Positions 1 through 64,000 of a DNA stretch of 64,000 bases are shown here, piece after piece. Both the position numbers and the translations under genes were made by a program. Source of the stretch: Phreatobacter sp. (GTDB lineage: Bacteria > Pseudomonadota > Alphaproteobacteria > Rhizobiales > Phreatobacteraceae); the NCBI GenBank assembly GCA_019749835.1, contig JAIEPJ010000036.1:1-64000 (forward strand), read 5' to 3'. Positions within the stretch are counted from its first letter, which is position 1. The number at the start of each line of letters is the position of its first letter. The notes below the pieces were generated by a model. It was given only the letters and a program-made list of their open reading frames with translations, searched no databases and was not told the origin of the DNA.

Positions 1-361
1 TGTTGAAGTCGATGGCCGACATGATGCCGTCGCCGAACTCCTCCTCGATGATCGCCTTCCAGGCCGGGCCGTTGACCAGCACCAGCTCGTAGAAGCGATA
101 GATCAGCGGGTCGGTCGGCGGCATCGACGTGCCGGTGCCGCGATAGGGCACCTCGTTCAGCATCCGCTCCTCCATCGGCGTCAGGCCGAAAAGAGCGGCC
201 GCCTTGGCGGCGAGCGGCTTCACCAGTTTGTGCTGGCCCAGCAGCGCGCCGATGATCAGCACCGGCGACATGCCGCCGATCTCGTCGGTGATGTGCTTCC
301 AGGTCCATCCCTTCTCGCGCTTGATGTCGAGAATCTTTTCCGTGAGCTCTTCGCGGATCAT
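1..361 (-). CDS. cynS: Cyanate hydratase (cyanase), 3' end outside window
   Basis: Cyanase converts cyanate and bicarbonate to ammonia and CO2 through carbamate; it is a cytoplasmic decamer. The first 120 codons are present and the C-terminal end runs off the left edge. The helical N-terminal domain (residues 1 to about 75) is followed by the catalytic block [12 protein letters not shown], with the Arg and Glu matching R96 and E99 of the E. coli enzyme. The later [11 protein letters not shown] carries the third catalytic residue, Ser. The ATG at 361 is preceded by an AAGGAG ribosome site 8 bases upstream. It is the last gene of the leftward cyn operon, 34 bp after cynD, so imported cyanate is detoxified to ammonium. 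Identification is firm. Confidence 0.95.
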
Positions 362-395
362 GTCCGTCTCCTTGGGTACAACGGGGAAGGGGGTG

Positions 396-1292
396 TCAGA
401 CGGCCCGAACCAGCGGGGGTGGGGTGTCGGGCGTGCCGGGGGTGACGATTGGCGGGGCTCGGCGGTTCCAGACCTTGCCTGGCTGGGCGAGTTCCTCGGC
501 AAAGCTCCGGGAGCGCGCCACCAGGAAGTCGATGATGTGGTTGCGCAGGGGGTAATACGCCGGGTGCTTGTGCACCTCGTTGCGCGAACGGTCAGCCGGC
601 AAAGGATTGGTGACGATCTCGGCGATCCGCGCGTCCGGGCCATTGGTCATCAGCACGATCTTGTCGGCGAGATAGATGGCCTCGTCGACATCGTGGGTGA
701 TCATGAACACGGTCTGGCCGGTATTGCGGCAGATGCCGCGCACTTCGTCCTGCAGCGTGCCGCGCGTCAGGGCGTCGAGGGCCGAGAAGGGTTCGTCCAT
801 CAGCATGATCTTCGGCTCGATCGACAGCGCCCGTGCAATGCCGACGCGTTGCTTCATGCCGCCCGAAAGCTGAGCCGGCTTCTTCATCTCGGCGCCCGTC
901 AGGCCGACCGTCGCGATCGCCTTGCGCGCATGGTCCTCGACCTTGGCCTTCGGCCAGTCGCGCCACTTGGACGAGACCGCATAACTGACATTGCCGAGCA
1001 CGGTCCGCCAGGGCAGGAGGCCATGGCTCTGGAAGATGACGGCACGGTCGAGACTCGGTCCCTCGATGGCCTTGCCGTCGATGATGACTGCCCCCTCGCT
1101 CGGTTCGTCGAGCCCGGCGAGGATGTTGAGCACCGTCGTCTTGCCGCAGCCGGAATGGCCGATGACGCAGACGAACTCGCCGCGCTCCATGGCGAACCAG
1201 AGGTCCTCGAAAATCGTGGTGCGGCCACCCTCGGGGGCGGGAAAGCGGCGGGCGATGCCCTCTATCGAGATGTAGGAACGGGCCATCCGCAT
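396..1292 (-). CDS. cynD: Cyanate/nitrate-type ABC transporter ATP-binding protein
   Basis: This is the ATPase of a NrtD/SsuB/TauB-class importer, which powers cyanate uptake at the inner face of the membrane. The 298-residue product has Walker A GHSGCGKT at residues 45-52, the signature [15 protein letters not shown] and Walker [14 protein letters not shown], followed by a switch His in MITHDVDEA. The C-terminus is a proline-rich tail, longer than the core family. The start at 1292 overlaps the permease stop codon (TGATG), which indicates translational coupling; a second ATG lies two codons downstream at 1286. It sits between the permease and cyanase genes. The family also imports nitrate, taurine and sulfonates, but the adjacent cyanase makes cyanate the likely substrate. 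Confidence 0.9.
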
Positions 1293-2137
1293 CACTCCGG
1301 GTAGGTCACGAGACGGGTGAGGCGTGCGAGGATCTGGTCCAGAACCATGCCGACGAGGCCGATCAGCAGGATGGCCGTGATGATGTCGGTGAGCGACAGG
1401 TTGTTCCACTGGTTCCAGACGAAATAGCCGATGCCGGTACCGCCGACGAGCATCTCGGCCGCGACGATGACCAGCCAGGCGATGCCGACCGAGATGCGCA
1501 TGCCCGTGAGGATGGTGGGGGCCGCCGCCGGCAGGATGACCGTGAAGGCCTTCCGCACAGGCCCGACCTCCAGCGTGCGCGCGACGTTGAGCCAGTCCTT
1601 GCGGACGCTGGCGACGCCGAAGGCCGTATTGATCAGCATCGGCCAGAGCGAGCAGATGAAGATGACGAAGATCGAGGAGAGCGCGGAATCCTTGATCGTG
1701 TAGAGGGCGAGCGGCATCCAGGCGAGGGGCGAGATCGGCTTCATCACCTGAATGAAGGGGTCGAGGGCGCGATAGACGAGGGGTGACATGCCGATCAGGA
1801 AGCCCAGGGGTACGGCGACCGCCACGGCGATGCCGAAGCCGAGGAGCACTCGGGCGAGCGAGTAGGCGAGCTGGATGCCGATCCCCATGTCGTTGGTGCC
1901 GCGCACATAGAACGGGTCGGACATGTGTTTCCAGATCGCCTTGCCGACATCGATCGGCCCCGGCATCGGAGTCTGTCCGCCGGTTGCCGCGGCGGCGCCG
2001 ACCAGCCTCGCATATTCCGGGTCCACCGCCTGGCCGCCACCCCCGCCGCCGCTGACGGCAACGTGCCACGCGGCGAGGAAGATCGCGAGGATCACCAGCG
2101 AGAGGACGAGGGCGCGCACGCCGATGGAGCGGGTCAT
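1292..2137 (-). CDS. cynB: Cyanate/nitrate-type ABC transporter permease
   Basis: Inner-membrane permease of the NrtB/SsuC family (binding-protein-dependent transport, inner membrane component). The 281-residue product begins with a hydrophobic segment (ALVLSLVILAIFLAAW), then a glycine-rich periplasmic stretch, and has about six membrane segments overall. The cytoplasmic EAA-type loop that docks on the ATPase is visible around NVARTLEVGPVRKAFTVILPAAAPTI near the middle to C-terminal half. I chose the ATG at 2137 because the sequence upstream of it lacks family character and would run into the preceding gene. It is transcribed after the DUF1348 gene and overlaps cynD by one base. Cyanate specificity is inferred from cynS. 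Confidence 0.88.
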   Translation of the reverse strand: MTRSIGVRALVLSLVILAIFLAAWHVAVSGGGGGGQAVDPEYARLVGAAAATGGQTPMPGPIDVGKAIWKHMSDPFYVRGTNDMGIGIQLAYSLARVLLGFGIAVAVAVPLGFLIGMSPLVYRALDPFIQVMKPISPLAWMPLALYTIKDSALSSIFVIFICSLWPMLINTAFGVASVRKDWLNVARTLEVGPVRKAFTVILPAAAPTILTGMRISVGIAWLVIVAAEMLVGGTGIGYFVWNQWNNLSLTDIITAILLIGLVGMVLDQILARLTRLVTYPE

Positions 2138-2168
2138 GACCGGGCCTCGCGAGGGGAACGGGAAGGGA

Positions 2169-2633
2169 TCACAGGCCAAGCTCCGTTAGGCCGGGAAAGC
2201 CGGCCGGGCGGATGCCGAGCGGCCAGGTGAAGCGGCGGTCGGCCTCGGCGATCGGCACGTCGTTGATGCTCGCCTCGCGCCGCTCCATGTAGCCCTCGGC
2301 ATCGAACTGCCACTGTTCGTTGCCGTGCGAGCGGAACCAGGCCCCGCCAGCGTCATGCCATTCGTACTGGAAGCGCACGGCGATCCGGTTCTCGTGGAAG
2401 GCCCAGAGCTCCTTGATCAGCCGGTAGTCGCTTTCCTTGGCCCATTTGGCGGCGAGAAAGCTGCGGATCGCCGGGCGGCCCGCGAAGAATTCCGACCGGT
2501 TCCGCCAGGTGCTGCCCTCGGTATAGGCGAGCGCCACCCGCTCGGGATCGCGGGTGTTCCACGCGTCCTCGGCGGCGCGCACCTTCTGGCGCGCCGTCTC
2601 CAGCGTGAAGGGCGGAACGGGAGGCCGGGTCAT
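2169..2633 (-). CDS. DUF1348 / NTF2-like (SnoaL-fold) protein
   Basis: A 154-residue cytoplasmic protein of the DUF1348 group of the NTF2-like superfamily: cone-shaped alpha+beta domains that can be enzymes or ligand-binding proteins. Recognisable features are the N-terminal [20 protein letters not shown] helix, [37 protein letters not shown] and the ending [16 protein letters not shown]. It has no signal peptide or membrane segment. It lies inside the cyn operon, 23 bp after cynA and 31 bp before cynB, so it is probably co-expressed with cyanate uptake. Its biochemical function is unknown. A role in handling cyanate or carbamate is only an inference from position. Confidence 0.85.
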
Positions 2634-2656
2634 CGGGATGGGTCCTGGCGTGCCCG

Positions 2657-4036
2657 TCACCGCCTGATGGCGAAGGAGGCGATGTACTCCTCGGGCTTCG
2701 CCGGATCGAATGGCTTGCCCATGACGGAAAAGGTCTTGGTCGATGTCGACGGTGGCGTGAGGCCGAGTTCCCTCATCATCGCCGCGGCATCGGTCGCCAG
2801 GAACACCTGACGGGTGATGCCGGCATAGTCGATGTCGCCCCGGATCTGGCCCCAGCGCTTCATCTGGGTGAGGATCCACACCGAGAAGCTTTCCCACGGG
2901 AAGGGGTCGAACTGGATGCGGTTCGGGTCGCGTTTCACCTGACCGAGCCCATCGGCATAGGTGCCGGTGAGGATCTGTTCCAGCACCGTGACGGGCTGGT
3001 TGAGGTAGTTCGGGGCAGCGATGGCCGTGGCGATCTCCCTGCGGTTCTCTGCCTTCTGCGCATGGGCGGTGGCGTCGATGATCGCCTTCAGCAGCGCCCG
3101 GTAGGTGTTGGGCATGGTGGTGACGAACTCGCGGCTCGCCGCAAAGGCGCAGCAGGGGTGGCCGTCCCACAATTCCTTCGACAGCAGATGGATGAAGCCG
3201 ACGCCGTCGAAGACCGCGCGCTGGTTGAACGGGTCGGGGCCGAGGAATCCGTCGATATTGTCGGCACGCAGGTTGGCGACCATTTCCGGCGGCGGTACCG
3301 AGCGGATCTGCACGTCGCGGTCGGGATCCAGGCCTGCCTCCGCGAGGTAGTAGCGCAAGAGGTAGTTGTGGATCGAGAAGTCGAAGGGCACGGCGAAGCG
3401 GAAGCCCTTCCAGTCCTTCGGGTCGCGCTTGTCCTTGTGCTTGTTGGCCAGCGTGATGGCCTGGCCATTGATGTTCTCGATGGCCGAGACCGAATAGGGG
3501 ATCGGGTTGGAGCCGACGCCCATGGTGATGGCCAGCGGCATCGGCGCCAGCATGTGGGCGGCGTCATATTCCTTGTTGATGGTCTTGTCGCGGATGACGG
3601 CCCAGCCGGCCGTGCGCACCACCTCCACATTGAGGCCGTGCTTGGAATAGAAACCGAGCGGGTGGGCCATGATGATGGGCGTCGCGCAGGTGATGGGGAT
3701 GAAGCCGACCTTGAGGTCCTTCTTTTCGATCGGGCCGGTCTGGGCGAGGGCCTCGGTCGCGGCGCCAATGGGGAAGAAGGTCGCGATGGCGGCAGCGGCC
3801 GTTGAGGCACCCACAGCCTTGATGAATGCGCGGCGCTGATGGTCCTGGGGAAACAGCGCCCGCATCACCGCCTGTTCGACGATGCGGCGATAGCGGCTTT
3901 CCTCGCCGGCGGCCTCGACGGCGACCGCCTCGGCCTTGATCGCGGCCTCGTGCTCGCCCTCGGAGGCGTGGCGGCCGCAAACGCAGCCCTTGAGGAACTT
4001 CTTGGCGGCATTGAAGGGATTGTCGAACAGAGCCAT
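2657..4036 (-). CDS. cynA: CynA/NrtA-type periplasmic substrate-binding protein, Tat-exported
   Basis: Substrate-binding protein of the nitrate/cyanate/bicarbonate (NrtA/CynA/CmpA) family that delivers anion to CynBD. It is 459 residues long. A Tat-like motif [13 protein letters not shown] appears only near residue 66 and is followed by a hydrophobic stretch and an ALAQ cleavage site near residue 98. About 65 residues therefore precede the signal, including a Cys-x-Cys-Gly-x-His motif (C18, C20, H23). The mature part shows the family pattern [22 protein letters not shown] and later [21 protein letters not shown] lies upstream of the ATG. It is first in the operon, downstream of the sigma-54 promoter. 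Cyanate rather than nitrate is inferred from cynS. Confidence 0.88.
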
Positions 4037-4090
4037 GGGTCGTCCTCAGGGTTCCGGCGTTCGGCGCCTCGGCTTCACTCCCATTTGTTA

Positions 4091-4106
4091 AGCAAGGTTG
4101 GGGCCA
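4091..4106 (-). promoter_or_regulatory. Sigma-54 (-24/-12) promoter of the cyn operon
   Basis: Read on the minus strand, the sequence TGGCCCCAACCTTGCT matches the RpoN consensus TGGCAC-N5-TTGCW. The invariant GG and GC pairs are separated by exactly 10 bases. The expected start point is about position 4080, giving a leader of some 45 bases before cynA. A sigma-54 activator is encoded divergently, as such a promoter needs. Confidence 0.82.
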
Positions 4107-4118
4107 GTGCGCGGGGCC

Positions 4119-4162
4119 GTGCGAAAGCGTGCAGAATGGCGGATTCCTGACGGTTCGCACGC
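4119..4162. promoter_or_regulatory. Inverted repeat, candidate activator-binding site
   Basis: GTGCGAA at 4119-4125 is repeated inverted as TTCGCAC at 4154-4160. Two bases further in on the left, GCGTGC (4127-4132) is mirrored by GCACGC (4157-4162). The array begins 13 bp upstream of the -24 element of the sigma-54 promoter, where an upstream activating sequence for the divergent activator would be expected, though rather close. Binding by that activator is inferred. Confidence 0.45.
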
Positions 4163-4233
4163 CAACGAAAAGTCGTGATTGACGAAAGATCGGGATATGG
4201 AGAACGAATAATCGTGAAACAGGAGCCCCGCGC

Positions 4234-6171
4234 ATGGCCAGTGCCTTAACGTCATCCGCCGCACCGCCCCTTGCCGCGGTGTCGTCCTTCGGACCGTGCT
4301 TTGACAGCCTTTCCGATGCGGCCGTCGTGGTCGACCCACGGTCGGGAGCGATCCGCGATGCCAATCCTGCCGCGCAGCATCTGCTCGGCTATCCGGTCGC
4401 CGTGCTGCGCAGCCTGAAGATCACCGATCTCCACCGTGGCCAGCGTCCCGCCCTCGTCGTCTTCACCGAGGAGGTCCTGCACCGCGGCCGGGCCTTCACC
4501 CGCAGCCTGACGCCGCTGAAGGCCGGCGGCGGCGAGTTGAAGCTGGAATATGCCGGCACCGTCCTGCCGGCCGCCGATGGCCCGCTGGTTCTTCTCACCA
4601 TGGCCGATCTTGCAGCGCGCCATCGTCGCGACGTCGATGCCGATGCTGACGGCACGCTCCGCCAGGGCATCGACGAGTGGAAGCGGGTCGAGCGGCTCTT
4701 CCACACGATCGAGAAGGAGAACCAGCTCATCCTCAAGGCGGCGGGCGAGGGCATCTATGGCGTCAACGCCGACGGCAAGACGACCTTCGTCAATCCGGCC
4801 GCCGAGGCCCTGCTCGGCTGGACGGCCGAGGAACTTGTCGGCAAGGACATGCACTCCCTCGTGCATCACCACCGCGCCGACGGCACCGCCTATCCCAACC
4901 ACGATTGTCCGATCTATGCGGCCTTTCGCAACGGCGCGGTCCAGACCGTGGCGGGCGAGGTGTTCTGGCGCAAGGACGGCACGCCGCTCTGGGTCGAATA
5001 TACCTCGACGCCGATCCGCGAGCGCGGCGCCATCATCGGCGCGGTCATCGTCTTTCGCGACGTGAGCCAGCGCCGCGAGGCCGAGGAGAAACTGCGCCAG
5101 GCCCTCGCCGAGGTCGATACGCTGCGCCAGCGGCTGGAGCGGGAGAATGCCTATCTGCAGGAGGAGATCCGCCTGGAGAGCAACCATCGCGGCATTATCG
5201 GCCGCTCGGCGGCGATCCAGAAAACCCTGCGCCAGATCGACCTCGTCGCCCCGACCGACGCGACGGTCCTGGTCACGGGCGAATCCGGCACCGGCAAGGA
5301 ACTGATAGGTCGCGCCATCCACGAGGCAAGCGCGCGCCGGGACCGGCCGCTGATCCGCGTCAACTGTGCCGCCATCCCGCGCGAACTCTTCGAGAGCGAA
5401 TTCTTCGGCCATGTCCGCGGCGCCTTTACCGGCGCCCTGCGCGACCGTCTCGGCCGTTTCGAACTCGCTGACGGCGGCACGCTGTTCCTCGACGAGGTCG
5501 GAGAGATCCCGCTGGAACTGCAGGGCAAGCTGCTGCGCATCCTGCAGGAGGGCCAGTTCGAACGCGTCGGCGAAGAGCGGACCCGCAGCGTCGATGTCCG
5601 CGTCATCGCCGCGACCAATCGCGATCTCAGGGCCGAGGTGAGGGCAGGGCGCTTCCGGGAGGATCTCTATTTCCGCCTCGACGTCTTTCCCATTCAGTCC
5701 GTGCCGCTGCGCGAGCGGGTCGACGACGTCGCGCCCCTGGCCCTGCATTTCCTCCGCCATGCCGAGCGCAAGCTGAAGACCTCCGGGCTCGGCCTGTCGG
5801 AGGCCGATGTCCGCCGCCTCGCCGGCTATGGCTGGCCTGGCAATGTGCGCGAATTGCAGAACGTCATCGAAAGGGCGGCCATCCTCGCCCGCAATGGCCG
5901 CCTGACGATCGACCTGCCGGGTTCGTCGATCCGCCTACCGGTGCCTGGGCCCCTCGCGCCGGCCGGCCCCGGCGTTCTGACCGAGGAGAATCGCCGGGCC
6001 CGCGACCGTCACAACCTCGTCGCCGCCCTGGAACTGGCGGGAGGCAAGGTATCCGGTCCAGGCGGCGCGGCGGAGCGTCTCGGCCTCCGACCAACCACCT
6101 TCGCCTCGCGGCTCAAGGTTCACGGCCTCGATGCACGCACCTATCGGGACGGGTCCCGTACGATCCGCTGA
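4234..6171 (+). CDS. PAS-domain sigma-54-dependent activator (CynF-like)
   Basis: A 645-residue bacterial enhancer-binding protein that remodels the RpoN holoenzyme to open promoters. A first PAS domain spans about residues 20-125 ([16 protein letters not shown]). A second spans about 165-285 ([15 protein letters not shown]), with an HDCPIY segment common in this class, followed by a coiled coil. The AAA+ domain has Walker A GESGTGKE (349-356), the sigma-54 contact loop GAFTGA (396-401) and [13 protein letters not shown] Fis-type helix-turn-helix ends the protein. The ATG follows AGGAG. It is divergent from the cyn operon, whose promoter is sigma-54 type. A Fis/sigma-54 regulator (CynF) is known beside cynABDS in Pseudomonas pseudoalcaligenes, so the same role is likely here; the inducer is unknown. 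Confidence 0.85.
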
Positions 6172-6539
6172 ATGACCGCCCTGCGCAAAACGTGGTGCGG
6201 CAGATTGCCGCGCGTATCGTTCAGGGGCCGCAGGATGTCGCGCCCGCTGCCCGTTCGATGGGCATGTGGTCTCCGTTGATCCCGGCAGGGAACCCAGATG
6301 CGGCGACCATCAGGCCGGCTGCTGACCGGCCTCTGCCACGCAATACGGCAAAAACGGGTCAGCCTGCGCAACCGATAAACACCCCTGATGCAAATTGTCA
6401 CAGATATTGATGGCCCCGTTGAAATGGCAATGGAACGATTTCAGAACTGACTGCTGCTGCCGGGCGTCCCGGGAGCGAGAGGTTTTCCCCTGCGCCCACC
6501 GCTCCGGTTGGCCCGCAGGTCTTCACAGGAGAGTAGCGA
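6172..6539. other. Intergenic region with one weak hairpin
   Basis: No convincing gene is seen in these 368 bases. A 7-bp stem AGGCCGG/CCGGCCT (6312-6318 with 6326-6332) could end transcription of the upstream regulator, but it lacks a T tract. An AGGAGAG ribosome site precedes the aapJ start. I could not identify a clear -35/-10 or sigma-54 promoter for aapJ. Confidence 0.4.
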
Positions 6540-7574
6540 ATGATCAGGAACTTCGTCCTGGCGGGCCTCGCGGCCGCGGCCTTCGTGTTCGGCCCGACGG
6601 CCGCCGAAGCCGGCCGCGACCTCGACGCCATCAAGGCCCGCGGCACGATCCGCTGCGGCGTTCAGGGCCCGTCCAACCCCGGCTTCGGCGTGCCGAACGC
6701 CCAGGGCGTCTGGGGCGGCTTCAACGTCGAGGTCTGCCGTGCCATCGCCATCACCATCTTCAACGACCCCTCGAAGGTCGAGTTCGTGCCGGTGACGACG
6801 CAGTCGCGCTTCCCGGCCCTGACCAACGGCGAGGTCGACGTCCTGTCGAACAACACGACCTGGACCCTGACCCGCGACACCGGCGTCAACCGCTTCAACT
6901 TCCCGGCCATCATCTTCTATGACGGCCAGGCCATCATGGTTTCGCGTCGCCTCAACGTCACCTCGGCCCGCGGGCTGAATGGCGCCACCGTCTGCGTCCA
7001 GCCGGGCACCACGACCGAACTGAACCTCGCGGACTTCTTCCGCCAGAACAACATGACGTTCCGCCCCGTCGTCATCGAGGCGCTGGACGAGCTGCGCCGC
7101 GCCTATGACCAGGGCCGCTGCGACGTCTTCACCAACGACTTCGCCGCGCTCGCCGCGCAGCGCACGCTGCTCAGCAACCCGCGCGACCACGTGATCCTGC
7201 CGGAGCGCATCTCGAAGGAGCCCCTCGGCCCGACCATCCGTCAGGGCGACGAGGAACTCACCAACATCGTCGCCTGGACGGTCTTCGCCCTGATCGACGC
7301 CGAGGAATTCGGCATCACCCAGGCCAATGTCGACCAGATCGCCGGTTCCGCCACCGATCCGCGCATCCGTCGCCTGCTCGGCGTCGAGCCCGGCATGGGC
7401 ACCGCGATCGGCGCGGCCAACGACCAGTATGCCCGCACCATCATCAAGGCCTTCGGCAATTACGGCGAGATGTTCGAGCGCCACCTCGGCGTCAACACGC
7501 CGCTCGGCCTCGAGCGCGGCCAGAACAACATCTGGACCAAGGGCGGCCTGCTTTACGCCCCGCCGGCCCGTTGA
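6540..7574 (+). CDS. aapJ: AapJ/BztA-type amino-acid ABC transporter binding protein
   Basis: Periplasmic receptor of the general L-amino-acid (Aap/Bzt) transporter. The 344-residue product starts with a signal peptide (MIRNFVLAGLAAAAFVFGPTAAEA). The mature sequence begins DLDAIKARGTIRCGVQGPSNPGFG and continues with GGFNVEVCRAIAITIF and NNTTWTLTRDTGVNRFNF, all typical of AapJ, including its longer-than-usual length for a family-3 solute-binding protein. The ATG follows AGGAGAG. It is followed by a hairpin and then aapQ and aapM, so it heads that operon. The family takes many polar and branched amino acids; the actual ligand cannot be read from sequence. Confidence 0.9.
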   Translation: MIRNFVLAGLAAAAFVFGPTAAEAGRDLDAIKARGTIRCGVQGPSNPGFGVPNAQGVWGGFNVEVCRAIAITIFNDPSKVEFVPVTTQSRFPALTNGEVDVLSNNTTWTLTRDTGVNRFNFPAIIFYDGQAIMVSRRLNVTSARGLNGATVCVQPGTTTELNLADFFRQNNMTFRPVVIEALDELRRAYDQGRCDVFTNDFAALAAQRTLLSNPRDHVILPERISKEPLGPTIRQGDEELTNIVAWTVFALIDAEEFGITQANVDQIAGSATDPRIRRLLGVEPGMGTAIGAANDQYARTIIKAFGNYGEMFERHLGVNTPLGLERGQNNIWTKGGLLYAPPAR

Positions 7575-7609
7575 TCGGCCTCTCCGCCGAGTTTCGGCAG
7601 CCATGACCC

Positions 7610-7633
7610 ACCGGGGCGCGTGAGCGCCCCGGT
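7610..7633 (+). terminator. Intercistronic hairpin after aapJ
   Basis: ACCGGGGCGC (7610-7619) pairs with GCGCCCCGGT (7624-7633) around a four-base loop, followed by a short pyrimidine run. Hairpins like this after binding-protein genes stabilise the upstream mRNA or cause partial termination, so that the receptor is made in excess over the permeases. Which of the two applies here is not visible. Confidence 0.65.
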
Positions 7634-7696
7634 TCCTCTTTGCCGGGCACGCCTCTTGCCTGCCCTCTTCCGTGCCACGGCACCATGGAAGTCCTC

Positions 7697-8875
7697 ATGA
7701 GCACGATCGAGACCCCACCAGCGACCAAGACGGCGTTCTGGAACGACCCGGTCAAGCGCGGTCTGGCGCTGCAGACGGTCCTCATCGTCTTCGTCCTCCT
7801 CGTCGTCTGGGCGGCCTGGAGCAACATGTCCGCCAACATGGTGGCGCGCGGTCTGATCTTCGGCTGGGACTACCTCGGCCGTCCCGCCAATTTCGCCATT
7901 GGCGAGGGTCTCATCCCCTTCGCCCCGACGGACAGCTACGGCCGGGCCGTGATTGTCGGGCTTCTGAACACGCTGCGCATTGCCGTGGTGGGGATCATTC
8001 TCGCCACCCTGCTTGGCGTCGCTCTCGGCGTCATGCGCCTGTCCTCCAACCCGCTGCTGGCGCGCCTGGTTTCGGGCTATGTCGAGGTCGTGCGCAACAC
8101 GCCGCTGCTGCTGCAGCTCTTCCTCTGGTACGCCATCATCAACACCCTGCCGGGTCCGCGGCAGGCCCTGCCGCTGGGACCGGGCATGTTCCTGTCGAAC
8201 CGCGGCATGAAGGTGCCGTGGGTCGAATGGTCTGACGTGCTCTGGCCCGTCATCTGGGCGCTCGTCGCCGGCATCATCGGCGCCTTCATAGCCTCCCGTG
8301 CACTCCAGCGGCGCCGCGAGGCCACTGGCGATGCGCCGCCGACCCTGCCAATCGCCGCCGCGCTGATCATCGGGCTGCCTTTCCTGGCGCTGGCCGTCCA
8401 GGGCTTCCCCGCGACCCTGACCGTGCCCGTCCTGCAGGGCTTCAACTTCACCGGTGGCATCGAACTGTCGCCGGAATTCGTCGCCCTCCTGCTCGGCCTC
8501 GTCCTCTATACCGCGGCCTTCATCGCCGAGATCGTCCGCGGCGGCATCGTCTCTGTCTACAAGGGTCAGTGGGAGGCCGCCCGGGCCCTGGGTCTGCCGG
8601 CGCCGCGCATCATGCGCCTTGTCATCCTGCCGCAGGCGCTGCGGGTGATCATCCCGCCGCTCACCAGCCAGTATCTCAACCTCACCAAGAATTCGTCGCT
8701 GGCCGTGGCGATCGGCTATCCGGAGCTCGTCCACGTCTCCAACACGACGATGAACCAGACGGGCCGCGCCGTTGAGGTGATCCTCGTCTTCGCCCTGGTC
8801 TACCTGACGATCTCGCTGCTGACCTCGGCCTTCATGAACTGGTACAACGGCCGTGTCGCGATCCGGGAGCGCTGA
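7697..8875 (+). CDS. aapQ: AapQ-type amino-acid ABC transporter permease
   Basis: Inner-membrane permease of the polar amino-acid (HisMQ) family, Aap/Bzt branch. It is about 392 residues long, much longer than HisQ, as expected for AapQ with its extended central periplasmic segment. After the N-terminal cytoplasmic region comes a membrane helix (LQTVLIVFVLLVVWAAW), then TLRIAVVGIILATLLGVALG and VVRNTPLLLQLFLWY. The EAA loop is WEAARALGLPAPRIMRLVILPQA. The ATG at 7697 is preferred over in-frame upstream starts because the family begins shortly before ATKTAFWNDPVKRG. It follows aapJ after a hairpin and is only 4 bp from aapM. Confidence 0.88.
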   Translation: MSTIETPPATKTAFWNDPVKRGLALQTVLIVFVLLVVWAAWSNMSANMVARGLIFGWDYLGRPANFAIGEGLIPFAPTDSYGRAVIVGLLNTLRIAVVGIILATLLGVALGVMRLSSNPLLARLVSGYVEVVRNTPLLLQLFLWYAIINTLPGPRQALPLGPGMFLSNRGMKVPWVEWSDVLWPVIWALVAGIIGAFIASRALQRRREATGDAPPTLPIAAALIIGLPFLALAVQGFPATLTVPVLQGFNFTGGIELSPEFVALLLGLVLYTAAFIAEIVRGGIVSVYKGQWEAARALGLPAPRIMRLVILPQALRVIIPPLTSQYLNLTKNSSLAVAIGYPELVHVSNTTMNQTGRAVEVILVFALVYLTISLLTSAFMNWYNGRVAIRER

Positions 8876-8879
8876 TGCC

Positions 8880-10025
8880 ATGAATCGCCCCGTCGCACCT
8901 GACGCCCTCGTCCACTATGTCGCCAGCGAAAAGCTGGCCGACCTGAAACCCCCGGCCAGTGTCCTGCCGCCATGGCCGGTGGCGCTGTTTCGAACCTATT
9001 TCGGCACGCCCGCCACCGCGGCGATCACCCTGGTGTGCCTCGCCATCCTCGCATGGACCCTGCCGCCCTTCCTGTCCTGGGCCTTCATCAATGCGACCTG
9101 GACCGGTACCGCCGCCCAGTGCCGCGAGGCCGGCGGCGCATGCTGGGCCTTCATCGGCGAGAAGTTCTGGTTCTCGGTCTTCGGCCTCTACCCCTACGAG
9201 CTGCGCTGGCGGCCGGCCACGGTCCTGGTGATCTTCGCCGTCATGGTGGCCCTGTCGACCCAGCGCCTCTTCTGGCGGCGCGAACTCGTCTATGCTTGGT
9301 TCGCTGTCCTCGCGGTCATGTGGGGACTGATGGGTGGCTCGGTCCTCGGCATTCCGATCCCCGGCCTCGAGCCGGTGGCGACGCGTCTGTGGGGCGGTTG
9401 GCTGGTGACCATCTTCCTGTCGGTCTTCGGCCTCGCCATGGCCTATCCGATCGGCATCATGCTGGCGCTGGGGCGTCGCTCGAAACGGCCCATCGTGCGG
9501 GCGCTGTCGGTCACCTGGATCGAGTTCATCCGCGGTGTGCCGCTGATCTCGCTCCTGTTCATCGCCACCTTCATCGTCCCGCTCTTCATGCCGCAAGGCG
9601 TCGAGATCGACCGATTGATCCGCGCCCAGATCGCCTTCATCGTCTTCGCGGCCGCCTATATGGCGGAGGTGTTCCGCGGTGGTCTGCAGGCGATCCCCAA
9701 GGGCCAGTTCGAGGGCGCCGACTCGCTGGGGCTGAACTATGCCCAGACGATGCGGTTCATCGTTCTCCCGCAGGCCCTGAAGATCACCATCCCGGCGCAG
9801 GTCAACACTTTCATCGGACTGTTCAAGGACACGACGCTGGTCCTCATCATCGGCATCTTCGACTTCTTCACGACGCTGCGCTCGGCTCTGGGCGATTCCA
9901 ACTGGCTCGGCTTCGCCACCGAGGCCTATCTCTACGCCGCCTTTGTCTATTTCATCGCCTGCTACACGATGAGCCGCTACTCGCAGCGCCTGGAGAAGGA
10001 CCTGAGCCCCGAAAGGGTGCGTTGA
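8880..10025 (+). CDS. aapM: AapM-type amino-acid ABC transporter permease
   Basis: Second permease of the Aap-type importer, pairing with AapQ in the inner membrane. The 381-residue protein has an N-terminal cytoplasmic tail ending in WPVALFRTYFGTP, several membrane helices, and a C-terminal transport domain with WIEFIRGVPLISLLF. Its EAA loop is FEGADSLGLNYAQTMRFIVLPQA. The ATG at 8880 is chosen because it follows a GGGAG site and the aapQ stop by 4 bp; an upstream in-frame ATG lies inside aapQ. The gene after it is on the opposite strand, so the usual aapP ATPase is missing from this operon. Confidence 0.88.
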   Translation: MNRPVAPDALVHYVASEKLADLKPPASVLPPWPVALFRTYFGTPATAAITLVCLAILAWTLPPFLSWAFINATWTGTAAQCREAGGACWAFIGEKFWFSVFGLYPYELRWRPATVLVIFAVMVALSTQRLFWRRELVYAWFAVLAVMWGLMGGSVLGIPIPGLEPVATRLWGGWLVTIFLSVFGLAMAYPIGIMLALGRRSKRPIVRALSVTWIEFIRGVPLISLLFIATFIVPLFMPQGVEIDRLIRAQIAFIVFAAAYMAEVFRGGLQAIPKGQFEGADSLGLNYAQTMRFIVLPQALKITIPAQVNTFIGLFKDTTLVLIIGIFDFFTTLRSALGDSNWLGFATEAYLYAAFVYFIACYTMSRYSQRLEKDLSPERVR

Positions 10026-10032
10026 ACCTGGG

Positions 10033-11508
10033 TCAGAGGATCAGCGCGCCCGAAGCCTCGGCGTCGATGGGCCATTTCGGCCGGGCGATCCGGGTGTAAC
10101 TGTGCTTCTCGTAGCGCTGGGTCGAGGGACCCTGCGTCTCCGAATAGAAGACCCTGGAGGCGAGCGGCCCATAGGCCGCCATGAAATGCTGGGCCGATTT
10201 CAGCACCAGCAGCCGATAGGAGGCCGGGTCGAGGCCGAGGGCCGTAAAGAGCTCGCGCCCCAGCGCCTGGGCGCGGTTGGTGTTCATGATCACCGTGACG
10301 CCGCCGATCCTGACCGCCGCGAGGTCGCCGAGCGGCCCCTTCGCCTCGCCGAAGCTCTGGTGGCAGTCCTTCGCCACCGCCAGCACCTCGCAATCGGCGT
10401 CGAAGGGATCACCGGAGAGTTCCGACGTCTTGCCGCCGATCCGCAGGCGCAGCCGCGCTCCAGCACCAACGGCATGGCAGAAGGCGACGGCTTGTGGATC
10501 CCAGAGTGGCGCAACCGCGGCATTCTCGACGCCGCGGGCGACGAGTTCGCGCAGCGACAGCGTGTTGTCGGAAGCCGAGCCGCCGCCCGCATTGTCGGCC
10601 GGCTCGGCGATGATGGCCGGGCCTTTTGCGGTATCGGTGGCCAGCGCCTGGTCGAGAGCATCGACGAAGTCGAGGTTGGGCGGTGCGGTCTTGCCGCGCA
10701 GCGCGATGATCTCGTCCCCGAGGCGCGTCGCCAGGGCATCGCCCTTCGCCTTGGCATTGTCGGTATAGACAAGCATGCGCGACCCCATCTCCGGCACGTC
10801 GGCATGGGGGAAGCCATGCACGAAGGAGACGGAGAGAACCCCGTCCTGGCCCTCGAAGCTCTTCTGTCGGGCGACGAAGGAGATGTTGGGTTCAGAGGTC
10901 GTCGGATAGAAGGCGATCATGCCGCAATCATAGAGCGAGGCCACGGGCCTGATCTCCTTGCGGATCGTCTTCAGCACCAGCGTCACCAGTTCCTCGGCGC
11001 GCGGCACGATGTCGACATGCGGATATTCCTTGAAGCAGATGATGATGTCGGCGAGGCCGACGCGCTTCCGTGTCATATGGTTGTGAGGGTCGAGCTCGAC
11101 GCCAATGACGCAATCCGGCCCGACAATCGCCCGCACGTGCTCCAGCACGTCGCCCTCGCAGTCATCATAGCCGTCGGCCACCATGGCGCCATGCATGCCG
11201 AGGAGCACGCCGTCCACCGGTAGCGCCGCCTGCAACTGGCCGAGGATCTCGTCGCGCATCGTCTCGTAGGCCAGCTTGGTTGTCGGACCGGCAGGCTGGG
11301 CGAAGAAGCACGAGCCCTCGACCAGCGTGAACCCTTCCTGCGTGGCGCGGCGCCGGGCGACGAACAGCGGTGCCGTGCACAGCGTGGGCTTGTCGGTCGG
11401 ATGTTCGCCGGGCCGAGCCGCGAGGCTCGTCAGGTAGCTCTCCATCGACGTCGGAATGGGAGAGAAGGTGTTCGTCTCCGTCGCGATGCTGGCCGTGAAG
11501 ATGCGCAT
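10033..11508 (-). CDS. M81 family metallopeptidase (MlrC-like)
   Basis: A 491-residue protein of the M81/MlrC family, named after the microcystin-degrading peptidase but present in many bacteria without that pathway. These are presumed zinc peptidases or amidohydrolases acting on small peptides. Family features are the start MRIFTASIATETNTFSPIPT, the metal-site region GVLLGMHGAMVADGYDDCEGD, and VIGVELDPHNHMT with clustered Asp and His. The later DNAGGGSASDNT motif belongs to the MlrC C-terminal domain. No signal peptide is seen. I chose the ATG at 11508 because the family begins there. It converges with aapM and is divergent from the next operon, so it may share a substrate class with these genes. 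The substrate is unknown. Confidence 0.85.
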   Translation of the reverse strand: MRIFTASIATETNTFSPIPTSMESYLTSLAARPGEHPTDKPTLCTAPLFVARRRATQEGFTLVEGSCFFAQPAGPTTKLAYETMRDEILGQLQAALPVDGVLLGMHGAMVADGYDDCEGDVLEHVRAIVGPDCVIGVELDPHNHMTRKRVGLADIIICFKEYPHVDIVPRAEELVTLVLKTIRKEIRPVASLYDCGMIAFYPTTSEPNISFVARQKSFEGQDGVLSVSFVHGFPHADVPEMGSRMLVYTDNAKAKGDALATRLGDEIIALRGKTAPPNLDFVDALDQALATDTAKGPAIIAEPADNAGGGSASDNTLSLRELVARGVENAAVAPLWDPQAVAFCHAVGAGARLRLRIGGKTSELSGDPFDADCEVLAVAKDCHQSFGEAKGPLGDLAAVRIGGVTVIMNTNRAQALGRELFTALGLDPASYRLLVLKSAQHFMAAYGPLASRVFYSETQGPSTQRYEKHSYTRIARPKWPIDAEASGALIL

Positions 11509-11644
11509 GGCTGCCGTGTTCCCCGGGGGTCTGCCCAACGTTTCGCCTTGACCCTTTCATGGGCGCGCGTGTTTTTCCACGGATGCAGCGGCGCGGAGGT
11601 CATCCGTTCCGCGCATGCCTCGCAGACAGGGAAGGGGTTTCGCA

Positions 11645-12520
11645 GTGAGCGGATTGACCATTGGCGTTGTCGGCCTGGGCCGGATGGGCCTCGGCATGGC
11701 CGCGAGCAGCGCCGCCAAGGGCTTCCGCACGCTCGGCAGCGATCCCGCGCCGGAGCGCATGGCGCTGGCCTCGGCAAAGGGCATCGCCGAGGCGGCGAGC
11801 CTTGCTGCTCTCTTTGCCGCCAGCGACGTGGTCATCGCGTCGCTGCCGACCGCCGAGGTTGTCGCCGCCGTCGTCGAGGCCGCTGACGGCTTCCTTGCCA
11901 AGGCGCCGCCAGGGGCTGTCTTCGTTGATACGTCGACCTCCGAGGCAGCGGTCTCGCGCCGCCTCGCGGCCCTCGCAGCGGCGAAAGGGCTCGGTTTTGT
12001 CGATGCGCCGGTCTCCGGCGGCCCGGCGGGTGCAGAGGCCGGCACCCTCACCATGATGATCGGCGGCGAGGCCGACCATCTCTCGCGCGCCATGCCTGTG
12101 CTGGAGGCGATCAGCGCCAGGCGCCTGCATGTCGGCGCGCCCGGTGCCGGCAATGTCGCCAAGCTCGTCAACAACCTGCTGGTCGGCGCCCATCTCCTGA
12201 CCGTTTCCGAGGCCGTGCGCCTGTCGGAGGCGGCCGGCGTCCCGGCTGCGGATGTGCTCGCCGTGGTCAATGCCGCCTCCGGGCGCTCGGCCGTGTCCGA
12301 GGTCAACTATCCACGCTGGGTCCTGAACGGCGCCTTCGATTCCGGCTTCACCATGGGCCTCATGCGCAAGGATGTGCGGCTCGCCGCAGCCCTGGCGGCG
12401 GAGGTCGGCATCGACCTGCCGGTGAGCAGCCTCGTTGCCGGTCTATGGGCTGACAGCGCCGCCCGTCTCGCCGACGGCGAGGACTTCAACCGCATCGTTC
12501 AGGACCAACCGCAGACATGA
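11645..12520 (+). CDS. 3-hydroxyisobutyrate dehydrogenase-family NAD(P) oxidoreductase
   Basis: A beta-hydroxyacid dehydrogenase (291 residues) that oxidises 3-hydroxy acids or reduces the matching semialdehydes. The Rossmann motif is GVVGLGRMGLGMA at the N-terminus. The substrate loop is DAPVSGGPAGAEAGTL, and the catalytic Lys lies in GNVAKLVNNLLVG. I chose the GTG at 11645 since it is preceded by a GAAGGGG site and the Rossmann strand begins five codons later; an in-frame ATG at 11615 is possible. It is first of four overlapping genes and shares ATGA with the aldehyde dehydrogenase, suggesting they act in sequence. Its exact substrate is unknown. Confidence 0.85.
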   Translation: MSGLTIGVVGLGRMGLGMAASSAAKGFRTLGSDPAPERMALASAKGIAEAASLAALFAASDVVIASLPTAEVVAAVVEAADGFLAKAPPGAVFVDTSTSEAAVSRRLAALAAAKGLGFVDAPVSGGPAGAEAGTLTMMIGGEADHLSRAMPVLEAISARRLHVGAPGAGNVAKLVNNLLVGAHLLTVSEAVRLSEAAGVPAADVLAVVNAASGRSAVSEVNYPRWVLNGAFDSGFTMGLMRKDVRLAAALAAEVGIDLPVSSLVAGLWADSAARLADGEDFNRIVQDQPQT

Positions 12521-14046
12521 CCGCCCTTCAACGCCCGGATACCGCCAGCCGCGTGGCCGATCTCTACGCGGCGCTCGTCCCGGGAGGTCTGCTCGGCAGC
12601 CGCATCGCCGGTGCGACGCTGGAGGGGCGGGGGGAGACCATCACCCTGGTCGACCCTGTCACGGGCCTGGCCTTCGCCAGCTATCGCGATGGCGGGGAGG
12701 CGGCAGCGGGTCAGGCCTTGGCCGCGACAACCGATGCGCTGGCCGCCTGGTCCGCCATGCCGGCCGCGGCGCGCGGTCGCATCATCTGGGCGATCGGGCA
12801 GGGGGTCAGGGCCAAGGCCGCGGCGCTGGCCGAACTGGAGACTCTCGCCTCCGGCAAGCCCATCCGCGACACCCAGGTCGAGGTCGCCAAGGTCGCGGAA
12901 ATGTTCGAATACTACGCCGGGTGGGCCGACAAGCTGCATGGCGATGTCATTCCCGTGCCGACCTCGCACCTCAACTATGTGCGGCGCGAGCCCCTCGGTG
13001 CGGTCGTCCAGATCACGCCCTGGAATGCGCCGATCTTCACTGCCGGCTGGCAGATCGCGCCAGCCATCACCGCCGGCAATGCGGTGGTGCTGAAGCCCTC
13101 GGAACTGACGCCCTTCACCTCGCTCGCGCTGGCGGTGATCTGCGAGGAGGCCGGGGTTCCCGACGGCCTCGTCAACGTCCTCGCCGGCTATGGCGCTACC
13201 ACGGGCGCCGCCGCTGTCGCCCACCCGCTCACCCGGCTCGTCGTCTTTGTCGGCTCGCGGGACACCGGCGCGCTCATCGCCGCGACTGCGGCAAAGCGCG
13301 TTGTCCCGACCCTGCTCGAACTCGGCGGCAAGTCGGCCAACATCGTCTTCCCCGACGCGGACCTCGACCGCGCCCTGCTCGGCGCCCAGGCGGCGATCTT
13401 CTCCGGCGCCGGCCAGTCCTGTGTCGCCGGCTCGCGCCTGCTCGTCCACCGGTCGATCCATGCCGAATTCGTCGCGCGCCTTGCCAAGGCCGCACCGCGG
13501 ATTCCGGTCGGCGATCCGCTCGACGAGGCAACCCAGATCGGCCCCATCGTCCATGGGGGCCAGTGGGACAAGATCGACGCCATGGTCAAGGCCGGTGTCG
13601 ACCAGGGGGCTGTGGTGGCCGCCGGTGGCGGTCGACCCGCGAGCCGTGATGCCGGGTTCTTCTACGCTCCGACTGTGCTCGATCGCGTCAGCCCGGCCAT
13701 GGATATCGCCCGCGAGGAGGTTTTCGGACCGGTCGTGGCGGTCACGCCCTTCGACTGCGAAGAGGCGGCCGTCGCTATCGCCAATGCCACCGATTACGGG
13801 CTTGCCGGTGCAGTCTGGACGCGCGACGTCGGCCGCGCCCACCGTGTCGCCGCCAAGGTACGCGCGGGAACCTTCTGGGTGAACGCCTACAAGACCATCC
13901 ATGTCATGAGCCCGTTTGGCGGCTTCGGTCAGTCGGGTTACGGTCGCTCGTCAGGTATCGAGGCGCTCCACGCCTATACCACCACCAAGAGCGTCTGGGT
14001 CGAGACCGCCGAGGCCCCCGCCGTCGGATTCGGCTATGCCGGCTGA
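12517..14046 (+). CDS. NAD(P)-dependent aldehyde dehydrogenase
   Basis: A 509-residue member of the ALDH superfamily that oxidises aldehydes to acids. The catalytic residues fall at canonical places: Glu268 in ELGGKSANIVF and nucleophile Cys302 in GAGQSCVAG. PWNAPIF and the cofactor region follow the normal order. Length and layout match betaine/semialdehyde dehydrogenases, but the substrate cannot be told. It overlaps the upstream dehydrogenase by 4 bp (ATGA) and is followed 25 bp later by the PLP-dependent lyase gene. It would fit oxidation of a semialdehyde made in this operon. Confidence 0.92.
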   Translation: MTALQRPDTASRVADLYAALVPGGLLGSRIAGATLEGRGETITLVDPVTGLAFASYRDGGEAAAGQALAATTDALAAWSAMPAAARGRIIWAIGQGVRAKAAALAELETLASGKPIRDTQVEVAKVAEMFEYYAGWADKLHGDVIPVPTSHLNYVRREPLGAVVQITPWNAPIFTAGWQIAPAITAGNAVVLKPSELTPFTSLALAVICEEAGVPDGLVNVLAGYGATTGAAAVAHPLTRLVVFVGSRDTGALIAATAAKRVVPTLLELGGKSANIVFPDADLDRALLGAQAAIFSGAGQSCVAGSRLLVHRSIHAEFVARLAKAAPRIPVGDPLDEATQIGPIVHGGQWDKIDAMVKAGVDQGAVVAAGGGRPASRDAGFFYAPTVLDRVSPAMDIAREEVFGPVVAVTPFDCEEAAVAIANATDYGLAGAVWTRDVGRAHRVAAKVRAGTFWVNAYKTIHVMSPFGGFGQSGYGRSSGIEALHAYTTTKSVWVETAEAPAVGFGYAG

Positions 14047-14071
14047 ACCGCGCGAAGGATTGTCCACCCGC

Positions 14072-15223
14072 ATGTCCGACATCCTCACAGTCGCGGGTGA
14101 CAGCCGCCTCCTCGCCAATCCGGATCTCGACCGCGCGCGTCCCTATGGACCCGCAGAACGCGCCATCCTTTCGCTGGAAGGGGCTCGCGCCGCCCATGCC
14201 GCCATCGCCGCCTGGGATGGCTACCGGCCGACGCCGCTCCTCTCGCTCGCCGCCCTGGCGCGCGAGGCCGGGGTTGGCTCCATCCTCTACAAGCACGAGG
14301 CGCACCGCTTCGTCCTGAAGAGCTTCAAGGCGCTGGGAGGCGCCTATGCGGTGGAGCGTCTGGTGACGGCCCGCGGTTCGGCGGAGGGCCTGACGGTGAC
14401 CTGCGCCACCGACGGCAACCATGGCCGCGCCGTCGCCTGGGGCGCGCGCCGTCTCGACGTCCGCGCGGTCATCTATGTGCACGAGACCGTCAGCCAGGGC
14501 CGCGCCGACGCCATCGCCGCCTATGGCGCCGAGGTCCGCCGCGTTCCCGGGAATTACGACGACGCCGTGCGCGCCTCCGCCGAGGCGGCCGCGGCAAACG
14601 GCTGGACGATCGTCTCCGACACGTCCTGGCCTGGCTATGACCTCATCCCGCGTGACGTCATGCAGGGTTATGCCGTGCTCGGCATCGAGGCGGAGGAGCA
14701 GGGGGCCCGGCCGACCCATGTCTTCGTCCAGGGCGGCGTCGGCGGTATCGCCGCCGCCATCCTGTCCTGGACGTGGGAGAGCCTCGGTGCCGACCGGCCG
14801 ACCCTCGTCGTTGTCGAGCCGGACCAGGCAGCTTGTCTGCTGGAGAGCGCTGCGGCGCGGCGTTGGACCACGGTCGGCGGCGATCTCGACACGATCATGG
14901 CCGGGCTGGCCTGCGGCGAGCCCTCCGAGCTCGCCTGGGCCCTGCTGTCGCCAGGCGCCGACGCCTTCATGGCCATTCCGGATGAGCGCGCTGCAGACAT
15001 GATGCGGCGGCTTGCGGGCGAGGGCATTGCCGCCGGTGAATCCGGCGTCGCGGGCCTTGCCGGCCTCCTGGCCGCCGCCTCCGATCCACAGGCGCGCGCC
15101 TTGCTGGGGCTCGATGTAGCCTCGCGCATCCTGTGCATCGGCACCGAGGGCGCAACGGACCCCGCCATCTATCGTGAGATCGTCGGCAGGGATGCCGCAG
15201 AGGTCGAGAGGGAAGCCCCATGA
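14072..15223 (+). CDS. Diaminopropionate ammonia-lyase-like PLP enzyme
   Basis: A 383-residue fold-type II PLP enzyme close to diaminopropionate ammonia-lyase (DpaL), which splits 2,3-diaminopropionate to pyruvate and two ammonia. The PLP-binding lysine is probably Lys86 in LKSFKALGGAYAVERL. The phosphate-binding glycine loop is VQGGVGGIAAAI. The TCATDGNHGRAVAWGAR segment is typical of this and of threonine dehydratase relatives. The ATG at 14072 is favoured; an in-frame ATG at 14036 would overlap the upstream gene. It overlaps the carbamoylase gene by 4 bp. A serine/threonine deaminase or another amino-acid lyase remains possible. Confidence 0.8.
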   Translation: MSDILTVAGDSRLLANPDLDRARPYGPAERAILSLEGARAAHAAIAAWDGYRPTPLLSLAALAREAGVGSILYKHEAHRFVLKSFKALGGAYAVERLVTARGSAEGLTVTCATDGNHGRAVAWGARRLDVRAVIYVHETVSQGRADAIAAYGAEVRRVPGNYDDAVRASAEAAAANGWTIVSDTSWPGYDLIPRDVMQGYAVLGIEAEEQGARPTHVFVQGGVGGIAAAILSWTWESLGADRPTLVVVEPDQAACLLESAAARRWTTVGGDLDTIMAGLACGEPSELAWALLSPGADAFMAIPDERAADMMRRLAGEGIAAGESGVAGLAGLLAAASDPQARALLGLDVASRILCIGTEGATDPAIYREIVGRDAAEVEREAP

Positions 15224-16149
15224 GCCGTATCGTCACTGTCGGCGCCGCCCAGATGGGCGCTATCCAGCGGGCCCATTCCCGCAGCGAGGTCGTGGTCCGG
15301 ATGCTCGAGCTGATGCGCCAGGCGGCATCCCACCGCTGCGATCTCGTCGTGTTTCCCGAACTGACCCTGACGACCTTCTTTCCCCGCTGGTGGATGGAGA
15401 GCCAGGACGAGATCGATGCCTTCTTCGAACGCGAGATGCCCTCGAACGAGACCGCACCCCTCTTCACCGAGGCGGCGCGGCTCGGCATCGGCTTCTCGAT
15501 GGGTTATGCCGAACTGACGCCCGAGGGGCGGCGTTTCAACACCGCCATCCTTGTGAACAAATCCGGCGACATTGTCGGAAAATATCGGAAAATCCATCTT
15601 CCGGGCCATGCGGGCCATGAACCGTGGCGCGCCTTCCAGCACCTGGAAAAGCGCTATTTTGAGGTCGGCGACCGTTCCTGGGGCGTCTGGAACGCCCTCG
15701 GCGGCAATATGGGCATGATGATCTGCAACGACCGCCGCTGGCCGGAGAGCTACCGGGTCATGGGGCTGCAATCCGTCGAGATGATCCTGCTCGGCTACAA
15801 CACGCCGCGCCACAATCCGCCGGCCCCCGACCACGACCGCCTCGGCGAGTTCCACAACCAGTTGGTCATGCAGGCCGGCGCCTATCAGAACGCCACCTGG
15901 GTGGTCGGCGTCGCCAAATGCGGCGTCGAGGAGGGCTGCGAAATGATCGGCGGTTCCTCCATCATCGCACCGACGGGCGAGGTGGTCGGCCAGGCGCTGA
16001 CGCAGGAGGATGAACTCGTCGTCGCCCGCTGCGACCTCGACCTGACCCGCAGCTACAAGGCCACGACCTTCAATTTCGACCTGCACCGCCAGCCGGACGA
16101 GTACCGGCGCATCGTCGAGCAGCGCGGGGCTGTGGGGCCGGGCAGGTAG
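15220..16149 (+). CDS. N-carbamoyl-D-amino-acid hydrolase-like nitrilase-family enzyme
   Basis: A 309-residue carbon-nitrogen hydrolase resembling D-carbamoylase, which turns N-carbamoyl amino acids into free amino acids plus ammonia and CO2. The nitrilase triad is visible as Glu47 (VVFPELTLT), Lys124 (GKYRKIHLPG) and Cys169 (MMICNDRRWPE). Residue spacing and the text around GYNTPRHNPPAPDHD match the Agrobacterium D-carbamoylase pattern. It is the last gene of the four-gene operon, overlapping the lyase by ATGA, and converges with a FAD oxidase 4 bp away. No hydantoinase is fused or adjacent, although a dihydroorotase-like amidohydrolase lies 8.4 kb downstream. Other ureido acids are possible substrates. 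Confidence 0.87.
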   Translation: MSRIVTVGAAQMGAIQRAHSRSEVVVRMLELMRQAASHRCDLVVFPELTLTTFFPRWWMESQDEIDAFFEREMPSNETAPLFTEAARLGIGFSMGYAELTPEGRRFNTAILVNKSGDIVGKYRKIHLPGHAGHEPWRAFQHLEKRYFEVGDRSWGVWNALGGNMGMMICNDRRWPESYRVMGLQSVEMILLGYNTPRHNPPAPDHDRLGEFHNQLVMQAGAYQNATWVVGVAKCGVEEGCEMIGGSSIIAPTGEVVGQALTQEDELVVARCDLDLTRSYKATTFNFDLHRQPDEYRRIVEQRGAVGPGR

Positions 16150-16153
16150 CCTC

Positions 16154-17539
16154 CTACTCCGCCGCCTGCTGCGCCTCGGCCTCCCAGCCCAGCAGCTTGC
16201 CGGGGTTCATCAGGCCATGCGGGTCCGCGTGCCGCTTGAACTCCGGCTGCGGCGCGTCGATCCGCTTCCAGCCGGCATTGTTGAGCACGAAACTATGCGC
16301 ATTCGACGGCTGGACGCCGCCTTCCGCCGCCCTGGCCATGATCTCCGTCAGGCGCTCGGGCGTGGTGAACCTCACCAGCGGCAGCGACGAGGTGATGACC
16401 TTGCCCTCGCGGCGCTGGAACTCGAGGTGGAAATAGACGTCCTCGTCAAACTCCTTTGCCGCCCATTCGACCAGCGCGAGATTGTTCGGGGCAGGAAAGC
16501 GCAACTGCAGATAGGTGATGGACGGATCCATCTTGAGAGCGTGCAGCGTCGTGTGGTTCCAGGTGTATTCGTAAAGCGGGCCGGGGCCGCCGCGCTCCCG
16601 GTGCGTGCCGAAGGCGACCGCCTTGGCCTCGGCCGCGCCGCGCCGGAATGTGACCTCACCCTTGTGATCGCCGATCAGCAGGTCGAGCGTATCGGCCTGC
16701 GGCTCCGACACCATCAGGATAGTGAAGGCGCGGCCCTCCTGAAGATAGGGCGCCAGGCGCTTCAGATAGGGCACGATGCGCGGGTCGTGGACCGAGACCA
16801 GCTTCTTGGCGATGCCGTCGCATTCCATGAAGGCCTGGCCGAACCGGGCTGCCGCCATCAGGCTGTCGAAGGTGACGATCCGCTCGGCCCAGTCATGGGC
16901 CGGGGCGGTCGGCACCTCCACCTCGGTGATGATGCCGTTGACCCCATAGGCGTGCATGACCTTGAGGATTTCGCGGCCGCGCAACTCGATCAGGCGCGGC
17001 GTCTCCTCCACCGTCATCACCTCCAGCGCGGTGACCGCGCCGAGATTGTCGATCTGCCCCCAGGTGCAGGAGCCGGCACCCGCCGCGCCGCCGGCGACGA
17101 AGCCGCCGATGGTCGCTTGCGCCCGGGTGGAGGGATGGAACCGCAACTCCTGGCCATGCGGGTCCAGCAACTTGTCGATGTCCAGCATATTGGCGCCCGC
17201 CTCGAACCTTGCGCCGCCGGGCCGGGCGAAGATCATGCGGTTGAGCTGGCGCATGTCGACCACCAGCCCGCCGGCCAGCGGCACGGCCTGGCCGTAATTG
17301 CCCGTGCCCCCGCCGCGGATGACGAGGGGGACACGGTGGCGGGCGCAGGCCGCGGCGATCCGCCTGAGTTCGTCCTTGTCCGCCGGGATGGCGACGAGGT
17401 CGGCGACCTTGCCCTCCAGCTCCGGCTTCAGGATCGGCGAGAACCAGAAGAAATCGCGGCTCGCCATCCGCACGGACGCGGCATCCTCAACAAGAGAGAT
17501 GCCGGCAAGGTCGGCCCGAAGGCGGTCGAGAGCGCTCAT
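16154..17539 (-). CDS. FAD-linked oxidoreductase (GlcD-like, PCMH-type)
   Basis: A 461-residue flavoprotein with a PCMH-type FAD domain like that of glycolate/lactate oxidases. The FAD loop is VIRGGGTGNYGQAVPLAGG near residues 75-95, followed by ATIGGFVAGGAAGAGS. It lacks a signal peptide and has no Fe-S partner gene beside it. It is homologous along its length to the gene at 21275-22642: both share a SRDFFWFSPIL-type N-terminal block, YEYTWNHTTL and a LMNPGKL-type end. The ATG at 17539 fits that alignment better than an in-frame start 12 codons upstream. It is divergent from an ABC transporter across a region with a palindromic operator. The substrate is unknown. Confidence 0.85.
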   Translation of the reverse strand: MSALDRLRADLAGISLVEDAASVRMASRDFFWFSPILKPELEGKVADLVAIPADKDELRRIAAACARHRVPLVIRGGGTGNYGQAVPLAGGLVVDMRQLNRMIFARPGGARFEAGANMLDIDKLLDPHGQELRFHPSTRAQATIGGFVAGGAAGAGSCTWGQIDNLGAVTALEVMTVEETPRLIELRGREILKVMHAYGVNGIITEVEVPTAPAHDWAERIVTFDSLMAAARFGQAFMECDGIAKKLVSVHDPRIVPYLKRLAPYLQEGRAFTILMVSEPQADTLDLLIGDHKGEVTFRRGAAEAKAVAFGTHRERGGPGPLYEYTWNHTTLHALKMDPSITYLQLRFPAPNNLALVEWAAKEFDEDVYFHLEFQRREGKVITSSLPLVRFTTPERLTEIMARAAEGGVQPSNAHSFVLNNAGWKRIDAPQPEFKRHADPHGLMNPGKLLGWEAEAQQAAE

Positions 17540-17656
17540 GGTTTCTGTCCGTTCGATGAAGCGACACAGTGCCAAATTGCTGCGCCGGACGCCATGCCGT
17601 CATCTGCCCGGGAGGGCTGCCCGAACGGTGACAATTTGCGCCTGTGAAATGGGAAT

Positions 17657-17675
17657 GTGCACAAAGATTGTGCAC
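17657..17675. promoter_or_regulatory. Perfect palindromic operator GTGCACAA-N3-TTGTGCAC
   Basis: Eight-base arms GTGCACAA (17657-17664) and TTGTGCAC (17668-17675) flank AGA. The site lies in the 246-bp gap between the divergent FAD oxidase (start 17539) and the ABC transporter binding-protein gene (start 17786). The symmetry suits a dimeric repressor or activator such as a GntR, TetR or LacI type, but no such regulator is encoded nearby. Confidence 0.6.
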
Positions 17676-17785
17676 CCTGAACCGGAGGCCTTCACGATAT
17701 CGTAGGATAAACCGGCACGCCCGTTGCTCTGGCCGCCGTCATGGATTTCAAGGGTCTTGCGAGGCCCGCTTCAGGAGAGGTCGCC

Positions 17786-18820
17786 ATGTCCGTCACGTCC
17801 CCCGCCAACCGCATCACACGCCGCCGCGCCCTGGCGCTCGGTGCCGGTGTCTCCGCCGCTTATCTCATGCGGTCGGACCTCGTCACGGCCCAGGGCCTCG
17901 ACCGGGTGTCCTATCAGACCAACTGGCGCGCCCAGGCCGAGCATGGCGGCTTCTACCAGGCCGTCGCCGCCGGCATCTACCGGAAGTACGGCATCGAGGC
18001 CGACATCCGCATGGGTGGCCCGCAGCAGAACCCCTCGCAGCTTCTGCTCGGCGGCCGCGTCGACATGATCATGTCGAACTCCTTCGAGGCTGTCCGCTAC
18101 GTGCAGGAGAACCTGCCGTTCCTGTGCATCGGCTCGATCTTCCAGAAGGATCCGCAGGTCATCATCTGCCATCCTGGCGTCGGCAACGACAGCCTCGCCG
18201 CGCTCCGGGGCAAGACCATCCTGGTCGGCGCCGGCGGGCGGACGTCGTTCTGGCCCTATCTGAAGGCCCGCTTCGGCTTCACCGACGAGCAGGTGCGCCC
18301 CTACACCTTCAACATGGCGCCCTTCCTCGCCGACAAGAACATCTGCCAGCAGGGCTTCCTGTCCTCCGAGCCCTTCGCCATCGAGCAGCAGGGCGGCGTC
18401 AAACCGCTGGTCCATCTGATCGCCGATGCCGGCTTCGCCAACTACAACACCACCATCAACATCTCGAAAAAGATGGTCGACGAGCGCACCGACGTCGTGC
18501 AGCGCTTCGTCACCGCCTCGCTCGAGGGCTGGGCCGAATACATGAAGGGCGGGCCGGCGATCGCCGAGGCCAACAAGCTGATCATGCGCGACAATCCCGA
18601 CATGGATCAGAAGAAGATCGACTATGCGATCAAGGTCATGACCGAGAACGGCATCGTCATGTCCGGCGACGCCACGACGCTCGGCATCGGCGCCATGACG
18701 GACGTGCGCTGGCAGGCCTTCTACACGCAGATGCGCGATGCGGGGGTCTTCCCGGCCGGGCTCGACGTGAAGCGGGCCTATGACCTGCGCTTCGTCAACA
18801 AGGGCGTGGGCAGGGCCTGA
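17786..18820 (+). CDS. NMT1/THI5-type ABC transporter substrate-binding protein
   Basis: A 344-residue periplasmic binding protein of the NMT1/SsuA class, used for thiamine pyrimidine precursors, sulfonates, riboflavin or pyrimidine-like molecules. A Tat-like N-terminus RITRRRALALGAGVS leads into the signal. The mature part begins VSYQTNWRAQAEHGGFYQAVAAGIYRKYG, with GGPQQNPSQLLLGGRVDM, the usual ligand-domain opening. The ATG at 17786 follows a strong CAGGAGAGG site and is preferred over the upstream in-frame ATG at 17741. It heads a three-gene operon with the ATPase and permease. The ligand is unknown; the neighbouring enzymes hint at a nitrogen-containing organic acid or heterocycle. Confidence 0.85.
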   Translation: MSVTSPANRITRRRALALGAGVSAAYLMRSDLVTAQGLDRVSYQTNWRAQAEHGGFYQAVAAGIYRKYGIEADIRMGGPQQNPSQLLLGGRVDMIMSNSFEAVRYVQENLPFLCIGSIFQKDPQVIICHPGVGNDSLAALRGKTILVGAGGRTSFWPYLKARFGFTDEQVRPYTFNMAPFLADKNICQQGFLSSEPFAIEQQGGVKPLVHLIADAGFANYNTTINISKKMVDERTDVVQRFVTASLEGWAEYMKGGPAIAEANKLIMRDNPDMDQKKIDYAIKVMTENGIVMSGDATTLGIGAMTDVRWQAFYTQMRDAGVFPAGLDVKRAYDLRFVNKGVGRA

Positions 18821-18821
18821 C

Positions 18822-19628
18822 GTGAACCTTGCTGAAGCCGACGGTCCGGTGGCGAAGGGCGCGAAAACACTCGTCGCCGTCCGCCATGTGTCCAAACAGT
18901 TCGCGAACGGCACCATTGCCGTTCGCGACGTCAATCTCGATCTGGCACGCGGCGAATTCGTCAGCCTGCTCGGGCCCTCCGGCTGCGGAAAGTCGACCCT
19001 CCTGCGCATGATCGCCGGCCTCGGCGATCCCAGCGTCGGGACCATCGACTGGGCGACGATGAACCACGACGCCTGGGGCAGGCCGGCCCGCGAACTGGGT
19101 TTCGTCTTCCAGGATCCGACGCTGATGCCCTGGGCCACGGCCCTCGACAATGTCATCCTGCCCCTGAAACTGTCCGGCACGAACAAGGGCGAGGCCCAGG
19201 CCCGCGGCGCCGAGATGCTGGCCCTCGTCGGTCTCAAGGGCTTCGAGACGAGCTATCCGCGCGAGCTTTCCGGCGGCATGAAGATGCGCGTCTCCATCGC
19301 CCGCGCCCTGGTGACCCATCCGAAGATCCTACTGATGGACGAGCCCTTCGCCGCCCTGGACGAGATCACCCGCCACAAGCTCAACGACGATCTCCTGCGC
19401 CTGTGGGAGGCGAACCAGTTCACCGCCGTCTTCGTCACCCATTCGGTCTTCGAGAGCGTCTATCTCTCCCAGCGCATCGTCGTCATGGCGGCGCGCCCCG
19501 GACGGGTCATGGCGGATCTCAGGGTCGAGGCGCCCTATCCGCGGGACGACCTGTTCCGCACCTCCGCCGACTATGCACACTGGTGCCGGATCGCATCGGA
19601 GAAGCTGAAGGAGGCGATTTCCGCATGA
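18822..19628 (+). CDS. ABC transporter ATP-binding protein (NrtD/SsuB class)
   Basis: The ATPase partner of the NMT1-type importer, 268 residues. Walker A GPSGCGKS is at residues 51-58. The Q loop is FVFQDPTLMPWATALDN, the signature is LSGGMKMRVSIARAL, and Walker B is ILLMDEPFAALDE, with THSVFES carrying the switch His. I chose the GTG at 18822, one base past the binding-protein stop, because the reading frame upstream of it runs through the preceding gene. It overlaps the permease gene by ATGA, so the three genes form one translationally coupled operon. Confidence 0.88.
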   Translation: MNLAEADGPVAKGAKTLVAVRHVSKQFANGTIAVRDVNLDLARGEFVSLLGPSGCGKSTLLRMIAGLGDPSVGTIDWATMNHDAWGRPARELGFVFQDPTLMPWATALDNVILPLKLSGTNKGEAQARGAEMLALVGLKGFETSYPRELSGGMKMRVSIARALVTHPKILLMDEPFAALDEITRHKLNDDLLRLWEANQFTAVFVTHSVFESVYLSQRIVVMAARPGRVMADLRVEAPYPRDDLFRTSADYAHWCRIASEKLKEAISA

Positions 19629-20509
19629 CCGACGCGACGCTGTCCCCCGCCGCCGTGCCCCATGACGGCACCGATGCCGAGGCCCGCCCGATCTTCCGCG
19701 AGGACCGCAAGGTGCTCGGCATCTCCACCGAGGCCTGGCCGGGCATCCTCGCGCCGCTCGGCATCGGCGTCTTCGCGCTCGCCGCCTGGGAGTTCATCGT
19801 CTGGTGGCGGGAGATCCCCCACTTTATCCTGCCGGGGCCGTGGCTCATCGCGAAAACCCTGGTGACGGACTGGACGACGCTCTCGGCCTCCCTCTGGGTG
19901 ACGCTCAGGATCACCGCCGCCGCTCTCATCGCCGCGGTCTCTCTCGGCGTCGGCCTCGCCGTGCTCTTCACCCAGTCGAAATGGCTGGAGAAGTCGCTCT
20001 TTCCCTATGCCGTGATCCTGCAGGTGACACCGGTCGTGTCCATCGCGCCGCTGATCATCATCTGGGTCGGCGACATCAACCTGTCGCTGCTGATCTGCGC
20101 CTGGATCGTCGCCTTCTTCCCGATCCTGTCGAACACCATCCTTGGGCTGAACTCCGCCGATCACAACCTGCGCAACCTGTTCGAGCTCTATGGCGCTTCG
20201 CGCTGGCAGACCCTGCGCTATCTCAGGCTGCCGGCGGCGCTACCCTACTTCCTCGGCGGCCTGAAGATCTCCGGTGGCCTTGCCCTGATCGGCGCTGTCG
20301 TGGCCGAATTCGTCGCCGGTTCCGGCGGCTCGGCCTCGGGCCTTGCCTATCGCATCCTTGAGGCCGGCTATCAGCTCAAGATCCCGCGCATGTTCGCCGC
20401 GCTGATCATGATCTCCATGTCCGGCATCGCCATCTTCCTGACCATCAGCTGGATATCGCATCTGCTCCTGCGCCGCTGGCACGAGAGCGCCCTGAAGCGG
20501 GAGAATTGA
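19625..20509 (+). CDS. ABC transporter permease (SsuC/TauC class)
   Basis: A 294-residue inner-membrane permease completing the NMT1-type importer. About 40 cytoplasmic residues precede the first helix (ILAPLGIGVFALAAWEFIVWW); the family motif HFILPGPWLIAKTL follows. Helices such as LWVTLRITAAALIAAVSLGV come next. The EAA loop is NLFELYGASRWQTLRYLRLPAALPYF near the C-terminal third. It overlaps the ATPase gene by 4 bp and is followed by a hairpin terminator, so it closes the operon. Length is normal for the family. Confidence 0.88.
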   Translation: MTDATLSPAAVPHDGTDAEARPIFREDRKVLGISTEAWPGILAPLGIGVFALAAWEFIVWWREIPHFILPGPWLIAKTLVTDWTTLSASLWVTLRITAAALIAAVSLGVGLAVLFTQSKWLEKSLFPYAVILQVTPVVSIAPLIIIWVGDINLSLLICAWIVAFFPILSNTILGLNSADHNLRNLFELYGASRWQTLRYLRLPAALPYFLGGLKISGGLALIGAVVAEFVAGSGGSASGLAYRILEAGYQLKIPRMFAALIMISMSGIAIFLTISWISHLLLRRWHESALKREN

Positions 20510-20530
20510 GGGGCGGGTTCCTCAACAGGC

Positions 20531-20553
20531 GTGCCCGGCCGCGTGCCGGGCAC
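20531..20553 (+). terminator. Hairpin terminator after the NMT1-type ABC operon
   Basis: GTGCCCGGC (20531-20539) pairs with GCCGGGCAC (20545-20553) around a five-base loop. A pyrimidine-rich but not T-only stretch follows. It lies 21 bp after the permease stop, between convergent genes, and suits the end of the operon. Confidence 0.65.
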
Positions 20554-20634
20554 TGTCGCCTTCCCCTCGGTCGTCCGGAGTTCAATGCGTGGATGGCCGT
20601 CACCAGCCCGGCCAAGCTTTGACCGTCCGTCGGC

Positions 20635-21219
20635 TCACACCCCCGCCATCGCTGCCTTCACCCTGGCGATGAAGCCGGCCCGCTTGTCGGCACTGGCGAC
20701 GTTCAGGTGGTAGAGCGCGAGGTAGCGGCGGCGTGCCTTCCAGCCGGTGAACCACCACAGATAGCGCATGACGATCTTGCGCGGCGGGTCGCCCATATAG
20801 ACCGCATACCAGAACGGTCGCCCATAGGTGACGATGCCGGTGATCGAGCGCAGGTTGCCGAGCAGCGGCTTGACCGCCGCCGGATCGGAAATGTCGAAAC
20901 CGACCCCCGGCATGAACATCCGGTCGAAGAAGCCCTTCAGCATGGCCGGCGGGCCGAAGCTCCAGGTCGGAAACTGCACCACCAGGGCTTCGGCGTTGCG
21001 CAGCCGCGCGATGAGGGGTTCGAGGCCCTGCTGGTTGCGGCTCTCGTCATGGTAGCGGCGGCGGCCATCCTCGGAGAGCACGGGATCGAAGCCCTCGGCA
21101 TAGAGATCGAGCAGATCGACCGTGTGGCCCGCCGCCGCGAGCGCCGCCAGCGCCTCGGCGCGGATGGCGGCATGGAAGCTTTCAGGGAGGGGATGGCAGT
21201 AGAGGTAGAGCACGCGCAT
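20635..21219 (-). CDS. Flavodoxin-fold NAD(P)H dehydrogenase (quinone), NQO1/KefF-like
   Basis: A 194-residue cytoplasmic flavoprotein of the NAD(P)H:quinone reductase (NQO1/MdaB/KefF) family, which transfers two electrons from NAD(P)H to quinones. The first strand and FMN loop are MRVLYLYCHPLPESFHAAI. The second FMN loop is VVQFPTWSFGPPAMLKGFFDR, and GRPFWYAVYMGDPPRK lies in the C-terminal half. It is clearly related to the gene at 45031-45624, with the same MR-L-YCHP-PESF opening. It is followed 56 bp upstream on the same strand by the second FAD oxidase and may be co-transcribed with it. The acceptor is unknown. Confidence 0.82.
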   Translation of the reverse strand: MRVLYLYCHPLPESFHAAIRAEALAALAAAGHTVDLLDLYAEGFDPVLSEDGRRRYHDESRNQQGLEPLIARLRNAEALVVQFPTWSFGPPAMLKGFFDRMFMPGVGFDISDPAAVKPLLGNLRSITGIVTYGRPFWYAVYMGDPPRKIVMRYLWWFTGWKARRRYLALYHLNVASADKRAGFIARVKAAMAGV

Positions 21220-21274
21220 GGGGCAACCGGATCAAGGGGCGAGGGTGCACAGACAGCAAGTCCCGTGCCCGTCC

Positions 21275-22642
21275 TCACCTGATCGGCACGTAGCTCTCCA
21301 TCTTGCCGGGATTGAGCAGGCCCATGGGATCGACCTCGGCCTTGAAGCCGAGCTGATCGGCCTCCGCCCGCTTGTGGCGGGAGCCGCCCTCAAGGCCGAA
21401 GACATGCGGGTTGGCGACCATGACACCGCCGTCCTCATGCTCGCGGATGATGGCGAAGAGCCGCTCAGGCGTCGAATAGCGCACGATCGGCAGGGCCGAG
21501 CAGGTGATGCGTCCGGCGAAGCGGATGAATTCGAGATGCGGCAGGACCTCGCCGTCGAAGCGCTCCATCATCTCCCGCACGCTGTCTTCCAGCCGGTCAT
21601 GCGGGTAGAGCAGTTGCAGATAGGTGATGGACCGGTCGGTCTTCAGCCACTGCAGCGTCGTGTGGTTCCAGGCATATTCGTAGAGCGGGGTTTCGGTCGG
21701 CTCCTCGCGTGACGGCGCTTCTCGCGTGATCGTTCCACGTCCACCGAGGATCGCCCGGAAGCTCTCCACGAAAGGCGCAGCGACCATGCAGACGAGGATC
21801 GCCTTGCCCTTCGGACAGGCGTCTTTCAGGGCGGTGAATTGCGCCGGGATCGGCCAGGCGATCGGCGTCACCAGCTTCTTCACCACCCCGTCGGCATGGG
21901 CGATGTCGCGCCCGGCTGCGAAGGCCTGCATGAACGTGTCGAAGGCGACGACCACGTCGATCCACGGCCAGGCCGGCGCCGTCGGCATTTCCAGTTCGGT
22001 GATGATGCCCGTCGTGCCATAGGCACGGTTGACCTTCTGTGCCGCGTCCTGCCGCAATTCGAGGATCCGCGGCTCCTCCTCGATGGTGACGATGCGGGCC
22101 GCGAGGATGTTGCCCGGCTCGCGCAGGCCGCCATAAGCGACCGACCCGACCCCGCCCGAGCCACCGGCGACGAAGCCGCCGATGGTGGCGGTGCGCTTCG
22201 TCGAAGGATGCATCCTCAGCTCGAAGCCGTTCGGCCGGATCTCCTGGTCGAGCGCCAGGATGTTCATGCCGGCGCGGACCCGAACCGAGCCCGGCTTCTG
22301 CCAGACGACGCCAGTCATGTCGGTCATGTCCAGGAGCACGCCGCCTGCCAGCGGCATGGCCTGGCCGTAATTGCCGGTGCCGCCGGCCCTGACGGTGAGC
22401 GGGACGCGCAGTCTCGCGCAGGCCGACGCGGTCCTGATCACATCGGCCTCGTCGCGTGGCCGGACGATGATGTCGGCTGCAACCTGCTTCAACGCCTCGG
22501 CCAGAATGGGGGAATACCAGAAGAAGTCGCGCGATTTCCGACGGACGATGGTCGGCTCCGTGATGGTCGGCACGTCGCCGAGAAGCGACAGCAACCGATC
22601 GATGTCCACATTTGCGCGCTTAGGGTGTGCTGCGGGTGTCAT
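21275..22642 (-). CDS. FAD-linked oxidoreductase (GlcD-like), paralogue of the 16-kb gene
   Basis: A 455-residue PCMH-type FAD oxidoreductase. The FAD loop is TVRAGGTGNYGQAMPLAGGV, followed by ATIGGFVAGGSGGVGS. It shares a SRDFFWYSPIL N-terminal block, YEYAWNHTTL and LLNPGKM with the gene at 16154-17539, so the two are paralogues on either side of the NMT1-type transporter. I chose the ATG at 22642; further in-frame starts at 22702 and 22735 add sequence not seen in the paralogue and lack good ribosome sites. It is transcribed leftward before the NQO1-like gene. It is divergent from a chemoreceptor. Substrate unknown. Confidence 0.82.
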   Translation of the reverse strand: MTPAAHPKRANVDIDRLLSLLGDVPTITEPTIVRRKSRDFFWYSPILAEALKQVAADIIVRPRDEADVIRTASACARLRVPLTVRAGGTGNYGQAMPLAGGVLLDMTDMTGVVWQKPGSVRVRAGMNILALDQEIRPNGFELRMHPSTKRTATIGGFVAGGSGGVGSVAYGGLREPGNILAARIVTIEEEPRILELRQDAAQKVNRAYGTTGIITELEMPTAPAWPWIDVVVAFDTFMQAFAAGRDIAHADGVVKKLVTPIAWPIPAQFTALKDACPKGKAILVCMVAAPFVESFRAILGGRGTITREAPSREEPTETPLYEYAWNHTTLQWLKTDRSITYLQLLYPHDRLEDSVREMMERFDGEVLPHLEFIRFAGRITCSALPIVRYSTPERLFAIIREHEDGGVMVANPHVFGLEGGSRHKRAEADQLGFKAEVDPMGLLNPGKMESYVPIR

Positions 22643-22799
22643 CGGGTCTCGCGCCTCGCCATCAACCAGCTCGGCTCTAGCGTTTTGCGAGGCCTCTGTC
22701 ATGCAGCGCAACCGAAAAAAGACCGGAAACGACATGCGTTAACGTGGCGGCAAGCAATAACGCGATACCTTTCTGGTAATATCTAGGGAGCCCCCGTTC

Positions 22800-24470
22800 A
22801 TGCAGATTAAAACCAAGCTGTTCGCCATCGTCGGCGGTCTGACGGTCGCCTCGCTGATCGTCGCAGGCGTCGCCGCATACGGCTTTCAGCGCTACCAGCA
22901 CGCGGTGACCGAAAACCAGCGCACGGCGCGGGTCACTCAGCTCGCCGAGCGCGCCAACGGCTTGATCTATGCGGTCGTCATGGAATCGCGCGGCATCTAC
23001 ATGTCGGCCCAGAAGGAAGCCCTCGAGCGTTTCGCTGCCAATCAGGATCGCGAACTGGCCAATCTGCGAACGGTCATCACCGAATGGGCAAGCTTGGCCC
23101 GTCCTGAGGACCAGGCCCTGAAAAACCGGCTTGTCGAGCAGGCCGAAGCCTTCATCCGGCTCCGCAACGAGCTCGCCCAGGCCGGCCGTGCGAGCGGCAA
23201 TAATGCGGCGCGGGCCATCGGCGACAATGACGCCAATCGTCAGACCCGCACGCGGCTTAACGCCGAAATGGCCGCCTTCGCGCAGTCGAATGCCCGGCAT
23301 GTCACGGCTCTCTCGCAGGAAGTGGACCAGACCCGTCAGACGCTGACCTGGCTCATCGCTCTGACGGTCGGCCTCGCTGTCCTCGCCGGCCTGGCCGCAT
23401 TCTGGACCATCCTCACCGGCGTCACCCGTCCGCTTGGCCGCCTGACCGGCGCGGTGGACGCGGTCGCCGATGGCCGAACCGATGCAGAAGTCAGCGATAC
23501 CGAGCGCAAGGACGAGATCGGCGGCCTCGCCCGGTCCGTGCTTGTCTTCCGCGACAATGTCCGCGAGGTCGAGCGTCTCAAGGCGACCGAAGCCGAGCGC
23601 GAGAACGACAACCGCGTCCAGCGGGCCCGCGAGATGGAGGCCCTGGCCAACGAGTTCTCTGGCACGGTCCAGTCGGTCGTCGCCACGGTGACCCGCTCCG
23701 CCGAGGAGATCGTCGGCAATGCCAGCCGCGTCGGTCTGGTCGCCCGCAACGTCTCCGATCTCGGCCAGACCGTTGCCACCACCTCGGCCGGCGCGACGCA
23801 GAGCGTCGAGAGCGCCGCCACCTCGGCCCAGGAACTCGCCTCGTCCATCGGCGAGATTTCGAGCCGGACCGCCCAGGCTCAGCAGATTGCTGCTTCTGCG
23901 GTTCAGCAGGCGACCCGCACGGGCGAAATCGTCGCCACCCTTGCCACCTCGACCCAGAAGATCGGCGATGTCGTCGCCCTCATCAATGCCATCGCCGCGC
24001 AGACCAACCTCCTGGCGCTGAACGCGACCATCGAGGCGGCGCGGGCCGGGGAGGCCGGCCGCGGCTTCGCCGTGGTGGCTACCGAGGTGAAGAGCCTCGC
24101 CGCCCAGACATCCAAGGCCACCGAGGAGATCGCCAGCCAGATCGGCGCCGTCCAGGCCGTGACCGGCGACGCAGTCTCCGCCATCGAGGCGATCAATCGC
24201 ACCATCGGCGAGATCAACTCGGTGTCGTTCTCGATCATGGCCGCCGTCGAGGAGCAGTCAGCCGTCACAAACGGCATTGCCGGCTCGGTCTCTGACGCCG
24301 CCTCGGGCACCCGCTCGGTGGAGACCGATATCGGCCGCGTCACCCGCGCCGCCGACGAGACCGGCGCGGCAGCCAACGCCATGAACGAGGCCGCGCGTCA
24401 CCTCAAGGACGGTTCCGTGCAACTGGACCATGCTGTCGCCGGCTTCCTCGGCCGTATCCGCGCCGCCTGA
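22800..24470 (+). CDS. Methyl-accepting chemotaxis protein with HAMP domain
   Basis: A 556-residue transmembrane chemoreceptor. Helix 1 is at residues 7-29 and helix 2 near 182-204 ([21 protein letters not shown]), leaving a mostly helical periplasmic sensor of about 150 residues. The HAMP domain follows ([17 protein letters not shown]). The cytoplasmic coiled coil contains the signalling tip with [36 protein letters not shown] broken over the hairpin. There is no C-terminal CheR-tether pentapeptide. The ATG at 22800 follows GGGAG. It would signal to CheA; the ligand is unknown. The four-helix-type sensor lacks a recognised Cache pattern. Confidence 0.9.
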
Positions 24471-24494
24471 TCAGCGCACCGCGGCAGACCACAA

Positions 24495-24522
24495 AAAAGC
24501 CCGGCGGAGACGCCGGGCTTTT
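24495..24522. terminator. Strong bidirectional Rho-independent terminator
   Basis: AAAAGCCCGGC (24495-24505) pairs with GCCGGGCTTTT (24512-24522) around a six-base loop. A-rich and T-rich tracts sit on either side, so it works in both directions. It separates the convergent chemoreceptor and amidohydrolase genes. Confidence 0.92.
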
Positions 24523-24542
24523 CGTATTCAGGCGGAGTTCTG

Positions 24543-25715
24543 TCATGCCGTGGCGAGCTTGCGGAACTTGTTCGACCGCTTCGGGTGCCACCATTTGCCG
24601 GCCACGACGGTGCCTTCCGAGACGATCTTCTTGTCACCGATCAGATGTTCGCCGACCACATCGACATAGTCGAACTTGCCGTCCTTGATCGACAGGATCG
24701 TCGCATCGCCTGCGGAACCTGGCTTCAGGCTGCCGAGTTCGGGACGCTTCAGCGCCATGGCGGCATTGACGGTCGAGGCCGCGATGACCCGGTCCAGCGG
24801 CATGCCCATGCACAGGAACTTGGAGAGCGTCGTGACCTGATCGAAGGCGGGACCTTCGATGCAGAGCGTATGAACATCGGAGGAAATGACGTCCGGCTCG
24901 AAGCCGCCGGCCAGCATGGCCCGCGTCGTCTTGAACGAGAACGATCCCTTGCCGTGGCCGATGTCGAAGATGACGCCCTTCTTGCGGGCGGCGATGACCT
25001 CGGGCTTGACCGCGCCCTGGGCGGTACAGGGGGCGTTGGGGAAGGGGCGGAAGGCATGGGTCAGGACATCGCCCGGGCGCAGGCGACCGATGACATGCTC
25101 ATAGGAGGGCGGGGGATGATCGATATGGGCCATCAACGGCATGCCCACCTCGTTCGCGACCTGCAGCGCCATGTCGAGCGCCGCCTCGCCGTTGGTGCCG
25201 GATGAGTTCCGGCCCACCCTCACCTTGATGCCGACGATGAGGTCGCGGTTCTCGTCGGCGACGCGGGCGCAGTCCGACGGGTTCAGCATGTCGATCTCGC
25301 GGCTCTCGCCGACCATGACCTTCTTGTCGAAACCGTAGATGCCGGCATGGCTGACATGAAGATAGGCGAGGATCCGCACCTGGCTCTTCTCGATGACATG
25401 CTTGCGGAAGCCCATCCAGTTGCCAGGTCCCGCCGATCCGGTGTCGATCGCCGTGGTGACCCCCGACGTCCGGCAGAACTCTTCGGCATCGATCCCGAGC
25501 GAAGTCCCGCCCCAATAGACATGGGTGTGGAGGTCGATCAGGCCCGGCGTGACGATATAGCCCGAAACGTCGCGAATCTCAGTGCCCGGGCCGGGCTTCA
25601 GATCCTTGCCCACCGCGGCAACCTTGCCGCCGGTGAAGGCCACGTCGCGCACCCCGTCGATCTTCTGCGAGGGGTCGATCACGCGGCCGCCGCGCAGGAT
25701 CAGGTCGAAAGTCAT
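24543..25715 (-). CDS. Amidohydrolase/deacetylase-family metallohydrolase (dihydroorotase-like)
   Basis: A 390-residue TIM-barrel metal hydrolase of the amidohydrolase superfamily. The start MTFDLILRGGRVIDP and TPGLIDLHTHVYWG give the HxH metal pair (H63, H65). VGIKVRVG is the likely site of the bridging lysine, AHIDHPPP adds a His, and VISSDVHTL carries the final Asp. The pattern resembles the enterococcal/Aeromonas group annotated as amidohydrolase/deacetylase and is distinct from true PyrC. I chose the ATG at 25715 with GCGGAG upstream. It is divergent from a creatininase-family gene 122 bp away. A cyclic ureide or N-acyl amino acid is a plausible substrate. Confidence 0.82.
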   Translation of the reverse strand: MTFDLILRGGRVIDPSQKIDGVRDVAFTGGKVAAVGKDLKPGPGTEIRDVSGYIVTPGLIDLHTHVYWGGTSLGIDAEEFCRTSGVTTAIDTGSAGPGNWMGFRKHVIEKSQVRILAYLHVSHAGIYGFDKKVMVGESREIDMLNPSDCARVADENRDLIVGIKVRVGRNSSGTNGEAALDMALQVANEVGMPLMAHIDHPPPSYEHVIGRLRPGDVLTHAFRPFPNAPCTAQGAVKPEVIAARKKGVIFDIGHGKGSFSFKTTRAMLAGGFEPDVISSDVHTLCIEGPAFDQVTTLSKFLCMGMPLDRVIAASTVNAAMALKRPELGSLKPGSAGDATILSIKDGKFDYVDVVGEHLIGDKKIVSEGTVVAGKWWHPKRSNKFRKLATA

Positions 25716-25837
25716 CGAAGGCTCCGCTTGCTGGAAAGGCCGGGCCGGTGCATTGCGCGGCCCTTGTCCGGCGCGCACATTGCGCGCCGGAGCGCGGCTT
25801 GCCAACAGCCGTGACATGAGCCTTGCGGAGACCTCCC

Positions 25838-26635
25838 ATGCCGGCCCGTCACTGGGGTGACCTGAAGACCACCGATTTCGACCGCCTCGATCCGGCGACC
25901 ACCGTCGCCGTGTTGCCGCTGGCGGCGATCGAGCAGCACGGGCCGCACCTGCCGGTCTCCACCGACACATCCATCATGCAGGGCATGATCGAGACCGCCT
26001 TTCCACTTGTCGGGGCAGCGGTCACCGCATTGTTCCTGCCCATCGAGGCGGTCGCCAAGTCCAACGAGCATCTCCACTCCAAGGGCACCCTGACCCTGTC
26101 GGCAGAGACGGTGCTGAAGAGCTGGATCGAGATCGGCGAGAGCGTGAAACGCGCCGGGATCGACAAGATCGTGCTGCTTACCTCGCACGGCGGCAATCTC
26201 GATCCGATGCGCGTGGTGGCGCGCGAGCTGCGCATCCGCTTCCGGCAGCTTGCGGTGGTCACGAGCTGGACCGCGTTCGGCCGTCCGCCGGGCCTCTACG
26301 GCGACCTCGACGTCAAGCACGGCATCCACGCCGGTGATGTCGAGACCTCGCTCATGCTGCATTTCCGTCCAGACCTGGTCGACATGGGGGCCGCCAAGCT
26401 GTTCGAGCCGGTCATGGTGTCGATGGAAAAGGAATTCACCTATCTCCGGCCGACCCTGAATCACGCCTTCGGCTGGATGGCCCAGGACATCAACCCTGAT
26501 GGCGCGGCGGGTGACGCGACGCTCGCCAATGCCGGGAAGGGCAGGGCGACCGCGGCCTGGCAGGCGGCCGAATTCGTCAAGCTGCTCGACGACATGGCGC
26601 GCTTCGACATCGACCGGCTCTATACCCCGGCCTGA
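25838..26635 (+). CDS. Creatininase-family amidohydrolase
   Basis: A 265-residue protein of the creatininase/MftE family, metal-dependent hydrolases that open cyclic amides such as creatinine or act on related formamide and peptide substrates. The metal-binding set Glu32, His34 and Asp43 is in AAIEQHGPHLPVSTDTSI. LTSHGGNLDP and GDVETSLML supply the later ligands and catalytic residues. The ATG at 25838 follows a CGGAG site and aligns with the family start. It is divergent from the dihydroorotase-like gene, and both may act on cyclic amides. Actual creatinine activity is not implied. Confidence 0.85.
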   Translation: MPARHWGDLKTTDFDRLDPATTVAVLPLAAIEQHGPHLPVSTDTSIMQGMIETAFPLVGAAVTALFLPIEAVAKSNEHLHSKGTLTLSAETVLKSWIEIGESVKRAGIDKIVLLTSHGGNLDPMRVVARELRIRFRQLAVVTSWTAFGRPPGLYGDLDVKHGIHAGDVETSLMLHFRPDLVDMGAAKLFEPVMVSMEKEFTYLRPTLNHAFGWMAQDINPDGAAGDATLANAGKGRATAAWQAAEFVKLLDDMARFDIDRLYTPA

Positions 26636-26646
26636 CCGGCCGGGGT
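26624..26646. terminator. Hairpin overlapping the creatininase stop codon
   Basis: ACCCCGGCC (26624-26632) pairs with GGCCGGGGT (26638-26646) around TGACC, which contains the stop codon. It lies between convergent genes. There is no long T tract, so termination may be weak or factor-assisted. Confidence 0.6.
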
Positions 26647-26668
26647 CCGATTGGCGAGGAGCGGTCGA

Positions 26669-28144
26669 TCAGGAGAGCGAGCGCGAGGCGGTGCGCACCT
26701 TGGCGGTCGCCTCGTCGATTTCGCCGGACGACCTGGCGATCATGTTGATGCTGCTGGAGATGGCCTGGACGCCTTCGGCGGCCACGCGCATGTTAGACGA
26801 CATCTCCGCGGTCACCGCACTCTGCTCCTCGACCGCCGTGGCGATGGCCGTTGAGATTTCGCTGATCCGCATGATGGTCGTGGAGATGTCGCCGATGGCG
26901 CTGACCGCACCCTCCGTGGACGCCTGGACCGAGGCGATCTGAGCGCCGATCTCTTCGGTGGCGCGCGAGGTCTGGGTGGCGAGGCTCTTGACCTCGGAAG
27001 CGACCACCGCAAAGCCCTTGCCGGCTTCACCCGCCCGTGCCGCCTCGATCGTCGCGTTGAGGGCGAGGAGGTTGGTCTGGGCGGCAATATTGTTGATCAG
27101 CTGCACCACGTCTCCGATGCGCGCCGCGGCGGAGGACAGGCCCGACACGATCTCGCCGGTCCGCGACGCCTGTTCGACGGCACCGCCGGAAATCTCCCGG
27201 GCACTGGTCACCTGTCGGCTGATCTCGCCGACGGAAGCGGCGAGCTCTTCGGCGCCTGCGGCCACCGCCTGGACATTGCCCGATGTCTGGATCGAGGCAG
27301 CGGCGACCTGGGTCGCCTCGTGCTTGGCGCGGGATACGGCTTCACCGATGCTGCCCAGATCCCCGTCGATCTGACGCTGCACATTGCCGCGGCGTTCCTG
27401 CTCCTTGACGATCGCCGTGATGTCGGTGGCGAACTTGACCACCTTGAACGGCTTGCCGTTCATGTCGAAGATCGGGTTATAGGTCGCCTGGATCCAGATC
27501 TCCCGGCCGCCTTTGGCGATGCGCTTGTATTGCGCTGCCTGGAACTCCCCGCGGGCCAGGGAGGCCCAGAAGGCTTTGTATTCGTTGGAATGCGCTTCCG
27601 CCGGCGCGACGAACAGCGAATGGTGCCGCCCGCGGATCTCGTCGAGGCCATAGCCGACGGCGCCGAGGAAGTTCTCGTTCGCGGTGATGATCTTTCCGTC
27701 GAGCTCGAACTCGATGACCGCCTGCGCCTTGTGGATGGCGGCGAGCTGTCCCTCGATGTCGGCGCTGCGGAGCTTCTGCTCGGTGACATCGGTTGCATAT
27801 TTGGCGACCATGTAGACCCGGCCGCGGGAATCCATCACCGGATTGTAGGAGGCCTGGATCCAGACCTCCTTGCCGCCCTTGCCGATGCGCTTGTACTCGG
27901 CGACCTGGAACTTGCCGGCGCGCAGATTGTCCCAGAACTGACGATAGTCATGGCTGTCGCGCTCGTCGGCGGCAACGAACATCGAGTGGTGCTGTCCGCG
28001 GATCTCGTCGAGCCTATAGCCGACCGTCTTCAGGAAATTCTCATTGGCCGTGACGATCTTGCCGTTGGGTTCGAATTCGATCACCGCCTGCGAGCGGTCG
28101 ATGGCCGCAAGCTTGGCGGCAGCGTCGTTACGGAACAGCATCAT
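26669..28144 (-). CDS. Soluble chemoreceptor with two tandem PAS domains
   Basis: A 491-residue methyl-accepting chemotaxis protein without membrane helices, so it is cytoplasmic. PAS domain 1 is at about residues 14-128 and PAS domain 2 at about 136-250. They are near duplicates: each has AVIEFE-(P/L)[10 protein letters not shown], a GLDEIRG-type segment with HHS, and a WIQA-YNP strand. A signalling domain follows with [20 protein letters not shown] at the tip. Such receptors sense redox state, oxygen or light through flavin or haem, or bind small ligands; the cofactor cannot be read here. It is divergent from the CarH-like regulator across a promoter region with TGTACA repeats. Confidence 0.88.
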
Positions 28145-28324
28145 GACGTTTCCCGGTGGGTACTGGATTACTCAGACGCTATCCATCGACGGGGGCAATT
28201 AAACAAAATCTGAATCGATATGTCCGAATCGGGGTCTGCAATCTGACGTAACGGCAACCATCGGGTCGCGGACTGGGTATCGCGTTACCCTGTGGCGAAA
28301 TGTGTAATGACTTTGCAGTATGAA

Positions 28325-28343
28325 GCTGTACAGAGGCTGTACA
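28325..28343. promoter_or_regulatory. Direct repeat GCTGTACA x2 with 11-bp period (candidate CarH-type operator)
   Basis: GCTGTACA occurs at 28325-28332 and again at 28336-28343. CarH monomers bind successive 11-bp direct repeats of the form nTnnACA, and both units here match. A third unit downstream would be degenerate. The site lies 78 bp before the regulator start and overlaps a possible -10 (TACAAT, 28340-28345), which suits autorepression. Control of the divergent PAS chemoreceptor is also possible. Confidence 0.6.
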
Positions 28344-28420
28344 ATGTGCGCAAAGATCGTGGCAGTCATGCAGAATAATGTGGCGCTTTTTTGCGGTTCC
28401 AAAGGCTGTCGGGGCACTCC

Positions 28421-29308
28421 ATGAACAGGGCCATAGACATTTCGCGGCTGTCCCAACTCACCGGTGTCAATGTCTCGACCCTGCGCAGCTGGGAAACGCG
28501 GCACGCGCTGATCACGCCGTCCCGTTCGGTCGGCGGTCATCGGCTCTATTCGGCCGAGGATGTCGAGCGGCTGATGGTGATCAAGGAACTCGTCGCTGCC
28601 GGGCATCGACTCTCAGAACTGCGCGGCCTGACCACCGACCAGTTGAAGCAATTGCAGCCCTCGGTCTCCAACATTGCCTCCCTCGACCGGGACATGGTCC
28701 TCCGACTCGAACGGGCAATCGACGAGTGCGACGTGGATGCCTTCGGCATGCTCCTGCGCTTCGTTTTCGCGGCATCCCCTCCAGCCCTGGCCGTCGATGT
28801 CTATGGCCATGCGATCCGCTATATCGGCCAGCGCTGGCAGGAAGGCCGACTGGGGGTCGGCGGCGAGCACCGCCTGTCGGCCAAGGCGCGCGACATCCTC
28901 ACCGCCGCCACCAGCGCCCTGGCGCCGGCGGCCCATCGCCGTCCGATCGCCTTCGCAACGCTCGGCGACGAGCGCCACGAGCTCGGCCTCCTGGCCGGCG
29001 CCTATCTCGCGGCATCGCTCGGCCATCGCATGATCTATTTCGGTGCGGGCATGCCGGCGCGAGCCCTTGCCGCTGACGTGGCCGAGGCCGAGGCTGCACT
29101 CCTCGTCATCAGTGCGGTGCACAGCGTCCCCGGCGGTTCCCTGCAGGAAGACCTGGTCTGGCTCGACCGCGGACTCTCCGAGGACATTCCCATCTGGATC
29201 GGCGCCCATGAGGCAACCATCGAGCATCTGGTCGTGCCGTCACGGATGGTCGTCGTGCGTGATTATGCGGAGTTTCGGCGGCGCCTGAGCATGACCTTCG
29301 AGTCCTGA
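28421..29308 (+). CDS. MerR-type, cobalamin-binding regulator (CarH/LitR-like photoreceptor)
   Basis: A 295-residue repressor-like protein. The MerR helix-turn-helix occupies residues 5-75 (ISRLSQLTGVNVSTLRSWE). The four-helix B12-binding domain follows at about 88-165, then a Rossmann-type B12 domain at about 174-290. It keeps W139-x9-E149-H150, the motif that caps adenosylcobalamin in light-sensing CarH, and E184-x-H186-x-x-G189, whose His is the lower cobalt ligand. In CarH, dark AdoCbl drives tetramer formation and DNA binding, and light breaks the tetramer. The ATG at 28421 is preferred to an in-frame TTG at 28391. The promoter region has TGTACA repeats. Light sensing is inferred from motifs. 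Confidence 0.85.
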   Translation: MNRAIDISRLSQLTGVNVSTLRSWETRHALITPSRSVGGHRLYSAEDVERLMVIKELVAAGHRLSELRGLTTDQLKQLQPSVSNIASLDRDMVLRLERAIDECDVDAFGMLLRFVFAASPPALAVDVYGHAIRYIGQRWQEGRLGVGGEHRLSAKARDILTAATSALAPAAHRRPIAFATLGDERHELGLLAGAYLAASLGHRMIYFGAGMPARALAADVAEAEAALLVISAVHSVPGGSLQEDLVWLDRGLSEDIPIWIGAHEATIEHLVVPSRMVVVRDYAEFRRRLSMTFES

Positions 29309-29374
29309 GGCGGGCAGGCCGGCGTTCAGATCGACGTCGGCGGCTAGTGCGCCTTCGGGGTTCCCCTGGCGGGC

Positions 29375-30196
29375 CTAGTCGAGGAGGTCGTCGCCATCGA
29401 CGCGGCGCAGGTCGAAGGAAAAGACCCGCGTCGCCGCGTCTCCGCGCAAGAAGCCGATGCCGAAAGCCTTCCACCGGACGTTGCGCACCTGGCCCGCCGA
29501 GAATGTCATGACGGAATGGCCGGCGAGCGCCTCGCTGGAGAGCAGCGCACCGCGGATGATCGCCTCAAGCTTGTCTGACAGGCTTTCGACCAGCGCGAGG
29601 ACGTTCTGACGGATCACCATCCGCTTGTCCCGCACATTGATGCACTTCAGGAAGGCGGCGTTGCAGTTGAGGATCGTGCCGTCGCGGGCGAGGACGACCA
29701 TGCAACTGGTGGATTCGGCGATGAGCGTATCGAGACTGGTTCGCAATGCGCCGACCATCGCCGCCTGGCGTCTTTCCTTCTCGCATTTGCGATAGAGACC
29801 CACCACCACCGGGTGTCCGGCCAGCCATTTCAGCACGCAGACCGACTCGATCTCGCTGCCGGCATGGTCGAGGTCGTCGAAACGGAAATGATCGGGCCCG
29901 GCACTGCCGGCATCAATCGCCTGTTTCAGATGGGCGCGGAACTTGGCGGCATCCTCGTCATGGGCCTGCTTCAGCAGATCCGTGAGGGTCGCCTTGATGA
30001 CCACCGTCCGCTCGTTCGCATCGACGGTCTCCCAACGAACCCGCTCGGTCTTCAGGTCGATGGACCAGCTGTGAATGCCCAGACGGTTGAGCAGCTCGCT
30101 ATGGCGCGGCGCTTCGGCCGGTTCGTCGGGCAATGGCGGCGGTGAGGCGTTTCCGGGACGTCCTAGGATGGCGGTCGGCGACAGAAGCAGGGACAT
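29375..30196 (-). CDS. PAS-domain protein without recognised output domain
   Basis: A 273-residue cytoplasmic protein. The N-terminal half (about residues 40-140) looks like one PAS fold (IHSWSIDLKTERVRWETVD), and a second PAS-like domain spans about 165-270 (LIAESTSCMVVLARDGTILNCNAAFLKCINV). No kinase, GGDEF, EAL, helix-turn-helix or chemoreceptor domain is present. I chose the ATG at 30196 because GGGAGGG lies just upstream and the sequence before it has no domain character. It is convergent with the CarH-like gene. It may sense or scaffold for a partner protein; its function is unknown. Confidence 0.7.
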   Translation of the reverse strand: MSLLLSPTAILGRPGNASPPPLPDEPAEAPRHSELLNRLGIHSWSIDLKTERVRWETVDANERTVVIKATLTDLLKQAHDEDAAKFRAHLKQAIDAGSAGPDHFRFDDLDHAGSEIESVCVLKWLAGHPVVVGLYRKCEKERRQAAMVGALRTSLDTLIAESTSCMVVLARDGTILNCNAAFLKCINVRDKRMVIRQNVLALVESLSDKLEAIIRGALLSSEALAGHSVMTFSAGQVRNVRWKAFGIGFLRGDAATRVFSFDLRRVDGDDLLD

Positions 30197-30317
30197 GGCA
30201 AGACCCTCCCTTCGAACCGATCTTCGCAAAAATCCATAAAACAAACGAGAAAATAGAAGGAAAATGAGGGTGTAACGCGATGTCGACCAGCGGGTTAACG
30301 GCAACGCCGGATCCGGG

Positions 30318-31199
30318 TCAGGCACCCAGAGGTTTGACGTCCACCGCTACCGCGATGTCATGGTCACCGGCGGCGATGACCACGCCGCCATTTGGTGCGA
30401 CGTCGACGAAATCGCGACCGATGGCCAGGACGATATGGTCCTCGCCGACGATCAGTCCGTTGGTCGGGTCGAGCCCCCACCATCCCAGTTCAGGTCCGCA
30501 CCAGAGCGACACCCAGGCATGGGTCGCGTCCGCACCTTCGAGGCGCGGCTTGCCGGCGGGCGGAATGGTGCGCAGGAAGCCCGAGACATAGGCCGCAGGC
30601 AGGCCGAGCCCGCGCAGGCCCGAGATCATGATGTGGGTGAAGTCCTGGCAGACGCCGCGGCGCATGGCGAAGGCTTTGGCGGCCGGCGTCGAGGTGTCGG
30701 TGGCGCCCGGCGCATAGGTGAAGTCGTCGCGGATGCGTTTGGCCAGGTCGAAGGCGGCTTCGAGAACAGGACGGCCTGGTGGAAACGATGCACTGGCATA
30801 GGCGCGGATCATCGGGTCGCGCGGCACATAGGTCGAGGGGAACAGCGCGTGGACCGGCGACGACGGCGACATGTCGGCGCTGGCGAAAGCGGTCTCGCGC
30901 ACCCGCTCCCATGGCGGGTCCATTCCGGGCAGCGGCCGGCTCGTCCCCGCCACGGTGATGTCCGCCCGCATCTCGATCGTCAGGGCCCGGTGCGGGTGGT
31001 CGAAATCGAGGAAGATACGGCGGTTTCCAAAGAAGTCGGTGTCGTCGCGGCGCATGGCCGGGCTCGGCGTGATGGTGATGTCGCAATGCGAGACGGTCTG
31101 GCCCGGTCGGTCGACCGGCACGATGCGCAGCACGTGCTGGGCGAACACCACCGGGCGGGCATAGCTGTAATCGGTGACCTGGCGGACCTGGTAGCGCAT
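30318..31199 (-). CDS. Transglutaminase-like cysteine protease-fold protein
   Basis: A 293-residue protein with an N-terminal transglutaminase beta domain (MRYQVRQVTDYSYARPV) and a core transglutaminase domain. The Cys-His-Asp triad is visible as Cys184 in MRRGVCQDFTH, His227 in DATHAWVSLW and Asp244 in GLDPTNG. Such bacterial enzymes are thought to act as peptidases or to cut or form isopeptide bonds. No signal peptide is seen. Its ATG overlaps the stop of the ATP-grasp/alpha-E gene by one base, so the two are translationally coupled. It is the last gene of a three-gene operon with DUF2126 and ATP-grasp partners. Confidence 0.88.
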   Translation of the reverse strand: MRYQVRQVTDYSYARPVVFAQHVLRIVPVDRPGQTVSHCDITITPSPAMRRDDTDFFGNRRIFLDFDHPHRALTIEMRADITVAGTSRPLPGMDPPWERVRETAFASADMSPSSPVHALFPSTYVPRDPMIRAYASASFPPGRPVLEAAFDLAKRIRDDFTYAPGATDTSTPAAKAFAMRRGVCQDFTHIMISGLRGLGLPAAYVSGFLRTIPPAGKPRLEGADATHAWVSLWCGPELGWWGLDPTNGLIVGEDHIVLAIGRDFVDVAPNGGVVIAAGDHDIAVAVDVKPLGA

Positions 31200-33700
31200 C
31201 AGAACAGATCACTGGCTGCGGCACCGACGGGATTCGCCCCGTCGCGATGCGTGAAATAGCGCTCGGAGACCTCGTCGGAGATCGCCATCAGCCGCTGCTC
31301 GATGGCGAGGATCTGGCGGCCGTCGAGCGTATGGGCATCGGCCGTCTGCAGGTCGACCCGCGTCCGGGCGATCAGCTTCTCCGGCACGTTCAGCCGACCG
31401 TCGGCGGCATGGTCGGGCAGGTGCGCCAGATGGTCGGCGATCCGCTCGACCTGGAAGGCGACGGAGCGGGGATTGTTGGGATCGAGCACGACGAGGTCCA
31501 GCACCGGCGCCCGCGCGGCGATCATCACGTAGCGGCGCCGGTAGGTGATCTGGCTGTCTGCCAGCGCCAGCAGCAGGTCGAGCCCTGCCGTCCCCGAACG
31601 CGCATCGCCGAAATTGCGTCCAAACCGGCAGATGGCCAGCGCCCGCTCGATCCGCTTGCCGATCTTCAGGAAGCGCCAGCCGATCAGCTGGTTCATGTTC
31701 TCCTGGGTGAGGCCTGAAAAGACCGCGGCGAGCCTGAGTCCGGTCTCGACCCGGTCGAGGGCGCCGGCTTCCATACGCTTGTCGCCTTCCGCCAGATGGA
31801 CCATGTCGTTGATGGTCTTCCAGGCGTCGGGCGAGAACCGGTCGCGGATGACGGAGGCGGCATTGTGCGCCGCCCGCGCCAGCGACAGCAGCCCGCCCGG
31901 CGCGCGTCCATGCAGCACGGCCGCCGCGACGGCCTGCGGCTCGGTGAGCACGGTGTCCTTCGGCAGGGCCTCCCAGGTCACCAGCAGATCGACCAGGCGC
32001 TTGAGCATGTCCGGCCCTGTCGTCTCGCCGCTGCCGACCTGGTCGCCGAGCGCGCGCAGGAGGCGCAGCGTCCCCTCGGCCCGCTCCATGTAGCGGGCGA
32101 GCCAGAACAGGTTGTCCGCGGCGCGGCTGGGGAGGGACGAGGTCGAGCGCCTGAGCTCGATCTTGTCGGGCGTCGGCAGCAGCGTCGTTTCCGCCACCGG
32201 CCCCTCCGCCAGGACGCAGACATCGGCGGAGCGGCCGTCGCGCTGCATCGTCACAGCCCGGGCATCGACGCGGTCGCCGATGCGGCAGAAGCCGCCGGGC
32301 ATCACCTCCCAGCCGTCACCGACCCGCGCCAGGAACAGGCGCAGGATGAACGGCCGCGGCTCCAGATAGCCGTCGTTCCAGACCGGCATGGTCGAGAGCT
32401 TGACGACCTCCTGGGCGACGAAGTCGGACCCGCGCAGGCGGATTTCCTCGGCCAGCCGCAGGCGGTGCTCCGGCGACAAGCTTGAGGCCAGGACCGCACC
32501 GTCGTCGAGGAGCCCGGGAATGGTCTGGGTGAAGGCCGGTGCGATCACGAAGGACTCAAGATCGGCGATGACGGCGCCGCGCTCCAGCGGCTGGCCGCAC
32601 CACCAAGTCGCCACATGCGGGATGGCGAGATCGCGGCCGAGGCGCGCGCGGGCGACCGAGGGCAGGAAGGCGAGCAGGGATCGCGCCTCCAGCACCCCCG
32701 ATCCCAGCGCATTGGCCAGGGTCACCTTGCCAGAGCGGATGGCGTGCACGAGGCCGGCGACGCCGAGCTGCGAGCGCGGATTGAGCTCCAGCGGATCGGC
32801 GAAATCGGCGTCGAGCCGGCGCCAGACCATTTCCAGCTTCTTCAGGCCCGAGACCGTGCGGACATAAAGCGTGTCGTCGCGCACGGTCAGATCGGCGCCT
32901 TCGGCCAGGAGGAAGCCGAGATAGCGGGCCAGGAAGGCATGTTCGAAATAGGTCTCGTTGAGCGGCCCTGGCGTCAGCACCGCGACGCGCGAATTCGTTG
33001 CGGCCGCATGCGAGGAGAATTCCGAACGCAGCGACTGGAAGAAGCCGGCGAGCCGCTCGACCGGCAGGTTGCGGTAGATTTCCGGGAGCGAGCGCGCCAT
33101 GGCGAGCCGGTTCTGCAACGCATAGCCGGCACCCGATGGGGCCTGCGCCCGATCGCCTAGAACCCACCAGCGGCCGTCCGGCCCGCGGCCGACATCGACG
33201 GCATAGTAGAGCAGGTGGGAGCCACCACGCGGCGGGGTGCCGACCAGAGGTCGCAGGAAGTCCGGGGATCCGGCGATGGTCGCGCCGGGGACCAGTCCGT
33301 CGCGCACCAGATCGGCGGGACCGAACAGGTCCTTCAGGACAATTTCGAGCAGCTCCGCCCTCTCGCGCAGGCCTTCCGAGAGGGCTTTCCACTCGTCGGG
33401 GGCGATGACCAGCGGCAGATGGGCGAGCGGCCAGGCCCGCTCGCCGCTCTTCGGATCGTCATAGACGCGGTAATAGACGCCGGAATCGCGCATGTAGCGG
33501 TCTGCGCCCGAGAAACGCTTCTCGAGTTCCCGCGGCCCGAGATCGGCGAGGGTGGCCAGCACCGGCTTCCAGTGCTCGCGCGGTTCGCCCTTCTCATCGA
33601 GGATCTCGTCATAGACGCCGGGCACCGGCTGATAGCGCGCCAGCATCGCCAGGATGCGCTCGGCGCGGTGATCGGTCGTGCGTTGGCTCCGGAAGGTCAT
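31199..33700 (-). CDS. Circularly permuted type-2 ATP-grasp / alpha-E fusion protein
   Basis: An 833-residue fusion. The N-terminal two thirds (about residues 1-480) is a circularly permuted ATP-grasp domain of the DUF404/407 group (VYDEILDEKGEPREHWKPVL, YYRVYDDPKSGERAWPL, AVLTPGPLNETYFEHAFLARYLGFLL). The C-terminal third (about 510-820) is the alpha-E domain with its conserved ER (LFWLARYMERAEGTLRLLRAL). In many bacteria these are two adjacent genes. Comparative genomics predicts that the family makes ATP-dependent peptide bonds. It sits 6 bp after the DUF2126 gene and overlaps the transglutaminase. The product of the pathway is unknown. Confidence 0.88.
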   Translation of the reverse strand: MTFRSQRTTDHRAERILAMLARYQPVPGVYDEILDEKGEPREHWKPVLATLADLGPRELEKRFSGADRYMRDSGVYYRVYDDPKSGERAWPLAHLPLVIAPDEWKALSEGLRERAELLEIVLKDLFGPADLVRDGLVPGATIAGSPDFLRPLVGTPPRGGSHLLYYAVDVGRGPDGRWWVLGDRAQAPSGAGYALQNRLAMARSLPEIYRNLPVERLAGFFQSLRSEFSSHAAATNSRVAVLTPGPLNETYFEHAFLARYLGFLLAEGADLTVRDDTLYVRTVSGLKKLEMVWRRLDADFADPLELNPRSQLGVAGLVHAIRSGKVTLANALGSGVLEARSLLAFLPSVARARLGRDLAIPHVATWWCGQPLERGAVIADLESFVIAPAFTQTIPGLLDDGAVLASSLSPEHRLRLAEEIRLRGSDFVAQEVVKLSTMPVWNDGYLEPRPFILRLFLARVGDGWEVMPGGFCRIGDRVDARAVTMQRDGRSADVCVLAEGPVAETTLLPTPDKIELRRSTSSLPSRAADNLFWLARYMERAEGTLRLLRALGDQVGSGETTGPDMLKRLVDLLVTWEALPKDTVLTEPQAVAAAVLHGRAPGGLLSLARAAHNAASVIRDRFSPDAWKTINDMVHLAEGDKRMEAGALDRVETGLRLAAVFSGLTQENMNQLIGWRFLKIGKRIERALAICRFGRNFGDARSGTAGLDLLLALADSQITYRRRYVMIAARAPVLDLVVLDPNNPRSVAFQVERIADHLAHLPDHAADGRLNVPEKLIARTRVDLQTADAHTLDGRQILAIEQRLMAISDEVSERYFTHRDGANPVGAAASDLF

Positions 33701-33706
33701 GGTGTC

Positions 33707-36700
33707 TCAATGCACCGGCGGACGGCGCAGGTCGAGGGTCGCGGGAAACTCTCCCGACCGCTCACCGCGCGGCGGATCGACCAGGCCCGGCGTATGGCCG
33801 TGATCCTGGAACCGGGCGCGACGGCGGGCCTCGGCCTCATAGGCATTGACCGGGAAGGTGTCGTAATTGCGCCCGCCGGGATGGGCGACGTGGTAGACGC
33901 AGCCTCCCATCGACCGGCGGCTCCAGACATCGACAATGTCGAAGGTCAGCGGCGCGTGGACCGGGATGGTCGGATGCAGTCCGGACGGCGGCTGCCAGGC
34001 CTTGTAGCGCACGCCGCCGACGAATTCGCCGCTGCGTCCCGTGGCTGTCAGCGGCACCGGTCGGCCGTTGCAGGTGACCGTGTGGCGTTCGGGCTGCAGG
34101 CCGACCAGCCGCACCTGCAGGCGCTCCACGGAGGAATCGACAAAGCGCACGGTGCCGCCGATCGCTCCTTCCTCGCCGAGCACGTGCCACGGCTCCAGCG
34201 CCTGCCGGATCTCCATGCGCACGCCCGCATGGTCGACCTGGCCAGCCAGCGGAAAGCGGAATTCGAACTGCGCCTCGAACCAGGCGGGGTCGAAAGCATA
34301 GCCGGCGCGGCCGAGATCGCCGAGCACGCCGAGAAAATCCTCCCAGACGAAATGCGGCAGCATGAACCGGTCGTGCAGCGCCGTGCCCCAGCGCACCAGC
34401 GGGCCGTCCTTCGGCTCCTTCCAGAACCAGGCGACGAGGGCGCGGATGAGCAACTGCTGGGCAAGGCTCATCCGCGGGTCGGGAGGCATTTCGAAGCCGC
34501 GGAACTCGACCAGGCCGAGGCGGCCCGACGGGCTGTCGGGCGAGAACAGCTTGTCGATACACAGCTCGGTCCGGTGGGTGTTGCCGGTGGAATCGACCAG
34601 GAGGTTGCGGAACAGCCGGTCGACCAGCCAGGGCGCGGGCGCATCGCCGGCGCCGGGCTTCGGCACCATGGCCATGGCGATCTCGAGCTCGTAGAGCCCG
34701 TCATGGCGCGCCTCGTCGACCCGCGGCGCCTGGCTCGTTGGTCCGATGAAAAGCCCGGAGAACAGGTAGGACAGCGAGGGGTGACGCTGCCAGTAGAGGA
34801 CCAGGCTCTTGAGGAGATCAGGTCGCCGCAGGAAGGGGGAATCGGCCGGCCGCGCTCCGCCGACGACCACGTGGTTGCCGCCGCCGGTGCCGGTATGGCG
34901 GCCGTCGAGCATGAACTTTTCGGTTCCGAGGCGCGCCAGCCGCGCCTCCTCGTAGAGGCCTTGCGTGATCGCGACGCAGTCGCGCCATGAGGCCGCCGGG
35001 TGGACATTCACCTCGATCACGCCGGGATCGGGCGTCACCTTGATGACGTTGAGACGGGGATCCGTCGGCGGCGGATAGCCCTCGACATGCACGGTAAGGC
35101 CGAGCTCCTTGGCGGTGGCCTCGGTGGCGGTGAGGAGTTCGAGATAGTCTTCCAGCCGCTCGGTCGGCGGCATGAAGACGCAGAGCCGTCCGTCACGCGG
35201 CTCGACCGCCAGCGCGGTGCGGACCGAATTGTCTTCGGTCAGAACCTGTTCGACCTGCTCTGTCCGGTCCGCCTCGCGCTCGCGCTCGCCGGAGACGCGC
35301 TGGGCGATCCGCCCCTCGATCTCGTGGGGATCCGGCAGGTCGGTCGGTACGGTCCAGGGGTCGGCAGCGACCACATAGGGATATGAGGCCGGCGGCACAT
35401 AGGGCAGGGAGGCGAGGGGAAGGCGGTAGCCGACCGGGCTGTCGCCGGGCACGAGGAACAGCTTCTCGCGCTTCAGCTTCCACTTCTCCGTCATCCAGTT
35501 GGATTTGGCCGGAGCGGCGTTCCAGCGCTGGATGGGCAGGACATAGCCCGATGGATGGGTCAGGCCGCGCGCGAAGACGCGCGCGATGCGGGCGCGGGCC
35601 TCCGCATCCTCGAGCTTGGAATCCAGCGCATCGACATTGACCGGAAGCTCGGCTTCCTTGATGACCCAGTGGGCCGGGTCTTCATAGGCGGGGAGCGCCG
35701 CCTCGCCGTCGAGGCCGAGTTTCTCGGCGATCCCTGCGGCGAGCGCCCCGGCGCCGTCGATCGTCGCCGGCGTTGCCGCCGCCTCGCGGGCGATCAGGCT
35801 TTCGTCGCGCCAGACCGGCTTGCCGTCGCGGCGCCAGTAGAGGGCAAAGGTCCAGCGCGGCAGACTTTCGCCGGGATACCACTTGCCCTGGCCGTAATGG
35901 AGGAAGCCGCCGGGGGCGAACGTGTCGCGCAGCCGCCGGATGAGGGCGTCGGCCCGTTCCCGCTTGGTCGGTCCGACGGCGGCGGTGTTCCACTCCTCAC
36001 CCTCGTAATCGTCGATGGAGATGAACGTGGGCTCGCCGCCCATGGTGAGACGGACGTCACCGGCCGCGAGGTCTGCATCGACGCGATCGCCGAGGGCGTC
36101 GAGGCGCTGCCAGGCCTCGTCGGAAAAGGGCGCGGTAACGCGCGGGCGCTCGTCGATGCGGTCGACGCGCATGTCGAAGGCGAAGGACACCTCCGCCGGT
36201 TCGACGGCTCCGGAGATCGGTGCAGCCGAGCGGTAGTGCGGGGTCGCTGCCAGGGGGATATGGCCCTCGCCGCAGAGCAGGCCCGATGTCGGATCGAGGC
36301 CGATCCAGCCGGCGCCCGGAATATAGATCTCGGTCCAGGCATGGAGGTCGGTGAAATCCTTGTCCGTGCCCGCCGGTCCATCCAGCGCCTTGAGGTCCGG
36401 CTTCAGCTGGATGAGGTAGCCCGAGACGAAGCGGGCGGCGAGGCCGAGGCGCCGTGCCAGCTGCACAAGCAGCCAGGCCGAATCGCGGCAGGACCCGGAG
36501 GCGTTCTCCAGGGTCTCGTCGGGCGTCTGCACGCCAGGTTCCATCCTCACGATGTAGCGGATGTCCTGCTGCAGCTTCTGGTTGAGGGCAACCAGGAAGT
36601 CGATCGTCTGTTTCGGCCCGCGCGGAATGCCGGCGAGGTAGCGCTCGAACGGTGCCTCGGTGGGCTCGATGGCGAGATAGGGGGCCAGCTCCTCGGCGAG

Positions 36701-37027
36701 CGCCGGCGCATAGGCGAAGGGGAAGGTGTCGGCGTAGCTCTCGATGAAGAAGTCGAAGGGATTGACCACCGCCATGTCAGCGACCAGGTCGACCGTCACC
36801 GAGAACTCGGTCGTCTTCTCCGGAAAGACGAAGCGCGCCAGCCAGTTGCCGTGCGGGTCCTGCTGCCAGTTCACGAAATGCGGCTCGGGGAGCACCTTGA
36901 GGGAGTAGCTCGGGATGGTGGTGCGGCTGTGCGGTGCGGGGCGCAGGCGGATCACTTGCGGGCCCAGCATGACCGGGCGGTCGTAGAGGTAACGCGTGAC
37001 GTGATGCAGCTTTGCGAGAATGGCCAT
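33707..37027 (-). CDS. Transglutaminase-DUF2126 putative amidoligase
   Basis: A 1106-residue protein. The N-terminal 300 residues form a transglutaminase module with Cys180 ([11 protein letters not shown]), His229 ([10 protein letters not shown]) and Asp245 (GLDPTSG). The rest is DUF2126, described in Pfam as a putative amidoligase. Its recognisable stretches include [39 protein letters not shown] and [20 protein letters not shown], whose acidic and His-rich segments could bind metal and nucleotide. The ATG at 37027 opens the operon. A ligase fused to a potential isopeptidase suggests that a peptide tag or small conjugate is made and trimmed. No experimental function is known to me. Confidence 0.88.
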
Positions 37028-37177
37028 GGCAATGATGGGTAAAGGGTGACGACCGGCCGGTCAAAGGCAGAGATGGGGACGCCCGGTTCACGCAAGCAAG
37101 GATTGCGCCGCCGTCCTCCCTCCGGGGGTCTTTCCAGCCCCGGCGAAGCGACCCATAAACCCAGCCGCTGGAGAACC

Positions 37178-38350
37178 ATGATGCCGCTCACCATCCCGGA
37201 CGCTTCCGACCATGCCGACCTCAGGGACGCCGTGCGCGACCTGTGCGGCCGCTATGACGATGCCTATTGGCGCGGGATCGACGAGGAACGCGGCTATCCC
37301 GAGGCCTTTACCGAGGAACTGACGCGCGCCGGGTGGCTCGCCGCCCTCATCCCGACCGAATATGGCGGTTCGGGCCTCGGACTGACGGAAGCCTCCATCA
37401 TCATGGAGGAGATCAACCGGTCCGGTGGCAATTCCGGTGCCGTCCACGGTCAGATGTACAACATGGGCACGATCCTGCGCGGCGGTTCCGACGCGCAGAA
37501 GGCGCGCTATCTGCCCAGGATCGCCGCGGGCGAACTGCGCCTGCAGAGCATGGCCGTGACCGAGCCGACGACCGGCACGGACACGACGAAGCTGAAGACG
37601 ACTGCGGTGCGCAAGGGCGACCGCTATGTCGTCAACGGCCAGAAGGTCTGGACCAGCCGGGTCCAGCATTCCGATCTCATGGTGCTGCTCGCCCGCACGA
37701 CCCCGATCGATCAGGTTCGCAAGAAGTCGGACGGCCTCTCGGTCTTCCTCGTCGACCTGCGCGAGGCGATCGGGCGCGGCATGACGGTCCGCCCCATCCG
37801 CAACATGGTCAACCATGAGACCAACGAGGTCTTCTTCGACGATCTCGAGATCCCGGCCGAGAACCTCATCGGCGAGGAGGGCAGGGGCTTCAAGACGATC
37901 CTCTCCGGCCTCAATGCCGAGCGCACACTGATCGCCGCCGAATGTATCGGCGACGGCTACTGGTTCATCGACCGTGCCCGCAAATACGGCTCCGAGCGCA
38001 TCGTCTTCGACCGCCCGATCGCCCAGAACCAGGGCGTCCAGTTCCCGATCGCCCGTGCCTATGTGAACATCCGCGCCGCCGATCTCATGCGCTTCCAGGC
38101 CGCCGCGCTCTGCGATGCCGGCCAGGACTTCGGCGCCGAGGCGAACATGGCCAAGCTGCTGGCGGCCGACGCCTCCTTCGAGGCGGCCAATGCCTGTATC
38201 CAGACCCATGGCGGTTTCGGCTTCGCGGCGGACTACGACATCGAGCGCAAGTTCCGCGAGACTCGCCTCTATCAGGTGGCGCCGATCTCCACCAACCTGA
38301 TCCTCGCCTATGTCGGCGAGCATGTGCTCGGTATGCCACGGTCATACTAG
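37178..38350 (+). CDS. Acyl-CoA dehydrogenase
   Basis: A 390-residue FAD flavoenzyme of the acyl-CoA dehydrogenase family, which introduces an alpha-beta double bond into acyl-CoA and passes electrons to ETF. FAD and substrate contacts are seen in SMAVTEPTTGTDTTKLKT, and VWTSRVQHSDLMVLLAR follows. The C-terminal region has IQTHGGFGFAADYDIERKFRETRLYQVAPIS. The ATG at 37178 follows TGGAG; an ATG one codon later is equally possible. It is divergent from the DUF2126 operon. The acyl chain is unknown; isovaleryl/short branched types have a similar layout. Confidence 0.9.
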   Translation: MMPLTIPDASDHADLRDAVRDLCGRYDDAYWRGIDEERGYPEAFTEELTRAGWLAALIPTEYGGSGLGLTEASIIMEEINRSGGNSGAVHGQMYNMGTILRGGSDAQKARYLPRIAAGELRLQSMAVTEPTTGTDTTKLKTTAVRKGDRYVVNGQKVWTSRVQHSDLMVLLARTTPIDQVRKKSDGLSVFLVDLREAIGRGMTVRPIRNMVNHETNEVFFDDLEIPAENLIGEEGRGFKTILSGLNAERTLIAAECIGDGYWFIDRARKYGSERIVFDRPIAQNQGVQFPIARAYVNIRAADLMRFQAAALCDAGQDFGAEANMAKLLAADASFEAANACIQTHGGFGFAADYDIERKFRETRLYQVAPISTNLILAYVGEHVLGMPRSY

Positions 38351-38446
38351 CCCTGCGCCGAAATGCGCGCGCGGCCACCCGTGGGGCCTTGACGCGACAG
38401 CTGTTTTCCGGCCTTCGATGGGTGCACACCCTGGCCGGGGACAACC

Positions 38447-39379
38447 GTGCAGCTTTACCTTCCGATCGCCGAATTGCCCGTCAACATGCTCCTCATCCTG
38501 GGCATGGGGCTGGCGATCGGGTTCATCTCCGGCATGTTCGGCGTCGGCGGCGGTTTCCTGCTGACGCCGCTGCTCATCTTCATCGGCATTCCCCCGGCCA
38601 TCGCGGTCGCCAGCGTCTCCGGCCAGATCGCCGCCTCGTCCCTGTCGGGCACCCTGAGCTATTGGCGCAAGAATGCGGTGGATCCGAAACTGGTCGGGGT
38701 GCTGCTGATCGGCAGCGTCTTCGGCACGGCCGGCGGTGTCGCCGCCTTCTCGTTGCTGCGGCGCGAGGGGCAACTCGATCTCTTCATCGCCCTGTCCTAT
38801 GTCACGCTGCTCGGCGGCATCGGCATGCTGATGGTGGTCGAGAGCCTGCGGGCCATCGCCCGGTCGCGTTCGGGAGAGCCGCCGAAGCTGCCGCCGGCCC
38901 GTGACCGCAGGGTCGGCACCGGGCTACCCTTCGTCATGCATTTTCCGCGCTCGCGCATCACCGTCTCGGCGATCCCGGTCGTCGCCATCGGGCTCGGGAT
39001 CGGCTTCCTCGGCTCGATCATGGGGATCGGCGGCGGCTTCCTGCTCGTGCCCGCGCTGGTCTATCTCCTGCGCGTCTCGACGGCGGTGGTGATCGGCACG
39101 TCGAGCCTGCAGACGCTGGTGACCATGCTGATGGCGGTTGTCTTCCACGCCGCCACCAATGCCTCCGTCGATGTCGTCCTCGCCCTGCTGCTGATGATCG
39201 GCGGCGTCGTCGGCGCCCAGTTCGGCGCCCGCACCTCGCTGTCGATGAAGGGCGAGGAACTGCGCCTGCTGCTCGGCCTCGTCGTGCTCGCCGTCGGCAT
39301 GCGCTTCCTCATCGATCTCGTCGTGCGGCCCGACGACCCCTTCTCCAACACCGTCCTCGAATGGGTGGTGCGGGTATGA
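38447..39379 (+). CDS. TauE/SafE-family sulfite or anion exporter
   Basis: A 310-residue inner-membrane protein of the TauE/SafE family, exporters of sulfite, sulfoacetate or related anions. Two homologous halves are visible, each with a glycine-rich helix start: GFISGMFGVGGGFLLTPLLIFIGIP and GFLGSIMGIGGGFLLVPALVYLLRV in part. About eight membrane segments are expected, with a cytoplasmic linker rich in Arg and Pro in between. The start is GTG at 38447. It overlaps the TIGR02186 gene by ATGA, and that pairing is common in alphaproteobacteria. Confidence 0.87.
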   Translation: MQLYLPIAELPVNMLLILGMGLAIGFISGMFGVGGGFLLTPLLIFIGIPPAIAVASVSGQIAASSLSGTLSYWRKNAVDPKLVGVLLIGSVFGTAGGVAAFSLLRREGQLDLFIALSYVTLLGGIGMLMVVESLRAIARSRSGEPPKLPPARDRRVGTGLPFVMHFPRSRITVSAIPVVAIGLGIGFLGSIMGIGGGFLLVPALVYLLRVSTAVVIGTSSLQTLVTMLMAVVFHAATNASVDVVLALLLMIGGVVGAQFGARTSLSMKGEELRLLLGLVVLAVGMRFLIDLVVRPDDPFSNTVLEWVVRV

Positions 39380-40137
39380 GCCGCGTCCTCATCGTCATCG
39401 CGGCCCTGCTCGCCGTCACGCCCGCCCGGGCCGAGACGATGGTGACTTCATTGTCCACCCACCGGCTGCAGATCACGTCCAATTTCGTCGGGTCGGAGAT
39501 CGTCCTGTTCGGCTCGATCGAGCGCGATGCGCAGACCATCTCCCGCCCCGGCGGCTATGACATGGCGGTGGTCGTCCGCGGTCCCCGCGCGCTGATGGTC
39601 ACGCGCCAGAAGACGCGCGTCTTCGGCATCTGGGTGAACACCGACTCCCGCCAGTTCGTCGAGATGCCGTCCTTCTATGCGCTGCTGTCGAACAAGCCGG
39701 CGGCGGACCTGGCCGACCTCGAATTGCGGGCGCGCCAGCAGATCGGTGTCGACTCGATCACCGCCATCACCCCGCGGCTCGGGCCCGATCCCGTCGCGAC
39801 ACCGGCCTTCCGCGATGCCCTGCTGCGGATCAACCGCGCCAAGGGTCTCTATCGCGAGAACCCGACCGGCGTGACCTTTCTCACCCCCAACCTGTTCCGT
39901 GCCAACATTCCCGTTGTGCCCAACACGCCGGTCGGATCTTTCGAGGTCGACATCTTTCTGATGTCGGGCGGGGTTATCCTCGCCCGCGAGAGTACGAATT
40001 TCGAGGTGACAAAGACCGGATTCGAGGCCTTCGTCGCCAATGCGGCCCGCGATCACGGGATTCTCTACGGCCTCGCCGCCGCCATGCTCGCCCTGTTCAC
40101 GGGCTGGGCGGCGAGCGTCGTGTTCCGGCGCGATTGA
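39376..40137 (+). CDS. TIGR02186 family (Alph_Pro_TM) membrane protein
   Basis: A 253-residue protein with a signal peptide (MSRVLIVIAALLAVTPARAE), a periplasmic domain of about 200 residues and one C-terminal helix (GILYGLAAAMLALFTGWAASVVF) ending in RRD at the cytoplasmic side. It matches the alphaproteobacterial family TIGR02186/PF09608, with SNFVGSEIVLFGSIERD and the FRANIPVVPNTPVGSFEVDIF segment. It overlaps the TauE/SafE gene by 4 bp and probably forms a functional unit with it. The biochemical role is unknown. I chose the ATG at 39376 because the signal peptide begins there. Confidence 0.85.
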   Translation: MSRVLIVIAALLAVTPARAETMVTSLSTHRLQITSNFVGSEIVLFGSIERDAQTISRPGGYDMAVVVRGPRALMVTRQKTRVFGIWVNTDSRQFVEMPSFYALLSNKPAADLADLELRARQQIGVDSITAITPRLGPDPVATPAFRDALLRINRAKGLYRENPTGVTFLTPNLFRANIPVVPNTPVGSFEVDIFLMSGGVILARESTNFEVTKTGFEAFVANAARDHGILYGLAAAMLALFTGWAASVVFRRD

Positions 40138-40192
40138 GATGGCCCCCGCGATCGTGGTCTCGCCGTCGGCAGGGTCAAGGCAGGACTGACAC

Positions 40193-41515
40193 GTGGGTGA
40201 TGAAATCGACGCCGGGTGGAACGAGGGGTGGGTCGGCACCCTGTTCCTCTATGGGTCCGGAGCCCTTCTCGCGATGGTCCTCGGTGGCTGGGGAGACCTC
40301 GCCTGGCCCCTCGCCGCCGGCGGCGGGCTCGCTCTCGTAGGGGCAGGTACGCTCATGCGCCGCCGCCCGCGCGCGCGCGCGCCCCTGGAGGACGAGGTCA
40401 TGGCCCGCCGTGCCGCAAGGCTGACGGACCTGACGGTCGAGGGCCTCATGGCGGCGCTGCCCGTTCCGGCCATCCTTCTTGATCCGAAACTCGCTGTGCG
40501 CACCCACAATGCCCGCGCCGCCGCGCTGCTGCCTGGCCTCAGACGCGGCGAGCCTTTGACCCTGTCGCTCCGGGCACCCGAGGTGGTCGAGGTCGTGCGC
40601 CGGGCCCTCGCCAGCAACAGTGCCCAGGTCATCGATTACGCCGAACGGGTGCCCGTCGCGCGCTGGTTCAGCGTCGAGGCGACGCCGGTCGCCGTCACGC
40701 CGGAGGCACGGGATGGCGGCCGGCCCGACTTCATCCTCCTGTCGCTGCGCGATCTCACCGAGGAACGCCGGCTGGAACAGTTGCGCGCCGACTTCGTCGC
40801 CAATGCCAGCCACGAATTGCGCACGCCGCTCGCGTCCGTCGTCGGCTTCATCGAGACCATCCAGGGCCCCGCCCGCAACGATCCCGATGCCCGAGAGCGC
40901 TTTCTCGGCATCATGCTGGCCCAGGCGCGCCGCATGTCGCGGTTGATCGACGACCTGCTTTCGCTGTCGCGCATCGAGCTCAACGAACATGTGCAGCCCG
41001 TCACGGTGGTCGACCTCGTGCAACTCCTGCGCCATGTGCGCGATACGCTGGGGCCCTATGCGAAGGCCCAGGGCGTGGTGGTGGAGATCTTGGCCGGAGA
41101 GGCGACCCTGCCGGTCAAGGGCGATCAGGACGAACTCATCCGCCTCTTCGAGAACCTGGTGCAGAACGCCATCAAATATGGTGCCGACGGGGGACGCGTC
41201 GACATCACCCTCGGCCGCGAGAGCCGGGACGGCCGCGGCGCCGAGGCCGTGGTGAGTGTGCGCGACCACGGCCCGGGTATCCCAGCCGAGCACCTGCCGC
41301 GCCTGACCGAGCGATTCTATCGTGTCGATGTCGCCTCGAGCCGCGAGAAGGGCGGCACCGGCCTCGGCCTCGCCCTGGTCAAGCATATCCTCAACCGTCA
41401 CCGCGGCCGGCTCGCTGTCGAGAGCGTTCAGGGCGAAGGAGCGACCTTCACCGTGCGGATTGACGCCGCCGACCGTGGCGAGGATGCCGACACGTCCGTC
41501 CCGCACGCTTCGTGA
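40193..41515 (+). CDS. phoR: Phosphate-regulon-type sensor histidine kinase PhoR
   Basis: A 440-residue membrane kinase. Two N-terminal helices flank a very short periplasmic loop (residues 14-54), followed by a PAS-like domain (about 75-185). The dimerisation domain carries His207 in NASHELRTPLASVVGF. The ATPase domain has LVQNAIKYG (N box), VRDHGPGIP (G1) and KGGTGLGLALVKHI (G2). The start is a GTG at 40193. The short periplasmic part suits PhoR, which reads Pst/PhoU status and not an external ligand. PhoU and PhoB follow, but the pst genes that usually lie between are absent. Confidence 0.88.
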   Translation: MGDEIDAGWNEGWVGTLFLYGSGALLAMVLGGWGDLAWPLAAGGGLALVGAGTLMRRRPRARAPLEDEVMARRAARLTDLTVEGLMAALPVPAILLDPKLAVRTHNARAAALLPGLRRGEPLTLSLRAPEVVEVVRRALASNSAQVIDYAERVPVARWFSVEATPVAVTPEARDGGRPDFILLSLRDLTEERRLEQLRADFVANASHELRTPLASVVGFIETIQGPARNDPDARERFLGIMLAQARRMSRLIDDLLSLSRIELNEHVQPVTVVDLVQLLRHVRDTLGPYAKAQGVVVEILAGEATLPVKGDQDELIRLFENLVQNAIKYGADGGRVDITLGRESRDGRGAEAVVSVRDHGPGIPAEHLPRLTERFYRVDVASSREKGGTGLGLALVKHILNRHRGRLAVESVQGEGATFTVRIDAADRGEDADTSVPHAS

Positions 41516-41599
41516 CGACCCGGCGCCCCGGGGTTGCGGGCGGCGTTTGCCGCCATTCTGTCGCAACATCGACAACATGTTGAAACATCGACGTAATCA

Positions 41600-41617
41600 A
41601 TGTCATTGATGCGTCAC
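41600..41617 (+). promoter_or_regulatory. Possible Pho box upstream of phoU
   Basis: ATGTCAT-TGAT-GCGTCAC resembles two CTGTCAT units four bases apart, the PhoB-binding Pho box with an 11-bp period; 10 of 14 unit positions match. It lies about 75 bp before phoU, a suitable place for autoregulation. Just upstream is a palindrome CAACATGTTG (41573-41582) between two copies of AACATCGAC, whose role is unknown. Confidence 0.4.
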
Positions 41618-41691
41618 CTGACGGGCATAGAACCGTCGCGGCGCAGGGCTATTCAACAAGTTCCCCCTTCGCCCTCTCGCAGGAGCCTGCC

Positions 41692-42399
41692 ATGACCGAA
41701 CATACCGTGAGCGCTTACGAGAACGAGCTCAAGGGCTTGGCGCAGCGCGTGGCCGAGATGGGCGGGCTGACCGAGAAGCAGATTGTCGGCTGCATCGACG
41801 CCCTCATTCGCAGCGACCTCGAACTCGCCCGCCAGGTGCGCTCGGTCGATCCGCAGATCGATGCCCTGCAGCGCGAGATCGAGGAGGTCGGCATCCTCAT
41901 CATCGCCAAGCGACAGCCGATGGCCATCGACCTGCGCGAGATCGTCGGCGCCCTGCGCATCGCCTCCGACCTCGAGCGGATCGCTGACCTTGCCAAGAAC
42001 ATCGCCAAGCGCGTCACTGCCATGAACGGCTCGGTGCCGCTGGCAAAGGTGACCGGTGGTTTCGACGCCATGGCGCGCCTCGCCTTGGAACGCGTCAAGC
42101 AGGTGCTCGACGCCTATGCCCAGCGTGACGTGGCGGCGGCACTCGATGTCTGGAAGGCCGACGGCGACATCGACGCGCTCTACAACTCGCTGTTCCGCGA
42201 ACTCCTGACCTACATGCTCGAAGATCCGCGCAATATCGGCTCCTGTACCCACCTCCTGTTCTGCGCGAAGAACCTCGAGAGGATCGGCGATCACGCCACC
42301 AATATCGCCGAGACGATCCACTACATGGTCAAGGGTGTCACCCTGGCCGACGAGCGTCCGAAGCTCGACACCACGACGATGGCAACGGTCGGCCTCTGA
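41692..42399 (+). CDS. phoU: Phosphate-specific transport accessory protein PhoU
   Basis: A 235-residue all-helical protein made of two similar three-helix bundles, each with an E/D-rich metal-binding signature: EVGILIIAKRQPMAIDLREI with LRIASDLERIADLAKNIAKR in the first, and HLLFCAKNLERIGDHATNIAE in the second. PhoU links the Pst transporter to PhoR and restrains the phosphate regulon when phosphate is plentiful. The ATG at 41692 follows GCAGGAG. It lies between phoR and phoB, 31 bp ahead of phoB. Confidence 0.95.
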   Translation: MTEHTVSAYENELKGLAQRVAEMGGLTEKQIVGCIDALIRSDLELARQVRSVDPQIDALQREIEEVGILIIAKRQPMAIDLREIVGALRIASDLERIADLAKNIAKRVTAMNGSVPLAKVTGGFDAMARLALERVKQVLDAYAQRDVAAALDVWKADGDIDALYNSLFRELLTYMLEDPRNIGSCTHLLFCAKNLERIGDHATNIAETIHYMVKGVTLADERPKLDTTTMATVGL

Positions 42400-42430
42400 C
42401 CGCAGCACCGGGCACGACAGGGATATTTCC

Positions 42431-43135
42431 ATGACCGCACGCATTCTGGTGGTCGAGGACGAGGAACCGATCACGGTTCTTCTGCGCTACAATCTCGAGG
42501 CGGAGGGCTACCAGGTCGAGGTCGTCGGCCGCGGCGACGAGGCCGAGGTCCGGCTCCGCGAGGCGGTTCCCGACCTCGTTCTGCTCGACTGGATGCTGCC
42601 CGGCCTGTCCGGGATCGAATTGTGCCGCCGCATCCGGCTGCGCCCCGAGACCGAGCGCCTGCCGGTCATCATGCTCACCGCCCGCGGCGAAGAGGGTGAG
42701 CGGGTGAGGGGGCTCGCCATCGGCGCCGACGACTATGTGGTGAAACCCTTCTCCGTGCCGGAACTGCTGGCGCGGGTCCGGGCCCTTTTGCGCCGGGCCA
42801 AGCCCGAACATCTCTCGAGCCTGCTGAAGTCCGGCGATATCGAACTGGACCGCGAGACCCGACGGGTCCACCGCGCCGGCCGCGAGATCAATTTAGGGCC
42901 GACCGAGTTCCGGCTGCTCGAATTCCTCATGCAGTCGCCGGGCCGCGTCTACACCCGCGAACAGCTGCTGGATGGCGTCTGGGGCCGGGACGTCTATATC
43001 GACGAGCGCACGGTGGACGTCCATATCGGGCGGCTGCGCAAGGCGGTGAAGCGCGGCCGGGAGGTCGATCCGATCCGCACCGTGCGCGGTTCCGGCTATT
43101 CCTTCAACGAGCGGTTCGGCGGCGCCGCGGCCTGA
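42431..43135 (+). CDS. phoB: Phosphate regulon response regulator PhoB
   Basis: A 234-residue OmpR/PhoB-class regulator. The receiver domain has acidic pocket E9-D10 and phosphoacceptor Asp53 in VLLDWMLPGLSG, with conserved Thr in MLTARGEE and Lys in VVKPFSVPEL. The winged-helix DNA-binding domain follows from about residue 135 (LNLGPTEFRLLEFLM type segment, VHIGRLRKAV). PhoB activates phosphate-starvation genes through Pho boxes. Position next to phoR and phoU supports the name over other OmpR-class members. It converges with the ABC-F gene with only 6 bp between. Confidence 0.92.
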   Translation: MTARILVVEDEEPITVLLRYNLEAEGYQVEVVGRGDEAEVRLREAVPDLVLLDWMLPGLSGIELCRRIRLRPETERLPVIMLTARGEEGERVRGLAIGADDYVVKPFSVPELLARVRALLRRAKPEHLSSLLKSGDIELDRETRRVHRAGREINLGPTEFRLLEFLMQSPGRVYTREQLLDGVWGRDVYIDERTVDVHIGRLRKAVKRGREVDPIRTVRGSGYSFNERFGGAAA

Positions 43136-43141
43136 TCCGCG

Positions 43142-44959
43142 TCACGCCTCGAGGCTTTCCTTCAGCATTTCAAGTTCCAGCCAGCGGTCCTCGGCGGCGG
43201 AGAGGTCGCCCTGCGCCTTGGTCATTGCGGCACTCGCCTTGTCGAAGGCCGAGCGGTCGCGGGCATAGAGGGCGGGATCGGCGAGGATCGCCTGCAGCTT
43301 GGCGATGTCGCGCTGCAGCGCCTCCATCCGCGCGGGCAGCGTGTCGAGGTCATGCTTGTCCTTGAACGACATTTTCCGGCGCGCGGGCTCGGCCTGCGGT
43401 TCCGGCCTGGCGGCTGCCGGTGACGTCGCCTCGCCCTTCGCGGCCTTCTGGACGACGCGCGCCGCGATACCCGCACCGCGCTGGTTCAGCATGTCGGAAT
43501 AGCCGCCGGCATATTCCACCCAGCGCCCGTCGCCCTCGCTGACCAGCACCGATGTGCAGACGCGGTCGAGGAAGTCGCGGTCATGCGAGACCAGAATGAC
43601 CGTTCCGGGAAAATCCGTGAGCATTTCCTGCAGCAGGTCGAGCGTCTCCAGGTCGAGATCGTTGGTTGGCTCGTCCAGCACCAGGACATTGGCGGGCGAG
43701 GCGAGGGCGCGCGCCAGCAGGAGACGGCCCCGTTCGCCGCCCGACAGCACGCCGACCGGCGTCCCCTTCTGCTCGGGCGAGAAAAGGAAATCCTTCATGT
43801 AGCCAATGACATGGCGGTTCTCACCGTTGATGGTGACATAGTCGCCGCGCCCGCGCGTCAGGGCCTCCGTCAGCGGCATGGCTGGATCGAGGTCCTCGCG
43901 CTTCTGGTCCAGCGTCGCCATGGCGAGGTTGGTGCCGAGGGCGATCGTGCCGGAATCAGGCGCCAGCGTCCCCGTCAGCAATTGCACCAGCGTCGTCTTT
44001 CCCGCCCCGTTAGGGCCGACGATGCCCAGCCGGTCGCCGCGCAGGATCCGGATCGTCAGATCGTCGACGATCGTCCGGTCGCCGTAATGCTTGGAGATGC
44101 CCCGGGCCTCGACGACGCGCTTGCCCGAGACTTCCGCCTCGCTCACGGTCATCGACACGGTGCCGACGGCCTTGCGGTGCTCGCGGAAATCCTTGCGCAG
44201 GGCTTGCAGGTTGCCGAGGCGGCGGACATTGCGCTTGCGCCGCGCCGAGACGCCGTAGCGCAGCCAATGTTCCTCGCGGGCAATCTGGCGGTCGAGCTTG
44301 TGCTGGTCCTTCTCCTCCTGCTCCAGCACCTCGTCACGCCAGGCCTCGAAATGCGCGAAGCCCTTGTCGAGCCGCCGCGTTGTGCCGCGGTCGAGCCAGA
44401 TCGTCGCGCGCGACAGCGTCTCAAGGAAGCGGCGGTCGTGGCTGATCATGACGATGGCGCAGGTCAGGCGCTTCAGCGTCTTCTCCAGCCATTCGATGGC
44501 GGGCAGGTCGAGGTGGTTGGTCGGCTCGTCGAGAATCAGGATGTCGGGTTCGGGTGCGATGGCATGGGCCAGGGCCGCGCGCTTGGCCTCGCCGCCGGAC
44601 AGCGCCGTCGTGCCCTCCTCGCCGGTCAGGCCGAGGTCCTCCAGCAGCATGCGCGCGCGATAGGGGTCGTCGCTCGGCCCGAGCCCGCTCTCCACATAGG
44701 CGAGCGTCGTCGGAAAGGCGGAGAGATCGGGTTCCTGCAGCAGGTAGCGGATGGTGGCGCCTGGCTGGGCGAACCGGCTGCCGCCATCCGCCTCGATCAG
44801 GCCGGCGGCGATCTTCAGAAGCGTCGACTTGCCCGAGCCGTTGCGGCCGACCAGGGCGAGCCGGTCGCCAGCCTCGACGGAAAGGTTGGCCGCTGTCAGG
44901 AGCGGCGTGCCGCCGAAGGTGAGGGCGATGTCTTGAAGTTGCAGGAGCGGAGGAGCCAT
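43142..44959 (-). CDS. ABC-F family ATPase (Uup-like)
   Basis: A 605-residue cytoplasmic protein with two ABC ATPase domains and no membrane segments. Domain 1 has Walker A GRNGSGKS and LSGGEAKRAALA. The ABC-F linker after it contains EQEEKDQHKLDRQIAREEHW. Domain 2 has GPNGAGKT, LSGGERGRLLLARAL and VLDEPTNDLDLETL. A C-terminal basic coiled-coil extension (RRKMSFKDKHDLDTLPARMEAL) is typical of Uup. Such proteins act on the ribosome or on branched DNA and do not transport. The ATG at 44959 is preferred to an upstream in-frame start. It is divergent from the NQO1-like gene. Confidence 0.88.
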   Translation of the reverse strand: MAPPLLQLQDIALTFGGTPLLTAANLSVEAGDRLALVGRNGSGKSTLLKIAAGLIEADGGSRFAQPGATIRYLLQEPDLSAFPTTLAYVESGLGPSDDPYRARMLLEDLGLTGEEGTTALSGGEAKRAALAHAIAPEPDILILDEPTNHLDLPAIEWLEKTLKRLTCAIVMISHDRRFLETLSRATIWLDRGTTRRLDKGFAHFEAWRDEVLEQEEKDQHKLDRQIAREEHWLRYGVSARRKRNVRRLGNLQALRKDFREHRKAVGTVSMTVSEAEVSGKRVVEARGISKHYGDRTIVDDLTIRILRGDRLGIVGPNGAGKTTLVQLLTGTLAPDSGTIALGTNLAMATLDQKREDLDPAMPLTEALTRGRGDYVTINGENRHVIGYMKDFLFSPEQKGTPVGVLSGGERGRLLLARALASPANVLVLDEPTNDLDLETLDLLQEMLTDFPGTVILVSHDRDFLDRVCTSVLVSEGDGRWVEYAGGYSDMLNQRGAGIAARVVQKAAKGEATSPAAARPEPQAEPARRKMSFKDKHDLDTLPARMEALQRDIAKLQAILADPALYARDRSAFDKASAAMTKAQGDLSAAEDRWLELEMLKESLEA

Positions 44960-45030
44960 GGCCCGCCGTCTAGCATCCTTGGACGACCTGTGCACGCTGG
45001 GACCTGACGATTCTGCCGCCGGGGCCCCTC

Positions 45031-45624
45031 ATGCGCATGCTGGTGATCTACTGCCATCCCTGTCCCGAGAGCTTCACCGCCGCCCTGCGCGACCGTGCGC
45101 TGGCCGCCCTCGCGGCCGCAGGTCACGAGACCCGGCTGATCGATCTCTATGCCGACGGTTTCGATCCTGTCATGGGCCCTGATGAAAGGCGCGCCTATCA
45201 CACTGCCGGCGCCAACGAGGCGCCCGTCGCCGCCCATCTCGAGGCCCTGCGCTGGGCCGAGGGGCTGCTCTTCGTCTATCCGACCTGGTGGTATGGCCTG
45301 CCGGCCATGCTCAAGGGCTGGCTCGACCGTGTCTGGATTCCGCATGCGACCTTCACCATGCCCGAAGCCGGCAAGCCGATCGGCCGCGTTCTCACGCAGA
45401 TCCGCTTCATCGGTGCCGTCTCGACCCTCGGATCGCCCTGGTGGTGGTGGCGCCTGGTCATGTCCGAGCCCGGCCGCCGGACGCTTCTCCGCGGTCTGCG
45501 GCCTCTCGTCGCCCCGCGCTGCGGGACGCTCTGGCTGGCGCTGCACGGCATCGACGGGGCCACCGCCGATCAGCGGATGGCCTTCATGGAGAAGGTCGAG
45601 AAACGGCTCGCGGTGCTCCGCTGA
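45031..45624 (+). CDS. Flavodoxin-fold NAD(P)H-dependent oxidoreductase
   Basis: A 197-residue flavoprotein of the NQO1/MdaB/KefF family. The FMN-binding opening is MRMLVIYCHPCPESFTAALRD. The second loop is VYPTWWYGLPAMLKGWLDRVW, and STLGSPWWWWRLVM lies in the substrate half. It resembles the gene at 20635-21219 in length and both motifs. It converges with prs, leaving 3 bp between the genes. It probably reduces quinones or other small electrophiles with NAD(P)H. The physiological substrate is unknown. Confidence 0.83.
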   Translation: MRMLVIYCHPCPESFTAALRDRALAALAAAGHETRLIDLYADGFDPVMGPDERRAYHTAGANEAPVAAHLEALRWAEGLLFVYPTWWYGLPAMLKGWLDRVWIPHATFTMPEAGKPIGRVLTQIRFIGAVSTLGSPWWWWRLVMSEPGRRTLLRGLRPLVAPRCGTLWLALHGIDGATADQRMAFMEKVEKRLAVLR

Positions 45625-45627
45625 GCC

Positions 45628-46578
45628 TCAGTCGAACAGGCTCGACACGCTTTCCTCGCTCGCCGTGCGGGCGATGGCCTCGCCGATCAGGCTGGCGATG
45701 GAGAGGGTGCGGATGTTGCGCGCGACCCGGACCGCTTCCGTCGGCTGGATGGAATCGGTGATCACCAGTTCCTTCAGCTTCGAGGCGGTGATGCGGGCGA
45801 CCGCCCCGCCCGACAGCACACCGTGGGTGATATAGGCCGAGACGTCCTTGGCGCCGCGCGCCAGCAGCGCCTCGGCGGCATTCACCAGCGTGCCGCCGGA
45901 ATCGACAATGTCGTCGACGAGGATGCAGCTCTTGCCCTCGACGTCACCGATGACATTCATCACCTCGCTCTCGCCCGGCCGCTCGCGGCGCTTGTCAACG
46001 ATGGCGAGGAGGGCGTCGATGCGCTTGGCGAGCGCGCGCGCACGCACGACGCCGCCGACATCCGGCGAAACGACCATCACGTCCTGGATGCTGCGGGTGT
46101 CGCGGATGTCCTTGGCCAGCAGCGGCGCGGCGAAGAGATTGTCGGTCGGGATGTCGAAGAAGCCCTGGATCTGCCCGGCATGCAGGTCGAGCGTCATGAC
46201 CCGGTCGGCGCCCGAGCGGGTGATCAGGTTGGCGACAAGCTTGGCGGAGATCGGCGTGCGCGAGCCGGACCGGCGGTCCTGCCGCGCATAGCCGAAATAG
46301 GGGATCACTGCCGTGATGCGCTTGGCCGAGGAGCGGCGCAGCGCGTCGCAGATGATCAGCAGCTCCATAAGGTGGTCGTTGGTCGGATAGGACGTCGACT
46401 GGACGACATAGACGTCCTCGCCGCGCACGTTCTCCTGGATCTCGACGAAGATCTCCATATCCGCGAAGCGGCGGACCGAGGCCTTGGCCGGGGGCGTGTT
46501 GAGATAGGCCCCGATCGCATCTGCGAGCGGCCGATTGGAATTGCCGGAAACGATCTTGATCCCGGGTTTTCGCGACAT
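45628..46578 (-). CDS. prs: Ribose-phosphate pyrophosphokinase
   Basis: Makes PRPP from ribose 5-phosphate and ATP for nucleotide, histidine and tryptophan synthesis. The 316-residue length is standard. Visible motifs are [19 protein letters not shown], the ATP-site flexible segment [35 protein letters not shown] with the catalytic His, [12 protein letters not shown], and the PRPP loop [19 protein letters not shown]. The ATG at 46578 fits the family. Upstream is a 157-bp gap in which I see no clear element. Confidence 0.97.
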
Positions 46579-46735
46579 GAGGCAGCTCTCGGGGCAGCGA
46601 CGAAGGCGCCCTCATAGCAACCGATCTACCGCGCCACAATGCCGCGTGACCCTCGCGCACGTGGCCATCAACAGGGTGTGACGCCGGGGTGACGCGAAAA
46701 AGGCCAATCCGTGCCGCCTTGCGATACGGTGGCCG

Positions 46736-47503
46736 TCAGGACGCCAGCGCGATCCCGGCGATATGCCGCCCGTAATCCGGCTCCTTGCGATGCGTCGTCC
46801 GCCGGTAGGAGTAGAAGCGCGCTTCGTCCGCATAGGTGTCGAGGCCAAGATCGTCGACGGCGCTGATCCCGGCCGCCGTCAACCTGGCGGCGATGAAACC
46901 CGGCAGGTCGAACTGGGCATGGCCCGGCCGGCCCAGGGTGAAAAACCGGGCATAGGTCTCGTCCGCGCCGCGGAACTGGTCGACGAAGCCCTGGGACACC
47001 TCGTAGCTCGGCTGACGGATCAGAGGGCCGATGGCCACGCTGATGCGGGAGCGGTGGGCGCCGAGCCCTTCCATCGCCGCGATGGTAGCCTCAAGGACCC
47101 CGCCGATGGCCCCCTTCCAGCCGGCATGGGCGGCGCCGACCACGCCCGCGGCGGCATCGGCGAAGAGCACTGGTCCGCAATCGGCGGCAGCGACGCCGCA
47201 GGCGATGCCGGGCACCCGCGTCACCACCGCATCGGCTTTGGGCCGGTCGCCGCCGTCATGGGGCCTGTCCGCAATGATGACGTCGGGCGAATGGATCTGG
47301 AAACAGGAGATCAGGGCATTGTCGGCGACGCCCAGCGCTGCGGCCATGCGGCGGCGGTTCTCGCGCACCCGATCCCCGTCGTCGCCCGAGCCGAGCCCGG
47401 CATTGAGCGAGGCGTAGAGCCCCTCCGACACGCCACCCTCGCGGGTGAAGAAGGCATGGCGGATGCCGGGCAGGGCGGCGAGGGCGGGCGAGGTCACGAA
47501 CAT
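46736..47503 (-). CDS. pgeF: Peptidoglycan editing factor PgeF / laccase-domain protein
   Basis: A 255-residue member of the YfiH/laccase-domain family. PgeF proteins are purine-nucleoside phosphorylase-type enzymes or remove miscopied residues from peptidoglycan precursors. The metal/active-site region is CGVAAADCGPVLFADAAAGV with GAAHAGWKGAIGG, holding the conserved Cys and His residues; an earlier His is in FQIHSPDV. I chose the ATG at 47503 because the upstream alternative is a TTG at 47539 without a good ribosome site. It belongs to the lgt-midA-pgeF neighbourhood common in Hyphomicrobiales, here interrupted by a siderophore-interacting gene. Confidence 0.9.
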   Translation of the reverse strand: MFVTSPALAALPGIRHAFFTREGGVSEGLYASLNAGLGSGDDGDRVRENRRRMAAALGVADNALISCFQIHSPDVIIADRPHDGGDRPKADAVVTRVPGIACGVAAADCGPVLFADAAAGVVGAAHAGWKGAIGGVLEATIAAMEGLGAHRSRISVAIGPLIRQPSYEVSQGFVDQFRGADETYARFFTLGRPGHAQFDLPGFIAARLTAAGISAVDDLGLDTYADEARFYSYRRTTHRKEPDYGRHIAGIALAS

Positions 47504-47549
47504 CGCCGAAGCGAAATCTGCTTCGCGTCCCGCTGTCAATCGGCGGGAC

Positions 47550-48629
47550 TCAGCCGGCCTCGTCCATCGTCAGTGCATGTTTCCAGTAGCCGACCGCCAG
47601 GCACCGCGCCCTATCCAGGCCCTTCTCCTCGCGCCAGTAGCTGCGGATGCGGCGCGCGACGGCCTCTTCGGCTCCGAGCCAGCAGAACACGTCGCCATGT
47701 TGCGGCAGCGACACCGCCATGACCGCATCGGCCAGGATGTCATTGCGTCCCGGCTCCCGACCACGGCGGAACAGCCAGAGCAGCGTGATGCCGGCGGGAT
47801 GGACGAGGTTCTGCACCTCGCGCTCGTCCTCCACCTCGATGAGCACCTGTCCGGCCGTGTCCTGCGGCAGGCGGGCCAGGATTCGTGCCATGGCGGGAAT
47901 GGCGGTCTCGTCGCCGGCAAGCAGCATATGGGTCGCCGGGCGGACCTCGCGGCCGCCGGGCCCCATGAGACCGATCACCGCCCCCGGTCGCGCCCCGGCC
48001 GCCCAGCCCGAGGCAACGCCCGGCGCGGCATGCAACACGAAGTCGATGTCCATCTCGCCCGCCGCCACGTCGATGCGACGGATGGTGTAGACGCGCTGTA
48101 CCGGCCGACGCTCCTCAGCCGGCCAGAGCGGCCGGCCGTTCTTCCCCGGCTTCGGCCATTCTGGCGGATGCACGCCATCCGGTGGAAAGAGCAGGCGGAC
48201 ATGCAGGCTGTCGCCTTCGAAGCGCGACAGGTCCGGACCGGTCAGGGTGATCCGACGCACATGCGGGGTCACCTCCGCGACGCGCCGTACGGTCATCTCG
48301 CGAAGGCTTGGCAACTCCGTGAGGTCGCAACCGTCGCCGCTCCAGACGACCTCTGGCTTTTCCGCGGCGGCCGCCTCCTCGATCTGCGCGCTGAGCAGGA
48401 ACTTCAGCACTGACAGACCCTGCTCGGTCGGTGATTCCAGGCGGATATGGAGCCGATCGGCCGCGGCCTCCAGCGTCCCCGTGCCGAGGCCGTCGACCAG
48501 GGCAACACGTCCGCGACCCGCCTCGGCATGGGCGTCGAGGTCCGACTTCGCCAGCTTGGCGCAGACCGCTGCGACATAGGCGAGGCCTGCTGTCGTGGGA
48601 ATGGTGGCTTCAGCCTTCAACATCGTCAT
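47550..48629 (-). CDS. DUF2218 / siderophore-interacting protein fusion
   Basis: A 359-residue cytoplasmic protein. Residues 1 to about 95 match DUF2218 (MTMLKAEATIPTTAGLAYVA). Residues about 110-350 are a FAD-binding siderophore-interacting domain (ViuB type): VRRITLTGPDLSRF, RVYTIRRIDVAAGEMDIDFVLH and LLAGDETAIPAMARIL with the NAD(P)H site, ending YWKHALTMDEAG. The family releases iron from ferric siderophores by reduction. I chose the ATG at 48629. About 90 bp upstream is a promoter with a TGA-N9-TCA iron box, so iron limitation should induce it. It interrupts the usual midA-pgeF order. Confidence 0.87.
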   Translation of the reverse strand: MTMLKAEATIPTTAGLAYVAAVCAKLAKSDLDAHAEAGRGRVALVDGLGTGTLEAAADRLHIRLESPTEQGLSVLKFLLSAQIEEAAAAEKPEVVWSGDGCDLTELPSLREMTVRRVAEVTPHVRRITLTGPDLSRFEGDSLHVRLLFPPDGVHPPEWPKPGKNGRPLWPAEERRPVQRVYTIRRIDVAAGEMDIDFVLHAAPGVASGWAAGARPGAVIGLMGPGGREVRPATHMLLAGDETAIPAMARILARLPQDTAGQVLIEVEDEREVQNLVHPAGITLLWLFRRGREPGRNDILADAVMAVSLPQHGDVFCWLGAEEAVARRIRSYWREEKGLDRARCLAVGYWKHALTMDEAG

Positions 48630-48716
48630 CGTCCAACCTGTGAGCGCGATCAGGGCGGCTGGCTGGCGGAGCAGGATGCTGGCGGGCTGGCGCGAGCCTC
48701 GAGACGAGGCAAGCAC

Positions 48717-48746
48717 CTTGTAGATAAGTTGATTATTCCAGTCAAC
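48717..48746 (-). promoter_or_regulatory. Iron-box promoter of the siderophore-interacting gene
   Basis: On the minus strand, TTGACT (48745-48740) and TACAAG (48722-48717) form a -35/-10 pair with a 17-base spacer. Overlapping the -35 is GTTGA-N9-TCAAC (48728-48746), which contains TGA-N9-TCA, the IRO motif bound by the iron regulator RirA in Rhizobiales. Repressor binding there would block the promoter under iron sufficiency. Confidence 0.6.
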
Positions 48747-48748
48747 AA

Positions 48749-49831
48749 TCAAGCGGGTGACGGAAGGGCCCTCAAAAGCCCGTCGGACGAAGCGAGGGTC
48801 GCCGCCTTGAACAGCGACCCCATGCCGGCAGGGGCGGGATCGACCAGCCGCTCGACGCCTGCCCGCAGGGTCTCGAATGCGTCCGGGCGGCTTTGCGCCA
48901 GCCGCTCGGCTCTCTCTCGCAGCCCGAGCCCGAAGAGCAGGGCGCGCTGGCTCTTCGGCGCGCCGGCGCACAGGCCCGAGGCAACGGCGGCTGCCGCGAA
49001 AGCCTCGAAATCGACGTGGGCGGTGATGTCCGCCTCTCCCGGCGCGGCCAGGGGATCGGTGAAGCGATGGGCCTGCACCGCCTGCAGCGTCTCGCCATGG
49101 GCCGATGCGACATGGCCGTAATCGATGAAGAGGCCCGCGAGAGGGGCACGCCTGGCGGCGAGGCTCGCCGCGAGGTGATGGAAGGCCGGACAGATCTCGA
49201 CGACCGCTCCTGGCTCTCCCTGGCGGAGCGCGGCGGGGATGAGCGCTTGCGGCACGGGATCGCGGGCAAGACCGAAGGCGAGCGCTCCGTCGACGAGCCC
49301 GACCACACGCTCGCGCCATCCCGTTGCCGTCATGACGAACTGCCGGATCGGCAAGGCGTCGAGGAACTCGTTGGCGACGAGAATGCCGGGCCCGGGCGGG
49401 ACGGTCGAGAGGTCCCGATGCCAGGTCATGGGCACATTGGCGGCCGCCAGCACGTCCCGCTGCCGCGCCGCGAGCCGATCCGAGGTCTCGACCATATGAA
49501 CCGCCAGCGCGGTACGAAAGGTCGGCAGCGCCTCGGCCGCCCGCAGCAGGTCTGCCATCAGCGTGCCGCGCCCCGGTCCGAATTCGACCAGGGCGACAGC
49601 CTGCGGCCGGCCCATGGCCTCCCAGGCGCTGGCCGCCCAGATACCCATCAACTCGCCGAAGATCTGGGACATCTCCGGCGCCGTGACGAAATCGCCCGCC
49701 GGACCGAACGGGTCGCGCGTCATGTAATAGCCGTGGCGCGGGTGACCGAGCGCCAGCGCCATGAAACGGTCGACGGGCAGGGGCCCTTCACTGGCGATGA
49801 GCGCCTTCAGCTCCGCCGCCAGCGGCGTCAT
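48749..49831 (-). CDS. SAM-dependent methyltransferase, MidA/NDUFAF7 family
   Basis: A 360-residue protein of the MidA/NDUFAF7 family. The mitochondrial member methylates an arginine of a complex I subunit; the bacterial function is less clear. The opening SEGPLPVDRFMALALGHPRHGYYM and PFGPAGDFVTAPEMSQIFGEL is diagnostic. The SAM motif is LVEFGPGRGTLMADLL, and later ILVANEFLDALPIRQFV is characteristic. The start at 49831 shares ATGA with the lgt stop, so the genes are translationally coupled. No membrane segment is seen. Confidence 0.88.
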   Translation of the reverse strand: MTPLAAELKALIASEGPLPVDRFMALALGHPRHGYYMTRDPFGPAGDFVTAPEMSQIFGELMGIWAASAWEAMGRPQAVALVEFGPGRGTLMADLLRAAEALPTFRTALAVHMVETSDRLAARQRDVLAAANVPMTWHRDLSTVPPGPGILVANEFLDALPIRQFVMTATGWRERVVGLVDGALAFGLARDPVPQALIPAALRQGEPGAVVEICPAFHHLAASLAARRAPLAGLFIDYGHVASAHGETLQAVQAHRFTDPLAAPGEADITAHVDFEAFAAAAVASGLCAGAPKSQRALLFGLGLRERAERLAQSRPDAFETLRAGVERLVDPAPAGMGSLFKAATLASSDGLLRALPSPA

Positions 49832-50643
49832 GCCGGCTGGCGCCGCGATCTGAGCACCAGCCAGAGGCCAACGGCGATCAGCGGCACCGACAGCAGCTGG
49901 CCCATGGTGGCGCCGGCGAAGAGGAAGCCGAGTTGCGGATCGGGCTGGCGGAACAGCTCGCCGAAGGACCGCGCGAGGCCGTAGCCGATGCCGAAACAGC
50001 CGGCGAGCAGGCCCGGCCGCTTCAGGCCGCCGGAGCGCGCGATGAGGAGCAGCACCGCGAAGAGCAGCAGGCCCTCGGTCAGCGCCTGGTAGATCTGGCT
50101 GGGATGGCGCGGCTCCGGTCCGGCGCCGGGAAAGATGATGCCCCAGGGAACGTCGGTGACGCGGCCCCAGAGCTCCGGCTTGATGAAATTGGCGAGCCGG
50201 CCGAGCGCGATGCCGATCGGCGCGACGATGGCGGCGAGGTCGATCAGCGGCAGGAGGGGCAGGGAATTGCGCCGCGCGAAGATGAGGAGGCCGACGACAG
50301 CCCCGACGATGCCGCCATGGAAGGCCATGCCGCCCTCCCAGACCGCCAGGATCGCCGCCGGGTTGGCGAGGTAATAATCGAGATTGTAGACGAAGACGAA
50401 GGCGAGGCGGCCACCGAGAATGCCGGCGAGGGCCGCCCAGACGATGGCGTCGTCGATGACGGCGGGGGCAAAGGGTGCCCTGCCTGCGGGCCAGAGGCGA
50501 TCTGTCGCGACGAGCCTCTTGGCCAGCCACCAGCCGAACAGGAAGCCGCCGATATAGGCCAGCGCGTACCAGCGGATTGCCAGTGGTCCGACGGCGATCA
50601 GAACCGGGTCGATGACGGGAAAGGGCAGGGCGAGGAGAGCCAT
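49828..50643 (-). CDS. lgt: Prolipoprotein diacylglyceryl transferase
   Basis: Transfers diacylglycerol from phosphatidylglycerol to the lipobox cysteine of prolipoproteins in the inner membrane. The 271-residue protein has about seven helices. Family motifs are IRWYALAYIGGFLFGWWLA, GGMAFHGGIVGAVVGLL with the important His, and the signature GRLANFIKPELWGR, in which Lys replaces the more common Asn after NFI. RHPSQIYQALTEG follows. I chose the ATG at 50643 because the frame upstream is arginine-rich and lacks family character. It leads the lgt-midA operon and is divergent from ubiK. Confidence 0.93.
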   Translation of the reverse strand: MALLALPFPVIDPVLIAVGPLAIRWYALAYIGGFLFGWWLAKRLVATDRLWPAGRAPFAPAVIDDAIVWAALAGILGGRLAFVFVYNLDYYLANPAAILAVWEGGMAFHGGIVGAVVGLLIFARRNSLPLLPLIDLAAIVAPIGIALGRLANFIKPELWGRVTDVPWGIIFPGAGPEPRHPSQIYQALTEGLLLFAVLLLIARSGGLKRPGLLAGCFGIGYGLARSFGELFRQPDPQLGFLFAGATMGQLLSVPLIAVGLWLVLRSRRQPA

Positions 50644-50747
50644 GGCCGGGGTTTGCCCGCGCCGGCCGGGAAGGTCAAGCAGCCCCCGCCGGCTCTTGCG
50701 CTGCGGCCGCGCCGACCCCATACCCTCAGCAACAGCGGAGAGATCCC

Positions 50748-51002
50748 ATGACCCAGACCAGCGACCGCATCGCCGACGAGTTCGCCAAGTTCATGACCGA
50801 CGCCGCGGGCTTCGCCCAGGGCATGAAGCGTGAGGCCGACACTTTCGTGAAGACCCAGGCCGAGCGGCTGCTGCGCGACATGGACCTGCCCAGCCGCGAA
50901 GAATTCGAGGCCGTGCGCGACATGGCGGTCAAGGCCCGCGAGGAGAACGAGGCGCTGAAGGCCCGCATTGAAGCACTGGAAGCCCGGCTGTCCGCTGGGT
51001 GA
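50748..51002 (+). CDS. ubiK: Accessory factor UbiK family protein (BMFP domain)
   Basis: An 84-residue helical protein of the UbiK/BMFP family (formerly YqiC), which helps ubiquinone synthesis by contacting UbiJ and lipids. The N-terminal amphipathic part is IADEFAKFMTDAAGFAQGM. The C-terminal part is a predicted coiled coil (SREEFEAVRDMAVKAREENE, then LKARIEALEARL). The ATG at 50748 follows a GGAGAG site. It is divergent from lgt, a neighbourhood often seen in Hyphomicrobiales. Length is normal for the family. Confidence 0.85.
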   Translation: MTQTSDRIADEFAKFMTDAAGFAQGMKREADTFVKTQAERLLRDMDLPSREEFEAVRDMAVKAREENEALKARIEALEARLSAG

Positions 51003-51110
51003 TCCCCAGCGGAACGCCCTGCAGCCAGCAACCGCGTCAGGTGGCGGGTCCCGAAGAACCTAGGTCGGGATCGTGGAGAGCCGGACTCCGGAAGCGGCGG
51101 CGACAGTGCA

Positions 51111-52001
51111 TCAGCCCGGCCAGCGCTGCGCCTTGGAGACGAGGAAGTCGCGGAACACCTGCACGCGGGCGACCGACTTCAGCTCCTCGGGATAGACGAA
51201 CCAGGCGTCGAGAACCGGCATTTCCTCGTCGTCGAGGATCTGCACCAGGCCCGAGCCGTCGCGGATGAGATAATCGGGCAGCACCGCGATGCCGATGCCG
51301 TTCTCCACCGCCGCCACCAGCCCCGAAATATTGTTGATCGTCATGGCGAAGGAGCGCGGGACCATGCCGTTGCGGCCCGCCGTCGACAGCCAGGTAACGT
51401 TCTGCATGTAATTGGGCGCGCGCCCGCCGAAGGCGAGGAGGCGGTGGCCGTCGAGTTCGTTGGCGTTCTTCGGCGATCCGTGGCGCTTCAGATAGTCGGA
51501 CGAGGCGAAGGCGTGGAACTTGATCTGGAACAGCTTGCGCTGGATCAGGTCCGGCTGAACCGGTTGGCGCACGCGGATGCCGACATCGGCCTCGCGCATC
51601 GACAGGTCGAGCTCCTCGTCGGTGAGGATCATCTTGATCTGGATGTCGGGATAGAGGTCGAGGAACTCGCCGAGGCGCGGCGCCAGCCAGGCGGTGCCGA
51701 GGCCTACGGTGGTCGTCACCTTCAGCTCGCCGTTGGGACGCTCCTTCGAATCCGTCAGCTTGATCTTGGCGCTCTCGAGCTTCATCAGCACGTCTTGAGC
51801 CGTGTGGTAGAGCAATTCGCCCTGTTCGGTCAGCACAAGGCCGCGGGCATGGCGGTGGAACAGCGGAACCTTGAGGTCCTGCTCCAGCGACGATACCTGG
51901 CGGGATACGGCCGACTGCGACAGCCCCAGCGTATCGGCCGCATGGGTAAAGCTGCCCGCTGCCGCAGCGGCGTGGAAAATCCTCAGCTTGTCCCAGTCCA
52001 T
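51111..52001 (-). CDS. LysR-family transcriptional regulator
   Basis: A 296-residue LysR-type regulator. The winged helix-turn-helix is in residues 1-60 (MDWDKLRIFHAAAAAGSFTH, LGLSQSAVSRQVSSLEQDL), a long linker helix follows, and the periplasmic-binding-like effector domain covers about 90-290. The ATG at 52001 follows GGGAG. It lies 33 bp after trxB on the same strand and is probably co-transcribed with it, an arrangement I associate with other Hyphomicrobiales. The effector and target genes are unknown; thiol or redox control is a reasonable guess from the neighbour. Confidence 0.88.
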   Translation of the reverse strand: MDWDKLRIFHAAAAAGSFTHAADTLGLSQSAVSRQVSSLEQDLKVPLFHRHARGLVLTEQGELLYHTAQDVLMKLESAKIKLTDSKERPNGELKVTTTVGLGTAWLAPRLGEFLDLYPDIQIKMILTDEELDLSMREADVGIRVRQPVQPDLIQRKLFQIKFHAFASSDYLKRHGSPKNANELDGHRLLAFGGRAPNYMQNVTWLSTAGRNGMVPRSFAMTINNISGLVAAVENGIGIAVLPDYLIRDGSGLVQILDDEEMPVLDAWFVYPEELKSVARVQVFRDFLVSKAQRWPG

Positions 52002-52034
52002 CGAAGTCTCCCGGAGGCGGCTGCTGTGTCCGTC

Positions 52035-52997
<963 letters not shown>

Positions 52998-53436
52998 GAT
53001 GTCCGGCCGGGAAGCTCGAAGACGGCGCTGAAAACGCCCAACAGGCCGATAATCTGGAACAGCTATGCGCTTGGCGCAAGGCTCATTCCACTGACTTCAT
53101 CATCTTGTCAACGAAATGGATTGATGGGACGGCTCACAAATCTGAATGAGATGCATCGCATGGCGATACTGCCGGGGCGTCTTGCGATGCAGCCTTGAGG
53201 GCCTGGTTGGGTGCCGAGGTGGGGACCCGTCCCTGGGGGGATGGGGCAGGCGACCGCCGCCGCCGCACACTCCGACAGCCAGTTTGCCGTTGCGTGGCAG
53301 CCCTTGTCCATGCGCGGCAGTGACGCTGGTCCCCGCCTCATGCTCCCGAATGCGGCGGCGCACGCGAAATTTTGTTGCGCAAAATGGGGGTCTGGGCTAT
53401 CCGGCTGAAACACTCGCGACCGTGGAGACCTGCCCC
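52998..53436. other. Intergenic region between trxB and the Lrp gene, with inverted repeat
   Basis: No convincing gene is seen in these 439 bases. TGCATCGCA (53152-53160) is mirrored by TGCGATGCA (53183-53191), nine-base arms around a 22-base spacer. This could be an operator for the Lrp-type regulator or a structured leader. The reading frame upstream of the Lrp start is open but has no family character, so I do not include it in the gene. Confidence 0.45.
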
Positions 53437-53916
53437 GTGAAGGCCCGCCTGGACGCCATCGACTGGAAGATTCTGCGAGAACTCCAGTCCGACGGACGGA
53501 TGACCAATGTGGAATTGGCGAGCCGTGTCGGGATATCCGCGCCGCCCTGCCTGAGGCGCGTGCGCGCGCTGGAGGAGATGGGCGTCATCCGCGGCTATCG
53601 CGCGCTGCTGGCAAGCGAGAAGCTCGGCTACGGCGTCACCGTCTTCGCCATGGTGCATCTGGCGAGCCAGGCCGAGGCCGACCTCAACGCCTTCGCCGAG
53701 CGAGTCCGCCACTGGCCGGTCATCCGCGAATGCCACACGGTCTCGGGCGATTTCGACTTCGTGATGAAATGCGTGGCGCCGGACCTGGCGAGCTTCCAGC
53801 ATTTCGTCTCCGATCTCACCGCGACGCCCAATGTGCGCAACGTGCGCACCGTCCTGACGCTCGGCCAGGTGAAGGACGAGGCGGCGGTGCCTTTGGAGAT
53901 CGCGCCTGCCGCATGA
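53437..53916 (+). CDS. Lrp/AsnC-family transcriptional regulator
   Basis: A 159-residue regulator of the Lrp/AsnC family. The helix-turn-helix is in residues 6-55 (LDAIDWKILRELQSDGRMTN, VELASRVGISAPPCLRRV), and the RAM ligand-binding domain is in residues 65-150 (GVTVFAMVHLASQAEADLNA, CHTVSGDFDFVMKCVAPDL). The GTG at 53437 is preceded by GGAG and starts just before the family's first helix. It is divergent from trxB-lysR, a gene order I recall from other alphaproteobacteria. It may respond to an amino acid; targets are not known. Confidence 0.87.
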   Translation: MKARLDAIDWKILRELQSDGRMTNVELASRVGISAPPCLRRVRALEEMGVIRGYRALLASEKLGYGVTVFAMVHLASQAEADLNAFAERVRHWPVIRECHTVSGDFDFVMKCVAPDLASFQHFVSDLTATPNVRNVRTVLTLGQVKDEAAVPLEIAPAA

Positions 53917-53959
53917 GGGCGCGCGCGAGGGCCGGGGACCGAACAGCACGGATGCCACG

Positions 53960-54859
53960 ATGACGACGACCCTCGCCGACCCGGGTGACCGCCTGTCGAT
54001 CGCCCTGCCGGACGGCGCCATGTCCGGCCTGCGCTGGGGTCCGGCGCGGATGCTGCCCGATCTCGTCTTTCTCCATGCCAACGGCTTCAATGCCGCGACC
54101 TATGCGCCGCTGCTGGCGCCCCTCGCGACCGGCCATGCCGTCGTCGCGCTCGACATGCGCGGGCACGGATGGTCGACCCTGCCGGCAGAACCGGCGCGGA
54201 TGACCAACTGGAACGCCTATGCGGACGATCTCGTCGCGGTTCTCGACCGGATCGTGCCCGCGGGCGGGCGTCCGCCCCTCCTTGCCGGCCATTCGATGGG
54301 AGCGGTGGCAGCGCTGCTGGCGGCGGTGCGCCGGCCGGGCCGCGTGCGCGGCCTCGTCCTCCTCGACCCGGTGATGATGCATCCCTGGCTCTGGCTCTTC
54401 GCACGCACGCCCTGGGGCGCGGCCCGCCTGCGCGGTTCCGATCTCGCCGTCGGTGCGGCCAAGCGCCGCGCCGTCTTTCCCGCCCGGGAGGATGCAATCG
54501 CCACCTACCGCACCCGCAAGACCTTCGCCTCTTGGCAGCCCGGTTTCCTCGAGGGCTATGTCGCCGGCGGCTTCGTCGATGATCCCGAGGGCGTCCGGCT
54601 CGCCTGTGCCCCGGCCTGGGAGGCCGCCAATTTCGCCTCGCAGACCCAAAATCCCTGGGGGGCGCTGAAGCGGGTGCGGGTGCCGGTCAAAATCCTCGCC
54701 GGCAGCATCCGCTCCACTGTCTATGGCGGCGCAGACCGCATCGCCCGGGTCGCACCCCACATCCCCGTCGAGACGCTGGCGGACGGTTCGCACTTCTTCC
54801 CGATGGAGCGCCCCGACCGCGTTCGTGACGTGCTCCGCGAGACGCTCGCGCAGTCGTGA
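53960..54859 (+). CDS. Alpha/beta-fold hydrolase
   Basis: A 299-residue hydrolase. The oxyanion region is LVFLHANGFNAATYAPLLAPL, and the nucleophile elbow is AGHSMGAVAALLAAV with Ser112. The catalytic His is probably in LADGSHFFPMERPD near the C-terminus, with an Asp or Glu before it. No signal peptide is seen, so it should be cytoplasmic. It lies 43 bp after the Lrp gene and may be co-transcribed. Esterases and epoxide or lactone hydrolases share this layout, so the substrate cannot be told. Confidence 0.82.
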   Translation: MTTTLADPGDRLSIALPDGAMSGLRWGPARMLPDLVFLHANGFNAATYAPLLAPLATGHAVVALDMRGHGWSTLPAEPARMTNWNAYADDLVAVLDRIVPAGGRPPLLAGHSMGAVAALLAAVRRPGRVRGLVLLDPVMMHPWLWLFARTPWGAARLRGSDLAVGAAKRRAVFPAREDAIATYRTRKTFASWQPGFLEGYVAGGFVDDPEGVRLACAPAWEAANFASQTQNPWGALKRVRVPVKILAGSIRSTVYGGADRIARVAPHIPVETLADGSHFFPMERPDRVRDVLRETLAQS

Positions 54860-54976
54860 TCGGCCGTTTGTTTTCGTGATCGCGTCATCAAAACTTTAGC
54901 CATGTTTTTCGCCTAGGGATGCTGCAGTGCAAAAGCGCCGACGCATACGGCCCCCGTCCCTCAAGCTCTGGTCTCC

Positions 54977-56176
54977 ATGTCCGCCCATTTGTCCTTCGGC
55001 TCCTGGTTCTGGCTCGGCGCGTCACCGAAAGCCCCGGTGCGTGTGGAGAGGGACGTTCGCGTCGATGTGTTCCGCGGCCTCGCTCTCCTGATCATCTTCA
55101 TCGACCATGTCGCAGGCAATGTGCTGATCCGCGTCACCCCGACCTCTCTCGGTTTTTCCGACGCAGCGGAATATTTCGTGCTGCTCGCCGGCTTCTCGGC
55201 GGCGCTCGCCTACGGCACGGTGATGGACCGGCGCAGCCTGGTGACCGGCACCGCCCAGATCGTCGCCCGCATCTGGAAGCTCTACCTCGCCCATCTCGGG
55301 CTCTTCGTTTTCACCGCCGTGGCCGTGGCCTTCATGGCCGTGCGCTTCGGCAACCCGCTCTACTACGAGCATGTCGCGATCCTGCCCTTCTTCCAGGACC
55401 CGGCCACGACGCTGCTGCAGACCGTCGCACTCGTCTTCCTGCCGAATTATCTCGACATCCTGCCGCTCTACATCGTGTTGCTGGCCATGCTGCCGCTGCT
55501 CTGGCTGCTGGCGCGCGTCGCGCCGGCCCTGGCGCTCGCCGCCTCGGCGGGTCTCTACGGCGCCGCCTGGATGCTGGAACTCGCCATCCCCAACATGTCC
55601 ACCGGCGGCGTCTGGTTCTTCAATCCCTTCGCCTGGCAGTTGATCTTCACCGTCGGACTGGTCGCAGGCCAGGCCGTTCTGCGCGGCGTGGCGCTGCCGC
55701 GCTCGCCGTTCATTACGGCCGCCGCCAGCGCCGTCGTGCTCTTCGGTCTCGTCAGCGCCGCGCCCTGGGCCGTCATCGCCGGTATGGAAGGCCTGATCCT
55801 GCCCGACGACTGGCGGCTCGACCTCGACAAGACCAATCTGTCGCTGTGGCGCTTCGCCCACGCCCTGTCGCTGGCCTATCTGATCGCCGCCCATGTGCCG
55901 CGCACGGCGGCCTGGCTCGGTTCGGCGGTGGCGCGCCAGCTTGAGCAGGCCGGCCGCCATTCGCTTCCGCTCTTCTGCTTCGGCATCATCCTGTCGCTGC
56001 TCGGAACCTTTGCCCTCACCGAGATTGGCCGAGGCCCCGTCATGCAGGTCGCCGTCAATGTCGTGGGCATTACCCTCTTGCTCGCCACGGCGACTGTGCT
56101 TGAATGGTATCGTGGTGCAACAGCAAAGGCGCCGGCCAAGGCTCTGCCAGGCGTCGGCGAGGTAAAGGCGGCGTGA
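54977..56176 (+). CDS. OpgC-domain membrane acyltransferase
   Basis: A 399-residue polytopic membrane protein of the OpgC family, which adds succinyl groups to osmoregulated periplasmic glucans. The family opening RDVRVDVFRGLALLIIFIDH is clear, followed by FSDAAEYFVLLAGFSAALAYG. About ten hydrophobic helices follow, and the end is a short cytoplasmic tail. The ATG at 54977 precedes about 25 cytoplasmic residues. It overlaps the SGNH hydrolase gene by GTGA, so the two probably act together on a periplasmic glycan. Acyl donor and glycan are inferred from the family only. Confidence 0.87.
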   Translation: MSAHLSFGSWFWLGASPKAPVRVERDVRVDVFRGLALLIIFIDHVAGNVLIRVTPTSLGFSDAAEYFVLLAGFSAALAYGTVMDRRSLVTGTAQIVARIWKLYLAHLGLFVFTAVAVAFMAVRFGNPLYYEHVAILPFFQDPATTLLQTVALVFLPNYLDILPLYIVLLAMLPLLWLLARVAPALALAASAGLYGAAWMLELAIPNMSTGGVWFFNPFAWQLIFTVGLVAGQAVLRGVALPRSPFITAAASAVVLFGLVSAAPWAVIAGMEGLILPDDWRLDLDKTNLSLWRFAHALSLAYLIAAHVPRTAAWLGSAVARQLEQAGRHSLPLFCFGIILSLLGTFALTEIGRGPVMQVAVNVVGITLLLATATVLEWYRGATAKAPAKALPGVGEVKAA

Positions 56177-56961
56177 CACACACCCGGTCCATCCGGTTTC
56201 TCGGAGCCTGCCTGGCTCTGGTGGCTCTCGCGGGCCAGCCGGCCCTGGGCACCGGTGGCCGTCTGCCGGTGGATGCGACCTGCACCGTGCCGGAACCGCT
56301 GCGCGGCTTCGCTGCCGATCTGCCCCTTGCCCGTGCCGCCATCGCTGATGGCCAGAAGCTCACCATCGTCGCACTGGGCTCGTCCTCGACGCTGGGCTCG
56401 GGAGCCTCTTCGGAGGAGCGCTCCTATCCGACCGTGCTGCGCAAGGAATTGGCGCATCTGCTACCCGGCCATGAGATCGAGGTCGTCAATGCCGGCGTTG
56501 GCGGCAATTCCGCCCAGCAGATGTATCAGCGCATCGATGCCGACGTGCTGTCCGAGCAGCCGCGCCTTGTCATCTGGCAGACCGGTGTCTTCGATGCGAT
56601 CAACGATATCGGCATCGAGAAGTTCAAGCGGATCCTGCGAAAGGGCATTGCCAAGATCCGTGACGGCGGTGCGGATGTCATGCTCGTGGACCAGTTGCCG
56701 CTGCCGCGAGCCGATCGTTTTCCGGCCTATGCCAGCTATGTCGCCGCGCTGCACGAGGTCGCCGCGGAAACCGAGACGCCGGTCTTTCGCCGCAGCGAGA
56801 TGTTTGGATTCCTGATGGTGTCGGGGCGTCTGCGCATCGATCAGATGCTGCCCACCGCCGGCGATCACCTCGTCGATGGCAGCTATCACTGCCTCGGCGT
56901 CAATATCGGCCGCACCCTCGCCGAGAAACTGTCGCCGCGGGCGATCGCCACCCGTCCCTGA
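56173..56961 (+). CDS. Exported SGNH/GDSL-family hydrolase
   Basis: A 262-residue protein with a signal peptide ([20 protein letters not shown]). The SGNH fold is suggested by block [14 protein letters not shown] with a nucleophile Ser near residue 70, and block [18 protein letters not shown]-terminal VDGSYHCLG probably supplies the Asp and His. Block III is atypical: [12 protein letters not shown] where GxND is usual. The start is a GTG at 56173 overlapping the opgC stop. It may remove or transfer acyl groups on the same glycan that the OpgC protein modifies. Direct evidence is lacking. Confidence 0.8.
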
Positions 56962-56979
56962 CGGATCGCAGGCGGTGGC

Positions 56980-57000
56980 GGGATGCTCCTGGAGCATCCC
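56980..57000 (+). terminator. Hairpin after the opgC-SGNH operon
   Basis: GGGATGCTCC (56980-56989) is mirrored by GGAGCATCCC (56991-57000), a near-perfect palindrome 18 bp after the SGNH stop codon. It lacks a T tract, so termination efficiency is uncertain. It could also serve as a protein-binding site. Confidence 0.5.
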
Positions 57001-57322
57001 GATAGCAGAGGGTAACCGTCATCGCCGACGATTCGGCTTGAAGGGGCAGGGCGCTGCCGACTCCCGAACCCCTGGGCCATGCCGCTACGCGACCTTCCCG
57101 CGAGCGCGGCGCTCTTTTCCCCTGTCATTGCCGCGTGACCGCCTTGCCGGGCGCCATCGCGGCTTCCCATCGGCGGGAAAGACGTCTATAGGGCCGCCTA
57201 ATCACGCGAACCGATGTTCAGGGGATGCGGTTGCGGGAGGCTGGCTCGATACGGGTCCGGCCTCTTTTTTTGCGCCGCGCGGCCCCGAAGATCCAGACGA
57301 GCCTTCAAAGGGCCGGAGCCTC
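57001..57322 (+). promoter_or_regulatory. carB leader with attenuator-like intrinsic terminator
   Basis: No gene is seen here. A possible promoter is TTCCCA (57164-57169) and TATAGG (57187-57192) with a 17-base spacer. About 40 bases later GAGGCTGG (57237-57244) pairs with CCGGCCTC (57257-57264), with one G-T pair, followed at once by seven T (57265-57271). This terminator lies 51 bp before the carB start, so it could attenuate carB or end a short leader RNA. I see no leader peptide or known riboswitch. Confidence 0.55.
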
Positions 57323-60300
57323 ATGCCGAAACGCACCGACATTTCCTCCATCCTGATCATCGGCGCCGGCCCGATCGTTATCGGCCAGGCCTGCGAGTTC
57401 GACTATTCGGGCACCCAGGCTGTGAAGGCGCTGAAGGAGGAGGGCTATCGGATCGTGCTGGTCAACTCCAACCCGGCGACGATCATGACCGACCCGGACA
57501 TGGCGGACGCGACCTATATCGAGCCGATCACCCCGGAGATTGTCGCCAAGATCATCGAGAAGGAGCGGAACGTCCTTCCCGGTGGCTTCGCCCTGCTGCC
57601 GACCATGGGCGGCCAGACCGCCTTGAACACCGCCCTGAAACTGGAAGAGATGGGCGTTCTCGCCAAGTTCGACGTCGAGATGATCGGCGCCAAGGCCGAC
57701 GCCATCGACAAGGCGGAGAACCGCGAGAGGTTCCGTCAGGCCATGGCCAAGATCGGCCTGCAGACGCCGAAGAGCCATGTCGTCCAGTCGCTCGGCGCGG
57801 CCATCGACGTGCTCGATGATATTGGCCTGCCGGCGATCATCCGCCCGTCCTTCACCATGGGCGGCACGGGCGGCGGCATCGCCTACAACAAGGCCGAGTT
57901 CATCGAGATCTGCGAGCGTGGCCTCGATGCCTCGCCGACCACCGAGGTTCTGGTCGAGGAGAGCGTGCTCGGCTGGAAGGAATTCGAGATGGAGGTCGTC
58001 CGCGACCACGCGGACAATGCCATCATCGTCTGTTCCATCGAGAACCTCGATCCGATGGGCGTCCACACCGGAGATTCCATCACCATCGCGCCGGCGCTGA
58101 CGCTGACCGACAAGGAATACCAGATGATGCGCGACGCCTCGATCCGCGTCCTGCGCGAGATCGGGGTGGAGACCGGCGGCTCGAACGTGCAGTTCGCCGT
58201 CAATCCGGCCGACGGCCGCCTCGTCGTCATCGAGATGAACCCGCGCGTGTCGCGCTCCTCGGCGCTCGCCTCGAAGGCGACGGGTTTTCCGATCGCCAAG
58301 GTCGCGGCGAAGCTCGCCGTCGGCTACACGCTCGACGAGGTGAAGAACGACATCACCGGTGGCGCCACCCCGGCCTCCTTCGAGCCGACCATCGACTATA
58401 TCGTCACCAAGGTGCCGCGCTTCGCCTTCGAGAAATTTCCCGGCGCCGACCCGGTGCTGACCACGTCCATGAAGTCGGTCGGCGAGGTCATGGCGATCGG
58501 CCGCACCTTCCAGGAATCGCTGCAGAAGGCCATGCGCGGGCTGGAAACGGGCCTCACCGGGCTCGACGAGATCGAGATCGAGGGTCTCGGCAAGGGCGAC
58601 GACAAGAACGCCATCCGCGCCGCGCTCGGAACCCCGACCCCCGACCGCCTGCTCAAGGTGGTGCAGGCCATGCGCCTTGGCATCTCCAACGAGGAGATCC
58701 ATTCCTATTGCCGCATCGATCCCTGGTTCCTCGAGCAGATCCGCGGCATCGTCGATGTCGAGACCGAGGTCCGTGCCAAGGGCGTGCCGAAGACCGCGGG
58801 CGCGCTGCGTCGCCTCACGGCCATGGGTTTCTCCGATGCGCGCCTCGCCGTGCTGACCCAGAAGACCGAGGCCGAGGTCGCCAAGGCCCGCCGCGCCCTG
58901 AACGTGCGTCCCGCCTACAAGCGCATCGACACCTGCGCGGCGGAATTCGCGTCCCCGACCGCCTACATGTATTCGACCTACGAGGCTCCCTTCGGCGGCG
59001 CTCTCGCCGATGAATCGCGTCCGACCGACCGCGAGAAGATCGTCATCCTCGGCGGCGGCCCGAACCGGATCGGCCAGGGCATCGAGTTCGACTATTGCTG
59101 CTGCCATGCCTGTTTCGCGCTCTCGGACGCCGGGTTCGAGACGATCATGATCAACTGCAATCCGGAGACGGTCTCCACCGACTACGACACCTCCGACCGG
59201 CTCTATTTCGAGAGCCTGACGGCCGAGGACGTCATCGAGATCCTCGAGCGGGAGAAGCAGAACGGCACGCTCAAGGGCGTCATCGTCCAGTTCGGCGGCC
59301 AGACGCCGCTGAAGCTCGCCCGCGCGCTGGAAGATGCCGGCATCCCCATCCTCGGCACCTCGCCGGATGCCATCGACCTCGCCGAGGACCGCGACCGCTT
59401 CAAGCGTCTCCTCGACAAGCTCGGCCTCAAGCAGCCGAAGAACGGCATTGCCTATTCGGTCGAACAGGCTCGCCTGATCGCCGGCGAGCTCGGCTATCCC
59501 CTGGTCGTGCGGCCCTCCTACGTGCTCGGCGGCCGCGCCATGCAGATCATCCGCGAAGAGGGCCAGCTCGGCGACTATCTCCTCGGCACGCTGCCCGAAC
59601 TGGTGCCGGCCGACGTCAAGGCCCGCTATCCCAACGACAAGACCGGCCAGATCAACACCGTCCTCGGCAAGAATCCGCTGCTCTTTGACCGCTACCTGTC
59701 CGATGCCATCGAGGTGGACGTCGACTGCCTTGCCGACGGCAAGACCAGCTATGTCGCGGGCATCATGGAACATATCGAGGAGGCGGGCATCCATTCCGGC
59801 GACAGCGCCTGCTCGCTGCCACCCTATTCGCTGCCCGATTCCATGCTCGCCGAACTGGAGCGCCAGACCAAGGCGCTGGCCCTCGCACTCGATGTCGGCG
59901 GCCTGATGAACGTCCAGTACGCCATCAAGGACGGCGACATCTACGTGCTTGAGGTCAATCCGCGCGCCTCCCGCACGGTGCCCTTCGTCGCCAAGGTGGT
60001 GGGTGAGCCGATCGCCAAGATTGCCTCGCGCATCATGGCGGGCGAGAGCCTGGCCTCCTTTGGTCTGAAGCCGAAGGTCCTCGACCATGTCGGTGTCAAG
60101 GAGGCCGTGTTCCCCTTCGCCCGCTTCCCCGGTGTCGACGTGCTGCTCGGACCCGAAATGCGCTCGACCGGCGAGGTCATGGGCCTCGACAGGACCTTCG
60201 CCACCGCCTTCGCCAAGAGCCAGCTCGGGGCAGGGACCATCGTTCCGGTCTCCGGAACGGTCTTCGTCTCGGTGCGCGACGACGACAAGCCGCGCATCCT

Positions 60301-60652
60301 CGAAGCCATCCGCATGCTGCACACGCTCGGCTTCAAGATCATCGCCACCTCCGGCAACCAGCGCTATCTCGTCGAGCAGGGAATTCCCTGCGGCAAGATC
60401 AACAAGGTGCTGGAAGGCCGGCCCCATATCGTCGATGCGCTGAAGAACCGCGAGGTCCAGCTCGTCTTCAACACGACCGAGGGGGCCCAGGCCCTCTCTG
60501 ACTCGCGATCGCTCCGCCGTGCGGCCCTCTTGCAGAAGGTCCCCTATTACACCACTCTTGCTGGTGCTGTGGCCGCCGCACAGGGCATCAAGGCCTATCT
60601 TGAGGGGGACCTCGAGGTGCGCGCGCTGCAGAGCTATTTCGGCAAGGCCTGA
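57323..60652 (+). CDS. carB: Carbamoyl-phosphate synthase large subunit
   Basis: Makes carbamoyl phosphate from bicarbonate, ammonia channelled from CarA, and two ATP, for pyrimidine and arginine synthesis. The 1109-residue protein has two homologous ATP-grasp halves: the first opens [20 protein letters not shown], and the second near residue 570 has [22 protein letters not shown]-terminal MGS-like allosteric domain follows from about residue 970 ([20 protein letters not shown]), where UMP or ornithine bind in related enzymes. I chose the ATG at 57323, preceded by GCCGGAG. carA begins 3.2 kb downstream and is separate. A terminator-like leader precedes it. Confidence 0.97.
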
Positions 60653-60691
60653 TCTGCGGCCGCTGCCGGGACACGCAAGGTTTCACCATGA

Positions 60692-60732
60692 AGGTTCGCG
60701 GGGCCGGCGTCCTCGGCCCGCGGACCTTTATT
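60692..60732 (+). terminator. Hairpin terminator between carB and greA
   Basis: A left arm at 60692-60706 (starting AGGTTCGCGGGG) pairs with CGGCCCGCGGACCT (60714-60727), with one G-T pair and one bulged base. TTATT follows. It lies 40 bp after carB and just before the greA ribosome site, so carB and greA are probably separate units. Confidence 0.68.
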
Positions 60733-60759
60733 CGTCATTGAAAGGCAAGGGCGAGCATC

Positions 60760-61233
60760 ATGGAAAAGGTTCCGATGACCGTCGGCGGTTTCGCCAAGCT
60801 CGAAGCCGAACTGAAGGAGCGCCAGCGAGTTGAGCGCCCGCGCATCATTGCGGCGATCTCCGAGGCACGCTCCCATGGCGACCTGTCGGAGAATGCCGAA
60901 TATCACTCGGCCAAGGAGCAGCAGTCGCTCAACGAGGGGCGGATTGCCGAGCTCGAGAGCCTGATCGCCCGGGCCGAGGTGATCGACGTCACCAAGCTCT
61001 CCGGCGACACCGTCAAGTTCGGCGCCACGGTGAAGCTCGTCAACGAGGATACCGAGGAAGAGCGCGTCTGGCAGATCGTCGGCGACAGCGAGGCGGACGC
61101 CAAGGCCGGCCGCATCTCGATCTCCTCGCCGCTGGCCCGCGCCCTGATCGGCAAGTCGGCCGGCACGGTCGTCGAGGTCAACACGCCCAAGGGCGCCCAG
61201 AGCTACGAGGTCCTCGAGATCCGCTGGGGCTGA
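60760..61233 (+). CDS. greA: Transcription elongation factor GreA
   Basis: Binds the RNA polymerase secondary channel and stimulates cleavage of backtracked RNA. The 157-residue length is standard. The N-terminal coiled coil starts [20 protein letters not shown] and has [19 protein letters not shown], with the acidic tip residues Asp and Glu that assist cleavage. The C-terminal FKBP-like domain has [19 protein letters not shown] and [20 protein letters not shown]. The ATG at 60760 fits the family. It is flanked by terminators on both sides and looks monocistronic. Confidence 0.97.
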
Positions 61234-61259
61234 ACGGCCTGAACCGTTCGGCATGGTGG

Positions 61260-61290
61260 AGGCGTCGCCCGGCCCGGCGGCGCCTTTGCT
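61260..61290 (+). terminator. Hairpin terminator after greA
   Basis: AGGCGTCGCC (61260-61269) pairs with GGCGGCGCCT (61276-61285), with one G-T pair, around a six-base loop, followed by TTGCTTT. A smaller hairpin GAACGG/CCGTTC (61232-61249) precedes it. Both lie within 60 bp of the greA stop. Confidence 0.7.
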
Positions 61291-61392
61291 TTGCCTCGCC
61301 GCACCGGCGCCCTGAAACGATACGGACGGTCTCTCGCCGATGGATTGAAATGCCGCCGGGGGAATCTGCCGGTCATGGAAGGAGGATCCGCC

Positions 61393-62349
61393 ATGACCCG
61401 CCCATGCCACTCCCCTCGTCCCGACCGCCGGGGGCTGCTGTTCGGCTTCGCCGCTGCCGCCCTCGCCCCCGCCACCCCATTGCTGGCTCAGGCCCCGGCG
61501 CGTCCGGCCCCGGATGCGGCGCTGCAGGCGGCGATCGCCAAGTCCAACGCCTATACGGAACTGCTGAACCGCACCCTTCGGGCGGTGGAATCCTGGGACC
61601 GCTACCGCAGCTGGGTCAATCTCCAGCGCGGCCCGACAGGCCGCGAGCGCTACATCACCTATGGGCTCTACAGCCTCTATGACGTGCGCAGCGAGATCCA
61701 GAAGGCGGAGCAGGCCGTCGTCCAGGAGCCGGCCCTGCCGGACCTCGATGACGCCATGCGCCGCTATATCCAGTCCTATGCGGTGCTGGCGCCGCTGATC
61801 ACCCGCGCCAATGTCTATTACGAGCGCAAGGACTACCAGGACGACGGTGCGGCGCTCGGCCGCGAACTGCACCGCGACCTGGTCCCCGCGGCACAGGCCT
61901 TCCTCAAGGACCGCGCCGATGTCGAACTGCACATGCGGGCCTTCCGGGCCGACCTCAACCAGCGTGAACTCGCCGACATCGAACGCCGCGAGGGCCGCTC
62001 GGCGCGCTGGAATGTCCGCAACGTCATGATCGCCGCGCGCGGCGTCATGGACCTCATGCCCTCCGACGCGCGTCCGGTGGTTGATCTCGCCGCCTTCGAC
62101 GCGGCCATTGCCGGCTATTCGGCAGCACTGCGCGATCTCGACAAGCTGAAGGAGACCGATCCGAGCGGCGCCTCGATTCTCGACGGCCAGGCCGGCTCCT
62201 GGCTCGGCAGTCTGCGCGAGTACCGCCAGAAGCTCGGCCGCGTGCGGGGCGATGCGCGCCGTGCCGGCGGCCATGAGCGCATGTGGATCGTCAACAACTA
62301 CAACACGATGGTGAGCATCGCCCAGACGCGCCTGCGGATCGGCCGCTGA
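61393..62349 (+). CDS. YiiG/DUF3829-like exported helical protein
   Basis: A 318-residue protein with a Tat-like signal: twin Arg in DRRGLLFGFAAAALAPATPLLAQ, cleaved about residue 36. The mature part is strongly helical and charged (KSNAYTELLNRTLRAVESWD, YYERKDYQDDGAALGRELHRDL), which resembles DUF3829/YiiG family proteins that fold as helical bundles. No catalytic motif is seen. The ATG at 61393 is chosen because GGAAGGAGG lies just upstream and the signal starts there. It is preceded by the greA terminator, so it should have its own promoter. Function is unknown. Confidence 0.65.
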   Translation: MTRPCHSPRPDRRGLLFGFAAAALAPATPLLAQAPARPAPDAALQAAIAKSNAYTELLNRTLRAVESWDRYRSWVNLQRGPTGRERYITYGLYSLYDVRSEIQKAEQAVVQEPALPDLDDAMRRYIQSYAVLAPLITRANVYYERKDYQDDGAALGRELHRDLVPAAQAFLKDRADVELHMRAFRADLNQRELADIERREGRSARWNVRNVMIAARGVMDLMPSDARPVVDLAAFDAAIAGYSAALRDLDKLKETDPSGASILDGQAGSWLGSLREYRQKLGRVRGDARRAGGHERMWIVNNYNTMVSIAQTRLRIGR

Positions 62350-62443
62350 ACGGCGCGCTCACGCAGGCGTGAGCAAGCCGGGTGATCCCGCCGCCCGGCG
62401 CGCAGGCTAGACTGGCGGCAGACTTCTAAGCGGGAGACTGACC

Positions 62444-62806
62444 ATGCTGAACCGCCGCACGATCCTCGGCGCCGCTGCCACCGCCGGAACCGTCATCCTG
62501 TCGCGGGCCGCCGCCGCCCATCACGGCTGGGGTGGCTTCGACCGCGACAAGGTTCTCGACCATTCCGGCCCGGTGGCGCGCTCGACCTATGCCAATCCGC
62601 ATGGAACGCTTTTCATGCAGAAGGACGGCCGGGAGCTGGTCATCGAACTGGCGCCGACCTCGCGCATGCAGGCCCGCGGCCTGACCGCCGAGGACATCGC
62701 CCCGGGCAAGACCCTGCGGGTCTATGCCTATCAGAACCGGGGCAATCCCGATGTCTACCGGGCCGAATGGGTCGAGGTCGCCGGGCGGCGCGTCGAACTC
62801 AGGTGA
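62444..62806 (+). CDS. DUF6152-like small exported protein
   Basis: A 120-residue protein with an N-terminal export signal containing twin Arg (MLNRRTILGAAATAGTVILS, then AAAAHHGWGGFD). The mature domain of about 85 residues is mostly beta strand, with LDHSGPVARSTYANPHGTLF and an ending RVYAYQNRGNPDVYRAEWVE. This is the pattern of DUF6152, small periplasmic proteins whose mature end starts near an AHHGW sequence that could bind metal. The ATG at 62444 fits the signal. It overlaps the end of the convergent membrane-protein gene by 8 bp. Function is unknown. Confidence 0.72.
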   Translation: MLNRRTILGAAATAGTVILSRAAAAHHGWGGFDRDKVLDHSGPVARSTYANPHGTLFMQKDGRELVIELAPTSRMQARGLTAEDIAPGKTLRVYAYQNRGNPDVYRAEWVEVAGRRVELR

Positions 62807-63269
62807 AGGCGATCCAGCGCCCGAGCCCGATGGCGGCGAGCCAGAGGGCGAGCGAGCCGATGCCGATGGCCCGGGCCGCGGAATGGCCCAGCAGGGCCGG
62901 GAGCCCGACCCGCCGCACCGCGACCTCGAAGACCAGCGCCTGGGCGAGGGCGAGCGCCACCACCGCCAGCTTCGCGACAAAGGTCGGATTGGCGAAATAC
63001 TCGTCCGGCCGCGCCGAGGCGAGGAGAAGGCCCGTCAGGACGGCCAGCCCCGTGCCGATCTTCGCTGTGGTGCGCAGCAGCGTCACGGCCGCGACATCCA
63101 GCGACCGCAAGGCTCCCGCGAGCCGCAGGTCGACCAGGGCGATGGGGCCGAAGAGCAGGGCGATGCCGACGACGTGCAGGGCCGAGACGGTGGCATAGAC
63201 GGGCGTCGAGAGGGTGACGCCGCTGACCTGGCCGAGAGCGGCCAGCAGCCCGACCAGCGCCTCCACCAT
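62799..63269 (-). CDS. DUF6644-like small membrane protein
   Basis: A 156-residue inner-membrane protein with four hydrophobic segments. The first includes VYATVSALHVVGIALLFGPI with a conserved His, then LVDLRLAGALRSLDVAAVTL, followed by AVLTGLLLASARPDEYFANP and two later helices. This looks like the small DUF6644-type membrane proteins that often accompany DUF6152 genes, with His residues that might hold haem. It converges with the DUF6152-like gene and overlaps its end by 8 bp. The assignment is by resemblance only, and function is unknown. Confidence 0.6.
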   Translation of the reverse strand: MVEALVGLLAALGQVSGVTLSTPVYATVSALHVVGIALLFGPIALVDLRLAGALRSLDVAAVTLLRTTAKIGTGLAVLTGLLLASARPDEYFANPTFVAKLAVVALALAQALVFEVAVRRVGLPALLGHSAARAIGIGSLALWLAAIGLGRWIAFT

Positions 63270-63272
63270 GCG

Positions 63273-63725
63273 TCAGCCGAGCAGTTGCTTGACGAGCGGG
63301 CTGGCCTTGCCGAAATCCATCTGCCCGGCATAGCGGGCCTTCAACTCGCCCATCACCTTGCCCATGTCCTTGACCCCGGCCGCGCCGGTCTCGGCAATGA
63401 CGGCGGCGATGGCGGTGCGGGCCTCGGCCTCGTCCATCTGTTTCGGCAGATAGACGGAAATGATCGCGATCTCGGCGTTCTCCTGGTCAGCCAGCTCCGG
63501 ACGGCCGCCATCGCCATACATCTTGGCGCTTTCCTGGCGCTGCTTCACCATCTTCTGCAGCAATTGCAGGATCTCATCGTCCGAGATCGGACCCTTGCCG
63601 GCGCCGCGGGCCTCGATGTCCTTGTCCTTCAGGGCCGCCTGGATCAGGCGGATCGTGCCGAGGCGCGGCTTCTCGCCGGCCTTCATGGCTTCCTTCAGAT
63701 CGCTCATGAAACGGTCGCGCAGCAT
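63273..63725 (-). CDS. GatB/YqeY domain-containing protein
   Basis: A 150-residue cytoplasmic protein of the YqeY family, related to the C-terminal tRNA-binding tail of GatB/GatE amidotransferases. Family stretches are MLRDRFMSDLKEAMKAGEKP, LGTIRLIQAALKDKDIEARG, EILQLLQKMVKQRQESAKMY and the ending GAAGVKDMGKVMGELKARY. I chose the ATG at 63725 because the sequence upstream has no family character. It lies 160 bp before the carA start on the opposite strand; yqeY next to carA is common in alphaproteobacteria. Its precise role is not established. Confidence 0.92.
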   Translation of the reverse strand: MLRDRFMSDLKEAMKAGEKPRLGTIRLIQAALKDKDIEARGAGKGPISDDEILQLLQKMVKQRQESAKMYGDGGRPELADQENAEIAIISVYLPKQMDEAEARTAIAAVIAETGAAGVKDMGKVMGELKARYAGQMDFGKASPLVKQLLG

Positions 63726-63885
63726 GGCAGGAAAGTCCTCGCTAGGGCAGGCAGGGGTCGGCCGGGCTCGCAGCAGAGGCGGGCAGGGGCCGATGGCGTC
63801 GGAAAGCGGTTGGCAGTGGATTTCGAGGAGCGACAGCCCGCATTCCTTTTGACCGCCGCCCAAGTCGTCGCTATGTAGGCGCCTC

Positions 63886-64000
63886 ATGACAGACAGACAA
63901 GACGAATCCGGCTGGACGGATCCCAAGCCGACGGCCCTGCTCGTGCTCGCAGACGGCACGGTAATCGAAGGTTTCGGCCTTGGAGCGGACGGCATCGCCG
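63886..64000 (+). CDS. carA: Carbamoyl-phosphate synthase small subunit, 5' end only
   Basis: The first 38 codons of carA are present before the window ends. After a short variable N-terminus comes TALLVLADGTVIEGFGLGADG, the typical opening of the glutaminase subunit that supplies ammonia to CarB. The catalytic glutaminase domain lies outside the window. The ATG at 63886 is the first start in frame. Divergence from yqeY supports the assignment. carB lies 3.2 kb upstream on the same strand, so the two subunits are not in one operon. Confidence 0.88.
   Translation, partial: MTDRQDESGWTDPKPTALLVLADGTVIEGFGLGADGIA

Follow-up and report, generated by a model that had tools for sequence, protein, structure and literature searches.

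Known systems and the locus under study

In Escherichia coli, the cyanase gene of cynTSX is regulated at a sigma-70 promoter by the divergently encoded CynR, a regulator of the LysR type.

Pseudomonas pseudoalcaligenes (now P. oleovorans) CECT5344 carries the gene cluster cynFABDS, in which a putative sigma-54 site precedes cynA and cynF is divergent (PMC6627978). Mutants in cynF lack cyanase, and the system is induced by cyanate and repressed by ammonium (PMC6627978). The main text of that report mentions no inverted repeat, UAS, enhancer or CynF operator, and no published description of a CynF operator was found in the main texts of the open-access literature. A comparative study from 2025 placed cyanate lyase among the sigma-54-regulated genes of alpha- and gammaproteobacteria (PMC12316311). 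Control of a cyanate operon by sigma-54 and CynF is of a kind already known, and what is added here is the probable operator, together with its occurrence at loci of the regulator NitA. The initial annotation of the locus missed both the probable binding sites of the activator and the fact that the arrangement is already described and widespread.

The locus studied here lies in a stretch of 64,000 nucleotides from Phreatobacter sp., referred to as the window. It resembles cynFABDS of CECT5344 in its divergent cynF, its cynA-B-D-S order, its Fis-type sigma-54 regulator and its putative sigma-54 site, whereas it differs in having a DUF1348 gene between cynA and cynB and an intergenic region of 197 bp, against 268 bp in CECT5344. 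CynF of the window is only ~57% identical to Pseudomonas CynF, as measured on other Pseudomonas of the CECT5344 kind (L037, L043, L068). We consider it very likely that the cyn operon of the window is read by sigma-54 polymerase from 4106..4091 and is activated by CynF acting on three palindromes.

Genes of the cyn operon

The following genes were identified on the minus strand:

2657..4036, minus strand: cynA, NMT1/NrtA-like substrate-binding protein (PF13379, E=3e-86)
2169..2630, minus strand: gene of a DUF1348 protein, NTF2/SnoaL-like, lying between cynA and cynB (PF07080, E=6e-65)
1292..2137, minus strand: cynB, ABC permease of the nitrate/cyanate type (PF00528; TIGR01183 above cut-off)
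396..1286, minus strand: cynD, ABC ATPase of the nitrate/cyanate type (TIGR01184 above cut-off)
1..361, minus strand: cynS, cyanase, incomplete at the contig end (PF02560, PF21291; NF002773 above cut-off)

The order is cynA-DUF1348-cynB-cynD-cynS, with gaps of ~5 to 35 bp between the genes. Since the contig begins at window position 1, cynS is cut by the assembly and not by a biological break. The models that CynB and CynD exceed, TIGR01183 and TIGR01184, are nitrate-transporter models, and cyanate is taken as the transported substrate because of the linkage to cynS. In locus L001, as in the window, a DUF1348 gene separates cynA from cynB; in L010, L026, L029, L030, L038, L054, L060, L062, L064 and L065 such a gene follows cynS, on the strand of cynS and a few hundred bp further downstream. 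This repeated company of an NTF2-like gene with the cyn operon suggests that its product may have a role in cyanate metabolism.

The sigma-54 promoter upstream of cynA

The initial annotation had placed a near-consensus sigma-54 promoter, with TGG and GC elements exactly 10 bases apart, 55 bp before cynA and had predicted a transcription start near 4080. The element is present as described:

4091..4106, minus strand: -24/-12 sigma-54 promoter of the cyn operon, TGGCCCCAACCTTGCT (consensus match; position and direction conserved in relatives)

Read from 4106 to 4091, TGGCCCCAACCTTGCT has the form TGG-N10-GC, with one mismatch to the consensus TGGCAC-N5-TTGCW; its -24 part is TGGCC, TGGCA being commoner. 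We counted 54 bases between the element and the ATG of cynA (4036), so that the earlier distance was right within one base, and setting C4092 as -12 gives the same predicted start, ~4080, when computed from the sequence. With its near-consensus flanks, and with RpoN encoded in the same genome (one match, PF04552, E=2.7e-66), the element belongs to the sigma-54 promoter class.

Taken by itself and without comparison, the match is not significant: the window holds four one-mismatch matches to the consensus, and 28 two-mismatch matches were observed against 22.2 expected from shuffled sequence, a count no better than chance. That count would agree with a coincidental -24/-12 match and a cynA read from a different promoter. 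However, a promoter scan of 4030-4240 found no sigma-70-like promoter for either cynA or cynF, and alpha- and gammaproteobacteria alike keep the site in its sequence, place and orientation. A sequence of the form TGG[CT]-N7-[CT][CT]GC points toward cynA or cynS in 65 of 70 cynF loci, where shuffles give 1.9, an approximate expectation as the shuffles preserve base composition only and the loci are related; the same pattern points toward cynF in only 5 of the 70. A coincidence is thus extremely improbable, and it is the conservation across loci, not the number of matches in the window, that makes the sigma-54 site convincing.

CynF, the divergent activator

The gene facing cynA encodes the putative activator:

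4234..6171, plus strand: cynF, PAS-PAS-AAA+ (GAFTGA)-Fis enhancer-binding protein, 645 aa (Pfam Sigma54_activat, PF00158, E=7.3e-72; two PAS regions; ortholog conservation)

The AAA+ domain contains the GAFTGA loop together with Walker A and Walker B motifs, and a Fis-type helix-turn-helix forms the C-terminus. These features identify CynF as a sigma-54 enhancer-binding protein, and the GAFTGA motif is kept in 74 of 75 CynF relatives. The protein is the predicted regulator of cynABDS, given that its gene is divergent from cynA and that it groups with other cynF sequences in the tree. The earlier claim of an intact GAFTGA loop in a divergent activator is therefore correct, and the proposed RpoN control of the cyanate operon gains support, as all the sequence elements named are present, RpoN is encoded and the Pseudomonas ortholog behaves as predicted. 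A family search gave no match to an N-terminal receiver domain in CynF, which has two PAS regions instead, and an NtrC-type response regulator was accordingly rejected as its class.

Within the second PAS domain, His207, His211 and Cys225 (window CynF numbering; window 4852-4908) are invariant in the CynF and NitA relatives examined. These residues form a candidate sensor site, possibly of a metal, heme or reactive-cysteine sensor. A structure search with this domain returned only general PAS sensors with weak E-values, the oxygen/heme sensor DosP among them, and assigned no ligand. One in-frame stop (TAG or TGA) lies inside the match in L099 (G162) and in the cynF relatives of G028 and G429; these three are perhaps pseudogenes or sequence errors.

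A three-palindrome putative enhancer

A repeat search returned three related 15-mers, each centred on ACGA-N4-TCGT:

4165..4176, no strand assigned: proximal candidate CynF enhancer palindrome, ACGAAAAGTCGT (centre ~-90.5; conserved)
4182..4193, no strand assigned: middle candidate CynF enhancer palindrome, ACGAAAGATCGG (one mismatch; centre ~-107.5; conserved)
4204..4215, no strand assigned: distal candidate CynF enhancer palindrome, ACGAATAATCGT (centre ~-129.5; conserved)

The array occupies 4165-4215, with centres 17 and 22 bp apart, and all three positions fall in the range of ~80-150 bp for upstream activating sites of enhancer-binding proteins. Nowhere else in the 4.4 Mb genome do two exact copies stand within 30 bp of each other, as the distal and proximal copies do here. 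We regard the three palindromes as a probable enhancer for CynF. Another inverted repeat in the intergenic region, CGTGCGAA/TTCGCACG at 4118-4125/4154-4161, was rejected as an operator, as it is not conserved even within the genus.

Conservation and specificity of the array

To place the array in a wider context, 80 CynF relatives were taken from one-per-species genomes; divergently upstream of most of them lie cynA-B-D-S, or cynS alone. ACGA-N4-TCGT with at most one mismatch occurs in 188 copies in 71 loci against an approximate expectation of 5.9, and an ordered triplet, each copy having at most two mismatches, was found in 64 of the 71 loci but in none of 1,420 shuffled sequences. The triplet spacings across loci are 21-23 and 17-18 bp (22 and 17 in the window). 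At one mismatch the operator is weak or absent in L036, L050, L057, L065 and L076.

The triplet is also specific for cynF. Searched with a spacing of 22/17 and at most three mismatches, it occurs in 11 of 249 genomes of the order and adjoins cynF in all 11, while none of the 220 genomes of the order without a CynF relative contains it and a reversed-pattern control gave no match in the 249 genomes. By protein search, 29 of the 249 genomes have a CynF relative; the 18 of these without a triplet match may have other spacings, which the fixed 22/17 pattern misses, 21/17 being as common as 22/17 among the loci compared. A search for the exact palindrome pair over the class matched two of 14 cynF genomes, both times beside cynF, and its criterion was too strict. 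Among ten genomes of the genus, all seven that bear cynF have the triplet and the three without cynF also lack it. Three conserved islands stand out when the intergenic region is aligned within the genus: one at the enhancer, one at the -24/-12 element and one at the ribosome-binding region.

These data bear on the possibility that NtrC, the general nitrogen regulator, is what mainly drives the sigma-54 promoter and that CynF plays an accessory part. Such control would suit the repression of the Pseudomonas ortholog by ammonium (PMC6627978), and the sigma-54 activation domain has nine matches in the genome, the strongest being cynF, which leaves up to eight other proteins with this domain. Yet cyanase expression in Pseudomonas requires CynF (PMC6627978), and within the genus no upstream element is conserved other than the palindromes that travel with cynF; we therefore judge a leading role for NtrC improbable.

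The spacing between array and cynA promoter argues further for CynF acting from the palindromes. Depending on the lineage, the proximal site is centred at ~-79 to -81, -90 to -94, -99 to -104, or -115, that is, in steps of ~11-12 bp, which suggests, from few independent lineages, that the array must stay on one helix face. Alternatively, the palindromes could be operators mainly for the gene of CynF itself, with CynF activating the cynA promoter from solution: the array ends only 18 bp before the cynF start codon and must therefore overlap the cynF promoter region. Against this, the array keeps to stepped distances of ~-80 to -115 from the cynA promoter, and palindromes and sigma-54 site stay together in intergenic regions 2-3 times longer as well, so that a mainly autoregulatory function appears quite improbable. 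Activation of cynA from the bound array is the reading adopted below, and the closeness of the array to the cynF start codon suggests that CynF, once bound, probably holds back the expression of cynF too.

Proposed mode of activation

We propose that sigma-54 RNA polymerase transcribes cynA-DUF1348-cynB-cynD-cynS from the -24/-12 element, with a start near 4080. Dimers of CynF would occupy the three ACGA-N4-TCGT palindromes at ~-90 to -130, and a signal received at the PAS domains would cause the CynF AAA+ oligomer to assemble. DNA looping would then bring CynF to the polymerase, where its GAFTGA loop would contact sigma-54 and the promoter would open. The signal would most likely be cyanate or its product, with nitrogen status also acting in some manner. 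As judged from the orthologs, a need for CynF, induction by cyanate and repression by ammonium may be expected in Phreatobacter; the initial annotation had named nitrogen limitation or cyanate, and by analogy both cyanate induction and ammonium repression would apply, rather than one or the other. Control of cyanate use by sigma-54 and CynF reaches from Pseudomonas to many alphaproteobacteria.

NitA and the nit1C cluster

Nine CynF relatives are without cyn genes. In those of the nine loci that were read, the divergent neighbours encode an MSMEG_0572/Sll0783 protein, a Nit6803-type nitrilase, a radical SAM protein and a GNAT protein, a gene content by which we assign the neighbourhood to the nit1C cluster and the regulator to NitA. 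NitA has been described as a Fis-family sigma-54 regulator of the nit1C cyanide/nitrile cluster (PMC11049912). The nine nitA-type sequences form one clade among the CynF sequences with a support of 100, its exact place being unsure given long branches.

NitA resembles CynF as a sister regulator with an equal domain plan, and its loci have palindromes of the CynF type and a sigma-54 site, whereas its target is the nitrilase NitC with its partners and not cyanase. In most nitA loci ACGA-N4-TCGT occurs as exact pairs, and a sigma-54 site points at nitB; the Acinetobacter nitA loci have one-mismatch copies, and no palindromes were seen at nitA locus L055. Most Pseudomonas nitA loci differ from the cyn loci in having two palindromes 23 bp apart and further out (~-150 and -173).

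It can be speculated, tentatively, that CynF and NitA form one enhancer-binding family for cyano compounds with one ACGA-N4-TCGT code (typically three sites on one helix face), that they could act on each other's promoters in strains with both clusters, and that the PAS domain bearing His207/His211/Cys225 is perhaps a shared sensor. An operator common to the cyanate and cyanide regulators would open regulatory cross-talk between these two detoxification routes to direct tests. The palindromes offer a specific operator that simple binding and reporter assays can test, and with which genomes can be searched for targets of CynF and NitA.

Variation among cynF loci

In L017, L024, L025, L028, L042, L045, L071 and L075 (Methylobacteriaceae and some Marinobacter/Pseudomonas), cynF faces cynS directly. 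No cynABD were detected in these loci; the palindromes and the sigma-54 site are kept, often with a leader of 120-165 bp.

A second sigma-54-like element, TGG[CT]-N7-TTG facing cynF, was observed in 20 of 30 gammaproteobacterial loci (an approximate 0.35 expected) and in one of 40 alphaproteobacterial loci. The loci concerned are L035, L036, L037, L042, L043, L045, L047, L049, L051, L053, L058, L059, L061-L064, L066, L068, L074 and L076. The element lies ~33-59 bp upstream of cynF on the plus strand, and in 19 of 20 cases the last C of the -12 GC is replaced by A, G or T; it is possibly a weak or silent sigma-54 site for the control of cynF.
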